The position numbers and the translations under genes are program-made. Source: Candidatus Faecalibacterium gallistercoris (GTDB lineage: Bacteria; Bacillota; Clostridia; Oscillospirales; Ruminococcaceae). Taken from it: a stretch of DNA of 64,000 nt. The DNA lies in NCBI GenBank assembly GCA_019116585.1, contig DXBJ01000008.1, positions 56,220-120,219 on the forward strand, given 5' to 3'. Shown piece by piece: positions 1 through 64,000 of this stretch. The stretch's first letter is position 1. Each line of letters starts with the position of its first letter. A model generated the notes under the pieces. It had not been told where the DNA came from and did not search any database. It saw only the letters and a program-made list of their open reading frames with translations.

Positions 1-15
1 GATCGGGAGGCTGCC

Positions 16-426
16 ATGCTCTATACCATGATGCAGGTGTGCAAAAAAGCGGATATGACCTACCAGACCCTCAAATTCTACTGCAACCAGGGGCTGGTGC
101 CCAACGTCAAGCGGGACCACAACAACCGCCGCGTCTTTGACGAGCGGGATCTGAAATGGATCCAGGACCTGGTCTGCCTGAAAAAATGCGGCATGAGCAT
201 CCAGGAGATGAAAGCCTATCTGGATCTGTGCCTGCAGGGGCCTGCCACCATCCCCCAGCGCAAAGAGATGCTGACCCAAAAGCAGGAGGCCCTGCGCCGC
301 ACCATCCAGGAGCTGGAGGCCAGCGCCGCCTACATCGACTGGAAGCAGACGTTTTACGACGACGTCCTGGCCGGCCGCCGCCCCTACGTGAGCAACCTGA
401 TCCCGCCGGAAAACGCCCCGCTCTGA
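16..426 (+). CDS. MerR-family transcriptional regulator
   Basis: N-terminal MerR HTH pattern (YTMMQVCKKADMTYQTLKFYCNQGLVPNVKRDHNNRRVF) followed by a coiled-coil C-terminus. Confidence 0.85.
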   Translation: MLYTMMQVCKKADMTYQTLKFYCNQGLVPNVKRDHNNRRVFDERDLKWIQDLVCLKKCGMSIQEMKAYLDLCLQGPATIPQRKEMLTQKQEALRRTIQELEASAAYIDWKQTFYDDVLAGRRPYVSNLIPPENAPL

Positions 427-2015
427 CCGCAAAGCCCCCCGTGCCGTCTTGAGACACAGGGGGCTTTGGAAGGATAAAAACAAAAACAGAAAAAGTCCGG
501 ACCTCTCTCCCACAGGAGAAAGATCCGGACTTGTGCATGTGGTGCACCAAGGCAATCCATATCCGAACTTTTTTCCTTTGTCGCGGCTTCGGTAGCCTCG
601 TCGAAAGAAATGGTCTCCGTCCCTTCTTTGTAGTTGAAGGTAATCAGCACTTTATCGTCATAGAGGTAAATAGCATTGATGAAGGTGTCGATCAGCGTCT
701 GCCGCTGTTCCTTTTGGGACAGGTCCAGCTTACGGAAGTGCAACAGCCAGAAGCGGACGAATTCCTCCTTCATCACGGGCTTGGCCAATTTTTCTTCGGC
801 AATCTTTGCTTCCAAGTATTTTTTCTGGCCCTCTAGGGCTTCCAAACGTTCTTTGGTGGAACTGGTCAGGATGCCGGCCTGGATGGCGTTGAGCATATTC
901 TGGATGCCGGTCTCGGTCTCCCGCAGCTGCTTCTCATAGAGGGGCAGGCTGGTGCTCTCTTTGTTTTGCAGCTCCATGACTGCCGCGACGAGTGAGTCGA
1001 TGACTGCGTCGTCCCGAATCAGCTTCATGGTTTCGTTGACCACCAGGTCTTCCAGCCACTGCTTGCGGACGGTTTTCTTAGTGCAGGTCTTTTTCTTCTT
1101 GGCGGCTGCGCACTTGTAGTAGCGGTGCACGTCACCGGTACGGCTGGTGCCGCTCTCACCGAACATCAGCGCGCCGCAGTGACCGCAGAATAGTTTGGTC
1201 GTCAGAAGATAGTCGTCCTCTGCCTTGCGACGGGCAGGGGCCTTTTTGTTTTTTGCCATCTTCTCCTGCACCTCCTGAAACAGTTCGGCTGAAACAAGCG
1301 GCGGGATGGCATCCGTAATCAAAATATCGCGGTATTTCAGCTCCCCGATGTACCGGCGGTTGTTCAGCATATGCTGGACGGTGTTGTAGGTCATGGGACC
1401 GCCGCGTGGGTTCTTAACGTGGTGCTCGTTCAGCCAGTCCCGGATCTCTGTCATGGTCGCACCTTCATTGTACCGCTTGAAGGCTTCCGCAACAAAGGGC
1501 GCCGTAAGGGAATCAGGTTGAAACCGCTGCTCTGCATCAATGACGTAACCGATTGGGACAGCCCCGCCGTTATACTTTCCTTTGAGCGCATTCTCGGTCA
1601 TACCACGCACCACCTTCTCAGACAGGTCGGCGGAGTAATATTCGGCATAGCCCTCCAGCACCGACTCCAGGATGATACCCTCCGGCCCGTCCGAGATGAT
1701 CTCGGTGGCGGACATGAGCTTGACGCCGTTCTTTTTGAGCTGCGTTTTATAACGGGCGCTGTCATAGCGGTTGCGGGCGAAGCGGTCCAGCTTCCAGACC
1801 AAAACGATGTCGAACAGCTTGCGCTCGCTGTCCTTGATCATCTGCTGAAACTGAGGCCGGTTGTCCGTTTTGGCCGAAATCGCCCGGTCAATATAATGCT
1901 TGACCACCGTGATACCGTTCTTCTCGGCATAGGCGGTGCACTCGCGAATCTGGCCTTCGATGGATTCTTCACGCTGGTTGTCCGATGAGTAGCGGGCATA
2001 GATGACGGCAGTCAT
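384..2015 (-). CDS. Large serine recombinase / site-specific integrase (resolvase + recombinase + zinc-ribbon), with a host-derived C-terminal tail
   Basis: MTAVIYARYSSDNQREESIEGQIRECTAYAEKNG resolvase N-terminus; CGHCGALMFGESG zinc-ribbon; the 3' end runs through the 15-bp repeat at 531-545 into flanking DNA. Confidence 0.92.
   Translation of the reverse strand: MTAVIYARYSSDNQREESIEGQIRECTAYAEKNGITVVKHYIDRAISAKTDNRPQFQQMIKDSERKLFDIVLVWKLDRFARNRYDSARYKTQLKKNGVKLMSATEIISDGPEGIILESVLEGYAEYYSADLSEKVVRGMTENALKGKYNGGAVPIGYVIDAEQRFQPDSLTAPFVAEAFKRYNEGATMTEIRDWLNEHHVKNPRGGPMTYNTVQHMLNNRRYIGELKYRDILITDAIPPLVSAELFQEVQEKMAKNKKAPARRKAEDDYLLTTKLFCGHCGALMFGESGTSRTGDVHRYYKCAAAKKKKTCTKKTVRKQWLEDLVVNETMKLIRDDAVIDSLVAAVMELQNKESTSLPLYEKQLRETETGIQNMLNAIQAGILTSSTKERLEALEGQKKYLEAKIAEEKLAKPVMKEEFVRFWLLHFRKLDLSQKEQRQTLIDTFINAIYLYDDKVLITFNYKEGTETISFDEATEAATKEKSSDMDCLGAPHAQVRIFLLWERGPDFFCFCFYPSKAPCVSRRHGGLCGQSGAFSGGIRLLT
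431..467 (+). terminator. Rho-independent terminator of the MerR gene
   Basis: AAAGCCCCC (431-439) / GGGGGCTTT (459-467) hairpin just after the MerR stop. Confidence 0.7.
495..530 (-). terminator. Hairpin terminator that would follow tRNA-Leu in the empty site
   Basis: GTCCGGATCTTTCTCC / GGAGAGAGGTCCGGAC hairpin followed by T-rich sequence on the minus strand, adjacent to the left repeat. Confidence 0.7.
531..545. repeat. Left attachment-site core (direct repeat TTGTGCATGTGGTGC)
   Basis: Identical 15-mer at 20421-20435, where it covers the 3' end of tRNA-Leu. Confidence 0.85.
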
Positions 2016-2339
2016 GGTATAGCCTCCCTTCAGAATTAAATTTGGCAAAATTTTATTTCGTATAATTTATACCATGTTTTGTATTATTTTGCAAGAAGAT
2101 CTTTAAAATGCCGTTCTCTCGGCTTTGCCCCTGTTTTGTTATAGAGGCGGACTATTGCATCCCAATTTTGCATTTATCACAAATTGTCCAGCCAGTCGAT
2201 GTGCAACTTATCCAAAAAGATTCATCAGAAGAAGTTAATTTCCGCATAGATTGCGGCAAAACCATTCGTGGACAATCCTTTGCGGAACTGCTACACTGAT
2301 ATTGTCAAAAATGAAATGCCCAGAAAGGAGTGAAGCAGC

Positions 2340-3116
2340 ATGAAGATCATTTTTCGAGCCGATGACCTTGGATTCAGCGAGGGGGTCAACTGTGGCATTT
2401 ACCGCGCTGTCAAGGATGGCCCCATCACCTGCACCGGTCTGATGCCCAATATGCCCCAGGCGGCCGCCGGATATGAGATGATTCGGGATACCGGCGTGGA
2501 GGTGGGCCAGCATACCAACATCTGCGTGGGCCGGCCCTTGAGCGATCCGGCCAAAATCCCCTCTTTGGTGGGAAGCGACGGAAACTTCTGCACCAGCCGC
2601 GAGATACACGCCCGCAAACAGGACACCATTGTCCTGGAGGAGGTGGAACTGGAGATCCAGGCACAGCTGGACCGGTTTCGCGCGATCACCGGCAAGGACC
2701 CTGCCTATTTTGAGGGGCACGCCGTCATGTCGCCTACCTTCTTCCAAGGGCTGAAAAATGTAGCGGCCCGCAACGGCCTGCTCTACTGTGACCCGGTGGA
2801 CCCCCAGTGGTCGAAAGAGCACGGCATCCAGTGCGCAGCTTTCTACCACCTGGATGAGAAGGGCCTCTATGACCCGTGCAAGTATATCTTCGGGGATGAA
2901 GCCAAACTGACGGATAAGGAGTGCTCCGTGCTGGTGTTCCACCCTGGTTATCTGGACCAGTACCTGCTGGACCATTCCTCCTACACCCTCATCCGGCCCA
3001 TGGAAACGGCTTTCCTGTGCAGCGATGCCCTCAAGGAGTGGATGCAGCAAAACCAGGTGGAGCTCATGACATTTACGGGCCGAGTCAGGGAATTTTGGGG
3101 AAAGGACGGTCAGTGA
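2340..3116 (+). CDS. ChbG/YdjC-family carbohydrate deacetylase
   Basis: MKIIFRADDLGFSEGVNCGIYRA motif and the HPGYLD region typical of the YdjC/ChbG family. Confidence 0.85.
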   Translation: MKIIFRADDLGFSEGVNCGIYRAVKDGPITCTGLMPNMPQAAAGYEMIRDTGVEVGQHTNICVGRPLSDPAKIPSLVGSDGNFCTSREIHARKQDTIVLEEVELEIQAQLDRFRAITGKDPAYFEGHAVMSPTFFQGLKNVAARNGLLYCDPVDPQWSKEHGIQCAAFYHLDEKGLYDPCKYIFGDEAKLTDKECSVLVFHPGYLDQYLLDHSSYTLIRPMETAFLCSDALKEWMQQNQVELMTFTGRVREFWGKDGQ

Positions 3117-3122
3117 TACGCT

Positions 3123-6454
<3,332 letters not shown>

Positions 6455-6469
6455 AAGGAGGAACCACCT

Positions 6470-6823
6470 ATGGCTGAAATGACCGAACAGGAAGAAATGC
6501 AGGTGTTTGAGCTGATCACCGCCGCCGGCGGTGCCAAGAGCACCTTTATGGAGGCCCTCTACAAAGCAAAAGAGGGCAAGTACGACGAAGCTGAAAAGCT
6601 GTTCAAGGAGGCGGACGGGTATTTCATCCAGGGGCACCATGCCCACGCCGCCATGATCGAGGCCGAGGGCCAGGGCGTTGAGACCACCGTCCGGCTGGTG
6701 CTGGCCCACGCCGAGGATCAGCTGATGAGCGCCGAGCTCACCAAAACAATGGTGGAGGAGATGATCGCACTCTACAAGCGGATCGACGCGCTGGAAGAGG
6801 CGCTGGAGCAAAAAAAGCAGTAA
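6470..6823 (+). CDS. PTS lactose/cellobiose-type EIIA
   Basis: HAHAAMIEAEGQ active-site region, alpha-helical EIIA-Lac length and order. Confidence 0.85.
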   Translation: MAEMTEQEEMQVFELITAAGGAKSTFMEALYKAKEGKYDEAEKLFKEADGYFIQGHHAHAAMIEAEGQGVETTVRLVLAHAEDQLMSAELTKTMVEEMIALYKRIDALEEALEQKKQ

Positions 6824-6875
6824 AGAGGAAAATCGCCAGCCATTCCTGTCTGGTAAAAATAAGGAGGAATTTTGT

Positions 6876-7184
6876 ATGAAAAAGATTGTTTTGATGTGCA
6901 GCAATGGGATGTCCACCAGCTTGATGGTGGCTAAGATGCGGGAGGCCGCCGCCAAGGCAGGCTATGAATGCACCATCAACGCCTATTCTCTGGCAGCCGC
7001 CAAGGAAGTGGGCACCGATGCTGACTGCATCCTGATTGGGCCCCAGGTTAAGCACAAGCTGCCCCAGGTGCAGAAGGATTGTCCCGACGTGCCAGTAGCC
7101 GCCATTGAGATGAAGGACTATGGAATGATGAACGGTGCCGCCGTTCTAAAAGCTGCCCGCAAGTTGATGGGCGAGGAGGTGTAA
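6876..7184 (+). CDS. PTS cellobiose-type EIIB
   Basis: MKKIVLMCSNGMSTSLMVAKM phosphocysteine loop. Confidence 0.9.
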   Translation: MKKIVLMCSNGMSTSLMVAKMREAAAKAGYECTINAYSLAAAKEVGTDADCILIGPQVKHKLPQVQKDCPDVPVAAIEMKDYGMMNGAAVLKAARKLMGEEV

Positions 7185-7187
7185 GCC

Positions 7188-8459
7188 ATGGCAGAGAAAA
7201 AGAGCATGACCGACCGGATGGCGGCATTCAGCGACGTCGTCAACGGGAATATCTACCTGCAAAGCATTTCACAGGGCATCATGACGTTTCTGCCGGTAAT
7301 CATCATCGGTTCCTTCGCCAGTCTGTTTTCAGGCCTGCCGGTGGATTTTTGGCAGAACTTTATCCAATCTACCGGTATCAGCACCCTGCTGACTGCGTTG
7401 GTGAGAGCTACCACCAATATGCTGGGCCTCTACTTTACCTATGGCGTCGCCAGCGTCTTTGCCGACAAAAAGGAAGTCCACAGCAAGATCGCACCCATCC
7501 TTGCTCTGATTGTCTATGTGACGCTGCTGCCCACCGCTGTCGACGCCAACGGCACAGCGGTTCTTTCCTTCACTTACATGGGCACCCAGGGCATGATTCT
7601 GGGCATCCTCGTCGCTCTGCTGACCATCTCGGTCTATAAGGCAATTGTGGACGCCAAAATCGTTATCAAAATGCCAGCGGGCACGCCGAAACACGTTTCC
7701 AATACTTTTGTCTCTCTGATTCCCGGTCTGGTCATCGCATTGATGGCTCTGGTGCTGCGTGGTCTGTTTGCGCTGACCCCTTGGGGAAACGCCTTCGACT
7801 GCCTGTACAACATTCTGCAAATGCCCCTCAACGCCATCGTGGGCGAGAACCTCTTTACTTTGACTATCATCAACCTGTTGACCCAGGTGCTGTGGTTCTT
7901 CGGCATCCACCCTGGTTTCCTGTCTAGTATGACCGCCCCCATTATGTTTGGGTTGGATGGGGCTAACCAAGCTGCCTATGCTGCCGGGCAGGCTGTACCC
8001 AACATCATCGGTATGGCCTTTTCCTACAGCACCACCATTGCAACCGTTTATCCCGCTTTTGCCTTAGCCCTGCTACTGTTTGCCAAATCTGGCCAGCTTA
8101 AGACGGTGGGCAAGATTTCAGTAGCTCCTGCTTTCTTCGGCATCTCTGAGCCATTGATCTTCGGCGCTCCTGTTGTGCTCAACCCAACCATTGTGGTTCC
8201 CTGGGTGATTACCCCTGCGCTGAATTTCATCCTGGGCTATGCAGCCTGTGCCATTGGCATTGTGCCACGCTATGCCGGCGTGACGGTATTCAACTTCCCC
8301 ATGATTGCTACCGGCATCCTCAACGGCAGCGCAGCCATCGCAGCGATGGAAGTAGTCCTGTGCGTAATTGACCTACTGATTTTCATGCCCTTTGTTAAGA
8401 TGCAGGACAAGAAGAATCTGGAAGCCGAAAAGCTCGCCACCGAATTTGAGCAGAACTGA
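7188..8459 (+). CDS. PTS cellobiose/diacetylchitobiose-type EIIC
   Basis: Polytopic membrane protein; GISEPLIFGAPVVLNP motif. Confidence 0.9.
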   Translation: MAEKKSMTDRMAAFSDVVNGNIYLQSISQGIMTFLPVIIIGSFASLFSGLPVDFWQNFIQSTGISTLLTALVRATTNMLGLYFTYGVASVFADKKEVHSKIAPILALIVYVTLLPTAVDANGTAVLSFTYMGTQGMILGILVALLTISVYKAIVDAKIVIKMPAGTPKHVSNTFVSLIPGLVIALMALVLRGLFALTPWGNAFDCLYNILQMPLNAIVGENLFTLTIINLLTQVLWFFGIHPGFLSSMTAPIMFGLDGANQAAYAAGQAVPNIIGMAFSYSTTIATVYPAFALALLLFAKSGQLKTVGKISVAPAFFGISEPLIFGAPVVLNPTIVVPWVITPALNFILGYAACAIGIVPRYAGVTVFNFPMIATGILNGSAAIAAMEVVLCVIDLLIFMPFVKMQDKKNLEAEKLATEFEQN

Positions 8460-8539
8460 ACGTTCCCCCTTTTCCCCGCAGCTATACGGGCGACGCCATG
8501 CGCTGCCTGTATGGCTGCCTTTTAATAAGGAGATGCACT

Positions 8540-9385
8540 ATGTATTATCGTTCCCAGCCAGTTTCCGTCCATGTTCTTTGGATCGAAAGTCCCAGCAAAG
8601 AAAACCTCTACCTCGTCATTGGCCGACAGCGGGCCATCCTGATTGATGCGGGCTTGGGAGTAGGACATCTGCGGGCTTTTGTAGAAAATCTGACCAGCCT
8701 GCCCCTCACTGTCCTGCTGACCCATGGGCATATCGACCACGCCCCCGGCGCAACGGAGTTTGGCAAGGTCTATCTCAATAGCGCCGACCAGGCACTTTAT
8801 CGCAGCCAGTGCAGTCTGGCTGACCGCCAGGGCTACCTGAAGGGCAATCTGAGGAATCGCTATGAGGAACTGACCGCTGGCAGCTTTGTGGAGGCTGACC
8901 CAAACAAGTACTTTGCCGAGCTGACCGACGGCATGATTTTTGATTTGGGCGAGGTGCATGTGCAGGCGGTGGCTTTCCCCGGGCACACCGCGGGCAGCAC
9001 TGCTTTCCTTGTGGAGGAGGACAGGCTCCTGATTACGGGAGACTGCTGCAACAATTTTACTTTCCTCTTTGGACCGGAGGCCGCCCCAGTAGAGGCGTAC
9101 AGGGAAACGGTCGTCCAAGTGCGGGACCGTCTGACAGGCCGGTACGATCGGATCTTTGTCTCCCATCATGGGCCCGAGCTGCCCGTTACCCTCCTAGATG
9201 AGATGATTGAGCTGTGTGATCAGGTATTGGCAGGCGATACCGATGACGTGCCATTCTCTTTTATGGGAATGAAAGCAACTATCGCTAAAAAGATGGATAC
9301 TACTTTCCGCCGCTCCGATGGCAAGGCCGCCAACCTGGTGTACAGCAAATCCAAAATCCACAAAGCCCTTGCCTGCACATTGTGA
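8540..9385 (+). CDS. MBL-fold metallo-hydrolase
   Basis: LTHGHIDHAPGA, FPGHTAGS, GDCC and SHHGPE metal ligands; start taken at the MYYRSQPVSV methionine. Confidence 0.85.
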   Translation: MYYRSQPVSVHVLWIESPSKENLYLVIGRQRAILIDAGLGVGHLRAFVENLTSLPLTVLLTHGHIDHAPGATEFGKVYLNSADQALYRSQCSLADRQGYLKGNLRNRYEELTAGSFVEADPNKYFAELTDGMIFDLGEVHVQAVAFPGHTAGSTAFLVEEDRLLITGDCCNNFTFLFGPEAAPVEAYRETVVQVRDRLTGRYDRIFVSHHGPELPVTLLDEMIELCDQVLAGDTDDVPFSFMGMKATIAKKMDTTFRRSDGKAANLVYSKSKIHKALACTL

Positions 9386-9408
9386 TCAAAAAAGGAGAGC
9401 TTGTTTTT

Positions 9409-10602
9409 ATGCACATCGCGTTTGTATCTTTGGGCGCTTTCGGCCACATCAACCCCACCCTGGCGCTCGTCACCGAACTGGTCAAACAGGGCGTCCGGGT
9501 AACCTACTTCACCACCGAGGCTTTCCGCGGCATCATCGAGCCCACCGGGGCAAAATTCGTCCCCGTCCCTTCCTGGATGGCCGAGAACGACAAACACAAC
9601 AAGGGCGGCGAGAAGAAAGAGGATGACGGCGGGGTGGCCGCCGCAGTGCCCTTCCTGTTTTTGAACGAGGCCGGGGCCCACATTGACACGGTGCTGGACA
9701 CCCTGAAAGCCGACAGGCCCAACGCCATCGTCCACGACTTTGCGGGCATCGCCGGCACCATCGCCGCCGACAACCTCAAGGTGCCCAACGTCATGCTGTA
9801 CACCAGCTACCCCTCCAACGACAGCTACTCGGTGGCCGCCGGCTTTGAGACCTGCCCCGCGGACCATCCCCTGCGCCAGGCCGCGGCCCAGCTAGCCCAA
9901 AGCTACGCCGAAAAGTACGGCTGTCGGCTACTGACGGTGAAGGAGATCTTCGACGGTCACGGGGACTTCAACCTGGTCATGATGCAGAAAAAGCTGGTGC
10001 CCAATTATGAGAGCTTTGACGACAGCTTTGTGTTCACCGGGGTGCAAATCGGCAAGCGGACCGCCTTCGGCAGCTGGAAGGCCCCCAACAACGGCAAGCC
10101 GCTCCTCTACTCCTCCCTGGGCACCGCCTTCAACAACTGGCCTGAGTATTACCCCATCCTGTTCGACGCGGTGCGGGACCTGGACATCAACGTCTTTGCG
10201 GCCCTGGGCTCCATCGACCCGGCCGGCCTGAAGGACATCCCCGCCAACGTGGAGGTGGGCCAGATGGTGCCCCAGTTGGACATCCTCTCCCAGGCATCGG
10301 TGTTTATCACCCACGCCGGCATGGGAGGCACCGGTGAGGCCATCTACTACGGCGTGCCCATGCTTGCCATCCCCCAGATGGAGGAGCAGGCCATCACCGC
10401 CCGGCAAATCGAAAAGCTGGGGCTGGGCTGCGCCTTCCTGGACAAAAACGCCATCACCAGCGAGAACCTGAAAGCCGCTATTGTCAAGCTGCTGACCGAG
10501 CCTTCCTATAAGGCCACCGCCCGCGCCTACAGCGAAGATATGCGCAGCCTGGGAGGGGCAAAAGCGTCGGCGGAAGCCCTGCTGGCCTATTTGAAACAGT
10601 AA
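9409..10602 (+). CDS. MGT-family (macrolide/UGT-like) glycosyltransferase
   Basis: MHIAFVSLGAFGHINPTLALVTELVKQG N-terminus and FITHAGMGGTGEAIYYGVPMLAIPQMEEQ donor-site motif. Confidence 0.85.
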   Translation: MHIAFVSLGAFGHINPTLALVTELVKQGVRVTYFTTEAFRGIIEPTGAKFVPVPSWMAENDKHNKGGEKKEDDGGVAAAVPFLFLNEAGAHIDTVLDTLKADRPNAIVHDFAGIAGTIAADNLKVPNVMLYTSYPSNDSYSVAAGFETCPADHPLRQAAAQLAQSYAEKYGCRLLTVKEIFDGHGDFNLVMMQKKLVPNYESFDDSFVFTGVQIGKRTAFGSWKAPNNGKPLLYSSLGTAFNNWPEYYPILFDAVRDLDINVFAALGSIDPAGLKDIPANVEVGQMVPQLDILSQASVFITHAGMGGTGEAIYYGVPMLAIPQMEEQAITARQIEKLGLGCAFLDKNAITSENLKAAIVKLLTEPSYKATARAYSEDMRSLGGAKASAEALLAYLKQ

Positions 10603-10616
10603 AGGGAGACGATATC

Positions 10617-11969
10617 ATGTCTAAATTTCCGAAAGACTTTTTGTGGAGCGCCTCCACCGCAGCCACCCAGATCGAGGGTGGCTGGAATGCGGATGGCAAG
10701 GGCGAATCCATCTGGGACACTCTGGTCCACGACGGCACCGGCCGCATTGCCCACAGCGAGAACGCCGATACCTCCATCGATTTTTACCACCGCTGGCGGG
10801 AGGACGTGGCCCTGATGAAACAGATGGGCCTGAAAGCCTACCGCTTTTCCATCAGCTGGCCCCGCATCCTGCCCGAGGGCGTGGGCAAGGTCAACGAAGC
10901 CGGCGTCAAATTTTACCAGGCCCTCTGCGATGAGCTTCTGCAAAACGGCATCCAGCCCCTGGTGACCCTCTACCACTGGGACCTGCCCACCGCCCTTTAC
11001 CGCAAGGGCGGATGGAAGAACCCTGAAATCGTGGAGTGGTTCGCGGCCTATGTGGATGTAATCTCCAGGGCCCTCGGTGGCCGGGTGAACTACTGGATGA
11101 CCTTCAACGAGCCCCAGATGTTCTGCGGGCTGGGAATGGTAGTGGGTGCCCACGCACCGTTTGAACAGAACGACGATGCCGCCATGATGGCGGTGACCAA
11201 AAACATCCTGCTGGCCCATGGCCGGGCGGTGCAGGTCCTGCGGAAAAACTGCCCCGGCGCCAAGGTCGGGATGGCCCCCACCGGCGACTGCTGCCTGCCC
11301 AAAGATGACAGCCCCGAGGAAGTGGAAAGGGCCCGTCAGAAGTCCCTCAGCGACTACCCCGGATACATCATGTCCAATACCTGGTGGGCCGACCCGGTGT
11401 TCCTGGGGCGGTATCCCGCATGGGCCAGAGAAAAATTCGGCGATATGCTGTACCCTATGACCGACGCGGAATGGGCCTTGGTGAGCCAGCCCCTGGACTT
11501 CTACGCCTACAACTGCTACCAGGGCACAGTGGACCTGGTGCCCGACCCGTCGAAATATGACGCCTACGCCTACCAGGGCAGCCCCCAGACCGCTGCCGCC
11601 TGGAACATCACCCCCAAGGTGCTCTACTACGCCAGCAAGTTCTGGTTCAAGCGGTACCACCTGCCCATCCTCATCACCGAAAATGGCTATTCAGGGCTGG
11701 ACTTCGTCATGCTGGATGGCAAGGTCCACGATCCCCAGCGCATCGACTTTCTGCACCGGTATCTTTTGGAGGTGGCCCATGCCATTGATGATGGCATCCC
11801 AGTGATCGGCTACTCGATGTGGAGCTTGTTCGACAACTTCGAGTGGGCGGCGGGCTACAGCTGCCGCTACGGTCTGATTTATGTGGACTATCCCACCCTG
11901 CAGCGCACCGTCAAGGATTCCGGCTGGTGGTACCGGGACGTCATCGCGTCCAATGGGGAAAATTTATGA
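10617..11969 (+). CDS. Beta-glucosidase, glycoside hydrolase family 1
   Basis: FLWSASTAATQIEGGWN, YWMTFNEPQMFCG and PILITENGYSG motifs. Confidence 0.92.
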   Translation: MSKFPKDFLWSASTAATQIEGGWNADGKGESIWDTLVHDGTGRIAHSENADTSIDFYHRWREDVALMKQMGLKAYRFSISWPRILPEGVGKVNEAGVKFYQALCDELLQNGIQPLVTLYHWDLPTALYRKGGWKNPEIVEWFAAYVDVISRALGGRVNYWMTFNEPQMFCGLGMVVGAHAPFEQNDDAAMMAVTKNILLAHGRAVQVLRKNCPGAKVGMAPTGDCCLPKDDSPEEVERARQKSLSDYPGYIMSNTWWADPVFLGRYPAWAREKFGDMLYPMTDAEWALVSQPLDFYAYNCYQGTVDLVPDPSKYDAYAYQGSPQTAAAWNITPKVLYYASKFWFKRYHLPILITENGYSGLDFVMLDGKVHDPQRIDFLHRYLLEVAHAIDDGIPVIGYSMWSLFDNFEWAAGYSCRYGLIYVDYPTLQRTVKDSGWWYRDVIASNGENL

Positions 11970-12432
11970 AGCATAGGCCCGTTAAAACACATCATATTTT
12001 TGTGCTCTGTTTACAAAACCACCCTTGACTTTTTGATGCTTCATCTAATTTCTTCCGCTTTTACTTGACAGCATCCTACTCTTATGCTACCATCTACTAC
12101 AAGCCAACTCGCTTTAGAAGAATAAAGCGTCATAACTTTCTCTGCCGCCCCGCAACCACACCGAACCATTTTGCCGCCATTCACCTACGACAAAATCCTT
12201 TGGTCCCTTGCGGGGCGGCTTTCTTTATATTCCGAGAGAATTTGCAGCCGGACCACCGGCCTGCAATTCTTCATACCCGCACCTTGAAAACAGCATCAGC
12301 CGTCTGGATCTGGATACCGCGCCACGACCCCGCACAAAATGCGAGCGAGCCGGACAACGCCGCTGCAACACAGGGGCAGGAACGCAGATTCGGTGCAAGC
12401 GGCGACCCCCGTAATAGGAGACACTTCTATTT

Positions 12433-12789
12433 GCGTGCCTCTGGCACGCTTTAGGGGGAACCCATTTCTGCCCGCATACGCGGGACAGAAATTCCTTCCC
12501 CCTAATATCCCCTTGGGGACAAAATTCAGCCCCAGAACCGCGCACTCGCTACGCTCGTACACTCTCCGGGTCTGAATTTCCCTGTCTGTGTCTCGTTCGT
12601 CTGCACATGTCAGTCGAACGAGACTTCTTCTGAAGCACTCCCAGCTTTGGAAACCGAAATCCAATTTGAAATCTGTATTTTTATTTTGGACGGAAAAGCG
12701 ATAAGCAAGTATCGACCTGTGGCCACAATTTCAAAATTGAAGTCGTGTCTCACATTCCGGTCGTACTTGTTGGGGAGTGCTTTCCCCAA
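12433..12789. other. Structured non-coding region with several perfect inverted repeats (candidate oriT or structured RNA)
   Basis: Stems at 12433-12439/12443-12449, 12452-12460/12496-12504 (with nested 12471-12475/12480-12484), 12590-12599/12615-12624 and 12770-12776/12783-12789; no convincing CDS between 11970 and 13150. Confidence 0.45.
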
Positions 12790-13173
12790 ACCCTGCTTTT
12801 GCTACGCGCTGTTTGGATGAGTATCATTCTAGGACGTGGTCAAACCCTACACATGAATGTTATCTTACACAAAGAATCAGAGTCTATTAAGCATTTCGGA
12901 GCAGTCAACTAGAACTTGCATGTCCCATTTCCGAGTAAAATCCAGGAAATCTTCTCACTGCTTTGTGCAATAGTTTCATGCGCAAACGCTGGGAATGTGG
13001 TGTTTACAAGTTGTGTCCAGCAGCCCAGTATGGTATAATTATATTGTATCCAGCAGCGCAAACAGAAAGCCAAAGGGCGCTCTCGCAATGTCTTAAGACA
13101 GGAGTGGTGAAAAAAGCATACCGCAAGTAAATGATGAGCCTATTCCACCCATAGTTTGAGAAAGGAATTCATC

Positions 13174-14385
13174 ATGACAAAATTGAATCACACCAAGGCA
13201 AAGTGGGACATCGCCCGGTTTTTCTGTTATGCACTGCTGACGTCCTGCCTGTTTTCACGCGGTGTTTTCATGCTGTATCTGACCCACAAGGGGCTGACTG
13301 TTGCCCAGGTAGGCCTCTACCAAATGCTGGTACAGTTCTCCATGTTCCTGCTGGAAATCCCCACCGGTTCTGTCGGCGACAGAGTGGGAAAAGTTCGTTC
13401 CCTTCAAATCGGGACGCTGTTGCTGCTGCTCCATTGCGTTCTCATGATGGCGCTGCAGCAGCCTGCGGCGCTGGTCGCCCTGGGCTTTCTGGAGGGTATG
13501 GGCTATACATTCAGCAGCGGCAGCGACGATGCGCTGTTCTATGAGCTTCTTAAAAAGCACCATCGGGAGCAAGATTATCTGCAGCTGAACGCCAAGCTCA
13601 AGTCAGCCCAGTCCATTCTGACTGGCGCCACCATTTCCGCCGGCGCGTTCATCGTCTCCTGGTCCTGGGAGGCTGTATACGGTATCACCGCCCTCTGTCT
13701 GGGCAGCGCTCTTTTGGTGCTGACGCCACTCAGGGAACCTGCCATTTCAAAAACACTGCCAGCTGTCGGCGGCAAGGGAACTTTCTCCCGTCTCCGACAG
13801 CGGATTTTGTACCCCAATCTCACGGCATTTCTGCTCTGCGTCATTGGATTCAGCTTTATGGACGGTATTTCCGGCAGCTATTACAACTATAACCAAATCA
13901 TTTTCCAGCAAGCGCAGATACCGGTCGCCCTCATTGGCATCTTCTTTTCCGCCAATTATTTTGCTGCATCAGCGGCCTATCTGTTCGCGACCTTGCTGTC
14001 CAGATGGCTGTCCAAACGGATTATCCTTTCCTGTATGATCGCTTTGCAGGGCGCGCTGTTTGTCTCGCTGGCGTTCACCCGGCAGCCCGTTTTATTTGTG
14101 GCGTTCGCCTTCATCTGCTGCCTGACACCGGAAGTCATCTATATCCTGGCGGACAGTATCATCCAAACATATATTGCGTCAGAATATCGGGCTACCATCC
14201 TCTCCGTGGTGTCCATGCTGCGGTCACTGATGTCTGCCGTGAGCTATTCTGTTTTGGGTGGCATTCTGGACCGGACAGGCACTACAGGTTTTATGCTTTT
14301 TCTGGCTCTAGTCTGCTTTGCCGCGCTGGGATGTTTCCGGCTCATCCCGACCTACCGCCAAAAATCACAGGACAAATCCGCATAA
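13174..14385 (+). CDS. MFS transporter
   Basis: 12-TM-like hydrophobic pattern, LEIPTGSVGDRVGKVRSL MFS loop motif. Confidence 0.85.
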   Translation: MTKLNHTKAKWDIARFFCYALLTSCLFSRGVFMLYLTHKGLTVAQVGLYQMLVQFSMFLLEIPTGSVGDRVGKVRSLQIGTLLLLLHCVLMMALQQPAALVALGFLEGMGYTFSSGSDDALFYELLKKHHREQDYLQLNAKLKSAQSILTGATISAGAFIVSWSWEAVYGITALCLGSALLVLTPLREPAISKTLPAVGGKGTFSRLRQRILYPNLTAFLLCVIGFSFMDGISGSYYNYNQIIFQQAQIPVALIGIFFSANYFAASAAYLFATLLSRWLSKRIILSCMIALQGALFVSLAFTRQPVLFVAFAFICCLTPEVIYILADSIIQTYIASEYRATILSVVSMLRSLMSAVSYSVLGGILDRTGTTGFMLFLALVCFAALGCFRLIPTYRQKSQDKSA

Positions 14386-14556
14386 CCGTTTGATGGTATA
14401 ATCAAACACAGAAACTCCCGCCAGCAAGGACACGCGCCTTTGTTGGCGGGAAGTTTATTGCGCCGTCTTTCTGTCGATATTGTCATACCACCCAACAAAA
14501 TCTGGAGGCCCTGCACCGCGCAGAGGGCCGCCGCGAAATGACGAGAGGAGGGCTGC

Positions 14557-15897
14557 ATGAGCTGGACAAAGGACGATGTCCGCGATGAAATCTATGAGCA
14601 GGATGAGGAGGAAGACGAAGGTCCATCCTGGGTGGATGATAAAGGCAAAATTTTGGAGGCTGCTTTCTGTGAATACTTTCTTGAAAAGCATCCCCTGATG
14701 TGTCTGAAACAGACCTTATTTGACCTGGACGGCGAAGTGGACGAGGATAAGCTCATCTACGAGATTCACCAGGAAATACGCTATCACGCCCGCAATGATG
14801 TTGCAAAAAAGGTCAAGCGTTTGGTGGAGGCCCTCAAGATCGAGGCATACTGCGAGGAGTGGAAGCCGCAGCTCGACCGCATCCACATCCAGAACGGCAC
14901 CTATTATCTGGACGAACGCGGTTTTGTTTCAGATAAGGAACTCTGCCTGAACCGGCTCCCGGTCGAATACCAGGCGGATGTCGCACCTCCCGTGCAATGG
15001 CTGAAATTTCTGGACGAGCTGCTGATTTCCGAGGATATTTTGACTTTGCAGGAATATATCGGCTACCTTCTCATCCCTTCCACCAAAGCGCAGAAGATGT
15101 TGATTTTGACCGGCAAGGGTGGCGAGGGCAAGTCCCGCATCGGGCTGCTTTTGAAGAAACTGCTTGGGCCTGCCGCCCACATGGAGGCCGTCCTCCGGCT
15201 GGAAACCAACCGTTTCGCCAGCGCCAATCTGGAACACAAACTGGTGATGATCGATGACGACCTGAATATGACTGTTCTCCCCGAAACACGGAACATCAAG
15301 TCCATCGTCACGGCCGAGGACCGCATCTGTGTGGAACGCAAAGGCAAACAGGCCACCCAGGGCTTGCTCTATGCCCGGCTGCTCTGCTTCGGCAACGGCA
15401 ATCTGGTTGCAGCCCACGACACCAGCGATGGTTTCTGGCGGCGGCAGATTTTGATCTCGGTCAAGGACAAGCCGGAAGGCAGGACCGATGACCCTTACCT
15501 GATCGACAAGCTGTCGGAGGAACTGCCCGGCATCCTGCTCTGGGCACTGGAAGGGCTGAAGCGGCTTCTGGCGAATCAGTACCGCTTCACCCTCAGTGAG
15601 CGTGCCAAACAGAACCTTACTGCCGCTATGGAGGACGGCTGTAACCTCGACCAGTTCATGCAGGCCGACTCCTACGTCCGTTTCGACCCGGAAAGGTCGG
15701 CCAGGTCTACCTACCTGTTCCGTGCTTACAACAAGTGGTGCGCCGACAACTTGGAAAAACCGGCGACGCAAAAGAAGTTCAGTCAGTATCTTTTCAAGAA
15801 CGCAGACCGGTATGGTATCCGCTTTTCCAAGCACATCGAGGGCGGCTACCGGGGCTATCGGGGCGTGTATGTCCGCCCTGATTGCGCCCTCGAATAA
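14557..15897 (+). CDS. Phage/plasmid P4-D5-type DNA primase/helicase (SF3)
   Basis: KMLILTGKGGEGKSRI Walker A; KLVMIDDDLNM Walker B; D5-like C-terminus. Confidence 0.85.
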   Translation: MSWTKDDVRDEIYEQDEEEDEGPSWVDDKGKILEAAFCEYFLEKHPLMCLKQTLFDLDGEVDEDKLIYEIHQEIRYHARNDVAKKVKRLVEALKIEAYCEEWKPQLDRIHIQNGTYYLDERGFVSDKELCLNRLPVEYQADVAPPVQWLKFLDELLISEDILTLQEYIGYLLIPSTKAQKMLILTGKGGEGKSRIGLLLKKLLGPAAHMEAVLRLETNRFASANLEHKLVMIDDDLNMTVLPETRNIKSIVTAEDRICVERKGKQATQGLLYARLLCFGNGNLVAAHDTSDGFWRRQILISVKDKPEGRTDDPYLIDKLSEELPGILLWALEGLKRLLANQYRFTLSERAKQNLTAAMEDGCNLDQFMQADSYVRFDPERSARSTYLFRAYNKWCADNLEKPATQKKFSQYLFKNADRYGIRFSKHIEGGYRGYRGVYVRPDCALE

Positions 15898-16208
15898 AAT
15901 TGGGGCGGGAAGTGAAAATTTCCCGCCCCACGCGCCCCCTCGCCCGCAGCAACAAAAATAAATCGCATTACCGTTTTATTTTTTGCTTCGTTTTTTCAAA
16001 ACCCGCCCCGCCTGCCCATGAACCCGCCCGAAGGGGCGCGTTCGGGGCGGGAGGGCGGCTGGGGCGCGTATTTCTGTATTCTGCGCAGAAAAAATTGGGA
16101 GGCCGGCTCTGGAGCAAAGCAGTGTCGGCCTCTCCTATTCCACACTTGGGGCTTTGCAAGCTGAATCATCCCCATGAGCCAGGCGGTGGACCGGAACAGG
16201 AGGTGGAC

Positions 16209-16631
16209 TTGAACAAAAAGAAAAAAGTCGTCAACACTTCGATTTACCCCGATGAGGTCATCGAGCGTCTGGCCTGGTGCTTCTATCCTGCCATTCTGGA
16301 GTGCTTCAACAGCGAAGAAGGCCAGCGGGCCTTCGCCGTCTGGCAGGCGGAACAGGCCAGACCCACAGCCAAAGAAAAACAGGACGTTCCCGCTGGGGAA
16401 CGCCCTGACATCCATACACAGCTTTTTTCAAGTTGGGTGCGTCCTTCTGGGCGCACCTTTTTATATTTAAGGATAGTTCAAACACTTTATAAATGCTCTA
16501 CTTATAAAAGAACTTTTATATTCGCAGAATGGTTAAAAAAGGAAGATAATACATCTTTAATCTCCTTCAACTGTATTTCTAAGTATGGGGTAGCAAAACC
16601 GGTATCTTTTCCCTGGCTTAAATATTTATAA
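16209..16631 (+). CDS. Small mobile-element hypothetical protein, probably C-terminally altered by a junction
   Basis: TTG start (LNKKKKVVNTSIYPDEVIERLAWCFYPAILECFNSEEGQ); the C-terminal half reads through two hairpins into AT-rich DNA, so the true end is uncertain. Confidence 0.4.
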   Translation: MNKKKKVVNTSIYPDEVIERLAWCFYPAILECFNSEEGQRAFAVWQAEQARPTAKEKQDVPAGERPDIHTQLFSSWVRPSGRTFLYLRIVQTLYKCSTYKRTFIFAEWLKKEDNTSLISFNCISKYGVAKPVSFPWLKYL

Positions 16632-16831
16632 TATACTTTCATTAATTCTTTCTTATCATCTTCTGATACCGACTTTTTCTCCAATGATAAAACTTTTATA
16701 CTAAGGTCAATACCGTCAATTTGAATAAATGTTTCTTGATTAACTTTTAAAGCTTCTTCTACTGAGACTGTAGAATATATACGATTTTTAGGTGAAGTCT
16801 TCATTTCAAATAGCCTCTCATGATAAATCAA
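16502..16831 (-). CDS. Small hypothetical protein downstream of the metallophosphoesterase
   Basis: Coupled to the upstream gene. The start could be the in-frame ATG at 16804 (MKTSPKNRIYSTV), which has an AGAGG Shine-Dalgarno sequence. Confidence 0.65.
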   Translation of the reverse strand: MIYHERLFEMKTSPKNRIYSTVSVEEALKVNQETFIQIDGIDLSIKVLSLEKKSVSEDDKKELMKVYYKYLSQGKDTGFATPYLEIQLKEIKDVLSSFFNHSANIKVLL

Positions 16832-16832
16832 A

Positions 16833-18638
16833 TCAATTAATGCCGTCTTTTAGTATTTCTTTAAAGTTATTGGCAAATTTTGTCAAATCAAAGTTCATTT
16901 GTCTAATATAGAGCTGCAAAATAGAAGCTATTACTCTATCTATTCGGTAATAATCCAGACAATATAAAAAGGATTTATATTCATCCGATTTTATTGATAC
17001 GCCAAATGTGATAATTGGATACTTTTGTATATTGCTGTCATCCACGCTATAATTATATAAGTTTTCATCAAAGAGAGGAATTGCAGTTATAAAATCCTTC
17101 CAATCAGTAGAAATTTTATATTCTTCAGGATTGATTGAGTGAATTAGTGGATGCTTTGCCTCAAATGCTGCTTTAATTAACTCAGAATAGGGAAACTCTT
17201 TTACTCCAACATCTGTACCGGCTGCCTGTTCCGGCCACAATGATGCACACATTCGTAAATATTTTATCTCGTTTTTATTTGGCGAAGGACATATACACCG
17301 GAAATGAGATCTGATATTAGGCTGAGAAGTCTCTGGAGGCTTATTAATAAAGTTCACTATAAAACCGTCACATAGAACTTGCATGAACGAGAAAAAAAGT
17401 GAAGTGTCATCTATCTCCCTTTTTTTCTTTTTTCCCTTTCTAAAATGCATTTCTTGAATTGCCATTTGTCTATAAATCCCTAGAGATTCAATAAAATGCT
17501 CTGTATTTTTAATAAAATTGTTGGACAAGAACAAAACTTTGGGAGATCTTCCGTTTACTGTTCCCAGCTCAAAATATGAATGAACTGTCGTCTGTGATAG
17601 CGGTAAAACAATCTTGTTATGCTTTCTATTTTCTTCTCGTGTGTACAAACGATAATCTTCAACAAACGTCCCACCATCGTTCGTGCTTCTGACGTATACA
17701 TCAATCGAGTTTAAATCTAGTCTCAAAACGTAAATAGAATATGCATGAAGTTGTGAATGATCTGATAATGATTCATCTGGCCATCCAATTCCTGTTGATA
17801 ACGTTGTAAGCGACTGCCGATTATTTGACCAATTGACGACATCACGAGTATGTGTATGCCCACATAAAAAGAGCTGCGCATCAATTCCTCGTTGTCCAAT
17901 CAAAAAATTTTGTACAGCATCCTCATCTTTCCCTTCCAAATGATTTAATGGATGATGAGCCATTGCGATTACAACTGGATTATTACCAAGTTCTCTTGCA
18001 TTTAATCGAATTTCTTTATATTGTTTTTCTAATTCTTGAAGTTGAAAATCCCCAAGTTTAAGATTTCTTCGATCTCCATCCCCTCCGTTAGCACTCCAAG
18101 CAGTATTAAATCGGACAAAAATGTACTGTTGACCATTTATGTTCAATTCATTACATCCAAATGTTTCGATTGAATTCTCTGCCTTAAAGAAAATTTGATG
18201 TATTTCTTCTGTTAATTGCTTATATTCTTTAAATGCTTTATTAAAAAAGCCCCCAAATGATTTGAAAAATTGTTTATCGAAAGGGCCTGGCATCTGGCAT
18301 AAAGCTTTTGTTGGATAATCAAGAGATTTATCGTGATTTCCTGGAACAAAATATATTTCTTCTACCTTTTTGCCTATTTTCTCAAGGCTTGTATTTAATT
18401 TTTCAAAGAAATGTTTAACTAATTTTTTTGCTGTATAATCTCCGCGATCAACAATGTCACCGGTTACAATAATAATAATATTTTGTGAATAAAACAATTG
18501 TTGCTCAATATCTTTAATTAATGCATCGTATAATTTTAATGGCTGTGCACCAGTTGTATTGAAATGAAGATCAGAAAGATGGAGTATGGTCAAATCAGTC
18601 GTCAAACTATTTAATGTATCATTTGACAAGTTTTCCAT
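16833..18638 (-). CDS. Calcineurin-like metallophosphoesterase with a large uncharacterised C-terminal domain
   Basis: LHLSDLHFN, VTGDIVDRGD, FVPGNHDKS, AMAHHPLNH and LFLCGHTHTRD metal-binding motifs; about 250 aa C-terminal extension not recognised. Confidence 0.8.
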   Translation of the reverse strand: MENLSNDTLNSLTTDLTILHLSDLHFNTTGAQPLKLYDALIKDIEQQLFYSQNIIIIVTGDIVDRGDYTAKKLVKHFFEKLNTSLEKIGKKVEEIYFVPGNHDKSLDYPTKALCQMPGPFDKQFFKSFGGFFNKAFKEYKQLTEEIHQIFFKAENSIETFGCNELNINGQQYIFVRFNTAWSANGGDGDRRNLKLGDFQLQELEKQYKEIRLNARELGNNPVVIAMAHHPLNHLEGKDEDAVQNFLIGQRGIDAQLFLCGHTHTRDVVNWSNNRQSLTTLSTGIGWPDESLSDHSQLHAYSIYVLRLDLNSIDVYVRSTNDGGTFVEDYRLYTREENRKHNKIVLPLSQTTVHSYFELGTVNGRSPKVLFLSNNFIKNTEHFIESLGIYRQMAIQEMHFRKGKKKKREIDDTSLFFSFMQVLCDGFIVNFINKPPETSQPNIRSHFRCICPSPNKNEIKYLRMCASLWPEQAAGTDVGVKEFPYSELIKAAFEAKHPLIHSINPEEYKISTDWKDFITAIPLFDENLYNYSVDDSNIQKYPIITFGVSIKSDEYKSFLYCLDYYRIDRVIASILQLYIRQMNFDLTKFANNFKEILKDGIN

Positions 18639-18831
18639 TTATCTCAACCTCCTTAAGTGCAACAATGGTTGTATTTTTGTCTTTAATTTAACAAAGGGCT
18701 ATTTATGCCATAAATCAGAATACACAAGTTCTATATATTATATAAAATTTTCCGTGGATATGTCAACAGTTTTCACAAATTTGTTTTTAGTTCTTATATG
18801 TTCTAGCAGGTTGGGGATAGTGTCAAGTATT

Positions 18832-20298
18832 GGACCTGTTGACAAAGTCTCCTCAAATTCTCCTCCCTATGTTATAATAAAACAAAGGAGGGAAGGAGTA
18901 TGATGGGACGGCAGAGTGGTCAATTAAGTATGGTGGTCATGGACCTGTCAGAGCTAATTCCTGACGATCATTTGCTTCGTCGGATCTCTCGGGTCATCTC
19001 GTTTGACTTCATTTATGAACTCCTGGAACCATACTACCCTCCCAACGGTCGTCCGTCGGTCGATCCTGTCAGTATGTTTAAAATGCTGCTGGTTGGATAT
19101 CTATATGGGATCAAATCAGAACGTCGACTTGTACAGGAAGTCCAATTGAACATTGCTTATCGGTGGTTTTGCGGATTTGAATTATCAGATCGTATTCCTG
19201 ATCACTCTACGTTTAGCAAAACACGCCAGCGTAAGTGGAATGAAAGTCAATTGTTCCAATCTGTTTTTCGTGAAATTGTGCGGCGCTGCGTGAAGAGCGG
19301 CTTGGTAGATGGAAAAGAATTGGCAGCAGACGGCACATATCTTCCAGCAAATGTCTCCAGAGACAGCTGGGTTGAAACCGAAGTAGAAGCTGAATTGAGT
19401 ATGCAGAGTTATTTGGATTGCTTGGATGAAGAACTTTCGAAACAACCTGGTTTCAAAAAGCCGCCAGTTAAAACAGTCAAAAAGCGCCGCATAACCAGTA
19501 AAACAGATCCCGACAGTGGATGCATAAACCATGGTAAGAAGAGCGGCATTGGCTATCTGATGGAAACAACGGTAGATTGTAAATGCGGAATTATAACAGG
19601 TGTAGATGTGTATCCAGCCAATGAAAAAGAAAGTTTATTGGTTCTGCGCCATTTGGAGCGACAGATTAAGAATGGCGTTCCAATGAAAAACATTGTACTG
19701 GATCGCGGCTATGATACTGGTGCGGTTCATCGCGGTCTGGAGCTCCTTGGCATTACCGGATATATTCCCGCTATCCAGTTCTCCAATTCCCCTGAAAAGT
19801 ATGGATTTTCTTATTTACCCAAAGAAGATGCGTTTTCTTGTCCAGAAGGAGTCCGACTTGTTTACCAGCGATTAAATTGCAGCCAGACAACTGGAAAATA
19901 CTTACGATGCTACCAAGTACAAGGTGATGCCTGCAGAACCTGTAAACGACAGTCAGATTGTTTCAAGCAAACTGGCATTCGGCGCAGAATCCTTGGGAGT
20001 AGCTGCTATCCGGCTTTCTACAGGGGGCATGAGCGTATCGGAAGCGACACCTATTGGCATATGATGCGCTTGCGCAAAATATGGGCAGAGGGATCGTTCG
20101 CAGTGCTCAAACGAGAGCACTGCCTGTCCAAAGTTAGAAAAAGAGGCATTTCAGCTGTAACCGAGGAATGCCTCTTATCCGTTATGGCCTTGAATCTAAA
20201 AAGGATCGCAAAGGCTATCCTTTTATTCTTATCTAAGACAAAAAATATGGATTGGAGACTTTTTTCTCCAGTCCATATTTTATTTTGTCAACAGATCC
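18832..20298 (+). mobile_element. IS1182-family insertion sequence
   Basis: Imperfect terminal inverted repeats (GGACCTGTTGACAAA at 18832; TTTGTCAACAGATCC ending 20298) around a transposase ORF. Confidence 0.75.
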
Positions 20299-20333
20299 CT
20301 TATTGTACATTATTAGTTGAGTCTTGGCTGTAA
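18900..20333 (+). CDS. IS1182-family transposase
   Basis: DHLLRRISRVISF, PSVDPVSMFKMLLVGYLYGIKSERRLVQEVQLNIAYRWFCGF and DGTYLPAN motifs. Confidence 0.92.
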   Translation: MMGRQSGQLSMVVMDLSELIPDDHLLRRISRVISFDFIYELLEPYYPPNGRPSVDPVSMFKMLLVGYLYGIKSERRLVQEVQLNIAYRWFCGFELSDRIPDHSTFSKTRQRKWNESQLFQSVFREIVRRCVKSGLVDGKELAADGTYLPANVSRDSWVETEVEAELSMQSYLDCLDEELSKQPGFKKPPVKTVKKRRITSKTDPDSGCINHGKKSGIGYLMETTVDCKCGIITGVDVYPANEKESLLVLRHLERQIKNGVPMKNIVLDRGYDTGAVHRGLELLGITGYIPAIQFSNSPEKYGFSYLPKEDAFSCPEGVRLVYQRLNCSQTTGKYLRCYQVQGDACRTCKRQSDCFKQTGIRRRILGSSCYPAFYRGHERIGSDTYWHMMRLRKIWAEGSFAVLKREHCLSKVRKRGISAVTEECLLSVMALNLKRIAKAILLFLSKTKNMDWRLFSPVHILFCQQIPYCTLLVESWL

Positions 20334-20382
20334 TTTTGGGCAGAAAATAGGGACGCATTAGACAGTCTTTAGTAAAAGAAAA

Positions 20383-20420
20383 AATCCGAACCCTTCTCCT
20401 ATTGGAAAAAAGTTCGGATT
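20383..20420 (-). terminator. Island-borne hairpin terminator now placed downstream of tRNA-Leu
   Basis: AATCCGAAC (20383-20391) / GTTCGGATT (20412-20420) plus T-tract on the minus strand. Confidence 0.75.
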
Positions 20421-20435
20421 TTGTGCATGTGGTGC
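20421..20435. repeat. Right attachment-site core (direct repeat)
   Basis: Identical to 531-545; contains the tRNA-Leu 3' GCACCA end. Confidence 0.85.
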
Positions 20436-20516
20436 GGATAAGAGGACTTGAACCTCCACCGAGTTGCCCCGATTAGAACCTGAATCTAACGCGTCTGCCA
20501 ATTCCGCCATATCCGC
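20430..20516 (-). tRNA. tRNA-Leu (CAG anticodon), CCA encoded
   Basis: GCGGATATGGCGGAATTGGCAGACGCGTTAGATTCAGGTTCTAATCGGGGCAACTCGGTGGAGGTTCAAGTCCTCTTATCCGCACCA: acceptor stem GCGGATA/TATCCGC, TTAGA-TTCAGGT-TCTAA anticodon arm, GGTTCAAGTCC T-arm. Confidence 0.95.
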
Positions 20517-20560
20517 TTATTTGGTTTTGCGTCCCTGCCGTACTGGCTGGGACGTGTGTT

Positions 20561-20588
20561 ATTATACCACATCGCGGCGGATTGTCAA
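20561..20588 (-). promoter_or_regulatory. Sigma-A promoter for tRNA-Leu
   Basis: TTGACA (20583-20588) - 16 bp - TATAAT (20561-20566) on the minus strand. Confidence 0.8.
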
Positions 20589-20622
20589 GCACTTTTTTCA
20601 AATTGTTTTCGGGGCGGTCGGG

Positions 20623-20871
20623 TCATGCCTCCCGGTCGCCCCGGCCGGGCTCGGCGCCGGTCCAGCCCAGGCGCTTTGCGTCGGGGGATGCGTCCCCTTC
20701 CCGCCGGGCGGTGTCATAGGCGTCGGTGCCGTAGTAGGCGGAGGGCGGCCCCAGCTCCAGCCAGAAGTCCTCCGGCTCGGGCAGGCGGGAGGCCCGGTCC
20801 TCCCCGGCGTTTTGGGGGGCCGGGCCGGCCTTGGGGTGAGGGCCGGCGGCCCGGCTGTTCCTGTCGTTCAT
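20623..20871 (-). CDS. Small hypothetical protein (82 aa)
   Basis: ORF divergent from the 20943 gene; acidic/Pro-rich. Coding status uncertain. Confidence 0.4.
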   Translation of the reverse strand: MNDRNSRAAGPHPKAGPAPQNAGEDRASRLPEPEDFWLELGPPSAYYGTDAYDTARREGDASPDAKRLGWTGAEPGRGDREA

Positions 20872-20942
20872 GGCAAATCGCCTCCTTCGTGCATACAGTC
20901 TGCCCCGGCAGGCCAGACTATATCCGCAAGGGAGGCGTTTTG

Positions 20943-21905
20943 ATGGAGACCAAAGGCTGGAAAAGTTTCTGGACGGCCCTATGGGTCAGCCTGCTGGTGC
21001 TGCTGCCCCTAGTGGCGGGCACCGCGGTGCTGGCCCAGCGGCAGGCGGCGGGGCGGGTGCGCGCCTCCGAAAGCCAGAGCGGGGTCCCGGTGCAGCTGCC
21101 CCGGGCCGAAAACCACCTGACCCTGCTGGCCTGCGTGGCCGGGGAGGACCCGGCCTTTGTCCTGCTGTACCTGAACGCCGACCAGAACTGCATCCACCTG
21201 TTGGGGGTGCCCGGCCAGCTGGCCGTCCCCTTCAGCGACGGGGAAGCCTCCCTGGCCGACTGCTATGCGGCGGCCGGGCCGGCCCGGTGCCTGCAGGGCC
21301 TGGGCGCGGTGGTGGACCTGCCCGAGGACGCCCGCTATCTGGCCGCCACCCCTGAGACCCTGGCCGGCCTCTGCGACGCCTATGGCAGCCTGCGGGTGGG
21401 TTTTTCGGGGGTTTTGTCGCCGGAGGAGCGCACCCGCTTTGACCAGACCGGCGTGCGGGACTGGGACGGCGCTTCGGCCCACGCCTTTTTGCAGGAGCTG
21501 GCGGACAGTCTGGCCCCCGACACGGCCGCCGCCGCCCGGGCCGCCGTCTGGGACGCTTTTTTCCGGCAGAACCTGGAAGCCCTGCCCGCTGCCCTGCCCG
21601 ACAGCCTGCGGGAGGCCAGCGGCTCCCTGCTCACCGACCTGACCGCCGCCGACCTGCTGACCCTGGAGGACACCCTGGAGCTGCTGGCCAACAACGGCGC
21701 CGTCGTGGAGAGCTCCGTCCTGCCCGGCCGCACCGACCGGCGCAGCGGCCTCTATGTGCTGGGCGAGGAGGCCGGGCCCGCGGTGCAGGCCTTTTTCAAC
21801 GTTGCGGACAGCGCTCCGGCCAGCGGGACGCAGAGCGCGTCGTCCAGCGCCCCGTACCCCAGCACCAGCGTTCCCGGCGGGCAGCCGGCGGGGCCGTCCA
21901 TGTAA
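20943..21905 (+). CDS. Membrane-anchored hypothetical protein (possibly LytR-CpsA-Psr-like)
   Basis: N-terminal TM segment, LLYLNADQNCIHLLGVPGQLAV region; convergent overlap with the next gene. Confidence 0.6.
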   Translation: METKGWKSFWTALWVSLLVLLPLVAGTAVLAQRQAAGRVRASESQSGVPVQLPRAENHLTLLACVAGEDPAFVLLYLNADQNCIHLLGVPGQLAVPFSDGEASLADCYAAAGPARCLQGLGAVVDLPEDARYLAATPETLAGLCDAYGSLRVGFSGVLSPEERTRFDQTGVRDWDGASAHAFLQELADSLAPDTAAAARAAVWDAFFRQNLEALPAALPDSLREASGSLLTDLTAADLLTLEDTLELLANNGAVVESSVLPGRTDRRSGLYVLGEEAGPAVQAFFNVADSAPASGTQSASSSAPYPSTSVPGGQPAGPSM

Positions 21906-23206
21906 TAGCTGCTGAGGGCCGCCAGTCGGATGCCCGTCTGCCGGGCGGCCGCCGCCAGAGCCGTGTCCGGCGGGATATTCGTCCCCCGCAGCCGGAGCAG
22001 CAGGTGCAGCCCGGTGTGCAGCCCCGACAGGGCCGCCGCCGGACCGAAGGCCTCTTCCAGGGCGGCGGCCAGGGCGTTGCGCCGGGCCTTGTAGGCCACC
22101 CGGCTGCGGGCCAGATGCCGGGTGAAGTACCCCTCCCGGATAAAGCGGGCCAGGGTCTGCTGCTCAAAGCGGCCCACCGTGCCGGAGTACAGGCTGTACC
22201 GCCGGCCCCAGGCCGGCAGCAGGTGGGCGGGCAGGACCATATAGGCGATGCGGATACCCGGAGCCAGGCTGCGGGCCACCGTGGACAGATAGATCACCGG
22301 GCCGTCGGCCCCGGCCATCCCCTGCAGGCTGGGCAGCGGGCGGGTATCGAAGCGGAACTCCGAGTCGTAGTCGTCCTCGATGATGTACCGCCGGCCCGGG
22401 CGCTGGGCCGCCCAGCCCAGCAGCTCCGCCCGGCGGGGGGCGGGCATGGTCACCCCGGTGGGGAACTGGTGGCTGGGGGTGACGTAGCAGACCGCCGCAT
22501 CCGACGACGCCAGCGCCGCCACCGACAGCCCGCCCTCGTCCACCGGCGCCAGCCGGCAGGGGCGGCCGCTGTTTTCCAGCACCTGCCGGGCCCGGGGATA
22601 GCCGGGGTTTTCCACCGCTGCCGGACCCGGCAGCAGCGGGGCCAGCAGGCTGAGCAGATGCTCGATGCCCGCCCCCACAATGATCTGTTCCGGCGCGCAG
22701 CGCACCCCGCGGTATTCTTCCAGGTAGCCTGCCAGGGCCTGGCGCAGCTCCATCTCTCCCCGCGGGTCCCCTCGGGCCAGCAGGCCGGGGGAGGTATACA
22801 GCAGCTCTTTTTGCAGCCGTGCCCAGGTCCGCGCCGGAAACAGCCGGGTGTCCACCCCACTGGTGGACAAATCGTACCGCACCGGGGGATCTTCGGCCGG
22901 CGGGGCGGCGGGCAGCGCCGGCGGCGGAGCGTCCTGCCCCGGGGGGGCCGGCCGGGCCGGGTATTCCTGTACATAAAAGCCGCTGCGGGGGCGGCTGGCC
23001 AGATAGCCTTCGGCGGCCAGCATCTGATAGGCCCCGTCCACCGTGTTCACCGAGACGGACAGCGCTTCGGCCAGGCTGCGCCTGCCGGGCATCCGGGCGC
23101 CGGCGGGCAGGGCGCCCGCGCTGATCTCCCGGGCGATGCTGCGGTAGAGCTGTTCGTACAGCGGCACCTGGGACGCCGGGTCCAGCGCGGCGGTCAAATG
23201 GAGCAT
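21752..23206 (-). CDS. MocR/PdxR-type GntR-aminotransferase regulator
   Basis: GntR HTH (PLYEQLYRSIAREISAGALPAGARMPGRRSLAEALSVSVNTV) fused to an aminotransferase domain (YIIEDDYDSEFRFDTRPLPSLQGM). Confidence 0.92.
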   Translation of the reverse strand: MLHLTAALDPASQVPLYEQLYRSIAREISAGALPAGARMPGRRSLAEALSVSVNTVDGAYQMLAAEGYLASRPRSGFYVQEYPARPAPPGQDAPPPALPAAPPAEDPPVRYDLSTSGVDTRLFPARTWARLQKELLYTSPGLLARGDPRGEMELRQALAGYLEEYRGVRCAPEQIIVGAGIEHLLSLLAPLLPGPAAVENPGYPRARQVLENSGRPCRLAPVDEGGLSVAALASSDAAVCYVTPSHQFPTGVTMPAPRRAELLGWAAQRPGRRYIIEDDYDSEFRFDTRPLPSLQGMAGADGPVIYLSTVARSLAPGIRIAYMVLPAHLLPAWGRRYSLYSGTVGRFEQQTLARFIREGYFTRHLARSRVAYKARRNALAAALEEAFGPAAALSGLHTGLHLLLRLRGTNIPPDTALAAAARQTGIRLAALSSYYMDGPAGCPPGTLVLGYGALDDALCVPLAGALSATLKKACTAGPASSPST

Positions 23207-23354
23207 GGCTCTCCCTCCTTTTTAAATTGGCCCCATAAAAAAGTTGCATTCTGGGTATTTTCATGGCACCAGTTTTCGCTATAATAGGAGCATACCCGCC
23301 CGGGCCGTCTGTGTCAAGGGGGCGGGCAGAATTTGTCAAACTGGAGGGATCGCC

Positions 23355-24038
23355 ATGTCATCCACTGCCATGTGGCTGCTGCTGGCCGTCGTGGTCGTTG
23401 TTATCCTGTTCGCCAGTGTGCTGTACAAGCGCACCTTCACCCCCCATGAGCTGGCGCTGACCGGCGTCATGGCGGCCTTGAGCTTTGCGGCCTACCTGTT
23501 TTTCCGGGTGCCCTTTTACGACGGGTCGTCGTTCCATCTGGGCAACACCTTCACCGCCCTGGCCGCCCTGCTGATGGACGGCGTCTCGGGAGGGCTGGCC
23601 GGCGCCATCGGGCTGGCCCTGGCCGACATCCTGGCCGGCGACCCGGGCTACGCCATCACCACCTTCGTGCTCAAGTTCATCATCGGCGTGGTCTGCGGGC
23701 TGACGGCCCACCGGCTGTGCCGGATCGACACCGCAGACCCTGCCCGCCGCCTGCCTTATGTGCTGCGGGTGACGGTGTCGGCGGGGTCGGGCCTGCTGGT
23801 CAACGTCATCACCGACCCGCTGCTGGGCTATTTCCGCAACGTTTACATTTTCGGGCAGGACTACTCGGTGGCCCAGGCCCTGGCCGGCGTGGCCGGCGGG
23901 GTCACCCTGGTGAACAGCCTGGTCTCCACCGCCTGCGCGGTGCTGCTGTACCTGGCCGTCCGCCCCGCCCTGGACCGGGCGGGCCTGCTGCCCCGGCACA
24001 CCCCCAAGGGCGGCCTGCACCAGGCCAAAAAGGCATAA
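23355..24038 (+). CDS. ECF transporter S component (probable vitamin B6/PdxU-like)
   Basis: Multi-TM protein with the ALTGVMAALSFAAYLFFRVPF / HLGNTFTALAALLMDG pattern, divergent from the PdxR-like gene. Confidence 0.75.
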   Translation: MSSTAMWLLLAVVVVVILFASVLYKRTFTPHELALTGVMAALSFAAYLFFRVPFYDGSSFHLGNTFTALAALLMDGVSGGLAGAIGLALADILAGDPGYAITTFVLKFIIGVVCGLTAHRLCRIDTADPARRLPYVLRVTVSAGSGLLVNVITDPLLGYFRNVYIFGQDYSVAQALAGVAGGVTLVNSLVSTACAVLLYLAVRPALDRAGLLPRHTPKGGLHQAKKA

Positions 24039-24122
24039 GCCGCCTTGCCCCCGCATACCCATAACAGGAGCCATACCGCCGTGGTGTGGCTCCTGTTTTT
24101 GTGTGTCAGGGAGGTGCGGGGC

Positions 24123-25514
24123 ATGATGCAACTGCTGGCTGTGATCAACGGGGCGGTATGGGGGCCGCTGGGGGTGGGGCTGCTGGCCGCGGCGGGGCTG
24201 TGGATGACGGTGCGGACCGGCTGGTTCCAGCTGCGGCGCCTGCCCCTGTGGCTGGGGCAGACCCTGGGGGCCATCCTGCGCCGCAGCCCCGACCTGTCCC
24301 GGGAGGATGCGGGGAGCATCAGCCCCCTGCAAAGCCTGTGCACCGCCCTGGGGGCCACCATCGGCACCGGCAGCATCGTGGGGGTGGGCGCGGCCCTGAT
24401 CGGCGGGGGGCCGGGCGCCATTTTCTGGATGTGGGTGATGGCCTTTTTCGGGATGATGACCGCCTACGCCGAGAACCTGCTGGGCCTGCGGTACCGGCGG
24501 TTTTGGGGCGGCGCCTGGCACGGCGGGCCCATGTACTATCTTTCGGCGGGGGTGGGGGCCCTGCCCCATGGCCGCCGGGCCGGGCGGGCGCTGGCGGGCA
24601 GCTTTGCTGTGCTGTGCGTGCTGGCCTCTTTCGGCATCGGCAACCTGAGCCAGGTGAACGCCATTGCCGCCAGCCTGGAAGGGGCCTTCGGCCTGCCGCC
24701 CCTCCTGACGGGGGCGGGGCTGGCCCTCCTCACCGGGCTGGTCCTGCTGCGGGGGATGAAAGGGGTCGCCTCTGCCGCCGGCAAGCTGGTCCCCTTTATG
24801 GCGGTGTTCTACCTGGCCGGGGCGGCCCTGGTCATCCTGACCCACGCGGCGGCCCTGCCGGCGGCTTTGGAGGCCATCTTCCGGGGCGCCCTGGGGCTGC
24901 GGGCCGCCGGGGGCGGCATCGTGGGCTACGGCACCGCGGCGGCGGTGCAGTGGGGGTTCATGCGGGGCAGCTTTTCCAGCGAGGCGGGGCTGGGGTCCTC
25001 GGCCATCGCCAGCGGCCCGGCCTCCACCGGCGAGCCCGCCCGCCAGGGGATGTGGGGCATCTTCCAGGTGTTCGTCTCCACCTTCCTGGTCTGCACCATG
25101 ACCGCCCTGGCCATGCTCACCGCCGGCCTGGTGGACCTGGACACCGGCCGGATGCTCTCCCCTTCCCCTGCGCCCGGGCTGGCGGGCGAAGCCTTTTCCT
25201 CCGCTCTGGGGGGACTGGGGCCCGGGTTTGTGGCGGGGGCAGTGCTGCTGTTTGCCTGGTCGTCGGTGCTGGGCTGGAGCCAGTACGGCGCCGAATGCTG
25301 GGGCTACCTCTTTGGCCCGGGGACGGTGTGGGCCTACCGGCTGGCTTTTCTGGCCCTGATCCTGGCCGGGGCCACGGCGGATTTCACCGCCGCCTGGGCC
25401 TTGTCCGACACCTTCAACGGCCTGATGATGCTGCCCAACCTCATCGGCCTGTTCGCCCTTTCGGGCGAGGTGGCGGAGGAGACCCGCGCCTTCCTCCGCC
25501 GCCAGAAGCCGTAG
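24123..25514 (+). CDS. Sodium:alanine symporter family (AGCS) transporter
   Basis: SPLQSLCTALGATIGTGSIVGVGAALIGGGPGAIFWMW and RGSFSSEAGLGSSAIA motifs. Confidence 0.93.
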   Translation: MMQLLAVINGAVWGPLGVGLLAAAGLWMTVRTGWFQLRRLPLWLGQTLGAILRRSPDLSREDAGSISPLQSLCTALGATIGTGSIVGVGAALIGGGPGAIFWMWVMAFFGMMTAYAENLLGLRYRRFWGGAWHGGPMYYLSAGVGALPHGRRAGRALAGSFAVLCVLASFGIGNLSQVNAIAASLEGAFGLPPLLTGAGLALLTGLVLLRGMKGVASAAGKLVPFMAVFYLAGAALVILTHAAALPAALEAIFRGALGLRAAGGGIVGYGTAAAVQWGFMRGSFSSEAGLGSSAIASGPASTGEPARQGMWGIFQVFVSTFLVCTMTALAMLTAGLVDLDTGRMLSPSPAPGLAGEAFSSALGGLGPGFVAGAVLLFAWSSVLGWSQYGAECWGYLFGPGTVWAYRLAFLALILAGATADFTAAWALSDTFNGLMMLPNLIGLFALSGEVAEETRAFLRRQKP

Positions 25515-25633
25515 AAACAAAAAGGCTCCCCCACTCGCCTTTTGCAGATGAGGGAGCAGTTTATTTCTTTTGCTTCCCCCCAACGGGGGGACCGGCGCAG
25601 CGCGTCGGCAGGGGGGCAGAGAAAAGTCTTTTG

Positions 25634-25657
25634 GTTACTTTTCTTCAGAAAAGTAAC
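25634..25657 (-). repeat. Hairpin-containing intergenic repeat, copy 1
   Basis: GTTACTTTTCTGAAGAAAAGTAAC immediately after the SDR stop; matching element at 37365-37388. Confidence 0.7.
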
Positions 25658-26467
25658 TTACTGGGGCTGCTTGCCGATATAGGCCAGGATGCCGCCGTCC
25701 ACATACAGGATGTGGCCGTTGACAAAGTCGGAAGCCTCGGAGGCCAGGAAGACGGCGGGGCCGCCCAGGTCCTCGGCGTTGCCCCAGCGGCCGGCCGGGG
25801 TCTTGGAGACGATGAACTGGTCGAAGGGATGACGGCTGCCGTCGGGCTGGCGCTCACGCAGGGGCGCGGTCTGCGGGGTGGCGATATAGCCGGGGCCGAT
25901 GCCGTTGCACTGGATGTTGTACTCGCCGTACTCGGAGGCGATGTTCTTGGTCAGCATCTTCAGGCCGCCCTTGGCTGCGGCGTAGGCCGACACGGTCTCG
26001 CGGCCCAGCTCGCTCATCATGGAGCAGATGTTGATGATCTTGCCGCCGCCCTGCTGGATCATGTCGGGGATGACCGCCTTGGAGACGATGAAGGGGGCGT
26101 TCAGGTCCACGTCGATGACCTGGCGGAACTGGGCTGCGGTCATCTCGCACATGGGGATGCGCTTGATGATGCCGGCGTTGTTGACCAGGATGTTGATGTG
26201 GCCCACTTCCTCGGTGACCTGCTTGATGAAGGCGTTGACGGCGTCCTCGTCGGTGACGTCGCAGACATAGCCGTGGGCGTCGATGCCGGCCTCTTTGTAG
26301 GCGGCCAGGCCCTTGTCCACCAGCTCCTGCTTGATGTCGTTGAAGACGATGGTGGCGCCGCAGTTTGCCATGGCGGTGGCGATGGCAAAGCCGATGCCGT
26401 AAGAAGCGCCGGTGATCAGGGCGATCTTGCCGGTCAGATCAAAGGATTTTGCAGTACAGACAGACAT
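25658..26467 (-). CDS. SDR-family oxidoreductase (gluconate 5-dehydrogenase/KduD-like), paralog 1
   Basis: LITGASYGIGFAIA Rossmann motif, NNAG, YAAAKGG catalytic motif. Confidence 0.88.
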   Translation of the reverse strand: MSVCTAKSFDLTGKIALITGASYGIGFAIATAMANCGATIVFNDIKQELVDKGLAAYKEAGIDAHGYVCDVTDEDAVNAFIKQVTEEVGHINILVNNAGIIKRIPMCEMTAAQFRQVIDVDLNAPFIVSKAVIPDMIQQGGGKIINICSMMSELGRETVSAYAAAKGGLKMLTKNIASEYGEYNIQCNGIGPGYIATPQTAPLRERQPDGSRHPFDQFIVSKTPAGRWGNAEDLGGPAVFLASEASDFVNGHILYVDGGILAYIGKQPQ

Positions 26468-26788
26468 TGTTTGTATACCTCCTGTCACAGCGCAGCCAGG
26501 CTGCGCCGTTTGCTCTGCGGCGCAGGGGATGCGCCGCCCGTTGATTTAATGATACCGCCCGGCCGCCCCGATGTCAAGGTTTGCGGGGCCTCTTGTATCC
26601 CAAGTGCATAATCTGCTATAAAAAAAGCAAAATCCGCCGATCCCGGCCGCCCCCGCCGGCCCGCGCCGGGGCGCAAAAAGCCCCGCGCTGCGGCAAAGCA
26701 AACACAGCGCGGGGCGGGGATAGCAGGTGCCGGGCCTATCCCTCCCTGCCCGGGCGGGCAGAGCGGGGATCAACCACCGGACGTATGG

Positions 26789-28375
26789 TCAGCGTGCGGA
26801 AACGTACTTGTGCAGGGTCTTGCGGACGGCGCCGGGGCCGGCGTACAGCTCGGCCACCATGGCCTCGATCTTCTCGCCCAGGCCCGCCTCGTACAGATCG
26901 ACGCCAAAGACGTCCTTGCGGGTGTAGAGGGCCTTCAGGCAGCTGAAGTCCTGGGGGCCTTCCTTGACTTCCAGGGGAGCCACGATGGCGCTCAGCTCGG
27001 CCAGCAGCGGATCGGGAGAGGGCTCGAACGCCTTGCCCTCGTCGTCGATGCCCTTGATGTAGCGGGCGTAGCCGGCCAGCACCAGGGGGATCAGGACCAG
27101 GTTGTCCATATCCAGGCCGCGCTCTTTATAGGCCTTGATGGTCTCGCCAAAGCGGATGGACAGCTTCTGGGAGGTATCGGTGGCGATGCGCTGGGGCGCG
27201 TCCGGCATGAAGGGGTTGGGCAGGCGGCGGTTGAGCACCGCGCCGATGAAGTCGGCGGGCTTCAGGACGCCGGGGTCCACCACCACGGGCATGGCCTCGA
27301 TGTAGCCCATCTTGGTGATCAGGCCGCGGATGTCCTCGTCGGCCATTTCGGCGCTGATGAGGGTGTAGCCCAGCAGGCAGCCATAGATGGACATGGCGGT
27401 GTGCAGCGGGTTGAGGCAGGTGCAGACCTTCATCTTCTCGACCTTGTCCACCGTCTCGCGGTCGGCGTACATGACGCCGCCCAGCTCCAGCGGGGGCCGG
27501 CCGTTGGTGTACTTGTCCTCGATGACCAGGTACTCGGTCTCCTCGGCGTTGACAAAGGGGGCGGTGAAGGTGTGGCGGTCGGTGACGATGGTGTAGTTGT
27601 CCTCGAAGCCGTCCTCTTCCAGCATCTTCTGGACCTTGGCGTCGGGGCGCGGGGTGATCTTGTCGATCATGCTCCAGGGATAGGAGACCTTGCTCTCATC
27701 CTTGACGTAGTCCACAAAGCCGGCGGGGACGATGCCCATCTCGGCCCACTTTTCGGCGTAGGCAAAGACGCCGGCCTTGACCTTGTCGCCGTTGTGGGAG
27801 CAGTTGTCCATGCTCTGCAGGGTCAGGGGCAGGGCGCCTGCCTTGTAGCGCTCGTAGAGCAGGGCGGTGACCTTGCCCATGGCGAACTGTGCGCCCATGC
27901 CGCGCTCCAGGTCGGCGGGGTTGAAACCATAGCCCTTTTCGGTGATGGTGAAGGAGACCATCTGGAGGCTGGGCTTCTGGAAGATCTCGACCAGGCGGGC
28001 CCAGTCGTCGGTGAACTGGGGGTCGGCCTTGAGGCTCTCGGTGACCGAGGCGATGACCTTCTTCTCGATGGTGCCGGTGGACTGCAGGCAGACCAGCAGG
28101 CTCAGGTTGTCGTAGGGGCGGTAAGCCTTGTCGATGATCTCGTAGTCAAAGCTCTCGGCCACGATCACGCCGCGGTCGTACTTGCCCGAATCCAGCACCT
28201 GCTGCAGGATAGCCGCCGGGAAGGCGCGGAAGATGTTGCCCGCACCAAAGTGGACCCAGGTGGGCTCGGCCGCGGTCTTGGCCTTGACGGCTTCGCGGTC
28301 GAACTTGGGCAGCTGGTAGCCTTTCTCCGCCCAGACGGGGCTGATCGGGCCGTGTTCAATGTCAGTCAGTTTCAT
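26789..28375 (-). CDS. uxuB: Mannitol dehydrogenase-family oxidoreductase (fructuronate reductase-like)
   Basis: WVHFGAGNIFRAF N-terminus, KDNCSHNGDK-like motif, adjacent to uxuA. Confidence 0.8.
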   Translation of the reverse strand: MKLTDIEHGPISPVWAEKGYQLPKFDREAVKAKTAAEPTWVHFGAGNIFRAFPAAILQQVLDSGKYDRGVIVAESFDYEIIDKAYRPYDNLSLLVCLQSTGTIEKKVIASVTESLKADPQFTDDWARLVEIFQKPSLQMVSFTITEKGYGFNPADLERGMGAQFAMGKVTALLYERYKAGALPLTLQSMDNCSHNGDKVKAGVFAYAEKWAEMGIVPAGFVDYVKDESKVSYPWSMIDKITPRPDAKVQKMLEEDGFEDNYTIVTDRHTFTAPFVNAEETEYLVIEDKYTNGRPPLELGGVMYADRETVDKVEKMKVCTCLNPLHTAMSIYGCLLGYTLISAEMADEDIRGLITKMGYIEAMPVVVDPGVLKPADFIGAVLNRRLPNPFMPDAPQRIATDTSQKLSIRFGETIKAYKERGLDMDNLVLIPLVLAGYARYIKGIDDEGKAFEPSPDPLLAELSAIVAPLEVKEGPQDFSCLKALYTRKDVFGVDLYEAGLGEKIEAMVAELYAGPGAVRKTLHKYVSAR

Positions 28376-28414
28376 GTGGAAATACGCTCCCTTTCCTCTT
28401 TGTGCAGACGGCGC

Positions 28415-29509
28415 TTACTTCTTTTCAGCGTCCAGCTTGTCCAGCATGTCCCAGATGCCCCACATATACATGATGCCCAGGGCGCGGTCGTACAGGCCAT
28501 AGCCGGGCCGGACGGTGCCGGGGCCCTCGCCCCACAGGTGACGGCCGTGGTCGGGGCGGATGTAGCCCTCGTAGTGGCAGTCGTGGTAGGCCTTGAGGAT
28601 GTCCAGGATGTGGGTGTCGCCGTCGCAGTCCCGATGGCTGGCCTCCGAGAAGTCGCCGTTGGGGAAGTGCTTGACGTTGCGGATGTGGGCAAAGGCGATG
28701 CGGTCGCAGTGCTTGTAGATGATGTCGGCCACGTTGTTGTTGGGGTCGGCGTTCAGGCTGCCGGAGCACAGGGTCAGGCAGTTGTAGGGGTCGTCCACCA
28801 TGGACAGGAAGCGGTCGATGTTCTCGGCGCTGGTCAGCAGGCGGGGCAGGCCGAAGATGTCCCAGGGGGGATCGTCCATATGGATGGCCATCTTGATGTC
28901 GCACTCATGGCACACCGGCATCAGGGCCTCCAGGAAGTACTTCAGGTTCTCCCACAGTTTTTCCTTGGTGACGGGGGCGTAGGCCTTGAACAGCTCGTCG
29001 AGCTTGGCCATGCGCTCAGGCTCCCAGCCGGGGAAGGTCATGTTGTACTTCTCGGTGAAGCTCATGATGTACTCGGCCATGGCCTTGTAGTCGCTCTGGA
29101 TCATGTCCTTCTGGTAGTAGAGGGCGGTGGAACCGTCCCCCACCGGGTGGAACAGGTCGGTGCGGGTCCAGTCAAAGATGGGCATGAAGTTGTAGCAGAT
29201 GACCTTCACGCCGAACTTGGACAGGTTGCGGATGGTCTGGATGTAGTTGGCGATGTACTGGTCGCGGGTGGGCAGGCCGATCTTGATGTCGTCGTGGACG
29301 TTGACCGACTCGACCACGTCCATGTTGAAGCCGTACGGCTCGAGCTGCTTTTGGACCTCGGCGATCTCATCGACCTCCCAGATCTCGCCGGGCATCTTGC
29401 TGTGCAGGGCCCAGACGATGCTGGTGACGCCGGGGATCTGCTTGATGTCGGACAGCGTGATCTTGTCGTTGCCCTCGCCATACCAGCGGAAACCCATTTG
29501 CATTGGCAT
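28415..29509 (-). CDS. uxuA: Mannonate dehydratase
   Basis: MQMGFRWYGEGNDKITLSDIKQIPGVTSIVWAL and MAIHMDDPPWDIFGLPRL, DHGRHLWGE motifs. Confidence 0.95.
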   Translation of the reverse strand: MPMQMGFRWYGEGNDKITLSDIKQIPGVTSIVWALHSKMPGEIWEVDEIAEVQKQLEPYGFNMDVVESVNVHDDIKIGLPTRDQYIANYIQTIRNLSKFGVKVICYNFMPIFDWTRTDLFHPVGDGSTALYYQKDMIQSDYKAMAEYIMSFTEKYNMTFPGWEPERMAKLDELFKAYAPVTKEKLWENLKYFLEALMPVCHECDIKMAIHMDDPPWDIFGLPRLLTSAENIDRFLSMVDDPYNCLTLCSGSLNADPNNNVADIIYKHCDRIAFAHIRNVKHFPNGDFSEASHRDCDGDTHILDILKAYHDCHYEGYIRPDHGRHLWGEGPGTVRPGYGLYDRALGIMYMWGIWDMLDKLDAEKK

Positions 29510-29756
29510 AGTCTTTCTCTCCTTTGTGCTGAATTTGCGCAGCCGCCCCGCGCCGGGCACAGAACGGCATCTTGTTACATTCCATTCTAGTATATCAATC
29601 CAGATTTGGCAAGTGGTAATCTATCCATTCTTTTGGGTTGTTTTTTGTGGATTGTACCTAAACAAGAAAAACCGTGAGAAAAATTTACAGTTTCTCACGG
29701 TTGATTTTTCTATTTTGACCAGAATTTTCAAAATCGGTGCAGAACTTTCTCTGCCC

Positions 29757-30434
29757 TCAGCCTTCGATAAAATAGTCCGGATGCACCTTGCGGGCCGCCT
29801 CCACCGACACTTTGTAGCGGGTCAGATGCTCCCGGAGGGCCCGCTCCAGGGCGTCGGGGTCGCCGGCCTCCAGGGCGTCCACGATCTTGCCATGCTGGCC
29901 GGGCACCGAGAAGTTCTCTTCCAGCATCAGGCTGAACAGGCGCAGCCGCTCGATGTGCTTGAAGGTGGACAGCATATGGTCGAAGTGCTCTTCCATGCCG
30001 CAGAACTCGAAGGCCAGCCGGTGGAACCGGTTATCGATCTCCAGCATATGGCTGGTCTTGAGGGGGGTGTTGGGGGCGGCGCCCGCCGCCTGGTACTCCT
30101 GGATGTTGGCGCGGTAGGCTGCCAGATGCTCGGGCCTGCAGTGCTTGCAGACATGGGTGAGCATCTCCTTTTCCAGGGTGAAGCGGGCGAACTGCTCCAG
30201 CCGCATCAGTTTCAGGTCCATAGGGGCGACGTAGGTGCCGCTCTGGGGTTTGATGGTGACCATGTGGGCGATGTTCAGCATGATGAGGGCTTCCCGCACG
30301 GGGGTGCGGCTGATCCCCATCTCTTCGGCCAGCTGGCGGTCGTTGAGAGGGTCGCCAGGCTTGAGCTCCATCGTGACGATCCGGCCCCAAAGGGTCTGGT
30401 ACGCCGCCTCACGCGCGCTTGCAGGTGCTGCCAT
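29757..30434 (-). CDS. GntR-family (FadR/FCD) regulator, likely hexuronate regulator
   Basis: PGDPLNDRQLAEEMGISRTPVREALIML HTH and FCD-type C-terminus; located in the uronate cluster. Confidence 0.88.
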   Translation of the reverse strand: MAAPASAREAAYQTLWGRIVTMELKPGDPLNDRQLAEEMGISRTPVREALIMLNIAHMVTIKPQSGTYVAPMDLKLMRLEQFARFTLEKEMLTHVCKHCRPEHLAAYRANIQEYQAAGAAPNTPLKTSHMLEIDNRFHRLAFEFCGMEEHFDHMLSTFKHIERLRLFSLMLEENFSVPGQHGKIVDALEAGDPDALERALREHLTRYKVSVEAARKVHPDYFIEG

Positions 30435-30572
30435 ACGGCGTGTCTCCTTTCTGTCCGTCCTGTGCTACAGGGGGTTTGTTTCCTCTACCATTGTAAGCTG
30501 ATATTCCAGCCGCGTCAATGGGCCATTTGTTCAAATTTTATCAATTATTTTCTACACTTCGGGCACCCGGGC

Positions 30573-31214
30573 TCACCGGCCGGCCGGGGCGGCGGTTTTG
30601 CGGCCGTACAGGGGCCAGTACCACACCGCCACCAGCGCCAGCCCGCAGGCCACGTCGATGATCGAGTGCTGTTTGGTGAACACGGTGGACGCGCAGATCA
30701 GCCCGGCCCAGCCGAAGGCCAGCACCTTGAGCCAGGGCCTGCCCTGGGCCAGTTTGCTCTTGGCAAAGGCCAGGGCCATGCAGCCCGAGCTCTGGCAGTG
30801 GATGGAGGGGCAGACGTTGTTGGAGGCGTCGGCCTTCCAGATCAGCTGCATGAGGTCCATGGCGATGTTGTCCCGGCCCACCTGGGCGGCGGTGGGCCGC
30901 AGGTCCACCCCGTTGGGCAGGATCATGTACAGGATCAAACAGAAGGTCATCCCCGAGAACATCATCAGGCAGAGCTTGTCATAGGACTTGGGGTCGTGCC
31001 ACCACAGCAGCCCCGTCACCCCCGCCAGCAGGAAAAACCAGCTGCAGTACGGGAAGATGAACCACTCGTTGAAGGGGATCAGGTCGTCCAGGGGGCTGTG
31101 GATGATATAGGTGGGGTCGGTGATGGTCCAGTCCAGCGCGAAAAACCAGACCAGATAGATCACCCAATAGAGCTGGAACCACAGATGGGGCCGGCTCTTC
31201 AGGATCTGGATCAT
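30573..31214 (-). CDS. PAP2-family phosphatase/phosphotransferase
   Basis: CPSIHCQSS and HSIIDVACG motifs in a multi-TM protein. Confidence 0.75.
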   Translation of the reverse strand: MIQILKSRPHLWFQLYWVIYLVWFFALDWTITDPTYIIHSPLDDLIPFNEWFIFPYCSWFFLLAGVTGLLWWHDPKSYDKLCLMMFSGMTFCLILYMILPNGVDLRPTAAQVGRDNIAMDLMQLIWKADASNNVCPSIHCQSSGCMALAFAKSKLAQGRPWLKVLAFGWAGLICASTVFTKQHSIIDVACGLALVAVWYWPLYGRKTAAPAGR

Positions 31215-31465
31215 AGAAAGGCTCCTTATTTTTTACCATCTTTTTTCCATTTATTTACCGTCGGGCCCGGCGGGGGCTTTCCCCTCCCGGGCCTTGCTAT
31301 TGTATCATATCCTGCGCCCTTGCGCAAACGGATAGAGTACAGTAAAATAAAGGGGAGCCCTGCTCTCCCGCGCCTGCGCGCCAGGCGCGCGGCCTGCCAA
31401 AACCGGAGCGCCCCTCCGGGCTGCCGCCGGGGCCGGTTTGATGATACTTGACAGTTTGAGGTTTT

Positions 31466-32308
31466 GTGATGTATACTTCACCCATTCGTCTCATTGCGGT
31501 GGATCTGGACGGCACCGTCCTCAACGACCGCAAACAGCTCACCCCCCGCACCGCCGCGGCCCTCACCGAGGCCGCCGCCCGCGGGGTGGAGATCGTACCC
31601 GCCACTGGGCGCACCGCCGCCGGCCTGCCGGCCGACCTGCTGGCCCTGCCGGGGGTCCACTACGCCATCACCTCCAACGGCGCCCGGATGATGGACCTGG
31701 CCTCCGGCCAGGCCGTGCGGGAGCTGTACCTCCCGCGGGAGACGGCCCTGGCCGCCTTCGACGTCCTGGCCCGCTACGACTGCATGGCCGACCTGTTCCA
31801 GGACGGCAAAGGCTATACCACCGCGGCCAACCGGGCCGCGGCCTACCGCTTTGTGCCCGACAACCTGCGGGATTACGTCCTGAACACCCGCACCATCCTG
31901 CCCGACCTGCGGGCCTTCATCGCGTCCCAGGAGCGGGGCATCGAAAAGCTGACCATCTTCTTTCTGGACGAAGCCGAGCGCCAGCGGGCCTGGGCCGAAG
32001 TGGCGGCCCTGGGGGTGGACGTGGTGTCCAGCCTGCCCCTGAACATGGAGATCAACGCCGCCGGCGTGAACAAGGGCGCGGGGCTGCTGGCCCTGGCCGA
32101 ACAGCTGGGCCTGCCCGCCAGCGCCCTGATGGCCTGCGGGGACGGCGGCAACGACACCGCCATGGTGGCCGCCGCCGGGCTGGGCGTGGCCATGGCCAAC
32201 GCCTTCCCGGAAGTGAAGGCCGCCGCACGCTATGTCACCGCCTCCAACAACGAGGACGGGGTGGCCCGGGCGGTGGAAACATTTGTGCTGGGCAAGGAGG
32301 CACTATGA
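31466..32308 (+). CDS. Cof-type HAD-IIB phosphatase (tandem copy 1)
   Basis: LIAVDLDGTVLNDRKQ and CGDGGNDTAMVAAAGLGVAMANA motifs. Confidence 0.9.
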   Translation: MMYTSPIRLIAVDLDGTVLNDRKQLTPRTAAALTEAAARGVEIVPATGRTAAGLPADLLALPGVHYAITSNGARMMDLASGQAVRELYLPRETALAAFDVLARYDCMADLFQDGKGYTTAANRAAAYRFVPDNLRDYVLNTRTILPDLRAFIASQERGIEKLTIFFLDEAERQRAWAEVAALGVDVVSSLPLNMEINAAGVNKGAGLLALAEQLGLPASALMACGDGGNDTAMVAAAGLGVAMANAFPEVKAAARYVTASNNEDGVARAVETFVLGKEAL

Positions 32309-33216
32309 ACGACTGCACCATCCAATTGGCCGCCCTGGACCTGGACGGCACCCTGCTGGACCGGACCAGCCGGATCACGCCCCGCACCCTGGACGCCCTG
32401 GCGGCGGCCATCCGCCGGGGGGTGGTGGTCCTGCCCGCCACCGGGCGGGGCCTGTCGGCACTGCCCCGGGTGGTGGCCGCCATCCCGGGGGTGCGGTACG
32501 CCCTCACCTCCAACGGGGCGGCGGTCTGGGACCTGGGGGACAACCCCCTGGCCGCCGTCCGCAGCCGCTACGGCCAGCCCGGCCCCGAGCCGGTGGCCGA
32601 ACCGGTCTGCCTTTACCGGCGCACTCTGCCGGCTGAGACGGCCCGGGCGGTGTACGCCCTGCTGGAGCAGTACGAGGGCGAACTGAACTTTTTTGCCGAC
32701 GGGCGCACCCTCAAGACCCCCGCGGGCCTGGCCTGGAGCAAGGCCCGGATGGCCCGGCTGCTGTCCACCGAGGCCAAGCAGGCCGACGACGGGCGCTTTA
32801 CCGTCCTGCCCGACCTGCACCCCTACTTTGAGGCCCACGCCGGCGGGATCGAAAAGTTCTGCATGTTCTTCGACTCCCCCGAGCTGGCCCGCGAGGTGCT
32901 GCCCCGGCTGGCCGCCATCCCGGGCGTGGAAGTCACCCAGGGCTCCCCCGACAACGTGGAGGCCACCGCCGCCGGCGTCAACAAGGGCTCGGCCCTGCTG
33001 GCCCTGGCCGGGCAGCTGGGCATCCCCCAGGCGCAGGTGCTTGCTGTGGGCGACAGTGAGAACGACCGCAAAATGCTGGAGGCCGCCGGCGTGGCAGCCG
33101 TCATGGCCAACGGGATGCCCTCCATCCAATCCTTGGCAGACATCGTTTCCCAGCGGGACTGCAACCACGACGGCGTGGCCGAGTTGTTTGAACGGCTTGG
33201 CCTGACCGGCCGGTGA
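32305..33216 (+). CDS. Cof-type HAD-IIB phosphatase (tandem copy 2)
   Basis: LAALDLDGTLLDRTSRI and VGDSENDRKMLEAAGVAAVMANG motifs; ATGA overlap with the upstream gene. Confidence 0.9.
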   Translation: MNDCTIQLAALDLDGTLLDRTSRITPRTLDALAAAIRRGVVVLPATGRGLSALPRVVAAIPGVRYALTSNGAAVWDLGDNPLAAVRSRYGQPGPEPVAEPVCLYRRTLPAETARAVYALLEQYEGELNFFADGRTLKTPAGLAWSKARMARLLSTEAKQADDGRFTVLPDLHPYFEAHAGGIEKFCMFFDSPELAREVLPRLAAIPGVEVTQGSPDNVEATAAGVNKGSALLALAGQLGIPQAQVLAVGDSENDRKMLEAAGVAAVMANGMPSIQSLADIVSQRDCNHDGVAELFERLGLTGR

Positions 33217-33401
33217 AGCCCCGCCCTGAAGCGATTTTATGCAATGTATACAAGATATGCCTGCAAACATTGTGCTTTGTGAGTATTACCAAATGGCTTT
33301 CCTTGGTTTATACTAGTAACATACAACAGTATGCCTGGACAAGCCATGCCTGTGGCTGTGGTCATACTGCGCAAGCCAGTAAGTAAAGGAGAAATGCGTT
33401 T

Positions 33402-34370
33402 ATGTTTACGAATCCTGTCCTGGAGCGTGTTTACGAGATCGGCATTATCCCCGTCATCGCCTTCAACAGCGTGGACGAGGCCCTGCCCCTGTGCAAGGCT
33501 CTGTCCGACGGCGGCCTGCCTGCCGCCGAGGTCACCTTCCGCACCGCCTGCGCCGAGGAGTGCATCCGGCTGATCCACAAGGAGATGCCCGAGATGCTGC
33601 TGGGCGCCGGCACCGTCCTGACCAAGGACCAGGTGGACCGCGCCATCGATGCGGGCGCTTCTTTCATCGTGGCCCCCGGCTTTGACCCCAACGTCACCCA
33701 GTATGTCATCGACAAGGGCTGCCTGGCCATGCCCGGCACCGCCACCGCCGGCGAGATGCAGCAGGCCATGAACATGGGCTGCGAGGCGCTGAAGTTCTTC
33801 CCTGCCGAGGCCAACGGCGGCGTGGGTATGCTGAAGAACATCGGCGGCGCCCTCAAGACCGCCAAGTGGATGTGCACCGGCGGCGTCAACGCCAAGAACG
33901 TCAACGACTACCTGGGCTATGACCAGATCTTTGCGGTGGGCGGCACCTGGATGTGCAAGAGCGACGTCATCAAGGCCGGCGACTGGGCCAAGATCACCGC
34001 CATGTGCAAAGAGGCCGTGGACACCATGCTGGGTCTGAAGCTGGTGCACGTGGGCATCAACACCGCCAACGAGGACGAGGCCATGTCCACCGCCAACGCC
34101 CTGGCCGCCCTGCTGAACATGAAGGTGGCCCCGGGCAACTCCAGCATCTTTGTCGGCAACAAGGAGTTCGAGATCATGAAGAAGCCCGGCCGCGGCACCC
34201 ACGGCCACATCGCCATCGGCTGCAACAACGTGGACCGCGCCATCTACCACCTGAGCCGCCGCGGCGTCAAGTTCGACCTGGACTCCAAGAACGTCAAGAA
34301 CGGCAAGACCATTGCCTGCTACATGGCGAACGAGATCGCCGGCTTTGCCATCCACCTGGTCAAGGTCTGA
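33402..34370 (+). CDS. KDPG aldolase with C-terminal VOC-like domain
   Basis: GIIPVIAF...GAGTVLTKDQ...FFPAEANGG aldolase motifs, then LKLVHVGINTANEDEAM...GHIAIGCNNVDRAIYHLSRRGVKF VOC-like half. Confidence 0.85.
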   Translation: MFTNPVLERVYEIGIIPVIAFNSVDEALPLCKALSDGGLPAAEVTFRTACAEECIRLIHKEMPEMLLGAGTVLTKDQVDRAIDAGASFIVAPGFDPNVTQYVIDKGCLAMPGTATAGEMQQAMNMGCEALKFFPAEANGGVGMLKNIGGALKTAKWMCTGGVNAKNVNDYLGYDQIFAVGGTWMCKSDVIKAGDWAKITAMCKEAVDTMLGLKLVHVGINTANEDEAMSTANALAALLNMKVAPGNSSIFVGNKEFEIMKKPGRGTHGHIAIGCNNVDRAIYHLSRRGVKFDLDSKNVKNGKTIACYMANEIAGFAIHLVKV

Positions 34371-34471
34371 TCCCCTTTTCCTAATCCGCTCTCCCGCCGC
34401 GGGCCCCGCCTGCGGCGGGACATTTGAAGTATACCCACACAGAAAAATAAACAGTGAAGGAGAACACTACA

Positions 34472-35497
34472 ATGAAAGTCGTTACCTTTGGCGAACTGAT
34501 GGTCCGTCTGCAGCCGTACAACTACGAGCGCTTTGTCCAGGCAAGCACGCTCGAGTTCACCTTCGGCGGCGGTGAAGCCAACGTGGCTGTCTCGCTGGCC
34601 AACTACGGCGTGGACGCCGCCTTCGTCACCAAGCTCCCCGCACACGCCATCGGCCAGTGCGCAGTCAACAGCCTGCGCCGCTACGGCGTCGACACCAGCA
34701 TGATCGTCCGCGGCGGCGACCGTGTGGGCATCTACTACAACGAGAAGGGCGCCTCCCAGCGCGGCTCGGTCTGCATCTACGACCGCGCCAACAGCGCCAT
34801 CCAGCTGGCCCAGCCCTCCGACTTCGACTGGGACAAGATCTTCGAGGGCGTGGACTGGTTCCACTTCACCGGCATCACCCCGGCCCTGGGCGAGAACGTG
34901 GTCGAGATCTGCCGCCAGGCCTGCAAGGCTGCCAAGGCCCACGGCGTCAAGATCAGCTGCGACCTGAACTACCGCGGCAAGCTGTGGACCCGCGAGCAGG
35001 CCCGCGCCGCCATGACCGACCTGTGCCAGTACGTGGACGTGTGCATCTCCAACGAGGAGGACGCCAAGGACGTCTTTGGCATCGAGGCTGAGGCCACCGA
35101 CATCTACGGCGGCACCCTGAACCACGAGGGCTACAAGAGCGTGGCCAAGCAGCTGGCCGACAAGTTCCACTTCGAGAAGGTGGCCATCACCCTGCGCGAG
35201 AGCCACAGCGCCTCCGACAACGGCTGGAGCGCCATGCTGTACGACGCTGCGACCGGCGAGTACTGCTTCTCCAAGAAGTACGAGCTGCGCATCATCGACC
35301 GTGTGGGCGGCGGCGACAGCTTCGGCGGCGGCCTGATCTACGCCCTGCTGAACGGCAAGAGCACCCAGGACGCCGTGGAGTTCGCGGTGGCCGCTTCTGC
35401 CCTGAAGCACTCCATCGAGGGCGACTACAACATGGTCAGCGTCTCTGAGGTGGAGAAGCTGGCCGGCGGCGACGGCTCCGGCCGCATCCAGCGCTGA
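34472..35497 (+). CDS. 2-dehydro-3-deoxygluconokinase (PfkB family)
   Basis: MKVVTFGELMVRLQPYNYERF and DRVGGGDSFGGGLIYALL motifs. Confidence 0.9.
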   Translation: MKVVTFGELMVRLQPYNYERFVQASTLEFTFGGGEANVAVSLANYGVDAAFVTKLPAHAIGQCAVNSLRRYGVDTSMIVRGGDRVGIYYNEKGASQRGSVCIYDRANSAIQLAQPSDFDWDKIFEGVDWFHFTGITPALGENVVEICRQACKAAKAHGVKISCDLNYRGKLWTREQARAAMTDLCQYVDVCISNEEDAKDVFGIEAEATDIYGGTLNHEGYKSVAKQLADKFHFEKVAITLRESHSASDNGWSAMLYDAATGEYCFSKKYELRIIDRVGGGDSFGGGLIYALLNGKSTQDAVEFAVAASALKHSIEGDYNMVSVSEVEKLAGGDGSGRIQR

Positions 35498-35524
35498 GCG
35501 CCGGCTGCACGGGAGGCATATCGA

Positions 35525-36373
35525 ATGGATATCCGTTACTCCTGCAACCAGAAGGATTTCAAGCGCTATACCACCGAGGAGATGCGGGACGAGATGCTCA
35601 TCACCGGCCTGTACAAGGCCGATGAAGTGGTGGCCGTCTACAGCCATGTGGACCGCATGGTCACCCTGGGCTGCATGCCGGTGAACGAGGTCGTGTCCAT
35701 CGACAAGGGCATCGACGTGTGGGCCAACTTCGGCACCCACTATTTCCTCGAGCGCCGCGAGATCGGTATGTTCAACATCGGCAAGGACTCCACCGGCATC
35801 GTGGTGGCCGACGGCGTGCGGTACGAGCTGGGCTATAAGGACTGCCTGTATATCACCCAGGGCACCAAGGAGGTCACCTTTGCTTCGGCCGACCCCGCCC
35901 ACCCTGCCAAGTTCTATATGGTGTCGGCCCCGGCCCACTGCGCCTACGAGACCCGCCTGATCAAGATGGCGGACGCCAACCACCGGCCGCTGGGCAGCGT
36001 CGAGACCTGCAACAAGCGCACCATCAATCAGTTCATCCACCCCGACGTGCTCAAGACCTGCCAGCTGAGCATGGGCATGACCGAGCTGGAGCCCGGCTCC
36101 AACTGGAACACCATGCCCAGCCACACCCACGAGCGCCGGATGGAGATCTACACCTATTTCGAGCTGCCCGAGGGGCAGGTGGTCTTCCACATGTGCGGCG
36201 AGCCCACCCAGACCCGGCACATCGTGATGCACAACGAGGACGCGGTCATCAGCCCCTCCTGGAGCATCCACAGCGGCGTGGGCACCTCCAACTACACCTT
36301 TATCTGGGCCATGGGCGGCGAGAACATGGAGTTTGACGACATGGACAACATCGCCACCACCGACCTGCGGTAA
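35525..36373 (+). CDS. kduI: 5-dehydro-4-deoxy-D-glucuronate isomerase
   Basis: MDIRYSCNQKDFKRYTTEEMRDE and MPSHTHERRMEIYTYFELPEGQ motifs. Confidence 0.95.
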   Translation: MDIRYSCNQKDFKRYTTEEMRDEMLITGLYKADEVVAVYSHVDRMVTLGCMPVNEVVSIDKGIDVWANFGTHYFLERREIGMFNIGKDSTGIVVADGVRYELGYKDCLYITQGTKEVTFASADPAHPAKFYMVSAPAHCAYETRLIKMADANHRPLGSVETCNKRTINQFIHPDVLKTCQLSMGMTELEPGSNWNTMPSHTHERRMEIYTYFELPEGQVVFHMCGEPTQTRHIVMHNEDAVISPSWSIHSGVGTSNYTFIWAMGGENMEFDDMDNIATTDLR

Positions 36374-36563
36374 AGGCTGCGCCCCTCTCCGAGGGGGCCC
36401 CTGGCGGCATCTCTGCCCCCAGGGCGCGCCTTGCATCACTGCAGCTCCGGGCTGACCGGGGTCACAACGCCCCGTATCCGGTCCACACCGGGTGCGGGGT
36501 TTTTTGTGAAACTTTTATCTAGTATACATCGTAGGATACAACAGAAAGGAAGGAGCTAACCCC

Positions 36564-37364
36564 ATGGAACTCTCTGCATTTGACCTGAGCGGCAAGGTGG
36601 CGCTGATCACCGGCGGCGCCCACGGCATCGGTTTTTCCATCGCGGAAGGGATGGCGCGCTGCGGCGCGACGGTCTGCTTCAACTGCTCGTCCCAGGCAAG
36701 CTACGAAAAGGGCATGGCGGCCTACCAGGCCGCCGGCATCGAGGCCCACGGCTATGTGGCCGACGTCACCGACTGGGACGCCGTCCAGGCGATGGTGGAC
36801 AAGATCGCCGCCGAAGTGGGCCCGGTGGACATCCTGGTGAACAACGCCGGCATCATCCAGCGCAAGCCCATGCTGGAGACCAGCACCGAGGACTTTGAAA
36901 AAGTGCTGAAGGTCCACGTGGTGGGCGCCTTCAACTGTTCCAAGGCGGTGCTGCCCGCCATGATCGACAAGCGGGCGGGCAAGATCATCAACATCTGCTC
37001 CATGATGAGCGAGCTGGGCCGCGAGACCGTCTCGGGCTACGCGGCGGCCAAAGGTGGCCTGAAGATGCTGACCAAGAACATCGCCTCCGAGTTCGGCCAG
37101 TACAACATCCAGTGCAACGGCATGGGCCCCGGCTACATCGCCACCCCCCAGACCGCGCCCCTGCGTGAGCGCCGGCCCGACGGCAGCCGCAGCCCCTTCG
37201 ATGCCTTCATCATCTCCAAGACCCCCGCCGGCCGCTGGGGCGAGGCGGAGGACATGGTAGGCCCCTGCGTGTTCCTGGCCTCCCACGCCTCCGACTTTGT
37301 CAACGGCCAGATCCTCTACGCCGACGGCGGCATCCTGGCCTACCTGGGGCACCAGCCGCAATAA
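36564..37364 (+). CDS. SDR-family oxidoreductase (gluconate 5-dehydrogenase/KduD-like), paralog 2
   Basis: LITGGAHGIGFSIA, NNAGIIQRKPM, YAAAKGGLKMLTKNIASE; close paralog of 25658-26467. Confidence 0.88.
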   Translation: MELSAFDLSGKVALITGGAHGIGFSIAEGMARCGATVCFNCSSQASYEKGMAAYQAAGIEAHGYVADVTDWDAVQAMVDKIAAEVGPVDILVNNAGIIQRKPMLETSTEDFEKVLKVHVVGAFNCSKAVLPAMIDKRAGKIINICSMMSELGRETVSGYAAAKGGLKMLTKNIASEFGQYNIQCNGMGPGYIATPQTAPLRERRPDGSRSPFDAFIISKTPAGRWGEAEDMVGPCVFLASHASDFVNGQILYADGGILAYLGHQPQ

Positions 37365-37388
37365 CCTACTTTTCTGAAGAAAAGTAGG
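37365..37388 (+). repeat. Hairpin-containing intergenic repeat, copy 2
   Basis: CCTACTTTTCTGAAGAAAAGTAGG followed by CAAAAGACTTTTCTCTGCCCCC, shared with copy 1 with compensatory stem changes. Confidence 0.7.
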
Positions 37389-37577
37389 CAAAAGACTTTT
37401 CTCTGCCCCCACCGGCCCTGCGGGCCGACTCCCCGCGGGGAGTAAAGAAAACAAAAACTGCTCCCTCTTCCATTCACGCGGATGGTCGAGGGAGCAGTTT
37501 TCCTTTTCAATATCCCCCGTCAGGGGGGTGGCATGGCGCAGCCATGCCGGGGGGATTCCGCTCAAGGGCGGGTGGGT

Positions 37578-38459
37578 TCAGATCTTGTCGATCGTGATGG
37601 ACCAGGTGCTGGTCATGGCCTCGTCGGGCTCCAGCACTTCGTGCTTGCCCTCCTCGTTGACGCTGTTGGCCCAGCCGTTCCAGGGCTCCATGCAGACGAA
37701 GCTCTCGGCGTCCTGCTGCCAGAGCACGCCGTTGGTGAAGCTGTCGTCGGCGTCCACCGTCACCTTGTGGCCGTTGCCGCGGTCGGTAAAGACCATGGGG
37801 AACTCCACGCCGGTCAGCAGGCGGATGGAGTTGTCCGCGCCTTCCTTGCGGGTCAGGGTGATCTTTTCGGGGGCGGCGGGCTGGTCGCCCTTGGCGTCCT
37901 CCGAGCAGGTGGCGCAGTGGATGTCGAAGTCCACGTTTTCCAGCTTGCTGGCCACGAAATAGGGGTGGTAGCCGAAGCTGAAGGGCATGGGCTTGTCCCC
38001 GTCGTTGATGACGGTCAGGTCGATGGTGGCGGTCCGGCCCGCCAGGTTATAGGTCACCAGCAGGGTGAAGTCGAAGGGATAGAGGAACTTGGTCAGCGGG
38101 GTGGACTGCAGCATCAGGGTGACACCGTCGGGGCCTACGCTGTCCACCTCCCAGGGGCACAGGTCGGCCAGGCCGTGGGTCTCCATGGGGTAGGACTTGC
38201 CGTCGAAGATATGGACGCCGCCGTCGGGGTTGGAGCAGCTGGGGAACAAAATGGGCACCGCAAAGCGGGGGCGGTTGCACTCGCTGAAGTTGGGGCGGCG
38301 GACCCAGATGTACTCGTCCCCGTCCAGGGCAAAGCCGGTGATCATGCCGCCCCGCTCAGGGGTGATGACCAGTTCGGTCTTTGCAGCGGGGTCGGTGAGG
38401 ACGTACTGCTCGTAGCAGGCTTCGCCTTCGGTGACGTACCGGGTGCTGATCTGATTCAT
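37578..38459 (-). CDS. Aldose 1-epimerase family protein
   Basis: Galactose mutarotase-like pattern (ELVITPERGGMITGFALDGDEYIWVRRPNF; FSFGYHPYF). Confidence 0.85.
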   Translation of the reverse strand: MNQISTRYVTEGEACYEQYVLTDPAAKTELVITPERGGMITGFALDGDEYIWVRRPNFSECNRPRFAVPILFPSCSNPDGGVHIFDGKSYPMETHGLADLCPWEVDSVGPDGVTLMLQSTPLTKFLYPFDFTLLVTYNLAGRTATIDLTVINDGDKPMPFSFGYHPYFVASKLENVDFDIHCATCSEDAKGDQPAAPEKITLTRKEGADNSIRLLTGVEFPMVFTDRGNGHKVTVDADDSFTNGVLWQQDAESFVCMEPWNGWANSVNEEGKHEVLEPDEAMTSTWSITIDKI

Positions 38460-38566
38460 AAAGATACCTCCTTGTAGGTGTGGGCCGTGGCGGCGGCCCC
38501 GTTTTCTCTATTGTAGCAGATTTTTCAAAAAAGGGCCATGCCTTTTGCGGCATGACCCTTGATTTT

Positions 38567-40057
38567 TTAAAGCACTACGCCATCCTTGAAGATGGAGATG
38601 TCCCGGAAGCCGTTGATCTCGGCCTTGGTCTGCTTGCCGCTGGCCGTGTCGATCACCAGCTGCAGCAGGTCCTGGGCGGTCTCGTCGATGGTCTTTTTGC
38701 CGTCGGCGATGACGCCGGCGTTGAAGTCGATCCAGCCGGGCTTCTTCTCCGCCAGGGGGGTGTTGGTGGAGATCTTCAGGGTGGGAGCCGGGGCCGAGAA
38801 GGGGGTGCCCCGGCCGGTGGAGAACAGGATCATATGGGCGCCGGCGGCGGTCATGGCGGTGGCCGACACCAGGTCGTTGCCGGGGCCGTACAGCATATTC
38901 AGCCCCTTGGTGACCACCGGGTCGCCATAGTCGATCACGTCCATGATAGGGGCGGTGCCGCCCTTCTGGACGCAGCCGCAGCTCTTGTCCTCCAGGGTGG
39001 TGATGCCGCCCTGCTTGTTGCCCGGCGAGGGGTTGTCATAGACCACCTCGTTGTGGCTGATGAAATAGTTCTTGAAGCCGTTGAGCATATGCTCGGCCTT
39101 TTCGAACACGCCGCGGTTGATGCAGCGGTTCATCAAAAAGCCCTCGGCGCCAAACATCTCGGGCACCTCGGTGAGGACGGTGGAGCCGCCCCGCTGGCCC
39201 AGCATATCCGAGAAGCGGCCGATGGTGGGGTTGGCGGTGATGCCGGACAGCCCGTCCGAGCCGCCGCACTTCATGCCCACCACCAGCTCGGAGACGGGGA
39301 TGGGCTCCCGCTCAAACTGACGGGCATAGGCGGCCAGCTCTTCCAGCAGTTTGCGGGCGGCGGCAAACTCGTCCTCCACCTCCTGGCAGACCAGGAACTT
39401 GACCCGGTCGGGATCGTACTCGCCCAGCTCTGCCTTGAACTGGTCGGGCTGGATGTTCTCGCAGCCCAGGTGCAGCACCAGCACGCCGGCGGCGTTGGGG
39501 TGGCGGACCAGGGCCGCCAGCAGTTTGCGGGTCTGGGCGTGGTCATGGCCGGTCTGGCTGCACCCAAAGGGATGCGGGAAGGTGTACAGCCCGTCGATGC
39601 TGCCGGTGACCAGGTCCTGGTTGTCCTGCACCATCTTCTTGGCGTTCTCGTTGACGCAGCCCACCACCGGGATGATCCAGATCTCGTTGCGGATGGCCGC
39701 GCGGCCGTCCTTGCGGCGGTAACCCATAAAGGTCTCGGGCTCCACTTTGGGCAGAGGGGCCAGGCCGGGGGCGGGGTTATAGGTGTACTCCACCTCGCCC
39801 GAAAGGTTGGTCTTGATGTTGTGGGTGTGCATCCAGCGGCCGGGCTGGGCGTCCTCGGTGGCGTGCCCGATGGGGAAGCCGTATTTGATGACGTCCTCCC
39901 CTGCCCGGATGGGCTTGACCGCCATCTTGTGGCCCTGGGGGATGTCCTCCAGGGCGGTCACCGACAGGCCGTCGGTCTCCACGAGCTGGCCCTTGGCGAT
40001 GGGGTGCAGCGCGACCACCACGTTGTCGATGGGGCTGATATGAATGGCCTGCGACAT
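38567..40057 (-). CDS. uxaA: Altronate dehydratase
   Basis: SAF-type N-terminus (IHISPIDNVVVAL) and FMGYRRKDGRAAIRNEIWIIPVVGCVNE, KCGGSDGLSGITANPTIG motifs. Confidence 0.93.
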   Translation of the reverse strand: MSQAIHISPIDNVVVALHPIAKGQLVETDGLSVTALEDIPQGHKMAVKPIRAGEDVIKYGFPIGHATEDAQPGRWMHTHNIKTNLSGEVEYTYNPAPGLAPLPKVEPETFMGYRRKDGRAAIRNEIWIIPVVGCVNENAKKMVQDNQDLVTGSIDGLYTFPHPFGCSQTGHDHAQTRKLLAALVRHPNAAGVLVLHLGCENIQPDQFKAELGEYDPDRVKFLVCQEVEDEFAAARKLLEELAAYARQFEREPIPVSELVVGMKCGGSDGLSGITANPTIGRFSDMLGQRGGSTVLTEVPEMFGAEGFLMNRCINRGVFEKAEHMLNGFKNYFISHNEVVYDNPSPGNKQGGITTLEDKSCGCVQKGGTAPIMDVIDYGDPVVTKGLNMLYGPGNDLVSATAMTAAGAHMILFSTGRGTPFSAPAPTLKISTNTPLAEKKPGWIDFNAGVIADGKKTIDETAQDLLQLVIDTASGKQTKAEINGFRDISIFKDGVVL

Positions 40058-40127
40058 AGCAAGTTCTCCTTGTCTCAACAAAAAAAGCCGGCAGGGGCGG
40101 TCCCCCGCCGGCAGAGGTCGGTTTGGA

Positions 40128-41642
40128 TCAGAGGCAGCTCTTGTAGGCGGCCTCGGCGCCCTGGGTGCGGATCAGCTCCAGATCGGCCAGGACGGCGGCT
40201 TCCACGCCGGGGATGGCGGTCAGGTCCTGATCCCACATCTGGGTGTTGGTCAGCACCGCGTGGACCAGGCCGGCGGCGCTGTCGTCCTTGTGGGCGTAGT
40301 AGAAGTCCAGGGCCCAGGCGTCGTCCTGGATCTTGTAGGTGTTGCCCTTGGGGCGCTTGCAGATCAGGCCGTCCGCGGTGCGCTCCTGGATGTCGCTGGA
40401 ATAGAAGGCGATGTAGGCGGCCAGGCTCATGGTCAGGCACTTGGGCAGCTCGCCCTTCTCCTTGATGTACTCCAGGAAGCTGGGCATGTTGCGGGCCTTC
40501 CACTTGGAGGTGGAGTTCAGGGAGATGCTCATCAGCTCGTGGTTGATGAAGGGGTTGTTGAAGCGGTCCTGCACGGCGGCGGCAAACTGCATCAGGTCGT
40601 CCTTGTCCAGGGGCAGGGTGGGGATGACCTCCTCGTACAGCATCTTGTTCATGAACTCGCGGATGGTGTCGTTGTGCATGCAGTCGCGGACGATGTCGTA
40701 GCCCGCCAGGTAGGCGCCCAGGACAAAGCCGGTGTGGGCGCCGTTCAGGATGCGGACCTTGCGCTTCTTATAGGGGGTGACGTCGGGCACCACCATGACG
40801 TTGACGCCGGCCTTCTTGAACGGGAGCTTGTCCTCCAGCCAGGCCGGGCCCTCGATGACCCAGACGCCGAACACTTCGCCCACGTCCAGCACCTGGTCGT
40901 GGTAGCCGTTGGCCTCCTCGATGGCGGCCATCTCCTGGGGGTCGCGGATGCGGCCGGGGACGATGCGGTCCACCAGGGTGGAGCAGAAGGTGTTGGCGTT
41001 GTTCATCCAGTCGATGAAAGCCTGCTCCAGGCCCCAGTCGGCGGCGTAGTTGTTGCAGCACTTCTGCAGCTCTTTGCCGTTGTTGTCGATCAGCTCGCAG
41101 GAGAGGATGACAAGGCCCTTGCCGGCGTCGCCGCCGAACGCCTTGTACCGCTCGTAGAGCACGCGGGTCAGCTTGGCGGGGAAGCTGTTGGGGGGCACCT
41201 GGTCAAAGGCGCTGTCGCCCTTGGTGTAGGCGATGCCGGCCTCGGTGGTGTTGGAGGCGATGATCTCCAGGTCGGGGCTGGCGGCCAGGGCCAGCACCTC
41301 GGCCCACTTGCCCTCGCTGTAGGGGCACACGCAGTTGGCCACGCAGGAGATCACCCGCTTGTCGTCCACCTTCTGGCCCTTTTCGCTGCCGCGCAGGTAG
41401 AGGGTGTACAGGCCCTCCTGGGCGTTGATCCAGTCGGCCATCTGGGGGAAGTTGCCGATGGGCTGCACCAGGCTGACCTTGCCGTTCCAGCCGGCCTTCT
41501 CGTTGGCAATGTCAAAGAAGTAGTCCACGAAGGCCCGCAGGAAGTTGCCCTCGCCGAACTGCATCACCTTGATGGGGGCGTCCTTCAGGATGTACCCGTC
41601 ATAACCGGTCTGCGCGAGTACCTTATAATTCAAAGTTTCCAT
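40128..41642 (-). CDS. uxaB: Tagaturonate reductase
   Basis: PIKVMQFGEGNFLRAFVDYFFDIAN and KVRILNGAHTGFVLGAYLAGYD motifs. Confidence 0.93.
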   Translation of the reverse strand: METLNYKVLAQTGYDGYILKDAPIKVMQFGEGNFLRAFVDYFFDIANEKAGWNGKVSLVQPIGNFPQMADWINAQEGLYTLYLRGSEKGQKVDDKRVISCVANCVCPYSEGKWAEVLALAASPDLEIIASNTTEAGIAYTKGDSAFDQVPPNSFPAKLTRVLYERYKAFGGDAGKGLVILSCELIDNNGKELQKCCNNYAADWGLEQAFIDWMNNANTFCSTLVDRIVPGRIRDPQEMAAIEEANGYHDQVLDVGEVFGVWVIEGPAWLEDKLPFKKAGVNVMVVPDVTPYKKRKVRILNGAHTGFVLGAYLAGYDIVRDCMHNDTIREFMNKMLYEEVIPTLPLDKDDLMQFAAAVQDRFNNPFINHELMSISLNSTSKWKARNMPSFLEYIKEKGELPKCLTMSLAAYIAFYSSDIQERTADGLICKRPKGNTYKIQDDAWALDFYYAHKDDSAAGLVHAVLTNTQMWDQDLTAIPGVEAAVLADLELIRTQGAEAAYKSCL

Positions 41643-41724
41643 CTCATGAATCTCCTTTACACGTTCTCTAGCCAGCACCGGCAGAGGCTGTGGCCCGCCG
41701 GGTTCCTTCCCCTATTTTAGAATG

Positions 41725-41734
41725 TTGTATACAA
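41725..41734. promoter_or_regulatory. Candidate operator TTGTATACAA (site 1)
   Basis: Perfect 10-bp palindrome in the uxaB-uxaC divergent intergenic region. Confidence 0.5.
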
Positions 41735-41837
41735 AGAAGTCAAGTGTTTCTTTTGGAATTTCTGTCAAAAAGAGGCTCCCTTCACAAATTCCGGCGGTTT
41801 CAACAAGGAATTCTATAAAAATTCAGCAATTTTTCAG

Positions 41838-41847
41838 TTGTATACAA
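41838..41847. promoter_or_regulatory. Candidate operator TTGTATACAA (site 2)
   Basis: Second perfect copy in the same intergenic region, just upstream of a -10-like TATACT before uxaC. Confidence 0.5.
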
Positions 41848-41941
41848 ACCCATTTTTGGAGTATACTATGGATAAGTGAAAGTCTGCCCAAAGGCCGGAC
41901 TGTCAAGTTCTATCAAAGCAAGGAAAGGGAGTATCACAACC

Positions 41942-43375
41942 ATGAAAGCATTTATGGATAAGGACTTCATGCTTCAGACGCCTACCGCCCAGCACCTGTA
42001 TCATACATATGCCGCCGGCATGCCCATCTGCGACTACCACTGCCACATCTCCCCCCGCGAGATCTACGAGAACCGCAAGTTTGAGAATATTGCCCAGGTC
42101 TGGCTGGGCGGCCGCCAGCCCGACGGCAGCCTGGCAGGCGACCACTACAAGTGGCGCGTCATGCGCTCCAACGGCGTGCCCGAAGAGTACATCACCGGCA
42201 CCAAACCCGACCGCGAACGCTTCCAGAAATTTGCCGAGGCCCTGCCCATGGCCATCGGCAACCCCATGTACCACTGGACCAACCTGGAGCTGCACACCTA
42301 CTTTGGCTACGACGGCATCCTGAACGGCGACACCGCCGAGGAGATCTGGAACTTCTGCAACGAAAAGCTGCAGAACGACCCCAAGCTGACCGTCCGCGGC
42401 CTGATCGAGCAGTCCAACGTCGCTTTCATCGGCACCACCGACGACCCCATCGACAGCCTGGAGTGGCATGAGAAGATCAAGAACGACCCCACCATCAAGT
42501 TCACCGTCGCTCCCTCCTTCCGCCCCGACAAGGCCATCAACATCAACAAGCCCGGCTTTGTGGAGTACATGGGCAAGCTGGCCGCGAGCGTGGGCAAGGA
42601 GAAGCTGGCCTGCATCCACTGCGTGATGAACGCTCTGACCGAGCGGCTGGAGTTCTTTGTCAAGATGGGCTGCCGCGCCGCCGACCACGGCCTGGACTAC
42701 GTGCCCTACCGTGAGGCCACCATCGAGGAAGTGGACGCCATCTACAAGAAGGCCATGGCCGGCGAAGCCGTCACCACCGAGGAGGCCGAGAAGTACCAGA
42801 CCGCCATCCTGATCCACCTGGGCAAGCTGTACCACAAGCACGGCGTGGCCATGCAGCTGCACTACTCCTGCCTGCGCGGCGTCAACCGCAAGATGAACGC
42901 CCTGCTGGGCCCCGACACCGGCTTTGACATGATCGCCCAGAACACCTGCGGCGGCGCCATCGCGGCCCTGCTCAGCGCTCTGAACGACACCGACGAGTGC
43001 CCCAAGACCATCATCTACAGCCTGAACCCCATCGACAACGAGCAGATCGGCACCATCTGCGGCTGCTTCCAGTCCGACGAGGTGCCCGGCAAGATCCAGG
43101 CCGGCAGCGCCTGGTGGTTCTGCGACCAGAAGATCGGCATGGAGAACCAGATGAAGTCCCTGGCCAACCTCGGCCTGCTGGGCAACTTCATCGGCATGCT
43201 GACCGACAGCCGCAGCTTCCTGAGCTACACCCGCCACGACTACTTCCGCCGCATCATGTGCAACATCATCGGCCAGTGGGTCGAGGACGGCGAGTATCCC
43301 AACGATGAGAAGGCCCTGGAGAAGATCGTCCGCGGCATCTGCTTCGACAACGCCAAGCGCTACTTCAACCTGTAA
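41942..43375 (+). CDS. uxaC: Glucuronate isomerase
   Basis: PICDYHCHISPREIYENRKFENIAQVWLGG and NTCGGAIAALLSALNDT-type motifs. Confidence 0.95.
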   Translation: MKAFMDKDFMLQTPTAQHLYHTYAAGMPICDYHCHISPREIYENRKFENIAQVWLGGRQPDGSLAGDHYKWRVMRSNGVPEEYITGTKPDRERFQKFAEALPMAIGNPMYHWTNLELHTYFGYDGILNGDTAEEIWNFCNEKLQNDPKLTVRGLIEQSNVAFIGTTDDPIDSLEWHEKIKNDPTIKFTVAPSFRPDKAININKPGFVEYMGKLAASVGKEKLACIHCVMNALTERLEFFVKMGCRAADHGLDYVPYREATIEEVDAIYKKAMAGEAVTTEEAEKYQTAILIHLGKLYHKHGVAMQLHYSCLRGVNRKMNALLGPDTGFDMIAQNTCGGAIAALLSALNDTDECPKTIIYSLNPIDNEQIGTICGCFQSDEVPGKIQAGSAWWFCDQKIGMENQMKSLANLGLLGNFIGMLTDSRSFLSYTRHDYFRRIMCNIIGQWVEDGEYPNDEKALEKIVRGICFDNAKRYFNL

Positions 43376-43463
43376 CGCTCCCCCGCCCCGGCCCGCGCCG
43401 GCGGCAATCTGAAAAAGCACAGCCCCCTGTCTGCGGACGGGGGGCTGTTTTGGTTGCAATGAA

Positions 43464-43503
43464 AAAGCGCCTGCCGCGTGGGGAGCACATAACAGGCGCT
43501 TTT
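43464..43503 (+). repeat. 40-bp terminator-like repeat, left of TA cassette
   Basis: AAAGCGCCTGCCGCGTGGGGAGCACATAACAGGCGCTTTT; 37/40 identical to 44251-44290. Confidence 0.75.
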
Positions 43504-43599
43504 CTACATGTCGTTCCCGTTTGACAGTAAATTCATCGACAAATCTGTTGTTCTTTTCTCCATCCTATGCTATACTATAGGTAGAAGGGAGCGATTTGT

Positions 43600-43923
43600 A
43601 TGGCATCTGTGATCAGTGCAATCAAGAACACCGTCCCCATTTCGCTGTTCAACCGGGGGCAGGCGGGCAAAATCTTTGAAGATGTCCGCAAGAACGGCGC
43701 AAAGGTGGTCATGAAGAACAACGTCGCCGAGTGCGTCCTTCTCTCGCCGGAGGAATACGTCCGGCTGATGGACGCGGTGAACGACGCCAAGCTGGAAGCC
43801 ATCGCCGCCGAACGGCTGGCCCGCTACGACCCCAAAACGCTGGTTTCCTGGGATGAGATGATGCAGGAACTGGGCCTCACCGAGGACGATTTAGCCGGCT
43901 GGGAGGACGTGGAGGTTGAATGA
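43600..43923 (+). CDS. Phd/YefM-RelB-type antitoxin
   Basis: FNRGQAGKIFEDVRKNGAKVVMKNNVAECVLLSPEEYVRLMD pattern; overlaps the toxin gene. Confidence 0.85.
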   Translation: MASVISAIKNTVPISLFNRGQAGKIFEDVRKNGAKVVMKNNVAECVLLSPEEYVRLMDAVNDAKLEAIAAERLARYDPKTLVSWDEMMQELGLTEDDLAGWEDVEVE

Positions 43924-44243
43924 ACTGGACGGTTGATTTCCTGCCGGAAGCAAAGAAAGACATCAAATCCCTGGACAAAAGCCAATGGAGCTTGATCCAG
44001 AAAGCGCTCAAAAAGGTCAGTCAGAACCCGCTGCCCGCCGCGGAGGGCGGCTACGGCAAGCCATTGAGCGGCAGCCTGGCGGGCTGCTGTAAGATCAAGC
44101 TGCGCACCGCCGGGCTGCGGGCCGTCTACAAACTCCAGCGCACCGAAACGTCCATGCTGGTCATCGTCGTTGGCGTCCGTGCCGACGAGGAGGTCTATGA
44201 GCTGGCCGAAAAGCGCATCCAAAAATACCGTCTGGACCGCTGA
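43920..44243 (+). CDS. RelE/ParE-family toxin
   Basis: MNWTVDFLPEAKKDIKSLDKSQ...KPLSGSLAGCCKIKLRTAGLRAVYKL pattern. Confidence 0.9.
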   Translation: MNWTVDFLPEAKKDIKSLDKSQWSLIQKALKKVSQNPLPAAEGGYGKPLSGSLAGCCKIKLRTAGLRAVYKLQRTETSMLVIVVGVRADEEVYELAEKRIQKYRLDR

Positions 44244-44250
44244 GCACAAG

Positions 44251-44290
44251 AAAGCGCCTGCCGCGTGGGGAACACGTGACAGGCGCTTTT
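44251..44290 (+). repeat. 40-bp terminator-like repeat, right of TA cassette
   Basis: AAAGCGCCTGCCGCGTGGGGAACACGTGACAGGCGCTTTT; matches 43464-43503 with 3 differences. Confidence 0.75.
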
Positions 44291-44344
44291 GGTTGGTTGA
44301 TTCCATTCCTTCCCGCGGGGGTTCCGCGGAAGGGCGGGCAGGTT

Positions 44345-45055
44345 TTAATCCCGGTTCCGGCCGCCCATGCCCAGCAGGCGCAGCACCAGCAGGAAGATGT
44401 TGATGAAGTCCAGATACAGGGTCAGAGCGCCGTAGACGCTGGCCTTCTCGGCCAGGGCGCTGTCCATCGAGTAGTAGGCGTACAGCTGGTGCAGCTTCTG
44501 GGTATCGTAGGCGGTCAGCAGCATAAAGACCACCAGGCCGATGCCGTTGTAAAGCAGCACCGAGCCGATCCCAAAGTCGAACAGGGCGCCCACCAGACCG
44601 GTGAAGATCATGGCGATCAGGCCCATCATCAGCTTGGGGCCCCAGCTGGTCAGGTCGCGGTTGGTGGTGTGGCCGTAGAAGGCCATCAGCCCAAAGTAGA
44701 CCGCCGTGCTCAGGAACGCCATGATCAGCGTGCCCACCGAGAACAGCATGAAGTAATAGCTCAGCACCATGCCGTTCAGGACCGAGTAGGCCAGGAACGC
44801 GCCCCGGGCGGCGCCCACCGACATCTGCTGGATGCGGGCGCTCAGGAAAAACACCAGACCCAGCTCCCCGATGGTCAGCAGCAGGTACAGGGAGTTGACC
44901 AGGAAGAACAGCGGCGTCATCGCCGTCAGCAGGGCCACCCCGAACGTCACGGCAAGGCCGCAGGCCATCCAGCGGTAGGTCCGTGCCATATAATCGGCTG
45001 CGGACATCGTTGCTTCGGTGTAGCCGCGGTCGTAATCGTTGTTGTAGTAGTTCAT
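44345..45055 (-). CDS. Bax inhibitor-1/YccA family membrane protein
   Basis: Seven-TM pattern, YMARTYRWMACGLAVTF and TAYDTQKL motifs. Confidence 0.88.
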   Translation of the reverse strand: MNYYNNDYDRGYTEATMSAADYMARTYRWMACGLAVTFGVALLTAMTPLFFLVNSLYLLLTIGELGLVFFLSARIQQMSVGAARGAFLAYSVLNGMVLSYYFMLFSVGTLIMAFLSTAVYFGLMAFYGHTTNRDLTSWGPKLMMGLIAMIFTGLVGALFDFGIGSVLLYNGIGLVVFMLLTAYDTQKLHQLYAYYSMDSALAEKASVYGALTLYLDFINIFLLVLRLLGMGGRNRD

Positions 45056-45153
45056 AATGACACTCCTTTTTCTGCAGGCGGAGCCCCAGACCTCTTGCCC
45101 CGCTCTGATGCTTACAGTATACTATAGAGAAATGAACGATTCATGAAAAGGCT

Positions 45154-46245
45154 GTGACTGTTTTGTCGTTTGGTGTATATTTTCATATCCCCTACTGTTT
45201 TTCCCGGTGCCGGTACTGCGATTTTTACGCCGCCGGGGCCGCCCGCGCCGTGCCGGACGCCTATGTGGACGCCCTGCTGCGGGCCCTGGCCGACTTTGCC
45301 GCCGCTCTGCCGGGGCCGCCCGACACCGTCTATCTGGGCGGGGGCACCCCCAGCCTGCTGACGCCGGCCCAGGCCGCCCGGCTGATCTCAGCCGCCGCGC
45401 CCCGCCCCGGGGCCGAGGTGACCCTGGAGGCCAACCCCGAGACCGTCACCCTGGAGCGGCTGCAGGGCTACCGGGCCGCCGGGGTCAACCGCCTGTCCAT
45501 CGGGGTGCAGTCGGCCCGGGACAGCCAGCTGCGCGCCCTCGGGCGGCCCCACACCGCCCGCCAGGCGGCCGCCGCCTTCGAGATGGCCCGGCAGGCCGGC
45601 TTTGACAACGTCAGCGGGGACATCATGCTGGCCCTGCCCCGCTACAGCCGGGAGGAATTCGACGAGACCCTCGCCCTCATCCAGGAGGGCGGGGCCGCCC
45701 ATATCTCGGCCTACCTACTCAAGATCGAGCCGGGGTCGGCCTTTGGCCGGCAGCCGCCCGCGGGCCTGCCCGACGCCGACCAGGCCGCCGGGTTCTACCT
45801 CTACGCGGTGGAACGGCTGGCCGCCGCCGGCTACCGGCAATACGAGATCTCCAGCTTTGCCCGGCCCGGCCGGGAGGGGCGGCACAACCGCATCTACTGG
45901 GACTGCGGGGACTATCTGGGTCTGGGCCCTGCCGCCCACAGCTGCCTGGGGGGCAAGCGGTTTTATTACCCCGCCGACACCGCCGCTTTCGTGGCCGGGA
46001 CGGCCCGTCCGGTGCCCGACGGGAGCTGCGGCGCCGAGGATTACCTCATCCTCCAGCTGCGGCTGGCCAGCGGGCTGGACCTGGCGGAATACCGCCGCCG
46101 GGGCGGGCCGGACTTCACCCCCCGGCAGCGTGCCTTCCTGGCCCACTGCCAGCAGGCGGGCTACCTGACCCTGACCCCCCAGCGCCTGACCCTCACCCCG
46201 CTGGGGATGATCGTCCAGAACGCTATTTTGGAAGAGCTGATCTGA
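45154..46245 (+). CDS. hemW: Radical SAM HemW (coproporphyrinogen III oxidase-like)
   Basis: YFHIPYCFSRCRYCDF CxxxCxxC cluster; VYLGGGTPSLL; NRLSIGVQS. Confidence 0.93.
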   Translation: MTVLSFGVYFHIPYCFSRCRYCDFYAAGAARAVPDAYVDALLRALADFAAALPGPPDTVYLGGGTPSLLTPAQAARLISAAAPRPGAEVTLEANPETVTLERLQGYRAAGVNRLSIGVQSARDSQLRALGRPHTARQAAAAFEMARQAGFDNVSGDIMLALPRYSREEFDETLALIQEGGAAHISAYLLKIEPGSAFGRQPPAGLPDADQAAGFYLYAVERLAAAGYRQYEISSFARPGREGRHNRIYWDCGDYLGLGPAAHSCLGGKRFYYPADTAAFVAGTARPVPDGSCGAEDYLILQLRLASGLDLAEYRRRGGPDFTPRQRAFLAHCQQAGYLTLTPQRLTLTPLGMIVQNAILEELI

Positions 46246-46249
46246 CGCC

Positions 46250-46825
46250 TCAGGTCCCGTCTAGGCGGATCACCGGCCAGCCCAGGGCCTCGATGGCGGC
46301 GCGGTCGTGGGTGGCCAGCAGGGCGGGCGCCCCGGCGCACCGTGCCCGCAGCAGGGCCGCCGCCTGTTCCATGGCCGCCGGGTCCAGCCCGGTGAAGGGC
46401 TCGTCGAACAGGCGGGTGTCCGCCCTGGCCCAGACCGCCCGCAGCAGGGCCGCCCGCCGCTTCTGCCCGCCCGACAGGCGGGCCGCCGGCAGGGTCAGGG
46501 CATCCCCCGTCATCCCCAGCCGGGCAAAGTCGGCTTCCACCCCGCCCCGCCGGGCCCGGCCGTCGGGCAGGACCAGCAGGACGTTTTCCACCGCCGTGAG
46601 CTGGGGGCAGAGCCTGTCCTCCTGAAAGACGGCGGCCACCCGCCCCGCCCCGGTCACCGAGCCGGCGTCGGGCCGCTCCAGCCCCATCAGGATGCGCAGC
46701 AGGGTGGTCTTGCCCCAGCCGCTGGGGGCCCAGAGCACCGCCGGGCTCTCCACCCGCAGCTCCAGCCCCCGGAACAGGGTGTGCGCCCCAAAGCGCTTGG
46801 TCAAACCTTCGATCTGCAGGGTCAT
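46250..46825 (-). CDS. ABC transporter ATP-binding protein (nitrate/sulfonate/thiamine-precursor type)
   Basis: Walker A-like WAPSGWGKTTLLRILMG, LSGGQKRRAALLRA signature. Confidence 0.85.
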   Translation of the reverse strand: MTLQIEGLTKRFGAHTLFRGLELRVESPAVLWAPSGWGKTTLLRILMGLERPDAGSVTGAGRVAAVFQEDRLCPQLTAVENVLLVLPDGRARRGGVEADFARLGMTGDALTLPAARLSGGQKRRAALLRAVWARADTRLFDEPFTGLDPAAMEQAAALLRARCAGAPALLATHDRAAIEALGWPVIRLDGT

Positions 46826-47637
46826 GCCTCCGCCTCCTGTTCCGGCGCCGCCGCGCCGCAGACCTGCCGCACCGCCCCGTCCAGCAGGGCCAGAAAGACC
46901 CGCTCAAAGGCGGCCGACAGGCAGATGATGACAAAGGTCCAGGCAAACAGCTCCCCGGTGGAGAGGGTGATCTTGGCCCGGTAGAGGGCGTCGCCGATGC
47001 TGCCGTCGGGCAGGCCGATCACTTCGGCGGCCACCCCGCTTTTCCAGCACAGGCCCAGCGCGGTGCGGCAGCCCTCCCGGAAAGCGGGCAGGACCGCCGG
47101 CAGCCAGATGGCCCGCAGCCGGCGCCCCGCCGGGATGCGGAACACCCGCGCCATCTCCAGCAGCTGGACGTCCGCCGAGGCGATGCCGGTGCGCACCGCG
47201 CTGTACAGGACCGGCAGGGCCATCAAAAAGCTGATGAGGATGCTCAGTTCCCGCCCCCGCACCCAGACCAGCGCCAGGATCACAAAGCTGGCCACCGGGG
47301 TGGCCTTCACCAGCTGCATGACGGGGTCCAGCAGCAGCTCCACCGTGCGGGACAGCCGCGCCGCCGCCGCCAGGGCCACGCTGCACCCGCATCCCAGCGC
47401 AAATCCCCCCAGGATCCGCCCGCTGGAAAAGGCGACCCGCCCCCAGAAATCCGCCGTGGGCAGCAGCCGGACCAGAGTGTCCAGCGCCCGCAGGGGGGAC
47501 ACCAGGAACACCTCCTGCCCCACGGCCATGGCCGCCCACTGCCACAGCGCCAGCCAGAAGGCTGCTGCGGCCAGCCGGGCGGGGATGGACTTTTTGGATG
47601 GTTTCAAGCCATCGCCTCCTTCTTTCGATCGTTCCAT
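46822..47637 (-). CDS. ABC transporter permease
   Basis: BPD-type permease with EGCRTALGLCWKSGVAAEVIG EAA-loop-like region. Confidence 0.85.
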   Translation of the reverse strand: MERSKEGGDGLKPSKKSIPARLAAAAFWLALWQWAAMAVGQEVFLVSPLRALDTLVRLLPTADFWGRVAFSSGRILGGFALGCGCSVALAAAARLSRTVELLLDPVMQLVKATPVASFVILALVWVRGRELSILISFLMALPVLYSAVRTGIASADVQLLEMARVFRIPAGRRLRAIWLPAVLPAFREGCRTALGLCWKSGVAAEVIGLPDGSIGDALYRAKITLSTGELFAWTFVIICLSAAFERVFLALLDGAVRQVCGAAAPEQEAEA

Positions 47638-47700
47638 AAAGGCAGTATAAACGAAAACGGGACGCCCCGCAAGAGGCGTCCCGCGTATGTTTCGGGAGGG

Positions 47701-48756
47701 TCACATCCAGTAGAACCCGTCGTCCGGCATCGCGCCGCCCACGGCGGCGGGGTCGGCGTCGTACAGCACCTGGGCGTAGCCCGCCACGTCGGCCTTCATC
47801 GCCTCGCCGGTGATGCAGACGATGTTGCACGCGGGCAGGGCGGCCTTGGCAATGGCGGCTTTGGCCACCACGCCCTGCTCCTCGCAGAGGGCGGCGGTGC
47901 CGTCCAGGTCGGCGCCGGCGGCCTCTGCGCTGGCGGCGTAGTCCTCCAGGAAGGCGGCCACCACGTCGGGATGCTCCTCGGCGTAGGCGGTGCGGACCAC
48001 CGTCACCCCGGTGATGAGCTGGGTGTCGCAGACCTTCTCCCACTCGGCGGTCAGGTCCAGGGCCACCCGCAGGGTGTCGTCCTGCATCGAGGCGCTGGTG
48101 ACATAGGGCTGGGGCAGCACCGCAATGGCGTCCTCCGCCACAGCCATCTGGGCGGTGACCTCGGCGGCCTCACTGTAGAACTCGATGGTCACATCCTGGT
48201 CCGGGTCGATGCCGTTCTGGGTCAGGATGTACCGCAGCACATATTCCGGGGTGGTGCCCTTGCCGGTGGACAGGATGGTCCGGCCCGCCAGGTCGGCCAC
48301 CGACTGGACGGTGTCGCCCTTTTCCACCACATACAGCACGCCCAGGGTGTTGACCGCCATCACCTGGATGGCCCCCTCGGTCTTTTGGTAGAGGGTGGCG
48401 GCCAGGTTGGCGGGTATGGCCGCCATATCCAGCTCGCCCTTGGTCAGCAGGGGGACGATCTCGTCCGCCGCACCGTAGAGCTGCAGGTCGTAGCGGAGGT
48501 TGGCGGTGCCCTCCTCCTGCATGGGCAGCAGGTTGACCAGGCCCATGGTGGTGGGGCCCTTCAGGCCCGCGATCCGCACCGGGTCGGCGGTGGAGAGGGT
48601 GTTCTCCTCCGCTTCGGAAGAAGCCGCTTCGGACGAGGCAGCCGCTTCGGACGAATCCGGCGTCGAGGCAGTCGGCCCGCTGGCGACAGGCCCGCCGCAG
48701 GCCGCCAGGCTCAGCAGCAGGGCGGCGGACAGCAGCAGGGAAGCAAGTTTTTTCAT
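47701..48756 (-). CDS. ABC transporter substrate-binding lipoprotein (NMT1/SsuA-like), conventional domain order, Sec-type signal
   Basis: MKKLASLLLSAALLLSLAAC lipobox; VRIAGLKGPTTMGLVNLLP then ADLAGRTILSTGKGTTPEYVLRYIL in normal order. Confidence 0.85.
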   Translation of the reverse strand: MKKLASLLLSAALLLSLAACGGPVASGPTASTPDSSEAAASSEAASSEAEENTLSTADPVRIAGLKGPTTMGLVNLLPMQEEGTANLRYDLQLYGAADEIVPLLTKGELDMAAIPANLAATLYQKTEGAIQVMAVNTLGVLYVVEKGDTVQSVADLAGRTILSTGKGTTPEYVLRYILTQNGIDPDQDVTIEFYSEAAEVTAQMAVAEDAIAVLPQPYVTSASMQDDTLRVALDLTAEWEKVCDTQLITGVTVVRTAYAEEHPDVVAAFLEDYAASAEAAGADLDGTAALCEEQGVVAKAAIAKAALPACNIVCITGEAMKADVAGYAQVLYDADPAAVGGAMPDDGFYWM

Positions 48757-48900
48757 GATCGGAAATCCCCTTCTTTGTAAAATTTTTTCAAAATGCCACA
48801 AAACCATTTGCTTTGCAGCCCCCATTCTACTATAATGGGAGGGAAATTACCGTTGCAGGGGCAACAAAGCCCTTGTTCGCTGCAGGACAGGAACCGCCTT

Positions 48901-49578
48901 ATGGACGACTTTGCCATTTTACAATCCACGCCCCTTTTCCGGGGGCTGAGCGCCGAGGCCCTGGTCCGGCTTCTGGACCGGCTGGGGGCGGTGCGGCGCA
49001 GCTATATCCGGGGGGCGGTGCTGGTCCGGGCCGGCCAGCCCAGCCACAGCGTGGGGGTCATCCTGGCCGGGTCCATCGAGGCGGCACGGCTGGCCCCCGA
49101 CGGCAGCCGCCTGCCCATCACCCGGATGGGGCCGGGCGGGGTGTTTGGGGACGTGCTGGGCGGCTCCAGCCTGACCAGCCCGGTCACCGTGACCGCCCGC
49201 ACCTCCTGCGAGGTGCTGCTGATCCCCTACGACCGGCTGCTCCGCCCCGACGGCAGCGCCGCCGGGCAGCTGGTGCTGCAAAACCTGGTGCGGACCATCA
49301 GCGACAAATATTTCCTGCTGGCGCGGCGGGTGGACCTGCTTTTGCTGCACAGCCTGCGGGCCAAGGTCTCGGCCTATCTGCTGGCCGAAGCCGAGCGGGC
49401 CGGGCAGCTGACCTTCCGCATCCCCTTCACCCGGGCGCAGCTGGCTGACTATCTGAACTGCGACCGCAGCGCCCTGAGCCGCGAACTGAGCCGGATGCAG
49501 CGGGAGGGCCTGCTGGATACCTACCGCAGCAGCTTCAAGCTGCTGCAGCCCGACGCACTGCGCAAATTGTCCCAATAA
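48901..49578 (+). CDS. Crp/Fnr-family transcriptional regulator
   Basis: cNMP-binding-like N-terminus (FRGLSAEALVRLLDRLGA) and FTRAQLADYLNCDRSALSRELSRMQREGLL HTH. Confidence 0.88.
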   Translation: MDDFAILQSTPLFRGLSAEALVRLLDRLGAVRRSYIRGAVLVRAGQPSHSVGVILAGSIEAARLAPDGSRLPITRMGPGGVFGDVLGGSSLTSPVTVTARTSCEVLLIPYDRLLRPDGSAAGQLVLQNLVRTISDKYFLLARRVDLLLLHSLRAKVSAYLLAEAERAGQLTFRIPFTRAQLADYLNCDRSALSRELSRMQREGLLDTYRSSFKLLQPDALRKLSQ

Positions 49579-49634
49579 CGCGGCCGCCCTCCCCTGCCGG
49601 GCGGCGGGCCGGAGCGCCGCGAAAGGAGCTTATC

Positions 49635-50615
49635 ATGACTGCAAAACCCATCCTTTGGATCGTCATCCCCTGCTACAACGAGCAGGAGGTCCTGCCCATC
49701 ACTGCGCCGCAGTTTTTGCAGAAGGTGCAAGACCTGGCCGCGGCGGGCCTGGTGAGCGGCAAAAGCCGGATCTGCTTTGTGAACGACGGCAGCCGGGACG
49801 CCACCTGGCAGCTGATCTGCCAGTTTGCCCGCCAGGACGAGCACTACATCGGCATCAGCCAGAGCCGCAACCGGGGCCACCAGGCCGCCGTGCTGGCCGG
49901 GCTGATGGAGGCCCGGGACAACGGCGCGGACGTGACCATCTCCATCGACTGCGACGGCCAGGACGACATCAACGCCATGGACGAGATGGTCCGCAAATAC
50001 CTGGCCGGGGCCGAGGTGGTCTACGGGGTGCGCAGCCGCCGGGACACCGACACCTTTTTCAAGCGCTTCACCGCCGAGGGCTTTTATCACCTGATGAACC
50101 TGCTGGGGGCGGACATCGTGTTCAACCACGCCGACTACCGCCTGATCAGCAGCCGGGTGCTGGACAGTTTTGCCAGCTACCACGAGGTGAACATCTTCCT
50201 GCGGGGGATGGTGCCCCTGGTGGGCTTTGCCAGCGACACGGTATCGTACGAGCGCCACGAGCGCCTGGCCGGGGAGAGCCACTATCCCCTGTCCAAAATG
50301 CTGGCCCTCGCCTTTGACGGCATCACCAGCCTGTCCAACAAGCCCATCCGGCTCATCACCGGCATCGGGATGCTGTTCAGCATCCTCAGCTTCATCGGGG
50401 TGGTGTGGGCGGTCATCGGGGCGCTGATGGGCAGCACGGTGGCCGGCTGGGCCAGCACCGTCTGCATCGTCTGCCTGATGGGGGGCATCCAGCTGGTCTG
50501 CCTGGGGGTCATCGGGGAGTACATCGGCAAGATCTATATGGAGACCAAAGCCCGGCCCCGCTACATCATCAGCGAGCGGACCTGGGCCCCCTACGAAAGG
50601 AAGTACCACGGATGA
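49635..50615 (+). CDS. Family 2 glycosyltransferase (GtrB/DPM1-like) with C-terminal TM segments
   Basis: WIVIPCYNEQEVLPI, VNDGSRDAT, RNRGHQAAVLAG, IDCDGQDD motifs. Confidence 0.92.
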   Translation: MTAKPILWIVIPCYNEQEVLPITAPQFLQKVQDLAAAGLVSGKSRICFVNDGSRDATWQLICQFARQDEHYIGISQSRNRGHQAAVLAGLMEARDNGADVTISIDCDGQDDINAMDEMVRKYLAGAEVVYGVRSRRDTDTFFKRFTAEGFYHLMNLLGADIVFNHADYRLISSRVLDSFASYHEVNIFLRGMVPLVGFASDTVSYERHERLAGESHYPLSKMLALAFDGITSLSNKPIRLITGIGMLFSILSFIGVVWAVIGALMGSTVAGWASTVCIVCLMGGIQLVCLGVIGEYIGKIYMETKARPRYIISERTWAPYERKYHG

Positions 50616-51235
50616 CGAAACAAAGCTGGAAGGGCTCGGCCCTTTTGAACCCGGTGCCGCCGGTGCTGGTATCCTGCGGCAGCCTGGAAAAGCCCAACCT
50701 CATCACGGTGGGCTGGGCGGGCACCGTCTGCACCCGGCCGCCCATGGTGTCCATCAGCCTGCGGCCCGAGCGGTACAGCTACGGCCTCATCAAGGCCAGC
50801 GGCCTGTTCGCCCTCAACCTGCCCACCGAGGCCCTGGTCCGGGCGGTGGACTGGTGCGGGGTCAAAAGCGGGCGGGATGTGGACAAATTTGCCGTCCTGG
50901 GCCTGCACGCCGGGCCGGGGACGGTCCATCCCGGCTGCCCCATCCTGGCCGAGAGCCCCCTGGCCCTGGAGTGCCGGGTGACCCAGACCATCCCCCTGGG
51001 CAGCCACGAGCTGTTTTTGGCCGAGGTGGCGGGGGTGCTGGTGGACGAGGACCTGCTGGACGATGCAGGCCGCCTGTGCCTGGACCGGGCCCGCCTGATC
51101 GCCTACAGCCACGGGGAATACCGGGCCCTGGGGCGGCAGCTGGGCACCTTTGGCTACACGGTGAAAAAGCGCCCTCTCCGCCGCGGTGTGAAAAGCCGCG
51201 GCGCCTCCCCCGCAAGGGCGGGAGGCAAACCATAA
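50612..51235 (+). CDS. Flavin reductase-like domain protein
   Basis: LITVGWAGTVCTRPPMVSISLRPERYSYGLIKASGLFALNLPT pattern; ATGA overlap with the previous gene. Confidence 0.85.
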   Translation: MTKQSWKGSALLNPVPPVLVSCGSLEKPNLITVGWAGTVCTRPPMVSISLRPERYSYGLIKASGLFALNLPTEALVRAVDWCGVKSGRDVDKFAVLGLHAGPGTVHPGCPILAESPLALECRVTQTIPLGSHELFLAEVAGVLVDEDLLDDAGRLCLDRARLIAYSHGEYRALGRQLGTFGYTVKKRPLRRGVKSRGASPARAGGKP

Positions 51236-51307
51236 ACCGACGGGCTCCTCCCCGGCTCTCCCGCGTGCGGGCAGGCCGGGGAGCGAAGCGAGACTGCGAG
51301 GAAAACG

Positions 51308-52093
51308 ATGTCTGACATCCAGCTTTATCCCGACGGCGAGCAGCGCCGCCGGATCATGGATTTTATCATGGCGGCAGGCCAGACCCTGCTGGAAAACGGG
51401 GCCGAAGTGTTCCGGGTCGAGCAGACCATGCAGATCATGGCCCGCAGCCTCCATCTGCGGGAGTTCCACGTCTATGTGCTGACCAACGGCATCTTCGCCT
51501 CGGCGGGCACCGCCGAGATCAGCGAGGTGCGCAACGTCCCCGACCGGACCATCCATCTGGGCCGGGTGGCGGCGGTGAACGAACTGTCCCGCGAACTGGC
51601 CGAGGGCCGGGTGGGCCTGGCCGAAGCCGAGCTGCAGCTGGCCGCGGCCCGGCGCATCCCCTTCCCCGGGGCGGCCGCCCAGATCCTGAGCGGGACGGTG
51701 GGCTCGGCAGCCTTTGCCCTGATGTTCGGCGGGGGCCTGGCCGAGGCGGCGGCCGCCGCCCTTGCGGGGTGCACCGTCAGCGTCTACCTGTGGGCCTGCA
51801 GGCGGCTGCCCGCCCTCTTTCTCAAGCTGACCGGCGCAGGGCTCATCACCCTGGTCTGCATCCTGGCCTGCGGGGTGCTGGCCGCCAGCGTCAACCACGC
51901 CGCCATCGGCGCGTTGATGATCCTGACCCCCGGCGTCGCCTTCACCATGTCCATCCGGGATTTTGTCAAAGGGGACTACCTCTCGGGCACCATCCGGCTG
52001 ATCGACGCGGTGCTGGTGGCCGCCTGCCTGGCCTGCGGGGCCGGCCTGGTGCTGCGGGTCCACACTCTGCTGACGGGGGTAACGGTGGTATGA
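51308..52093 (+). CDS. Threonine/serine exporter ThrE, N-terminal-type subunit
   Basis: QTLLENGAEVFRVEQTMQIMA and TPGVAFTMSIRDFVKGDYLSGTIRLIDAVL motifs. Confidence 0.88.
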   Translation: MSDIQLYPDGEQRRRIMDFIMAAGQTLLENGAEVFRVEQTMQIMARSLHLREFHVYVLTNGIFASAGTAEISEVRNVPDRTIHLGRVAAVNELSRELAEGRVGLAEAELQLAAARRIPFPGAAAQILSGTVGSAAFALMFGGGLAEAAAAALAGCTVSVYLWACRRLPALFLKLTGAGLITLVCILACGVLAASVNHAAIGALMILTPGVAFTMSIRDFVKGDYLSGTIRLIDAVLVAACLACGAGLVLRVHTLLTGVTVV

Positions 52094-52539
52094 CGGGCGC
52101 ACAGTTGTTCGAGCTGCTGCGGCAGTTTTTGCTGGGCGGGGTGGGCACTCTGTGCTTCGGGATGCTGTTCGGCATCCCCCGCCCCTGCTACCTGGCCTGC
52201 GCCGCCACCGGCGCCGTGGGCTGGCTGACCTACGAGCTGGCCGTGATGCTGGGGGTCGGCGCGGTGACCGCCAACCTGCTGGCCGTCATCCCCCTGACCC
52301 TGCTGGCCCGGCTGTTTGCCATCGGGCTCAAAGCGCCGGTGACGGTGTTTTTGCTGTGCGGCATCTTTCCGCTGGTGCCGGGGGCGGGCATCTACTATAC
52401 CGCCTATTACTTCATCCAGAACGACAACGTCCAGATGGCCGCCTCCGCCGCCGACACCGTCAAGATCGCGGCCGCCCTGGCCATCGGCATCTCGCTGGTG
52501 CTGGGCCTGCCCCTGCCCCAGCAGAAGAAAAGGCCTTGA
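52090..52539 (+). CDS. Threonine/serine exporter ThrE, C-terminal-type subunit
   Basis: Small membrane protein, FGIPRPCYLACAATGAVGWLTYEL, CGIFPLVPGAGIYYTAYYFI. Confidence 0.88.
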   Translation: MTGAQLFELLRQFLLGGVGTLCFGMLFGIPRPCYLACAATGAVGWLTYELAVMLGVGAVTANLLAVIPLTLLARLFAIGLKAPVTVFLLCGIFPLVPGAGIYYTAYYFIQNDNVQMAASAADTVKIAAALAIGISLVLGLPLPQQKKRP

Positions 52540-52569
52540 CAAACCGGCGCGGGCGGGCTACAATAAAAC

Positions 52570-52880
52570 ACGATATCACAAAACCGGCTGTGAAGAGAAG
52601 AGTAAGCCCTCGCATTGACCTCAACCAGAGAGCCTGGCAGGTGGGAGCAGGCGGGGAACAGGGGGCTGAAAATGGTCTCGGAGCTGCGCAGGCGAGAGGC
52701 AAGAGCCACAAGCCTGCGACGGGTGCGCCCGTTACAGCGTCCGGCTGTACGCAGGCCCCCGGGCCCTGCCGCAGCGCTGAGGCCGCGCCCCGCAAGGGGC
52801 CGGTGAAACAAGGTGGTACCACGGAAGCATTCTGGCTCCCGTCCTTGCAGGTGTCTTTCTACCTGTGGGGACGGGAGCTT
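52570..52880 (+). promoter_or_regulatory. T-box leader (predicted methionine-specific)
   Basis: T-box AGGTGGTACCACG at 52811-52823; terminator GGCTCCCGTCC/GGACGGGAGC (52834-52844/52869-52878) plus T-tract; candidate specifier ATG 52672-52674; upstream of a methionine operon. Confidence 0.88.
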
Positions 52881-52934
52881 TTCTCTTTCCGTCCGTTCAC
52901 ACACGAAGCGTCAACACGAAAAAGGAGCGTCATT

Positions 52935-53804
52935 ATGAACAAGATCACCCGCCGCGCATTCCTGCAAGTCACCGGCCTGACCGCCGCGGCCGCCGCCCTC
53001 TCCGCCTGCTCGGGCGGGTCGGGCAGCAGCGCCGGCTTCCACGTGGCCGTCCCCAACGACACCACCAACGAGGCCCGCGCCCTCCAGCTGCTGGAAAAGA
53101 ACGGCTTCTTCACCCTGAAGGAAGGGGCCGGCATCACCGCCACCAAGAACGACATCGCGGACAACCCCCTCAACATCACCATCGACGAGGTGGAGGCCGC
53201 CCAGGTGCCCAACGTCCTGCAGGACGAGGACTACGCCGTCATCAACTCCAACTACGCCATCGCCGCCGGGCTGGACCCCATGACCCAGGCCCTGGCCATG
53301 GAGGACGGCACCTCCAGCTACGTCAACGTGCTGGTCTGCAAAGAGGGCAACGAAAACGACCCCCGCATCAAGGCCCTGGCCGCCGCGCTGGAAAGCCAGC
53401 AGGTGAAGGACTTTATGCTGGAGCAGTACGGCGGCGCGGTGGTGTCGGTGGTGGAGAACCCCACCGACGGCTACGACCCCGAAGTGGACTACGACGCCCT
53501 GGCCGGCCAGACCGTGAGCTGCGCCGCCACCCCCGCCCCCCACTGCGAAGTGCTGGAGGTCTGCGTGCCCATCCTGGAGGCCAAGGGCATCACCCTGGAC
53601 ATCCAGGAATTTGACGACTACATCATCCCCAACAACGTGGTCGAGGACGGCACGGTGGACACCAACTACTTCCAGCACCAGCCCTACCTGGACGACTTCA
53701 ACGAGCAGAACGGCACCCACCTGGTCACCGTTGCCGGCATCCACGTCGAGCCCATGGGCATCTACGGCGGCAAGCAGACCAGCCTCGACCCCATCCAGGG
53801 CTGA
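52935..53804 (+). CDS. metQ: MetQ/NlpA-family methionine-binding lipoprotein, apparently circularly permuted
   Basis: Begins with the native C-terminal half (FHVAVPNDTTNEARALQLL...YVNVLVCKEG...GGAVV) and ends with the native N-terminal half (VSCAATPAPHCEVLE...DTNYFQHQPYLD...EPMGIYGGKQTSLD). Confidence 0.85.
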   Translation: MNKITRRAFLQVTGLTAAAAALSACSGGSGSSAGFHVAVPNDTTNEARALQLLEKNGFFTLKEGAGITATKNDIADNPLNITIDEVEAAQVPNVLQDEDYAVINSNYAIAAGLDPMTQALAMEDGTSSYVNVLVCKEGNENDPRIKALAAALESQQVKDFMLEQYGGAVVSVVENPTDGYDPEVDYDALAGQTVSCAATPAPHCEVLEVCVPILEAKGITLDIQEFDDYIIPNNVVEDGTVDTNYFQHQPYLDDFNEQNGTHLVTVAGIHVEPMGIYGGKQTSLDPIQG

Positions 53805-53825
53805 TAGACACCGGAGGACCCCGCT

Positions 53826-54839
53826 GTGATCGAACTGAAACATCTGTCCAAGACCTTCCAGATGAAGGACGGCGCCGTCCAGGCGCTGCGGGACATCAAC
53901 CTGACCATCCCCGACGGGATGATCTACGGCATCATCGGGATGTCGGGGGCCGGCAAAAGCACCCTGGTCCGCTGCATCAACCTGCTGGAGCGCCCCACCG
54001 AGGGCCAGGTGGTCATCGACGGCACCGAGATGCAGTCCCTGACCCCCGCCCAGCTGCGCCAGCGCCGGCAGAAGATCGCCATGATCTTCCAGCAGTTCAA
54101 CCTGCTGATGCAGCGCAGCTGCCTGGCCAACGTCTGTTTCCCCATGGAGCTGGCCGGCGTGAAAAAGGCCGACGCCGAAAAACGGGCCCGGGAGCTGCTG
54201 CAGACGGTGGGCCTGCCCGACAAGGCCGGCGCCTACCCCGCCCAGCTGTCGGGCGGCCAGCGCCAGCGGGTGGCCATCGCCCGGGCCCTGGCCACCGACC
54301 CCAAGGTGCTGCTGTGCGACGAGGCCACCAGCGCCCTGGACCCCGACACCACCCGCTCCATCCTGGGGCTGATCCGCGAGATCAACCAGAAGATGGGGAT
54401 CACGGTGGTGGTCATCACCCACCAGATGAGCGTGGTGGAGGCCATCTGCGACCGGGTCGCCATCCTGGACGGCGGCCAGGTGGTGGAGGAGGGCACGGTG
54501 CAGGAGATCTTTGCCAAGCCCAAGACCGCCGCGGCCCGCCGCCTGGTGGCCCCCGGCGGCGGCAAGGCCTCCCGGGAGCTGGCCTCCTTTGCCCCCGACG
54601 ACCACGTCATCCGCCTGACCTTCAACGGTTCTTCCACCGAAAAGCCCCTGGTGGCCTCCCTGGCCACCGAGACAGGCATCCTGGTCAGCGTCCTGAGCGC
54701 CGACACCCGCGACCTGAACCAGAAGTGTTTCGGCAGTATGCTGCTGCGCCTGCCCCGCGACGTAGCCGAAGCCCGCCGGGCCATGGAGTACATCCGCACC
54801 CAGCCCGGCGTGACCGTTGAGGAGGTGACCGGCCTGTGA
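53826..54839 (+). CDS. metN: Methionine ABC transporter ATP-binding protein with NIL domain
   Basis: MSGAGKSTLVRCINLLERPTEG, LSGGQRQRVAIARAL; C-terminal NIL-type domain. Confidence 0.95.
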   Translation: MIELKHLSKTFQMKDGAVQALRDINLTIPDGMIYGIIGMSGAGKSTLVRCINLLERPTEGQVVIDGTEMQSLTPAQLRQRRQKIAMIFQQFNLLMQRSCLANVCFPMELAGVKKADAEKRARELLQTVGLPDKAGAYPAQLSGGQRQRVAIARALATDPKVLLCDEATSALDPDTTRSILGLIREINQKMGITVVVITHQMSVVEAICDRVAILDGGQVVEEGTVQEIFAKPKTAAARRLVAPGGGKASRELASFAPDDHVIRLTFNGSSTEKPLVASLATETGILVSVLSADTRDLNQKCFGSMLLRLPRDVAEARRAMEYIRTQPGVTVEEVTGL

Positions 54840-55492
54840 CCGTTATGGACTTTGCCTTTGCGGTGTGGGAGACCTTTTACATCACCGTCCTTTCCACCGC
54901 GTTTGCCCTGGTGCTGGGGCTGCCCCTGGGCGTGCTGCTGGTGGCCGGGGACAAGGACGGCGTCCTGCCCCTGCCCGGCTGGCTGATGCACGCGCTGAAC
55001 TTCGTCATCAACATCCTGCGCAGCATCCCCTTCCTGATTTTGATGATCTGCGTATTCCCTCTGTCCCGCCTGATCGTGGGCACCACGGTGGGCACCAACG
55101 CCACCATCGTGCCCCTGGTGGCGGCGGCCTTCCCCTTTGTGGCGCGGCTGGTGGAGACCAGCCTGCGGGAGCTGGACCCCGGCGTGGTCGAGGCCGCCCA
55201 GAGCATGGGCGCCACCCCCCTGCAGATCATCACCAAGGTGATGATCCCCGAAAGCCTGCCCAGCCTTGTCTCCAGCATGACCACCGCCCTGACCACCATC
55301 CTGGGCTATTCGGCCATGTCGGGCGCCATCGGCGGCGGCGGCCTGGGCAAGGTGGCCATCTCCTACGGCTACTACCGCTACCAGGCCGGCATCATGCTGG
55401 TGGCCGTGGTGCTGCTGATCGTGCTGGTGCAGCTGTTCCAGACCATCGGCACCGCCATCGCCACCCACAGCGACAAGAGATTGAGAAAGTGA
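54836..55492 (+). CDS. metI: Methionine ABC transporter permease
   Basis: FYITVLSTAFALVLGLPLGVLL, VNILRSIPFLILMI-type region, EAAQSMGATPLQIITKVMIPES. Confidence 0.95.
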   Translation: MTVMDFAFAVWETFYITVLSTAFALVLGLPLGVLLVAGDKDGVLPLPGWLMHALNFVINILRSIPFLILMICVFPLSRLIVGTTVGTNATIVPLVAAAFPFVARLVETSLRELDPGVVEAAQSMGATPLQIITKVMIPESLPSLVSSMTTALTTILGYSAMSGAIGGGGLGKVAISYGYYRYQAGIMLVAVVLLIVLVQLFQTIGTAIATHSDKRLRK

Positions 55493-55537
55493 CCCCCCGC
55501 CTCCCGTGACGGAGGGAGGGCAAGAAAGGAGTTCTCT

Positions 55538-56812
55538 ATGAACCGCGATACCATCTGCGTGCAGGGCGGCTACACCCCCGGCAACGGCGAGCCCCGCCAG
55601 ATCCCCATCATCCAGTCCACCACCTTCAAGTACGACACCAGCGAGGACATGGGCAAGCTGTTCGATCTGGAGGCCGACGGCTACTTCTACTCCCGCCTGC
55701 AGAACCCCACCTGCGACGCCGTGGCCCGCAAGATCGCCGCCCTGGAAGGGGGCGCCGCCGCCATGCTGACCTCCAGCGGGCAGGCCGCCAACTTCCTGGC
55801 CCTGTTCAACATCTGCCAGTGCGGGGACCACATCGTCTCCTCCTCCACCATCTACGGCGGCACCTTCAACCTGATCTCGGTCACCATGGCCAAGATGGGC
55901 ATCGACGTCACCTTCGTCTCCCCCACCGCCACCGAGGAAGAGCTGGACGCCGCGTTCCGGCCCAACACCAAGGCCGTCTTTGGCGAGACCATCGCCAACC
56001 CCGCCCTCACCGTGCTGGACATCGAAAAGTTTGCCAGGGCCGCCCACGCCCACGGGGTGCCCCTGATCGTGGACAACACCTTCCCCACTCCGGTCAACTG
56101 CCGCCCCATCGAGTGGGGCGCCGACATCGTCACCCACTCCACCACCAAGTATATGGACGGCCACGGCGCCGGGGTGGGCGGCGCCATTGTGGACAGCGGC
56201 CATTTTGACTGGATGGCCCACGCCGACAAGTTCCCCGGCCTGACCACCCCCGACGAGAGCTACCACGGCATCACCTACGCCGAGCGGTTCGGCCAGGGCG
56301 GCGCTTTCATCACCAAGGCCACCGCCCAGCTGATGCGGGACTTCGGCTGCTGCCAGTCCCCCCAGAACGCCTTTATCCTGAACCTTGGCCTGGAGAGCCT
56401 CCACGTCCGGATGGCCCGCCACTGCGCCAACGCCCTGGCAGTGGCCCAGTTCCTGGAGCAGCACCCCAAGGTGGCCTATGTGGATTACTGCGGGCTGGAG
56501 TCCAGCCCCTACCACGCCCTGGCCCGGAAGTATCTGCCCCATGGCAGCTGCGGCGTGGTCTCCTTCGGCCTGGCCGGCGGCCGCGAAGCCGCCAGCACCT
56601 TCATGAAGTCCCTGCGGCTGGCCGCCATCGAGACCCATGTGGCGGACGCCCGCACCTGCTGCCTGAACCCGGCCTCCAGCACCCACCGGCAGATGAACGA
56701 CGAGCAGCTCAAGGCCGCCGGCGTCCCCGCCGAGCTGGTGCGCATGAGCTGCGGCCTGGAAGCCAGCGAGGACCTGATCGCGGACATCGCCCAGGCGCTG
56801 GACCAGGTCTGA
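55538..56812 (+). CDS. O-acetylhomoserine sulfhydrylase (Cys/Met metabolism PLP enzyme)
   Basis: YFYSRLQNPTCDAVARKIAALEGG and THSTTKYMDGHGAGVGG PLP-lysine motif. Confidence 0.93.
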   Translation: MNRDTICVQGGYTPGNGEPRQIPIIQSTTFKYDTSEDMGKLFDLEADGYFYSRLQNPTCDAVARKIAALEGGAAAMLTSSGQAANFLALFNICQCGDHIVSSSTIYGGTFNLISVTMAKMGIDVTFVSPTATEEELDAAFRPNTKAVFGETIANPALTVLDIEKFARAAHAHGVPLIVDNTFPTPVNCRPIEWGADIVTHSTTKYMDGHGAGVGGAIVDSGHFDWMAHADKFPGLTTPDESYHGITYAERFGQGGAFITKATAQLMRDFGCCQSPQNAFILNLGLESLHVRMARHCANALAVAQFLEQHPKVAYVDYCGLESSPYHALARKYLPHGSCGVVSFGLAGGREAASTFMKSLRLAAIETHVADARTCCLNPASSTHRQMNDEQLKAAGVPAELVRMSCGLEASEDLIADIAQALDQV

Positions 56813-56939
56813 TCCCGCCCCGGCCATTTTTGGAAGGCACTTCAAACAACCACCTCTTGGGCCGGCTCCCCCTTTGTCCCCCTTTGACAGAGGGAGCCGT
56901 CAGCGCAGCTGACCGAGAGGGCTCTGAAAGGAATCCGCC

Positions 56940-57869
56940 ATGCCCCTCATCATCCCCAAGACCCTGCCCGCCTACGACGCGCTGTACGCGGAAAACATCT
57001 TTGTGATGCACCGGGAGCGGGCCCTCTCCCAGCACATCCGGCCGCTGGAGATCGCCATCCTCAACCTGATGCCCACCAAGATCGCCACCGAGACCCAGAT
57101 CGCCCGGCTGCTGGCCAACAGCCCCCTGCAGGTCCACATGACCCTGCTGCAGACCGCCAGCCACGCGGCCACCCATGTTTCCCCCGCCCATCTGGAAGCC
57201 TTTTACAAGACCTTTGACGAGGTGCGGGACCGCCGCTTTGACGGGATGATCATCACCGGCGCGCCGGTGGAGACCATCCCCTTCGAGGAGGTGGACTACT
57301 GGCCCGAGCTGTGCGAGATCATGGATTATTCCAAATCCAACGTTTACTCCACCCTCCACGTCTGCTGGGGGGCGCAGGCGGGGCTGTACCACCACTACGG
57401 GGTGCGCAAGGAGCTGCTGCCCGAAAAGATGTTCGGCATCTTCCCCCACCGGGTCACCCGGCCGGCCAACCCCCTGGTGCGGGGCTTTGACGAGGAGTTT
57501 TATGCCCCGCACAGCCGCCACACCGGGGTCTGCGTGGAGGACATCGCCCAGTGCCCGGCGCTGCGCATCCTGGCCGCCAGCGACGAGGCCGGCCCCTACC
57601 TGCTGAGCACCGAGAACGGCCGCCAGATCTTCGTCACCGGGCACCCCGAGTACGACAAGCTGACCCTGGACGCCGAATACCGCCGGGACGTGGCCCGGGG
57701 GCTGCCCATCGCGCCGCCCAAAAACTACTACCCCGACAACGACCCCGGCCGCACCCCTGTGTTCCGCTGGCGGGCCCACGCCCACCTGCTGTATTCCAAC
57801 TGGCTGAACTATTATGTCTATCAGAACACCCCCTACGACCTGAACACCCTGGACGACACCACGCCGTAA
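56940..57869 (+). CDS. metA: Homoserine O-succinyl/acetyltransferase
   Basis: [38 protein letters not shown] and [21 protein letters not shown] motifs. Confidence 0.95.
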
Positions 57870-57882
57870 CCAGCAATCCACA

Positions 57883-58944
57883 TTGAGAGGTACTTTCATG
57901 GGCATCCAACCAAGCTGGGGCTTTTCGGTGGGCAGCCTGCCCCCCGGGCCCCTGAACCGGATCAGCGACGTGCCGGGGGTGACGGTGGGCCACTGCACCC
58001 TGGCCGGCGGCGACGTCCAGACCGGCGTCACCGCCCTGCTGCCCCACCCGGGGGACACCTTTCACGAAAAGGTGCCTGCGGCGGCCCACGTCATCAACGG
58101 CTTTGGCAAGACCACCGGCCTGGTCCAGATCGAAGAGCTGGGCACCCTCGAGACCCCCATCCTCTTCACCAACACCCTCAGCGTGGGGACGGTGTCCACC
58201 GCGCTGGTCCGGTATATGCTGGACCGCTGCCCCGACATCTGCGAGACCACCGGCAGCGTCAACCCGGTGGTCTGCGAGTGCAACGACAGCGGCCTGAACG
58301 ACATCCGGGGCCTCCACGTCACCGAGGCCCACGCCCTGGCCGCCCTGGCCGACTGCCGCGCCGATTTTGCCGAGGGCGCGGTGGGGGCCGGCCGGGGGAT
58401 GCGCTGCCACGGGCTCAAGGGCGGCATCGGCTCGGCCTCCCGCCGGCTGGAGCTGGAGGGCCGGACCTTCCATCTGGGGGCGCTGGTCCTGTCCAACCAC
58501 GCGCGGTTCGACGACCTGATCCTGGCCGGCGTCCCCATCCGGCAGCGGCTGGCCCAGGCCGGCGTGCCGCCCCACCAGGACCGGGGGTCCATCATCACGG
58601 TGCTGGCCACCGACGTCCCCCTCACCTGCCGCCAGCTGGGCCGGGTGGCCCGCCGGGCCATCGTGGGCCTGAGCCGCACCGGCTCCTACTGCGGCAACGG
58701 CAGCGGGGAGATCGTCATCGCCTTTTCCACCGCCTGCCGCATCCCCCACGACCCCCGGGGGGACTTCGTGCCCCTGCGGGCGGTCCACGAGGACCGGATG
58801 GACCTGCTGTTCCGGGCCGCGGCCGAGTCGGTGGAGGAGAGCGTCCTCTCCTCCCTGCTCCACGCCGAGACCGTCACCGGCCGGGGCGGCCTGACCGTCC
58901 CCTGCCTGGCCGACCTGCTGCACCAAGCGAAAGGAGAATCCTGA
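57883..58944 (+). CDS. P1 (DmpA/BapA) family N-terminal-nucleophile peptidase
   Basis: ISDVPGVTVGHCTL and GAVGAGRGMRCHGLKGGIGSASR, TDVPLTCRQLGRVARRAIVGLSRTGS motifs. Confidence 0.92.
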   Translation: MRGTFMGIQPSWGFSVGSLPPGPLNRISDVPGVTVGHCTLAGGDVQTGVTALLPHPGDTFHEKVPAAAHVINGFGKTTGLVQIEELGTLETPILFTNTLSVGTVSTALVRYMLDRCPDICETTGSVNPVVCECNDSGLNDIRGLHVTEAHALAALADCRADFAEGAVGAGRGMRCHGLKGGIGSASRRLELEGRTFHLGALVLSNHARFDDLILAGVPIRQRLAQAGVPPHQDRGSIITVLATDVPLTCRQLGRVARRAIVGLSRTGSYCGNGSGEIVIAFSTACRIPHDPRGDFVPLRAVHEDRMDLLFRAAAESVEESVLSSLLHAETVTGRGGLTVPCLADLLHQAKGES

Positions 58945-58945
58945 C

Positions 58946-59521
58946 ATGGACATCATGGAACTGCTTGCCACCCGCCGCACCTACCGCCGCTTTCAGCAGA
59001 CGCCCGTCCCCGCCGCCGTGGTGGACGACATGATCCAGGCTGTGCGCCTGTCCTCCTGCGGGGGCAACCGGCAGGCCATCCGCCTGGTGGTGGTCCAGAG
59101 CCCCGAGATGGTGGCCCGGGTCCAGCCCCTGGTCAAGTGGGCGGCCTACCTGCCCCCCGAGCAGGGGACGCCGGGCCCCGGCGAACAGCCCGTCCTGTTC
59201 GTGGCCGTGGTCCAGGACGCCTCGATCCCCGGCGACAAGGACACCGACGCAGGCATCGCCCTGGCCAACCTGACCCTGGCCGCCTGGGCCAGGGGGGTGG
59301 GCAGCTGCATCATGGGGGCCATCGACCGACCCCGGCTGACCGGGCTGCTGGGCCTGGCGGAGAACGAAACGCTGCACACCATGGTGGCCCTTGGCTACCC
59401 GGCCCACGCCGCCCGCGTCGTCCCCCTGACCGAAGCCACCGGCGTCAAATACTACCTGGACGCAAACCGCGACTACTGCGTGCCCAAGCGCAGCGCGGAA
59501 GAGATCGCGCGGTATCTCTGA
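58946..59521 (+). CDS. Nitroreductase family protein
   Basis: MELLATRRTYRRFQQTPVP, RLSSCGGNRQAIRLVVV, GSCIMGAIDRPRL. Confidence 0.9.
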   Translation: MDIMELLATRRTYRRFQQTPVPAAVVDDMIQAVRLSSCGGNRQAIRLVVVQSPEMVARVQPLVKWAAYLPPEQGTPGPGEQPVLFVAVVQDASIPGDKDTDAGIALANLTLAAWARGVGSCIMGAIDRPRLTGLLGLAENETLHTMVALGYPAHAARVVPLTEATGVKYYLDANRDYCVPKRSAEEIARYL

Positions 59522-59663
59522 ACGCCCAAGCCCCCGCCTGAGCGCGCCCCCTGAGGAGGCCGCCCCGGGCGGGGGCTTTTTGCATATATGCGTCATATTT
59601 TGGCGTATTTTGCATAAGTTATCTCAATTTGGTTTCAATTTAGGCTGCCTTTCTGCACAAGAC

Positions 59664-59692
59664 TTGACATTTACATTTGTACAAACTATACT
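59664..59692 (+). promoter_or_regulatory. Consensus sigma-A promoter
   Basis: TTGACA (59664-59669) - 17 bp - TATACT (59687-59692). Confidence 0.8.
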
Positions 59693-59805
59693 ACAGGTTG
59701 TCGCCGGGATGACGCCCGGCTGAACGCCGCATCGTCTGTTTGCGGCCGGGGCGGGTCGCCCGCCCCCTGCCTGTTTGCCAAAGTTCGAAGATTCAAGAGG
59801 AGTGT

Positions 59806-60690
59806 ATGAATATGAATAAGATCACCCGCCGCAGCTTCCTGGCCGCTGCCGGTCTGTCCGCCGCTCTGGTCCTGACCGCCTGCTCCAGCACCAGCTCTTC
59901 CACCGCCGCCTCCAGCACTGCCAGCAGCGCCGCTTCTGCCGCCGGCAGCGAGGCTTCCACCCAGGCCATCCAGACCCTGGAGGACCTGAACGGCAAGACC
60001 GTGGGCGTCCAGCTGGGCACCACCGGCGACCTGCTGATGAGTGAGGAAGTGGGCGAAGGCGAGGACAAGCTGGGCATCGCCGGCGTGGAGCAGTACAACA
60101 AGGCCGCCGACGCCGTGCAGGCCCTGCTGACCAACAAGATCGATGCCGTCTGCATCGACGACCAGGTGGCCAAGAACTTTGTGGCCGCCAACCCCGATGA
60201 GCTGACCACCCTGGACACCGCCTTCGCGGAGGAGAGCTACGCCATCGCCGTCAGCAAGGACAACCCCGACCTGACCGAGCAGCTGAACGGCGCCATCGCC
60301 GAGCTGAAGGAGGACGGCACCCTGGACGCCATCCTGGACAAGTACATCGCCAAGGTGGAGGGCGCCGAGGGCTATGTCTCCCCCGAGGGCACCGAGTACC
60401 CCAACGGCACCCTGGTGATGGCCACCAACGCCACCTTCGACCCCTATGAGTACATCGAGAACGGCGAGATCGTGGGCATCGACGCCGAGTTTGCCAAGGC
60501 CCTGTGCGACAAGCTGGGCTATGACCTGCACATCGAGGACATGGAGTTTGACTCCATCATTGCGGCCGTCAACAGCGGCAAGGCCGACTTCGGCATGGCG
60601 GGCATGACCGTCACCCCCGAGCGTCAGGAGCAGATCGACTTCACCGATACCTACTGCACCGCCGCCCAGTCCATCATCGTGCTGAAGTAA
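59806..60690 (+). CDS. Amino-acid ABC transporter substrate-binding lipoprotein (SBP_bac_3), apparently circularly permuted
   Basis: Begins with the native second half (LEDLNGKTVGVQLGTTGD...YNKAADAVQALL...AILDKYI) and ends with the native first half (TLVMATNATFDPYEYIENGEIVGIDAEFAKALCDKLG...FGMAGMTVTPERQEQIDFTDTYCTAAQSIIVLK). Confidence 0.85.
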   Translation: MNMNKITRRSFLAAAGLSAALVLTACSSTSSSTAASSTASSAASAAGSEASTQAIQTLEDLNGKTVGVQLGTTGDLLMSEEVGEGEDKLGIAGVEQYNKAADAVQALLTNKIDAVCIDDQVAKNFVAANPDELTTLDTAFAEESYAIAVSKDNPDLTEQLNGAIAELKEDGTLDAILDKYIAKVEGAEGYVSPEGTEYPNGTLVMATNATFDPYEYIENGEIVGIDAEFAKALCDKLGYDLHIEDMEFDSIIAAVNSGKADFGMAGMTVTPERQEQIDFTDTYCTAAQSIIVLK

Positions 60691-60768
60691 GCGGACGGAC
60701 CATCTGCGGTCAAAAGAGAAAAAACTCTTTACAAACTGCGGTTTTTGTGGTTTCATAAGAGATGCAGA

Positions 60769-60802
60769 GGACAGAGCCCAGGTGCGAATCCCGGCTCTGT
60801 CC
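60769..60802 (+). other. Hairpin between SBP and permease genes
   Basis: GGACAGAGCC/GGCTCTGTCC perfect 10-bp stem with loop CAGGTGCGAATCCC. Confidence 0.55.
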
Positions 60803-60817
60803 CTTCTCTTTATGTAT

Positions 60818-60848
60818 ATATGCATAAAAATTCAAAAATTATGCATAT
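60818..60848. promoter_or_regulatory. AT-rich inverted repeat, candidate operator
   Basis: ATATGCATAA (60818-60827) / TTATGCATAT (60839-60848). Confidence 0.45.
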
Positions 60849-60883
60849 TCACCCCCTGTCCGCCCCGTCAAGGAGGGAAGTTC

Positions 60884-61594
60884 ATGGCATTTTTCCAAAA
60901 CCTGTGGGAGGAACTTTCCAGCGAGTTCGTCTCCACCTTCATCGAGGAGCAGCGCTACCTGCTGTTCCTGAACGGTCTGAAAACCACCCTGATCGTTGCC
61001 TTTGCGGCAGCGGCCCTGGGCGTGGTGCTGGGCTTCATCATCGCCTACATCCGCACCACCCATGACCAGACCGGACACCTGCGCATCCTGAACGGCATCT
61101 GCAAGCTGTACCTGACCGTCATCCGCGGCACCCCCACCATGATCCAGCTGCTCATCATGTACTTTGTCATCTTCGGCTCGGTGAATGTCGGCAAGGTGCC
61201 GGTGGCCATCCTGGCCTTCGGGATCAACAGCGGCGCCTATGTGGCCGAGATCTTCCGCAGCGGCATCATGAGCCTGCCTCCGGGACAGATGGAGGCCGCC
61301 CGCAGCCTGGGTCTGAACTACACCCAGGCCACCTGGAAGATCATCCTGCCCCAGGCGGTCAAGAACGTCCTGCCCGCGCTGGGCAACGAGCTGATCGTCC
61401 TGCTCAAGGAGACCTCCATCAGCGGCTACATCGCCCTGCAGGACCTGACCAAGGCCGGCGACATCGTCCGCAGCCGCACCTACAGCACCTTCTTCCCCTA
61501 CATCTCGGTGGCCCTGATCTACCTGATGATGGTGCTGTTCCTGGAGAAAGTGCTCAACTATATGGAAGGGAGGCTGGCGCGCAGTGACCGCTAA
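60884..61594 (+). CDS. Amino-acid ABC transporter permease (HisM/GlnP type)
   Basis: [30 protein letters not shown] and [22 protein letters not shown] motifs. Confidence 0.95.
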
Positions 61595-62357
61595 CAAAGA
61601 AAAGATCATCGAGGTCCGCGGCCTGAAAAAGACCTACGGCGGCGAGAAGAAGCGGGGCTACAAGGGCTTGACCCCTCTCCTGGACGTGCTGAAAGGCATC
61701 GACATCGACATCTACCGGGGGGACGTGGTCTGCCTGATCGGCCCGTCGGGCTGCGGCAAGTCCACCTTTCTGCGCTGCCTGAACCGGCTGGAAAAGCCCA
61801 CCGGCGGCACCATCAAGTTCGAGGGAGTCGAGGTGGACGAGGCCCACATCGACAAGCTGCGCCAGAAGATGGGGATGGTGTTCCAGCACTTCAACCTCTT
61901 CCCCCACATGACAGTGAAGGAGAACCTGGAGATGGCCCCCGTCCTGCTCAAGCTGAAAAGCAAAGAGGAGGCCGCCCAGCGGGCCGACGAGCTGCTGGCC
62001 CGGGTGGGCCTGTCGGACAAGGCGGACGTCTACCCCGCCAGCCTGTCGGGCGGGCAGCAGCAGCGCATCGCCATCGCCCGGGCCCTGGCCATGGACCCCG
62101 ACGTCATCCTGTTTGACGAGCCCACCTCGGCCCTGGACCCCGAGATGGTGGGCGAGGTGCTGGCCCTGATGAAGGAGCTGGCCCACACCGGCATCACCAT
62201 GCTGGTGGTGACCCACGAGATGGGCTTTGCCCGGGAGGTGTCCAACCGGGTCATCTTCATCGACGAGGGGGTCATCCAGGAGGACGAGCCCCCCGAGGAG
62301 CTGTTCTCCAATCCCAAGAACCCCCGGCTGAAAGCCTTCCTCTCCAAAATGTTATAA
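61584..62357 (+). CDS. Amino-acid ABC transporter ATP-binding protein (GlnQ type)
   Basis: [41 protein letters not shown] start overlapping the permease. Confidence 0.95.
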
Positions 62358-62366
62358 TGCAAAAAG

Positions 62367-62400
62367 AAACGCCCGGCAGGAAATGTCCCGCCGGGCGTTT
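62367..62400. terminator. Bidirectional hairpin terminator
   Basis: AAACGCCCGGC/GCCGGGCGTTT with flanking A- and T-tracts between convergent genes. Confidence 0.8.
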
Positions 62401-62404
62401 TTGT

Positions 62405-62524
62405 TTACTTCTTGCGCAGATACTTGATACACGCCAGGATGACGGCCAGGTAGCAGCCGCATCGCAGCAGGTTCATGACGACGGTCAGGACCATGCCGGC
62501 CCCGACCATGATGGTGGGTGACAT
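62405..62524 (-). CDS. 39-aa predicted membrane microprotein
   Basis: MSPTIMVGAGMVLTVVMNLLRCGCYLAVILACIKYLRKK, preceded by a strong SD (AGGAGGTGAAAGGCGATG); below the supplied ORF track's apparent minimum ORF length. Confidence 0.65.
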   Translation of the reverse strand: MSPTIMVGAGMVLTVVMNLLRCGCYLAVILACIKYLRKK

Positions 62525-62550
62525 CGCCTTTCACCTCCTATCGGTCTGTG

Positions 62551-64000
62551 TTACAGGTTGGGATCCCCGCTGTCGGAAGCATCCCCGGCCTGCTGGGTGT
62601 ACAGGATCATCAGGTGGCTGGCGCTGGCCTCCAGGGTCTCTTTGGCCTGGCGGAGAGCGGTCTCCTCGGTGTCGTTCATCTTTTCGGGGTGGTCCTTGCG
62701 GATGCAGCGGCGGAGGTTGGCAAGGTCGGTCTTGATGCGGTTCTTCTCGTCCTTGTCGATCTCCTTTTTGCACTTGGAGAGGGCCTCGTCCACCTTGTAG
62801 GCCAGGATCTCGGCCTGGTTGTGCAGCTCCAGCCGGCCCTTGCGGCGGCTGTCCTCCGCCTCGTAGGCGGCGGCGTCGGCCATGGCCCGCTGGATCTCGC
62901 TCTCGGACAGGTTGGTGGAACCGGTGATGGTGATGTTCTGCTCCCGGCCGGTGCCCAGGTCCTTGGCCGAGACCTTGACCACGCCGTTGACGTCGATGTC
63001 GAAAGTGACCTCGATCTGGGGCTTGGACGAAAAGCCGGCCCGGATGCCTCCCAGTTTGAACTTGCCCAGCGACTTGTTGTCCTTGGCAAAGCGGCGCTCG
63101 CCCTGCAGGACGTTGATCTCCACCGAGGTCTGCATGGGGCGGGCGGTGGTGAAGATCTGGCTCTTGCGGGTGGGGATCATGCTGTTGCGGGTGATGAGGG
63201 GGGTGGCCACGCCGCCCAGGGTCTCGATGGAAAGGGTCAGGGGGGTGACGTCCATCAGGACCAGCCCCTGGGCCGCCGCGCCGGTGGCGCCGGCCAGCTT
63301 GCCGCCGCCCTGCAGCAGGCCGCCCTGGATGGCTGCGCCCATGGCCACGCACTCGTCGGGGTTCAGGGTGTGGCTGGGCTCCTTGCCCAGCAGCTCCTTG
63401 ACCTGGCGGGCCACCGCGGGCATCCGGGTGCTGCCGCCCACCAGCAGGACGCGGCCCAAATCGGCGGGGGCCAGCCCGGCGTCCCGCAGGGCGTTGTTGA
63501 CCGGCTCCACCGTGCGGGCCAGCAGGTCGCCGGTCATCATCTCGAACTGGGGGCGGGTCAGGGTGGCGTCGATGTGGCGGGGGCCGTCCCGGCCCACTGC
63601 GATAAAAGGCAGGTTGATCTGGGCCGAGGGCGCGCTGGACAGCTCCTTCTTGGCCTTTTCCGCCTCTTCTTTCAGGCGGCCCATGGCGGCGGGGTCCCGG
63701 GTCAGGTCGATGCGGTCGGTCTTTTTGAACTCCTGCACCAGCCAGTCCACAATGCGGGCGTCGAAGTCGTCGCCGCCCAGCCGGGTGTCGCCGCCGGTGG
63801 CCAGCACCGTGAAGGTGCCGTCCTCGATCTCGATGATGGACACGTCGAAGGTGCCGCCGCCCAGGTCGTAGACCATGACCTTCTGGGCGGTCTCCTTGTC
63901 CACACCGTAGGCCAGAGCGGCGGCGGTGGGCTCGTTGATGATCCGCTTCACGTCCAGGCCGGCAATCTTGCCCGCGTCCTTGGTGGCCTGGCGCTGGGAG
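62551..64000 (-). CDS. DnaK/Hsp70-family chaperone (5' end off the window)
   Basis: [55 protein letters not shown] motifs. Confidence 0.93.

Follow-up and report, generated by a model that had tools for sequence, protein, structure and literature searches.

What does an AT-rich pair of genes, one of which encodes a phosphoesterase with an additional C-terminal region and the other a protein of about 100 residues, do within a mobile element of a gut bacterium? The pair is found on contig DXBJ01000008.1 of Candidatus Faecalibacterium gallistercoris, in a stretch of 64,000 nucleotides that is called the window here. An earlier note on this DNA had proposed that the two genes are anti-phage or toxin-antitoxin-like cargo.

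The gene pair and its host element

The earlier note had described an AT-rich two-gene metallophosphoesterase (MPE) unit at 16502-18638, lying between a primase remnant and an IS1182 element, and both parts of this description hold. The MPE gene and its partner of about 100 aa are present on the minus strand, the former with a Pfam match to PF00149, and a DUF5906/D5-like primase and an IS1182-type transposase lie on the two flanks. The features of the locus are as follows:

14557-15897, D5-like primase (DUF5906), one flank of the AT-rich block
16378-16458, terminator-like hairpins, downstream of the partner gene at the edge of the AT-rich block
16502-16804, minus strand, partner ORF of 100 aa, directly downstream of the MPE gene in all eight loci listed, with a predicted mixed alpha/beta fold
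16833-18638, minus strand, MPE ORF of 601 aa, with an N-terminal calcineurin-like MPE domain at about residues 14-340
about residues 372-590 of the 601-aa protein, minus strand, helical linker and predicted GAF-like domain (AlphaFold2/Foldseek)
16833-17330, minus strand, the predicted GAF-like domain itself (alignments and Foldseek GAF matches)
18737-18766, minus strand, consensus sigma-70 promoter TTGACA-18-TATAAT with 12 of 12 matches, about 100 nt upstream of the MPE start
18817-20313 (ends approximate), IS1182-type element with its transposase at 18900-20333, adjoining the upstream side of the pair

The GC content of the pair is 0.32, compared with 0.62 in the remaining window, and none of 231 windows of equal length is as AT-rich (the lowest GC among them was 0.48). 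The start of the partner gene is most likely ATG 16804, which has AGAGG in front of it and is favored because of this better ribosome site and its agreement with the length of the homologs; TTG 16831 is a possible start. The two genes are probably co-translated. Because the promoter scan as a whole returned 10 promoter-like sites against 10.9 expected by chance, the promoter call is based on its perfect match and its position alone.

The pair is present once in its genome, as is the IS1182-type element. It is located near the right end of an integrated element of approximately 19.9 kb (window 519-20435) at a tRNA-Leu gene. The ends of this element share a 15-bp core, TTGTGCATGTGGTGC, at 531-545 and 20421-20435, and the second copy lies at the 3' end of the tRNA-Leu. 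A large serine recombinase is encoded at the left end (ORF 384-2048, minus strand). Its ORF reads through the left junction, and its natural C-terminus has therefore probably been changed by integration. Other cargo includes a sugar-PTS with its regulator, a glycosyltransferase, a GH1 enzyme, and an MFS transporter, and the tRNA-Leu island is thus not a defence island.

Related loci and their genomic contexts

At least seven other loci that share the architecture of the window pair were obtained by genome searches and one alignment-based scan of genome contigs; a single-sequence scan of the contigs gave no relative. These loci are:

L010, Butyricicoccus MAG (same contig as L007)
L013, Eubacterium HAN012 (same as L008)
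L011, Eubacterium sp. An11
L012, Lachnoclostridium sp. An118
L002/L104, genome G180
L098/L103, genome G945
L101/L102, genome G1040, a decayed copy

The architecture occurs in 6 of about 1,067 genomes searched individually, that of the window included, a tally that is slightly enriched by the search of one family following a match in it. It is absent from four congeners. No full-length relative was found in phage and viral collections, and plasmids gave matches to the MPE domain only (23-26%). Across the intact copies the catalytic motifs are kept at 28-55% identity, and the pair is AT-rich in every host (GC 0.28-0.37). It is rare, patchy, and horizontally moving in gut clostridia.

The genomic contexts differ from one host to another. 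In L012 (9995-14165), KwaA (E=9e-60) and KwaB (E=3e-119) are found directly downstream of the pair, 300 bp away, and the pair and this Kiwa system may together form a composite defence locus. This is the only one of the eight loci listed in which a recognized defence system adjoins the pair, with none clearly recognized at the others. Co-occurrence near defence genes, which the earlier note had offered as a check, was seen beside the L012 pair and not in the window, where the island carries PTS, GH1, and MFS cargo. The L011 pair (1-4804) is placed between two inverted IS3-type copies (97% over 484 nt) in a composite-transposon-like arrangement, the L013 pair lies 240 bp from a tRNA-Pro gene, and the L010 pair has IS transposases, an XRE regulator, and an IrrE-type peptidase on its flanks. 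In G1040 (L102 9030-11603), the MPE domain is broken; the GAF-like ORF and the partner are still open.

Two neighbors were also observed at these loci. The decayed copy in L102 adjoins an ATPase listed as PDC-S01 by PADLOC, and a 1068-aa Schlafen AlbA_2 protein, a possible second conflict gene, lies beside the pair in G945 (L103 3879-7085).

The phosphoesterase, its C-terminal region, and the partner

The 601-aa protein matches the calcineurin-like phosphoesterase family PF00149 with E=1.3e-18 over residues 17-264, and all five metal/catalytic motifs of the superfamily (DxH, GD, GNHD, H, GHxH) are found in it. The motifs D23xH25, GD61, GN101H102D103, H228H229, and GH261xH263 are invariant in six aligned sequences and present in L098, and the catalytic motifs are invariant across every homolog whose MPE domain is intact. 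The best NCBIfam match of the domain is the model of the anti-phage protein DS-8 (NF053861, E=1.3e-28, residues 20-328).

Further relatives were collected through conserved motif patterns and ranked by profile score, not by tree. Those outside the family that match over about 250 residues reach about 55-113 bits and include MPE-EAD8, MPE-NACHT, MPE-nSTAND, MPE-SIR2, and MPE-SAVED proteins; MPE-EAD8, MPE-nSTAND, MPE-NACHT-FGE, MPE-SIR2, and MPE-SAVED representatives were examined individually. Many of the 46 next relatives by profile score carry NACHT, STAND-type, NB-ARC, SAVED, or TPR domains. Most short single-domain MPEs match over only about 90 residues (16-47 bits), a few scoring better, such as the 346-aa L015, and the five further MPEs encoded in the genome of the window gave no match. 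By profile score, the domain is nearest to immune-type proteins and not to the genome's own MPEs. In DS-8, phage defence is lost upon MPE mutations, and the MPE active sites are essential in both DS-8 and DS-9 (PMC13092281). Among the effectors of one class of predicted conflict systems, calcineurin-type domains are the most frequent (PMC7159879). A 718-aa MPE-SIR2 fusion in Nostoc paludosum (L025 9992-12148) unites two putative immune effector domains.

The C-terminal region, suggested earlier to be possibly sensor-like, does resemble GAF sensor domains in its predicted structure. The AlphaFold2 model (pLDDT 80, pTM 0.82) has long helices followed by a mixed domain with about six strands, and its Foldseek list is led by GAF-type structures, with matches to NLH2 (4g3v), PtsP (3ci6), fRMsr, phytochrome, and NifA (prob 0.60-0.99, E 3.5e-3 to 0.1). 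GAF domains make up most of the best matches (prob 0.84-0.99, E 2.5e-3 to 0.1, TM ~0.5), and probabilities of 0.97-0.99 were obtained for the resemblance to GAF sensor domains. Pfam GAF models matched none of six members, and sequence searches of Pfam and PDB gave chance matches only for this region. The assignment as a GAF-like fold is thus made by predicted fold and not by sequence profile. A match to a housekeeping enzyme, which the earlier note had named as a point against its proposal, was not obtained. The domain was not found outside this MPE architecture at E<=1e-6 in 299 genomes of the family. In the alignments, R443xH445F446R447, Y460, S501xN503, W513, T518, P521, and F545G546 are invariant. 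Since R443, H445, and R447 alternate on the first strand of the domain, they should face the same side, and a pocket lined by this R-x-H-F-R strand may bind an anionic ligand.

An ORF of 100-130 aa directly follows the MPE gene in all eight loci listed, the decayed one included, so that the pairing, whose loss the earlier note had set beforehand as grounds for rejection, is conserved. The gaps between the two genes in the seven loci with an intact MPE are -23, -17, +1, +7, +19, +28, and +249 bp. In leave-one-out HMMs built from seven partners, the left-out partner was the best non-training match among 6,181 ORFs (E 1e-6 to 1e-17), and the best unrelated ORF had an E of 0.1 or worse. When whole subgroups were left out, the partners of L013/L098/L011/L012 and those of L002/L101 still tied to the rest. 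The link of the window and L010 partners to the rest was marginal, with E=0.021 and 0.79 among 6,181 ORFs, values that equal about 3e-6 and 1e-4 for a single pre-specified downstream ORF. In hhalign comparisons of the partner subgroups, g2-g3 was significant (2e-7), and the window/L010 group gave no significant match against the other subgroups. The partner changes more quickly than the MPE protein; between the window pair and its closest relative, the values are 38% for the partner and 63% for the MPE.

The partner had been considered a protein of unknown family, and this is borne out by the searches. Its AlphaFold2 model, although confident (pLDDT 86), has no significant Foldseek match in PDB or BFVD; Pfam, NCBIfam, and PADLOC gave nothing convincing, and sequence searches of PDB and Pfam gave chance matches only. 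No DNA-binding domain was recognized by Pfam or fold searches. Similarities to Nse1, RPA, or UDPGP were taken as chance, being weak (E>0.003) and different in each member. The partner represents a new family.

Function of the pair and comparison with known systems

The combination of an immune-type MPE domain, a sensor-like GAF fold, and a constant small partner of a new family probably indicates an undescribed anti-phage module. The reading that we favor, somewhat above even odds, is that of a compact mobile immune module made up of the two genes, with an MPE effector, a GAF-like gate, and the partner as threshold-setter. Computation provided the catalytic motifs, the GAF-like fold, the gene pairing, the immune-type relatives of the MPE domain, and the mobility. 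From these we infer the activity, ligand, target, role of the partner, and phage defence as the phenotype. The C-terminal GAF-like sensor would keep the MPE effector off until infection. Its pocket would probably bind an anionic small molecule, such as a nucleotide-type signal or an infection-altered metabolite, or else a phage or partner protein, and binding would release the MPE. The released MPE would then hydrolyze phosphodiester bonds in nucleotides or nucleic acid, so that phage replication is stopped or the cell is killed. The fast-evolving partner would probably set the threshold, either by inhibiting the MPE or by serving as an infection-sensing adaptor; both roles agree equally well with the gene order, the overlap, and the rapid evolution of the partner. 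That no nucleotidyltransferase or cyclase was recognized near the pair as a source of the GAF ligand counts against a defence module.

Two other functions can be considered, both unlikely. One is a toxin-antitoxin addiction pair, in which the MPE is the toxin and the partner its direct antitoxin, retained for the stability of the mobile element. Two co-directional, often overlapping genes in mobile contexts are consistent with this, and the G1040 copy, which lost the MPE part and kept the partner and the GAF-like part, is what would be expected of a harmful MPE. This decayed copy slightly favors a harmful MPE; it is, however, a single case. The effector of 600-680 aa with its own sensor-like domain, the toxin-first order, and the partner without a recognized DNA-binding domain argue against an addiction pair, and the immune relatives of the MPE suggest triggered effectors instead.

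The other, improbable to a similar degree, is a regulatory phosphodiesterase under GAF control, which would adjust a nucleotide signal of the cell or a stress response and would have the partner as one of its subunits. The joining of GAF and phosphodiesterase domains is the logic of known cyclic-nucleotide phosphodiesterases, and the pair matches this logic. GAF and calcineurin-type phosphodiesterases are also both listed as parts of nucleotide signaling (PMC7159879). The very patchy distribution, the absence from congeners, the AT-rich composition in all hosts, and an MPE domain that is closer to immune-type proteins than to the genome's own MPEs speak against such a regulator. Least likely is that the pair has no present function in this strain and is cargo, selfish or decaying, that the mobile element carries along by accident. 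The single copy adjoining an IS1182 element, the rarity of the pair, and the existence of one decayed copy are in favor of this; the intact ORFs of the window, the catalytic motifs retained in diverged intact copies, and the intact consensus promoter speak against it.

The defence half of the initial proposal is therefore favored by the immune MPE relatives, the one Kiwa neighbor, the patchiness, and the mobility, and its toxin-antitoxin half gained no specific support. A more detailed form of the immune module can be put forward only tentatively: a new two-gene immune family, in which a GAF-type pocket might read a small molecule tied to infection, with neither a dedicated nucleotidyltransferase nor a STAND NTPase involved, and the rapidly evolving partner with its new fold might act as threshold-setter or phage sensor.

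Among known systems, DS-8 (NF053861 DS8_antiphage, DefensePredictor) shares the homologous N-terminal MPE (99 bits, residues 20-328). DS-8 is a single protein of about 1000 aa with a NACHT NTPase, whereas the present system has a GAF-like domain and a separate partner of about 100 aa. No NTPase was found in the 601-aa protein by Pfam scan. With the NACHT/P-loop NTPase missing and a score far below the family cut-off of 790 bits, identity as DS-8 is ruled out. DS-9 (NF053862) likewise consists of two genes with an MPE, but its second gene encodes a HAD phosphatase and not a protein of the new family, and the 601-aa protein scores 45 bits against a cut-off of 420 bits. The MPE-SAVED effectors of type II CBASS, such as that of L017, also combine an N-terminal MPE with a C-terminal sensor at a similar total size, but have SAVED in place of the GAF-like domain and lack the partner. 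No SAVED domain was detected in the 601-aa protein by Pfam, and no CD-NTase, Cap2, or Cap3 was recognized among the neighboring ORFs read or scanned; with the defining CD-NTase and the SAVED-type sensor missing, identity as CBASS is ruled out. In L017 itself (5579-10470, Bacteroidales MAG), an MPE-SAVED protein is the effector of a type II CBASS-like operon (review: PMC10419184), whose nucleotidyltransferase, E1/E2, and JAB genes were recognized by reading and not by profile scan.

GAF sensors such as NLH2 (4g3v), PtsP (3ci6), and the phytochromes are alike to residues ~372-590 in predicted fold, but the region has no Pfam sequence match to them and carries its own conserved RxHFR, SxN, and WxxFxTxxP. 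Type II toxin-antitoxin pairs are likewise small two-gene operons on mobile DNA; they differ from the present pair, with its large sensor-bearing effector, its toxin-first order, and no recognizable DNA-binding domain of an antitoxin. No description of an MPE combined with a GAF-like domain and a partner of about 100 aa was found in profile libraries or the accessible literature. A 2020 J Bacteriol paper on predicted immune systems reportedly includes a ‘Calcineurin-CE’ system, a term not found in our literature search, which could be related and could lower the novelty.

What is new here is the sensor combination and the partner family; the effector was already known, and MPE domains have been shown only recently, in DS-8 and DS-9, to be essential anti-phage effectors. 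If the favored reading is correct, a small two-gene, GAF-gated version would represent a far simpler system for finding the substrate and the trigger of the MPE, and GAF would join NACHT/STAND and SAVED among the sensors that gate an MPE effector.
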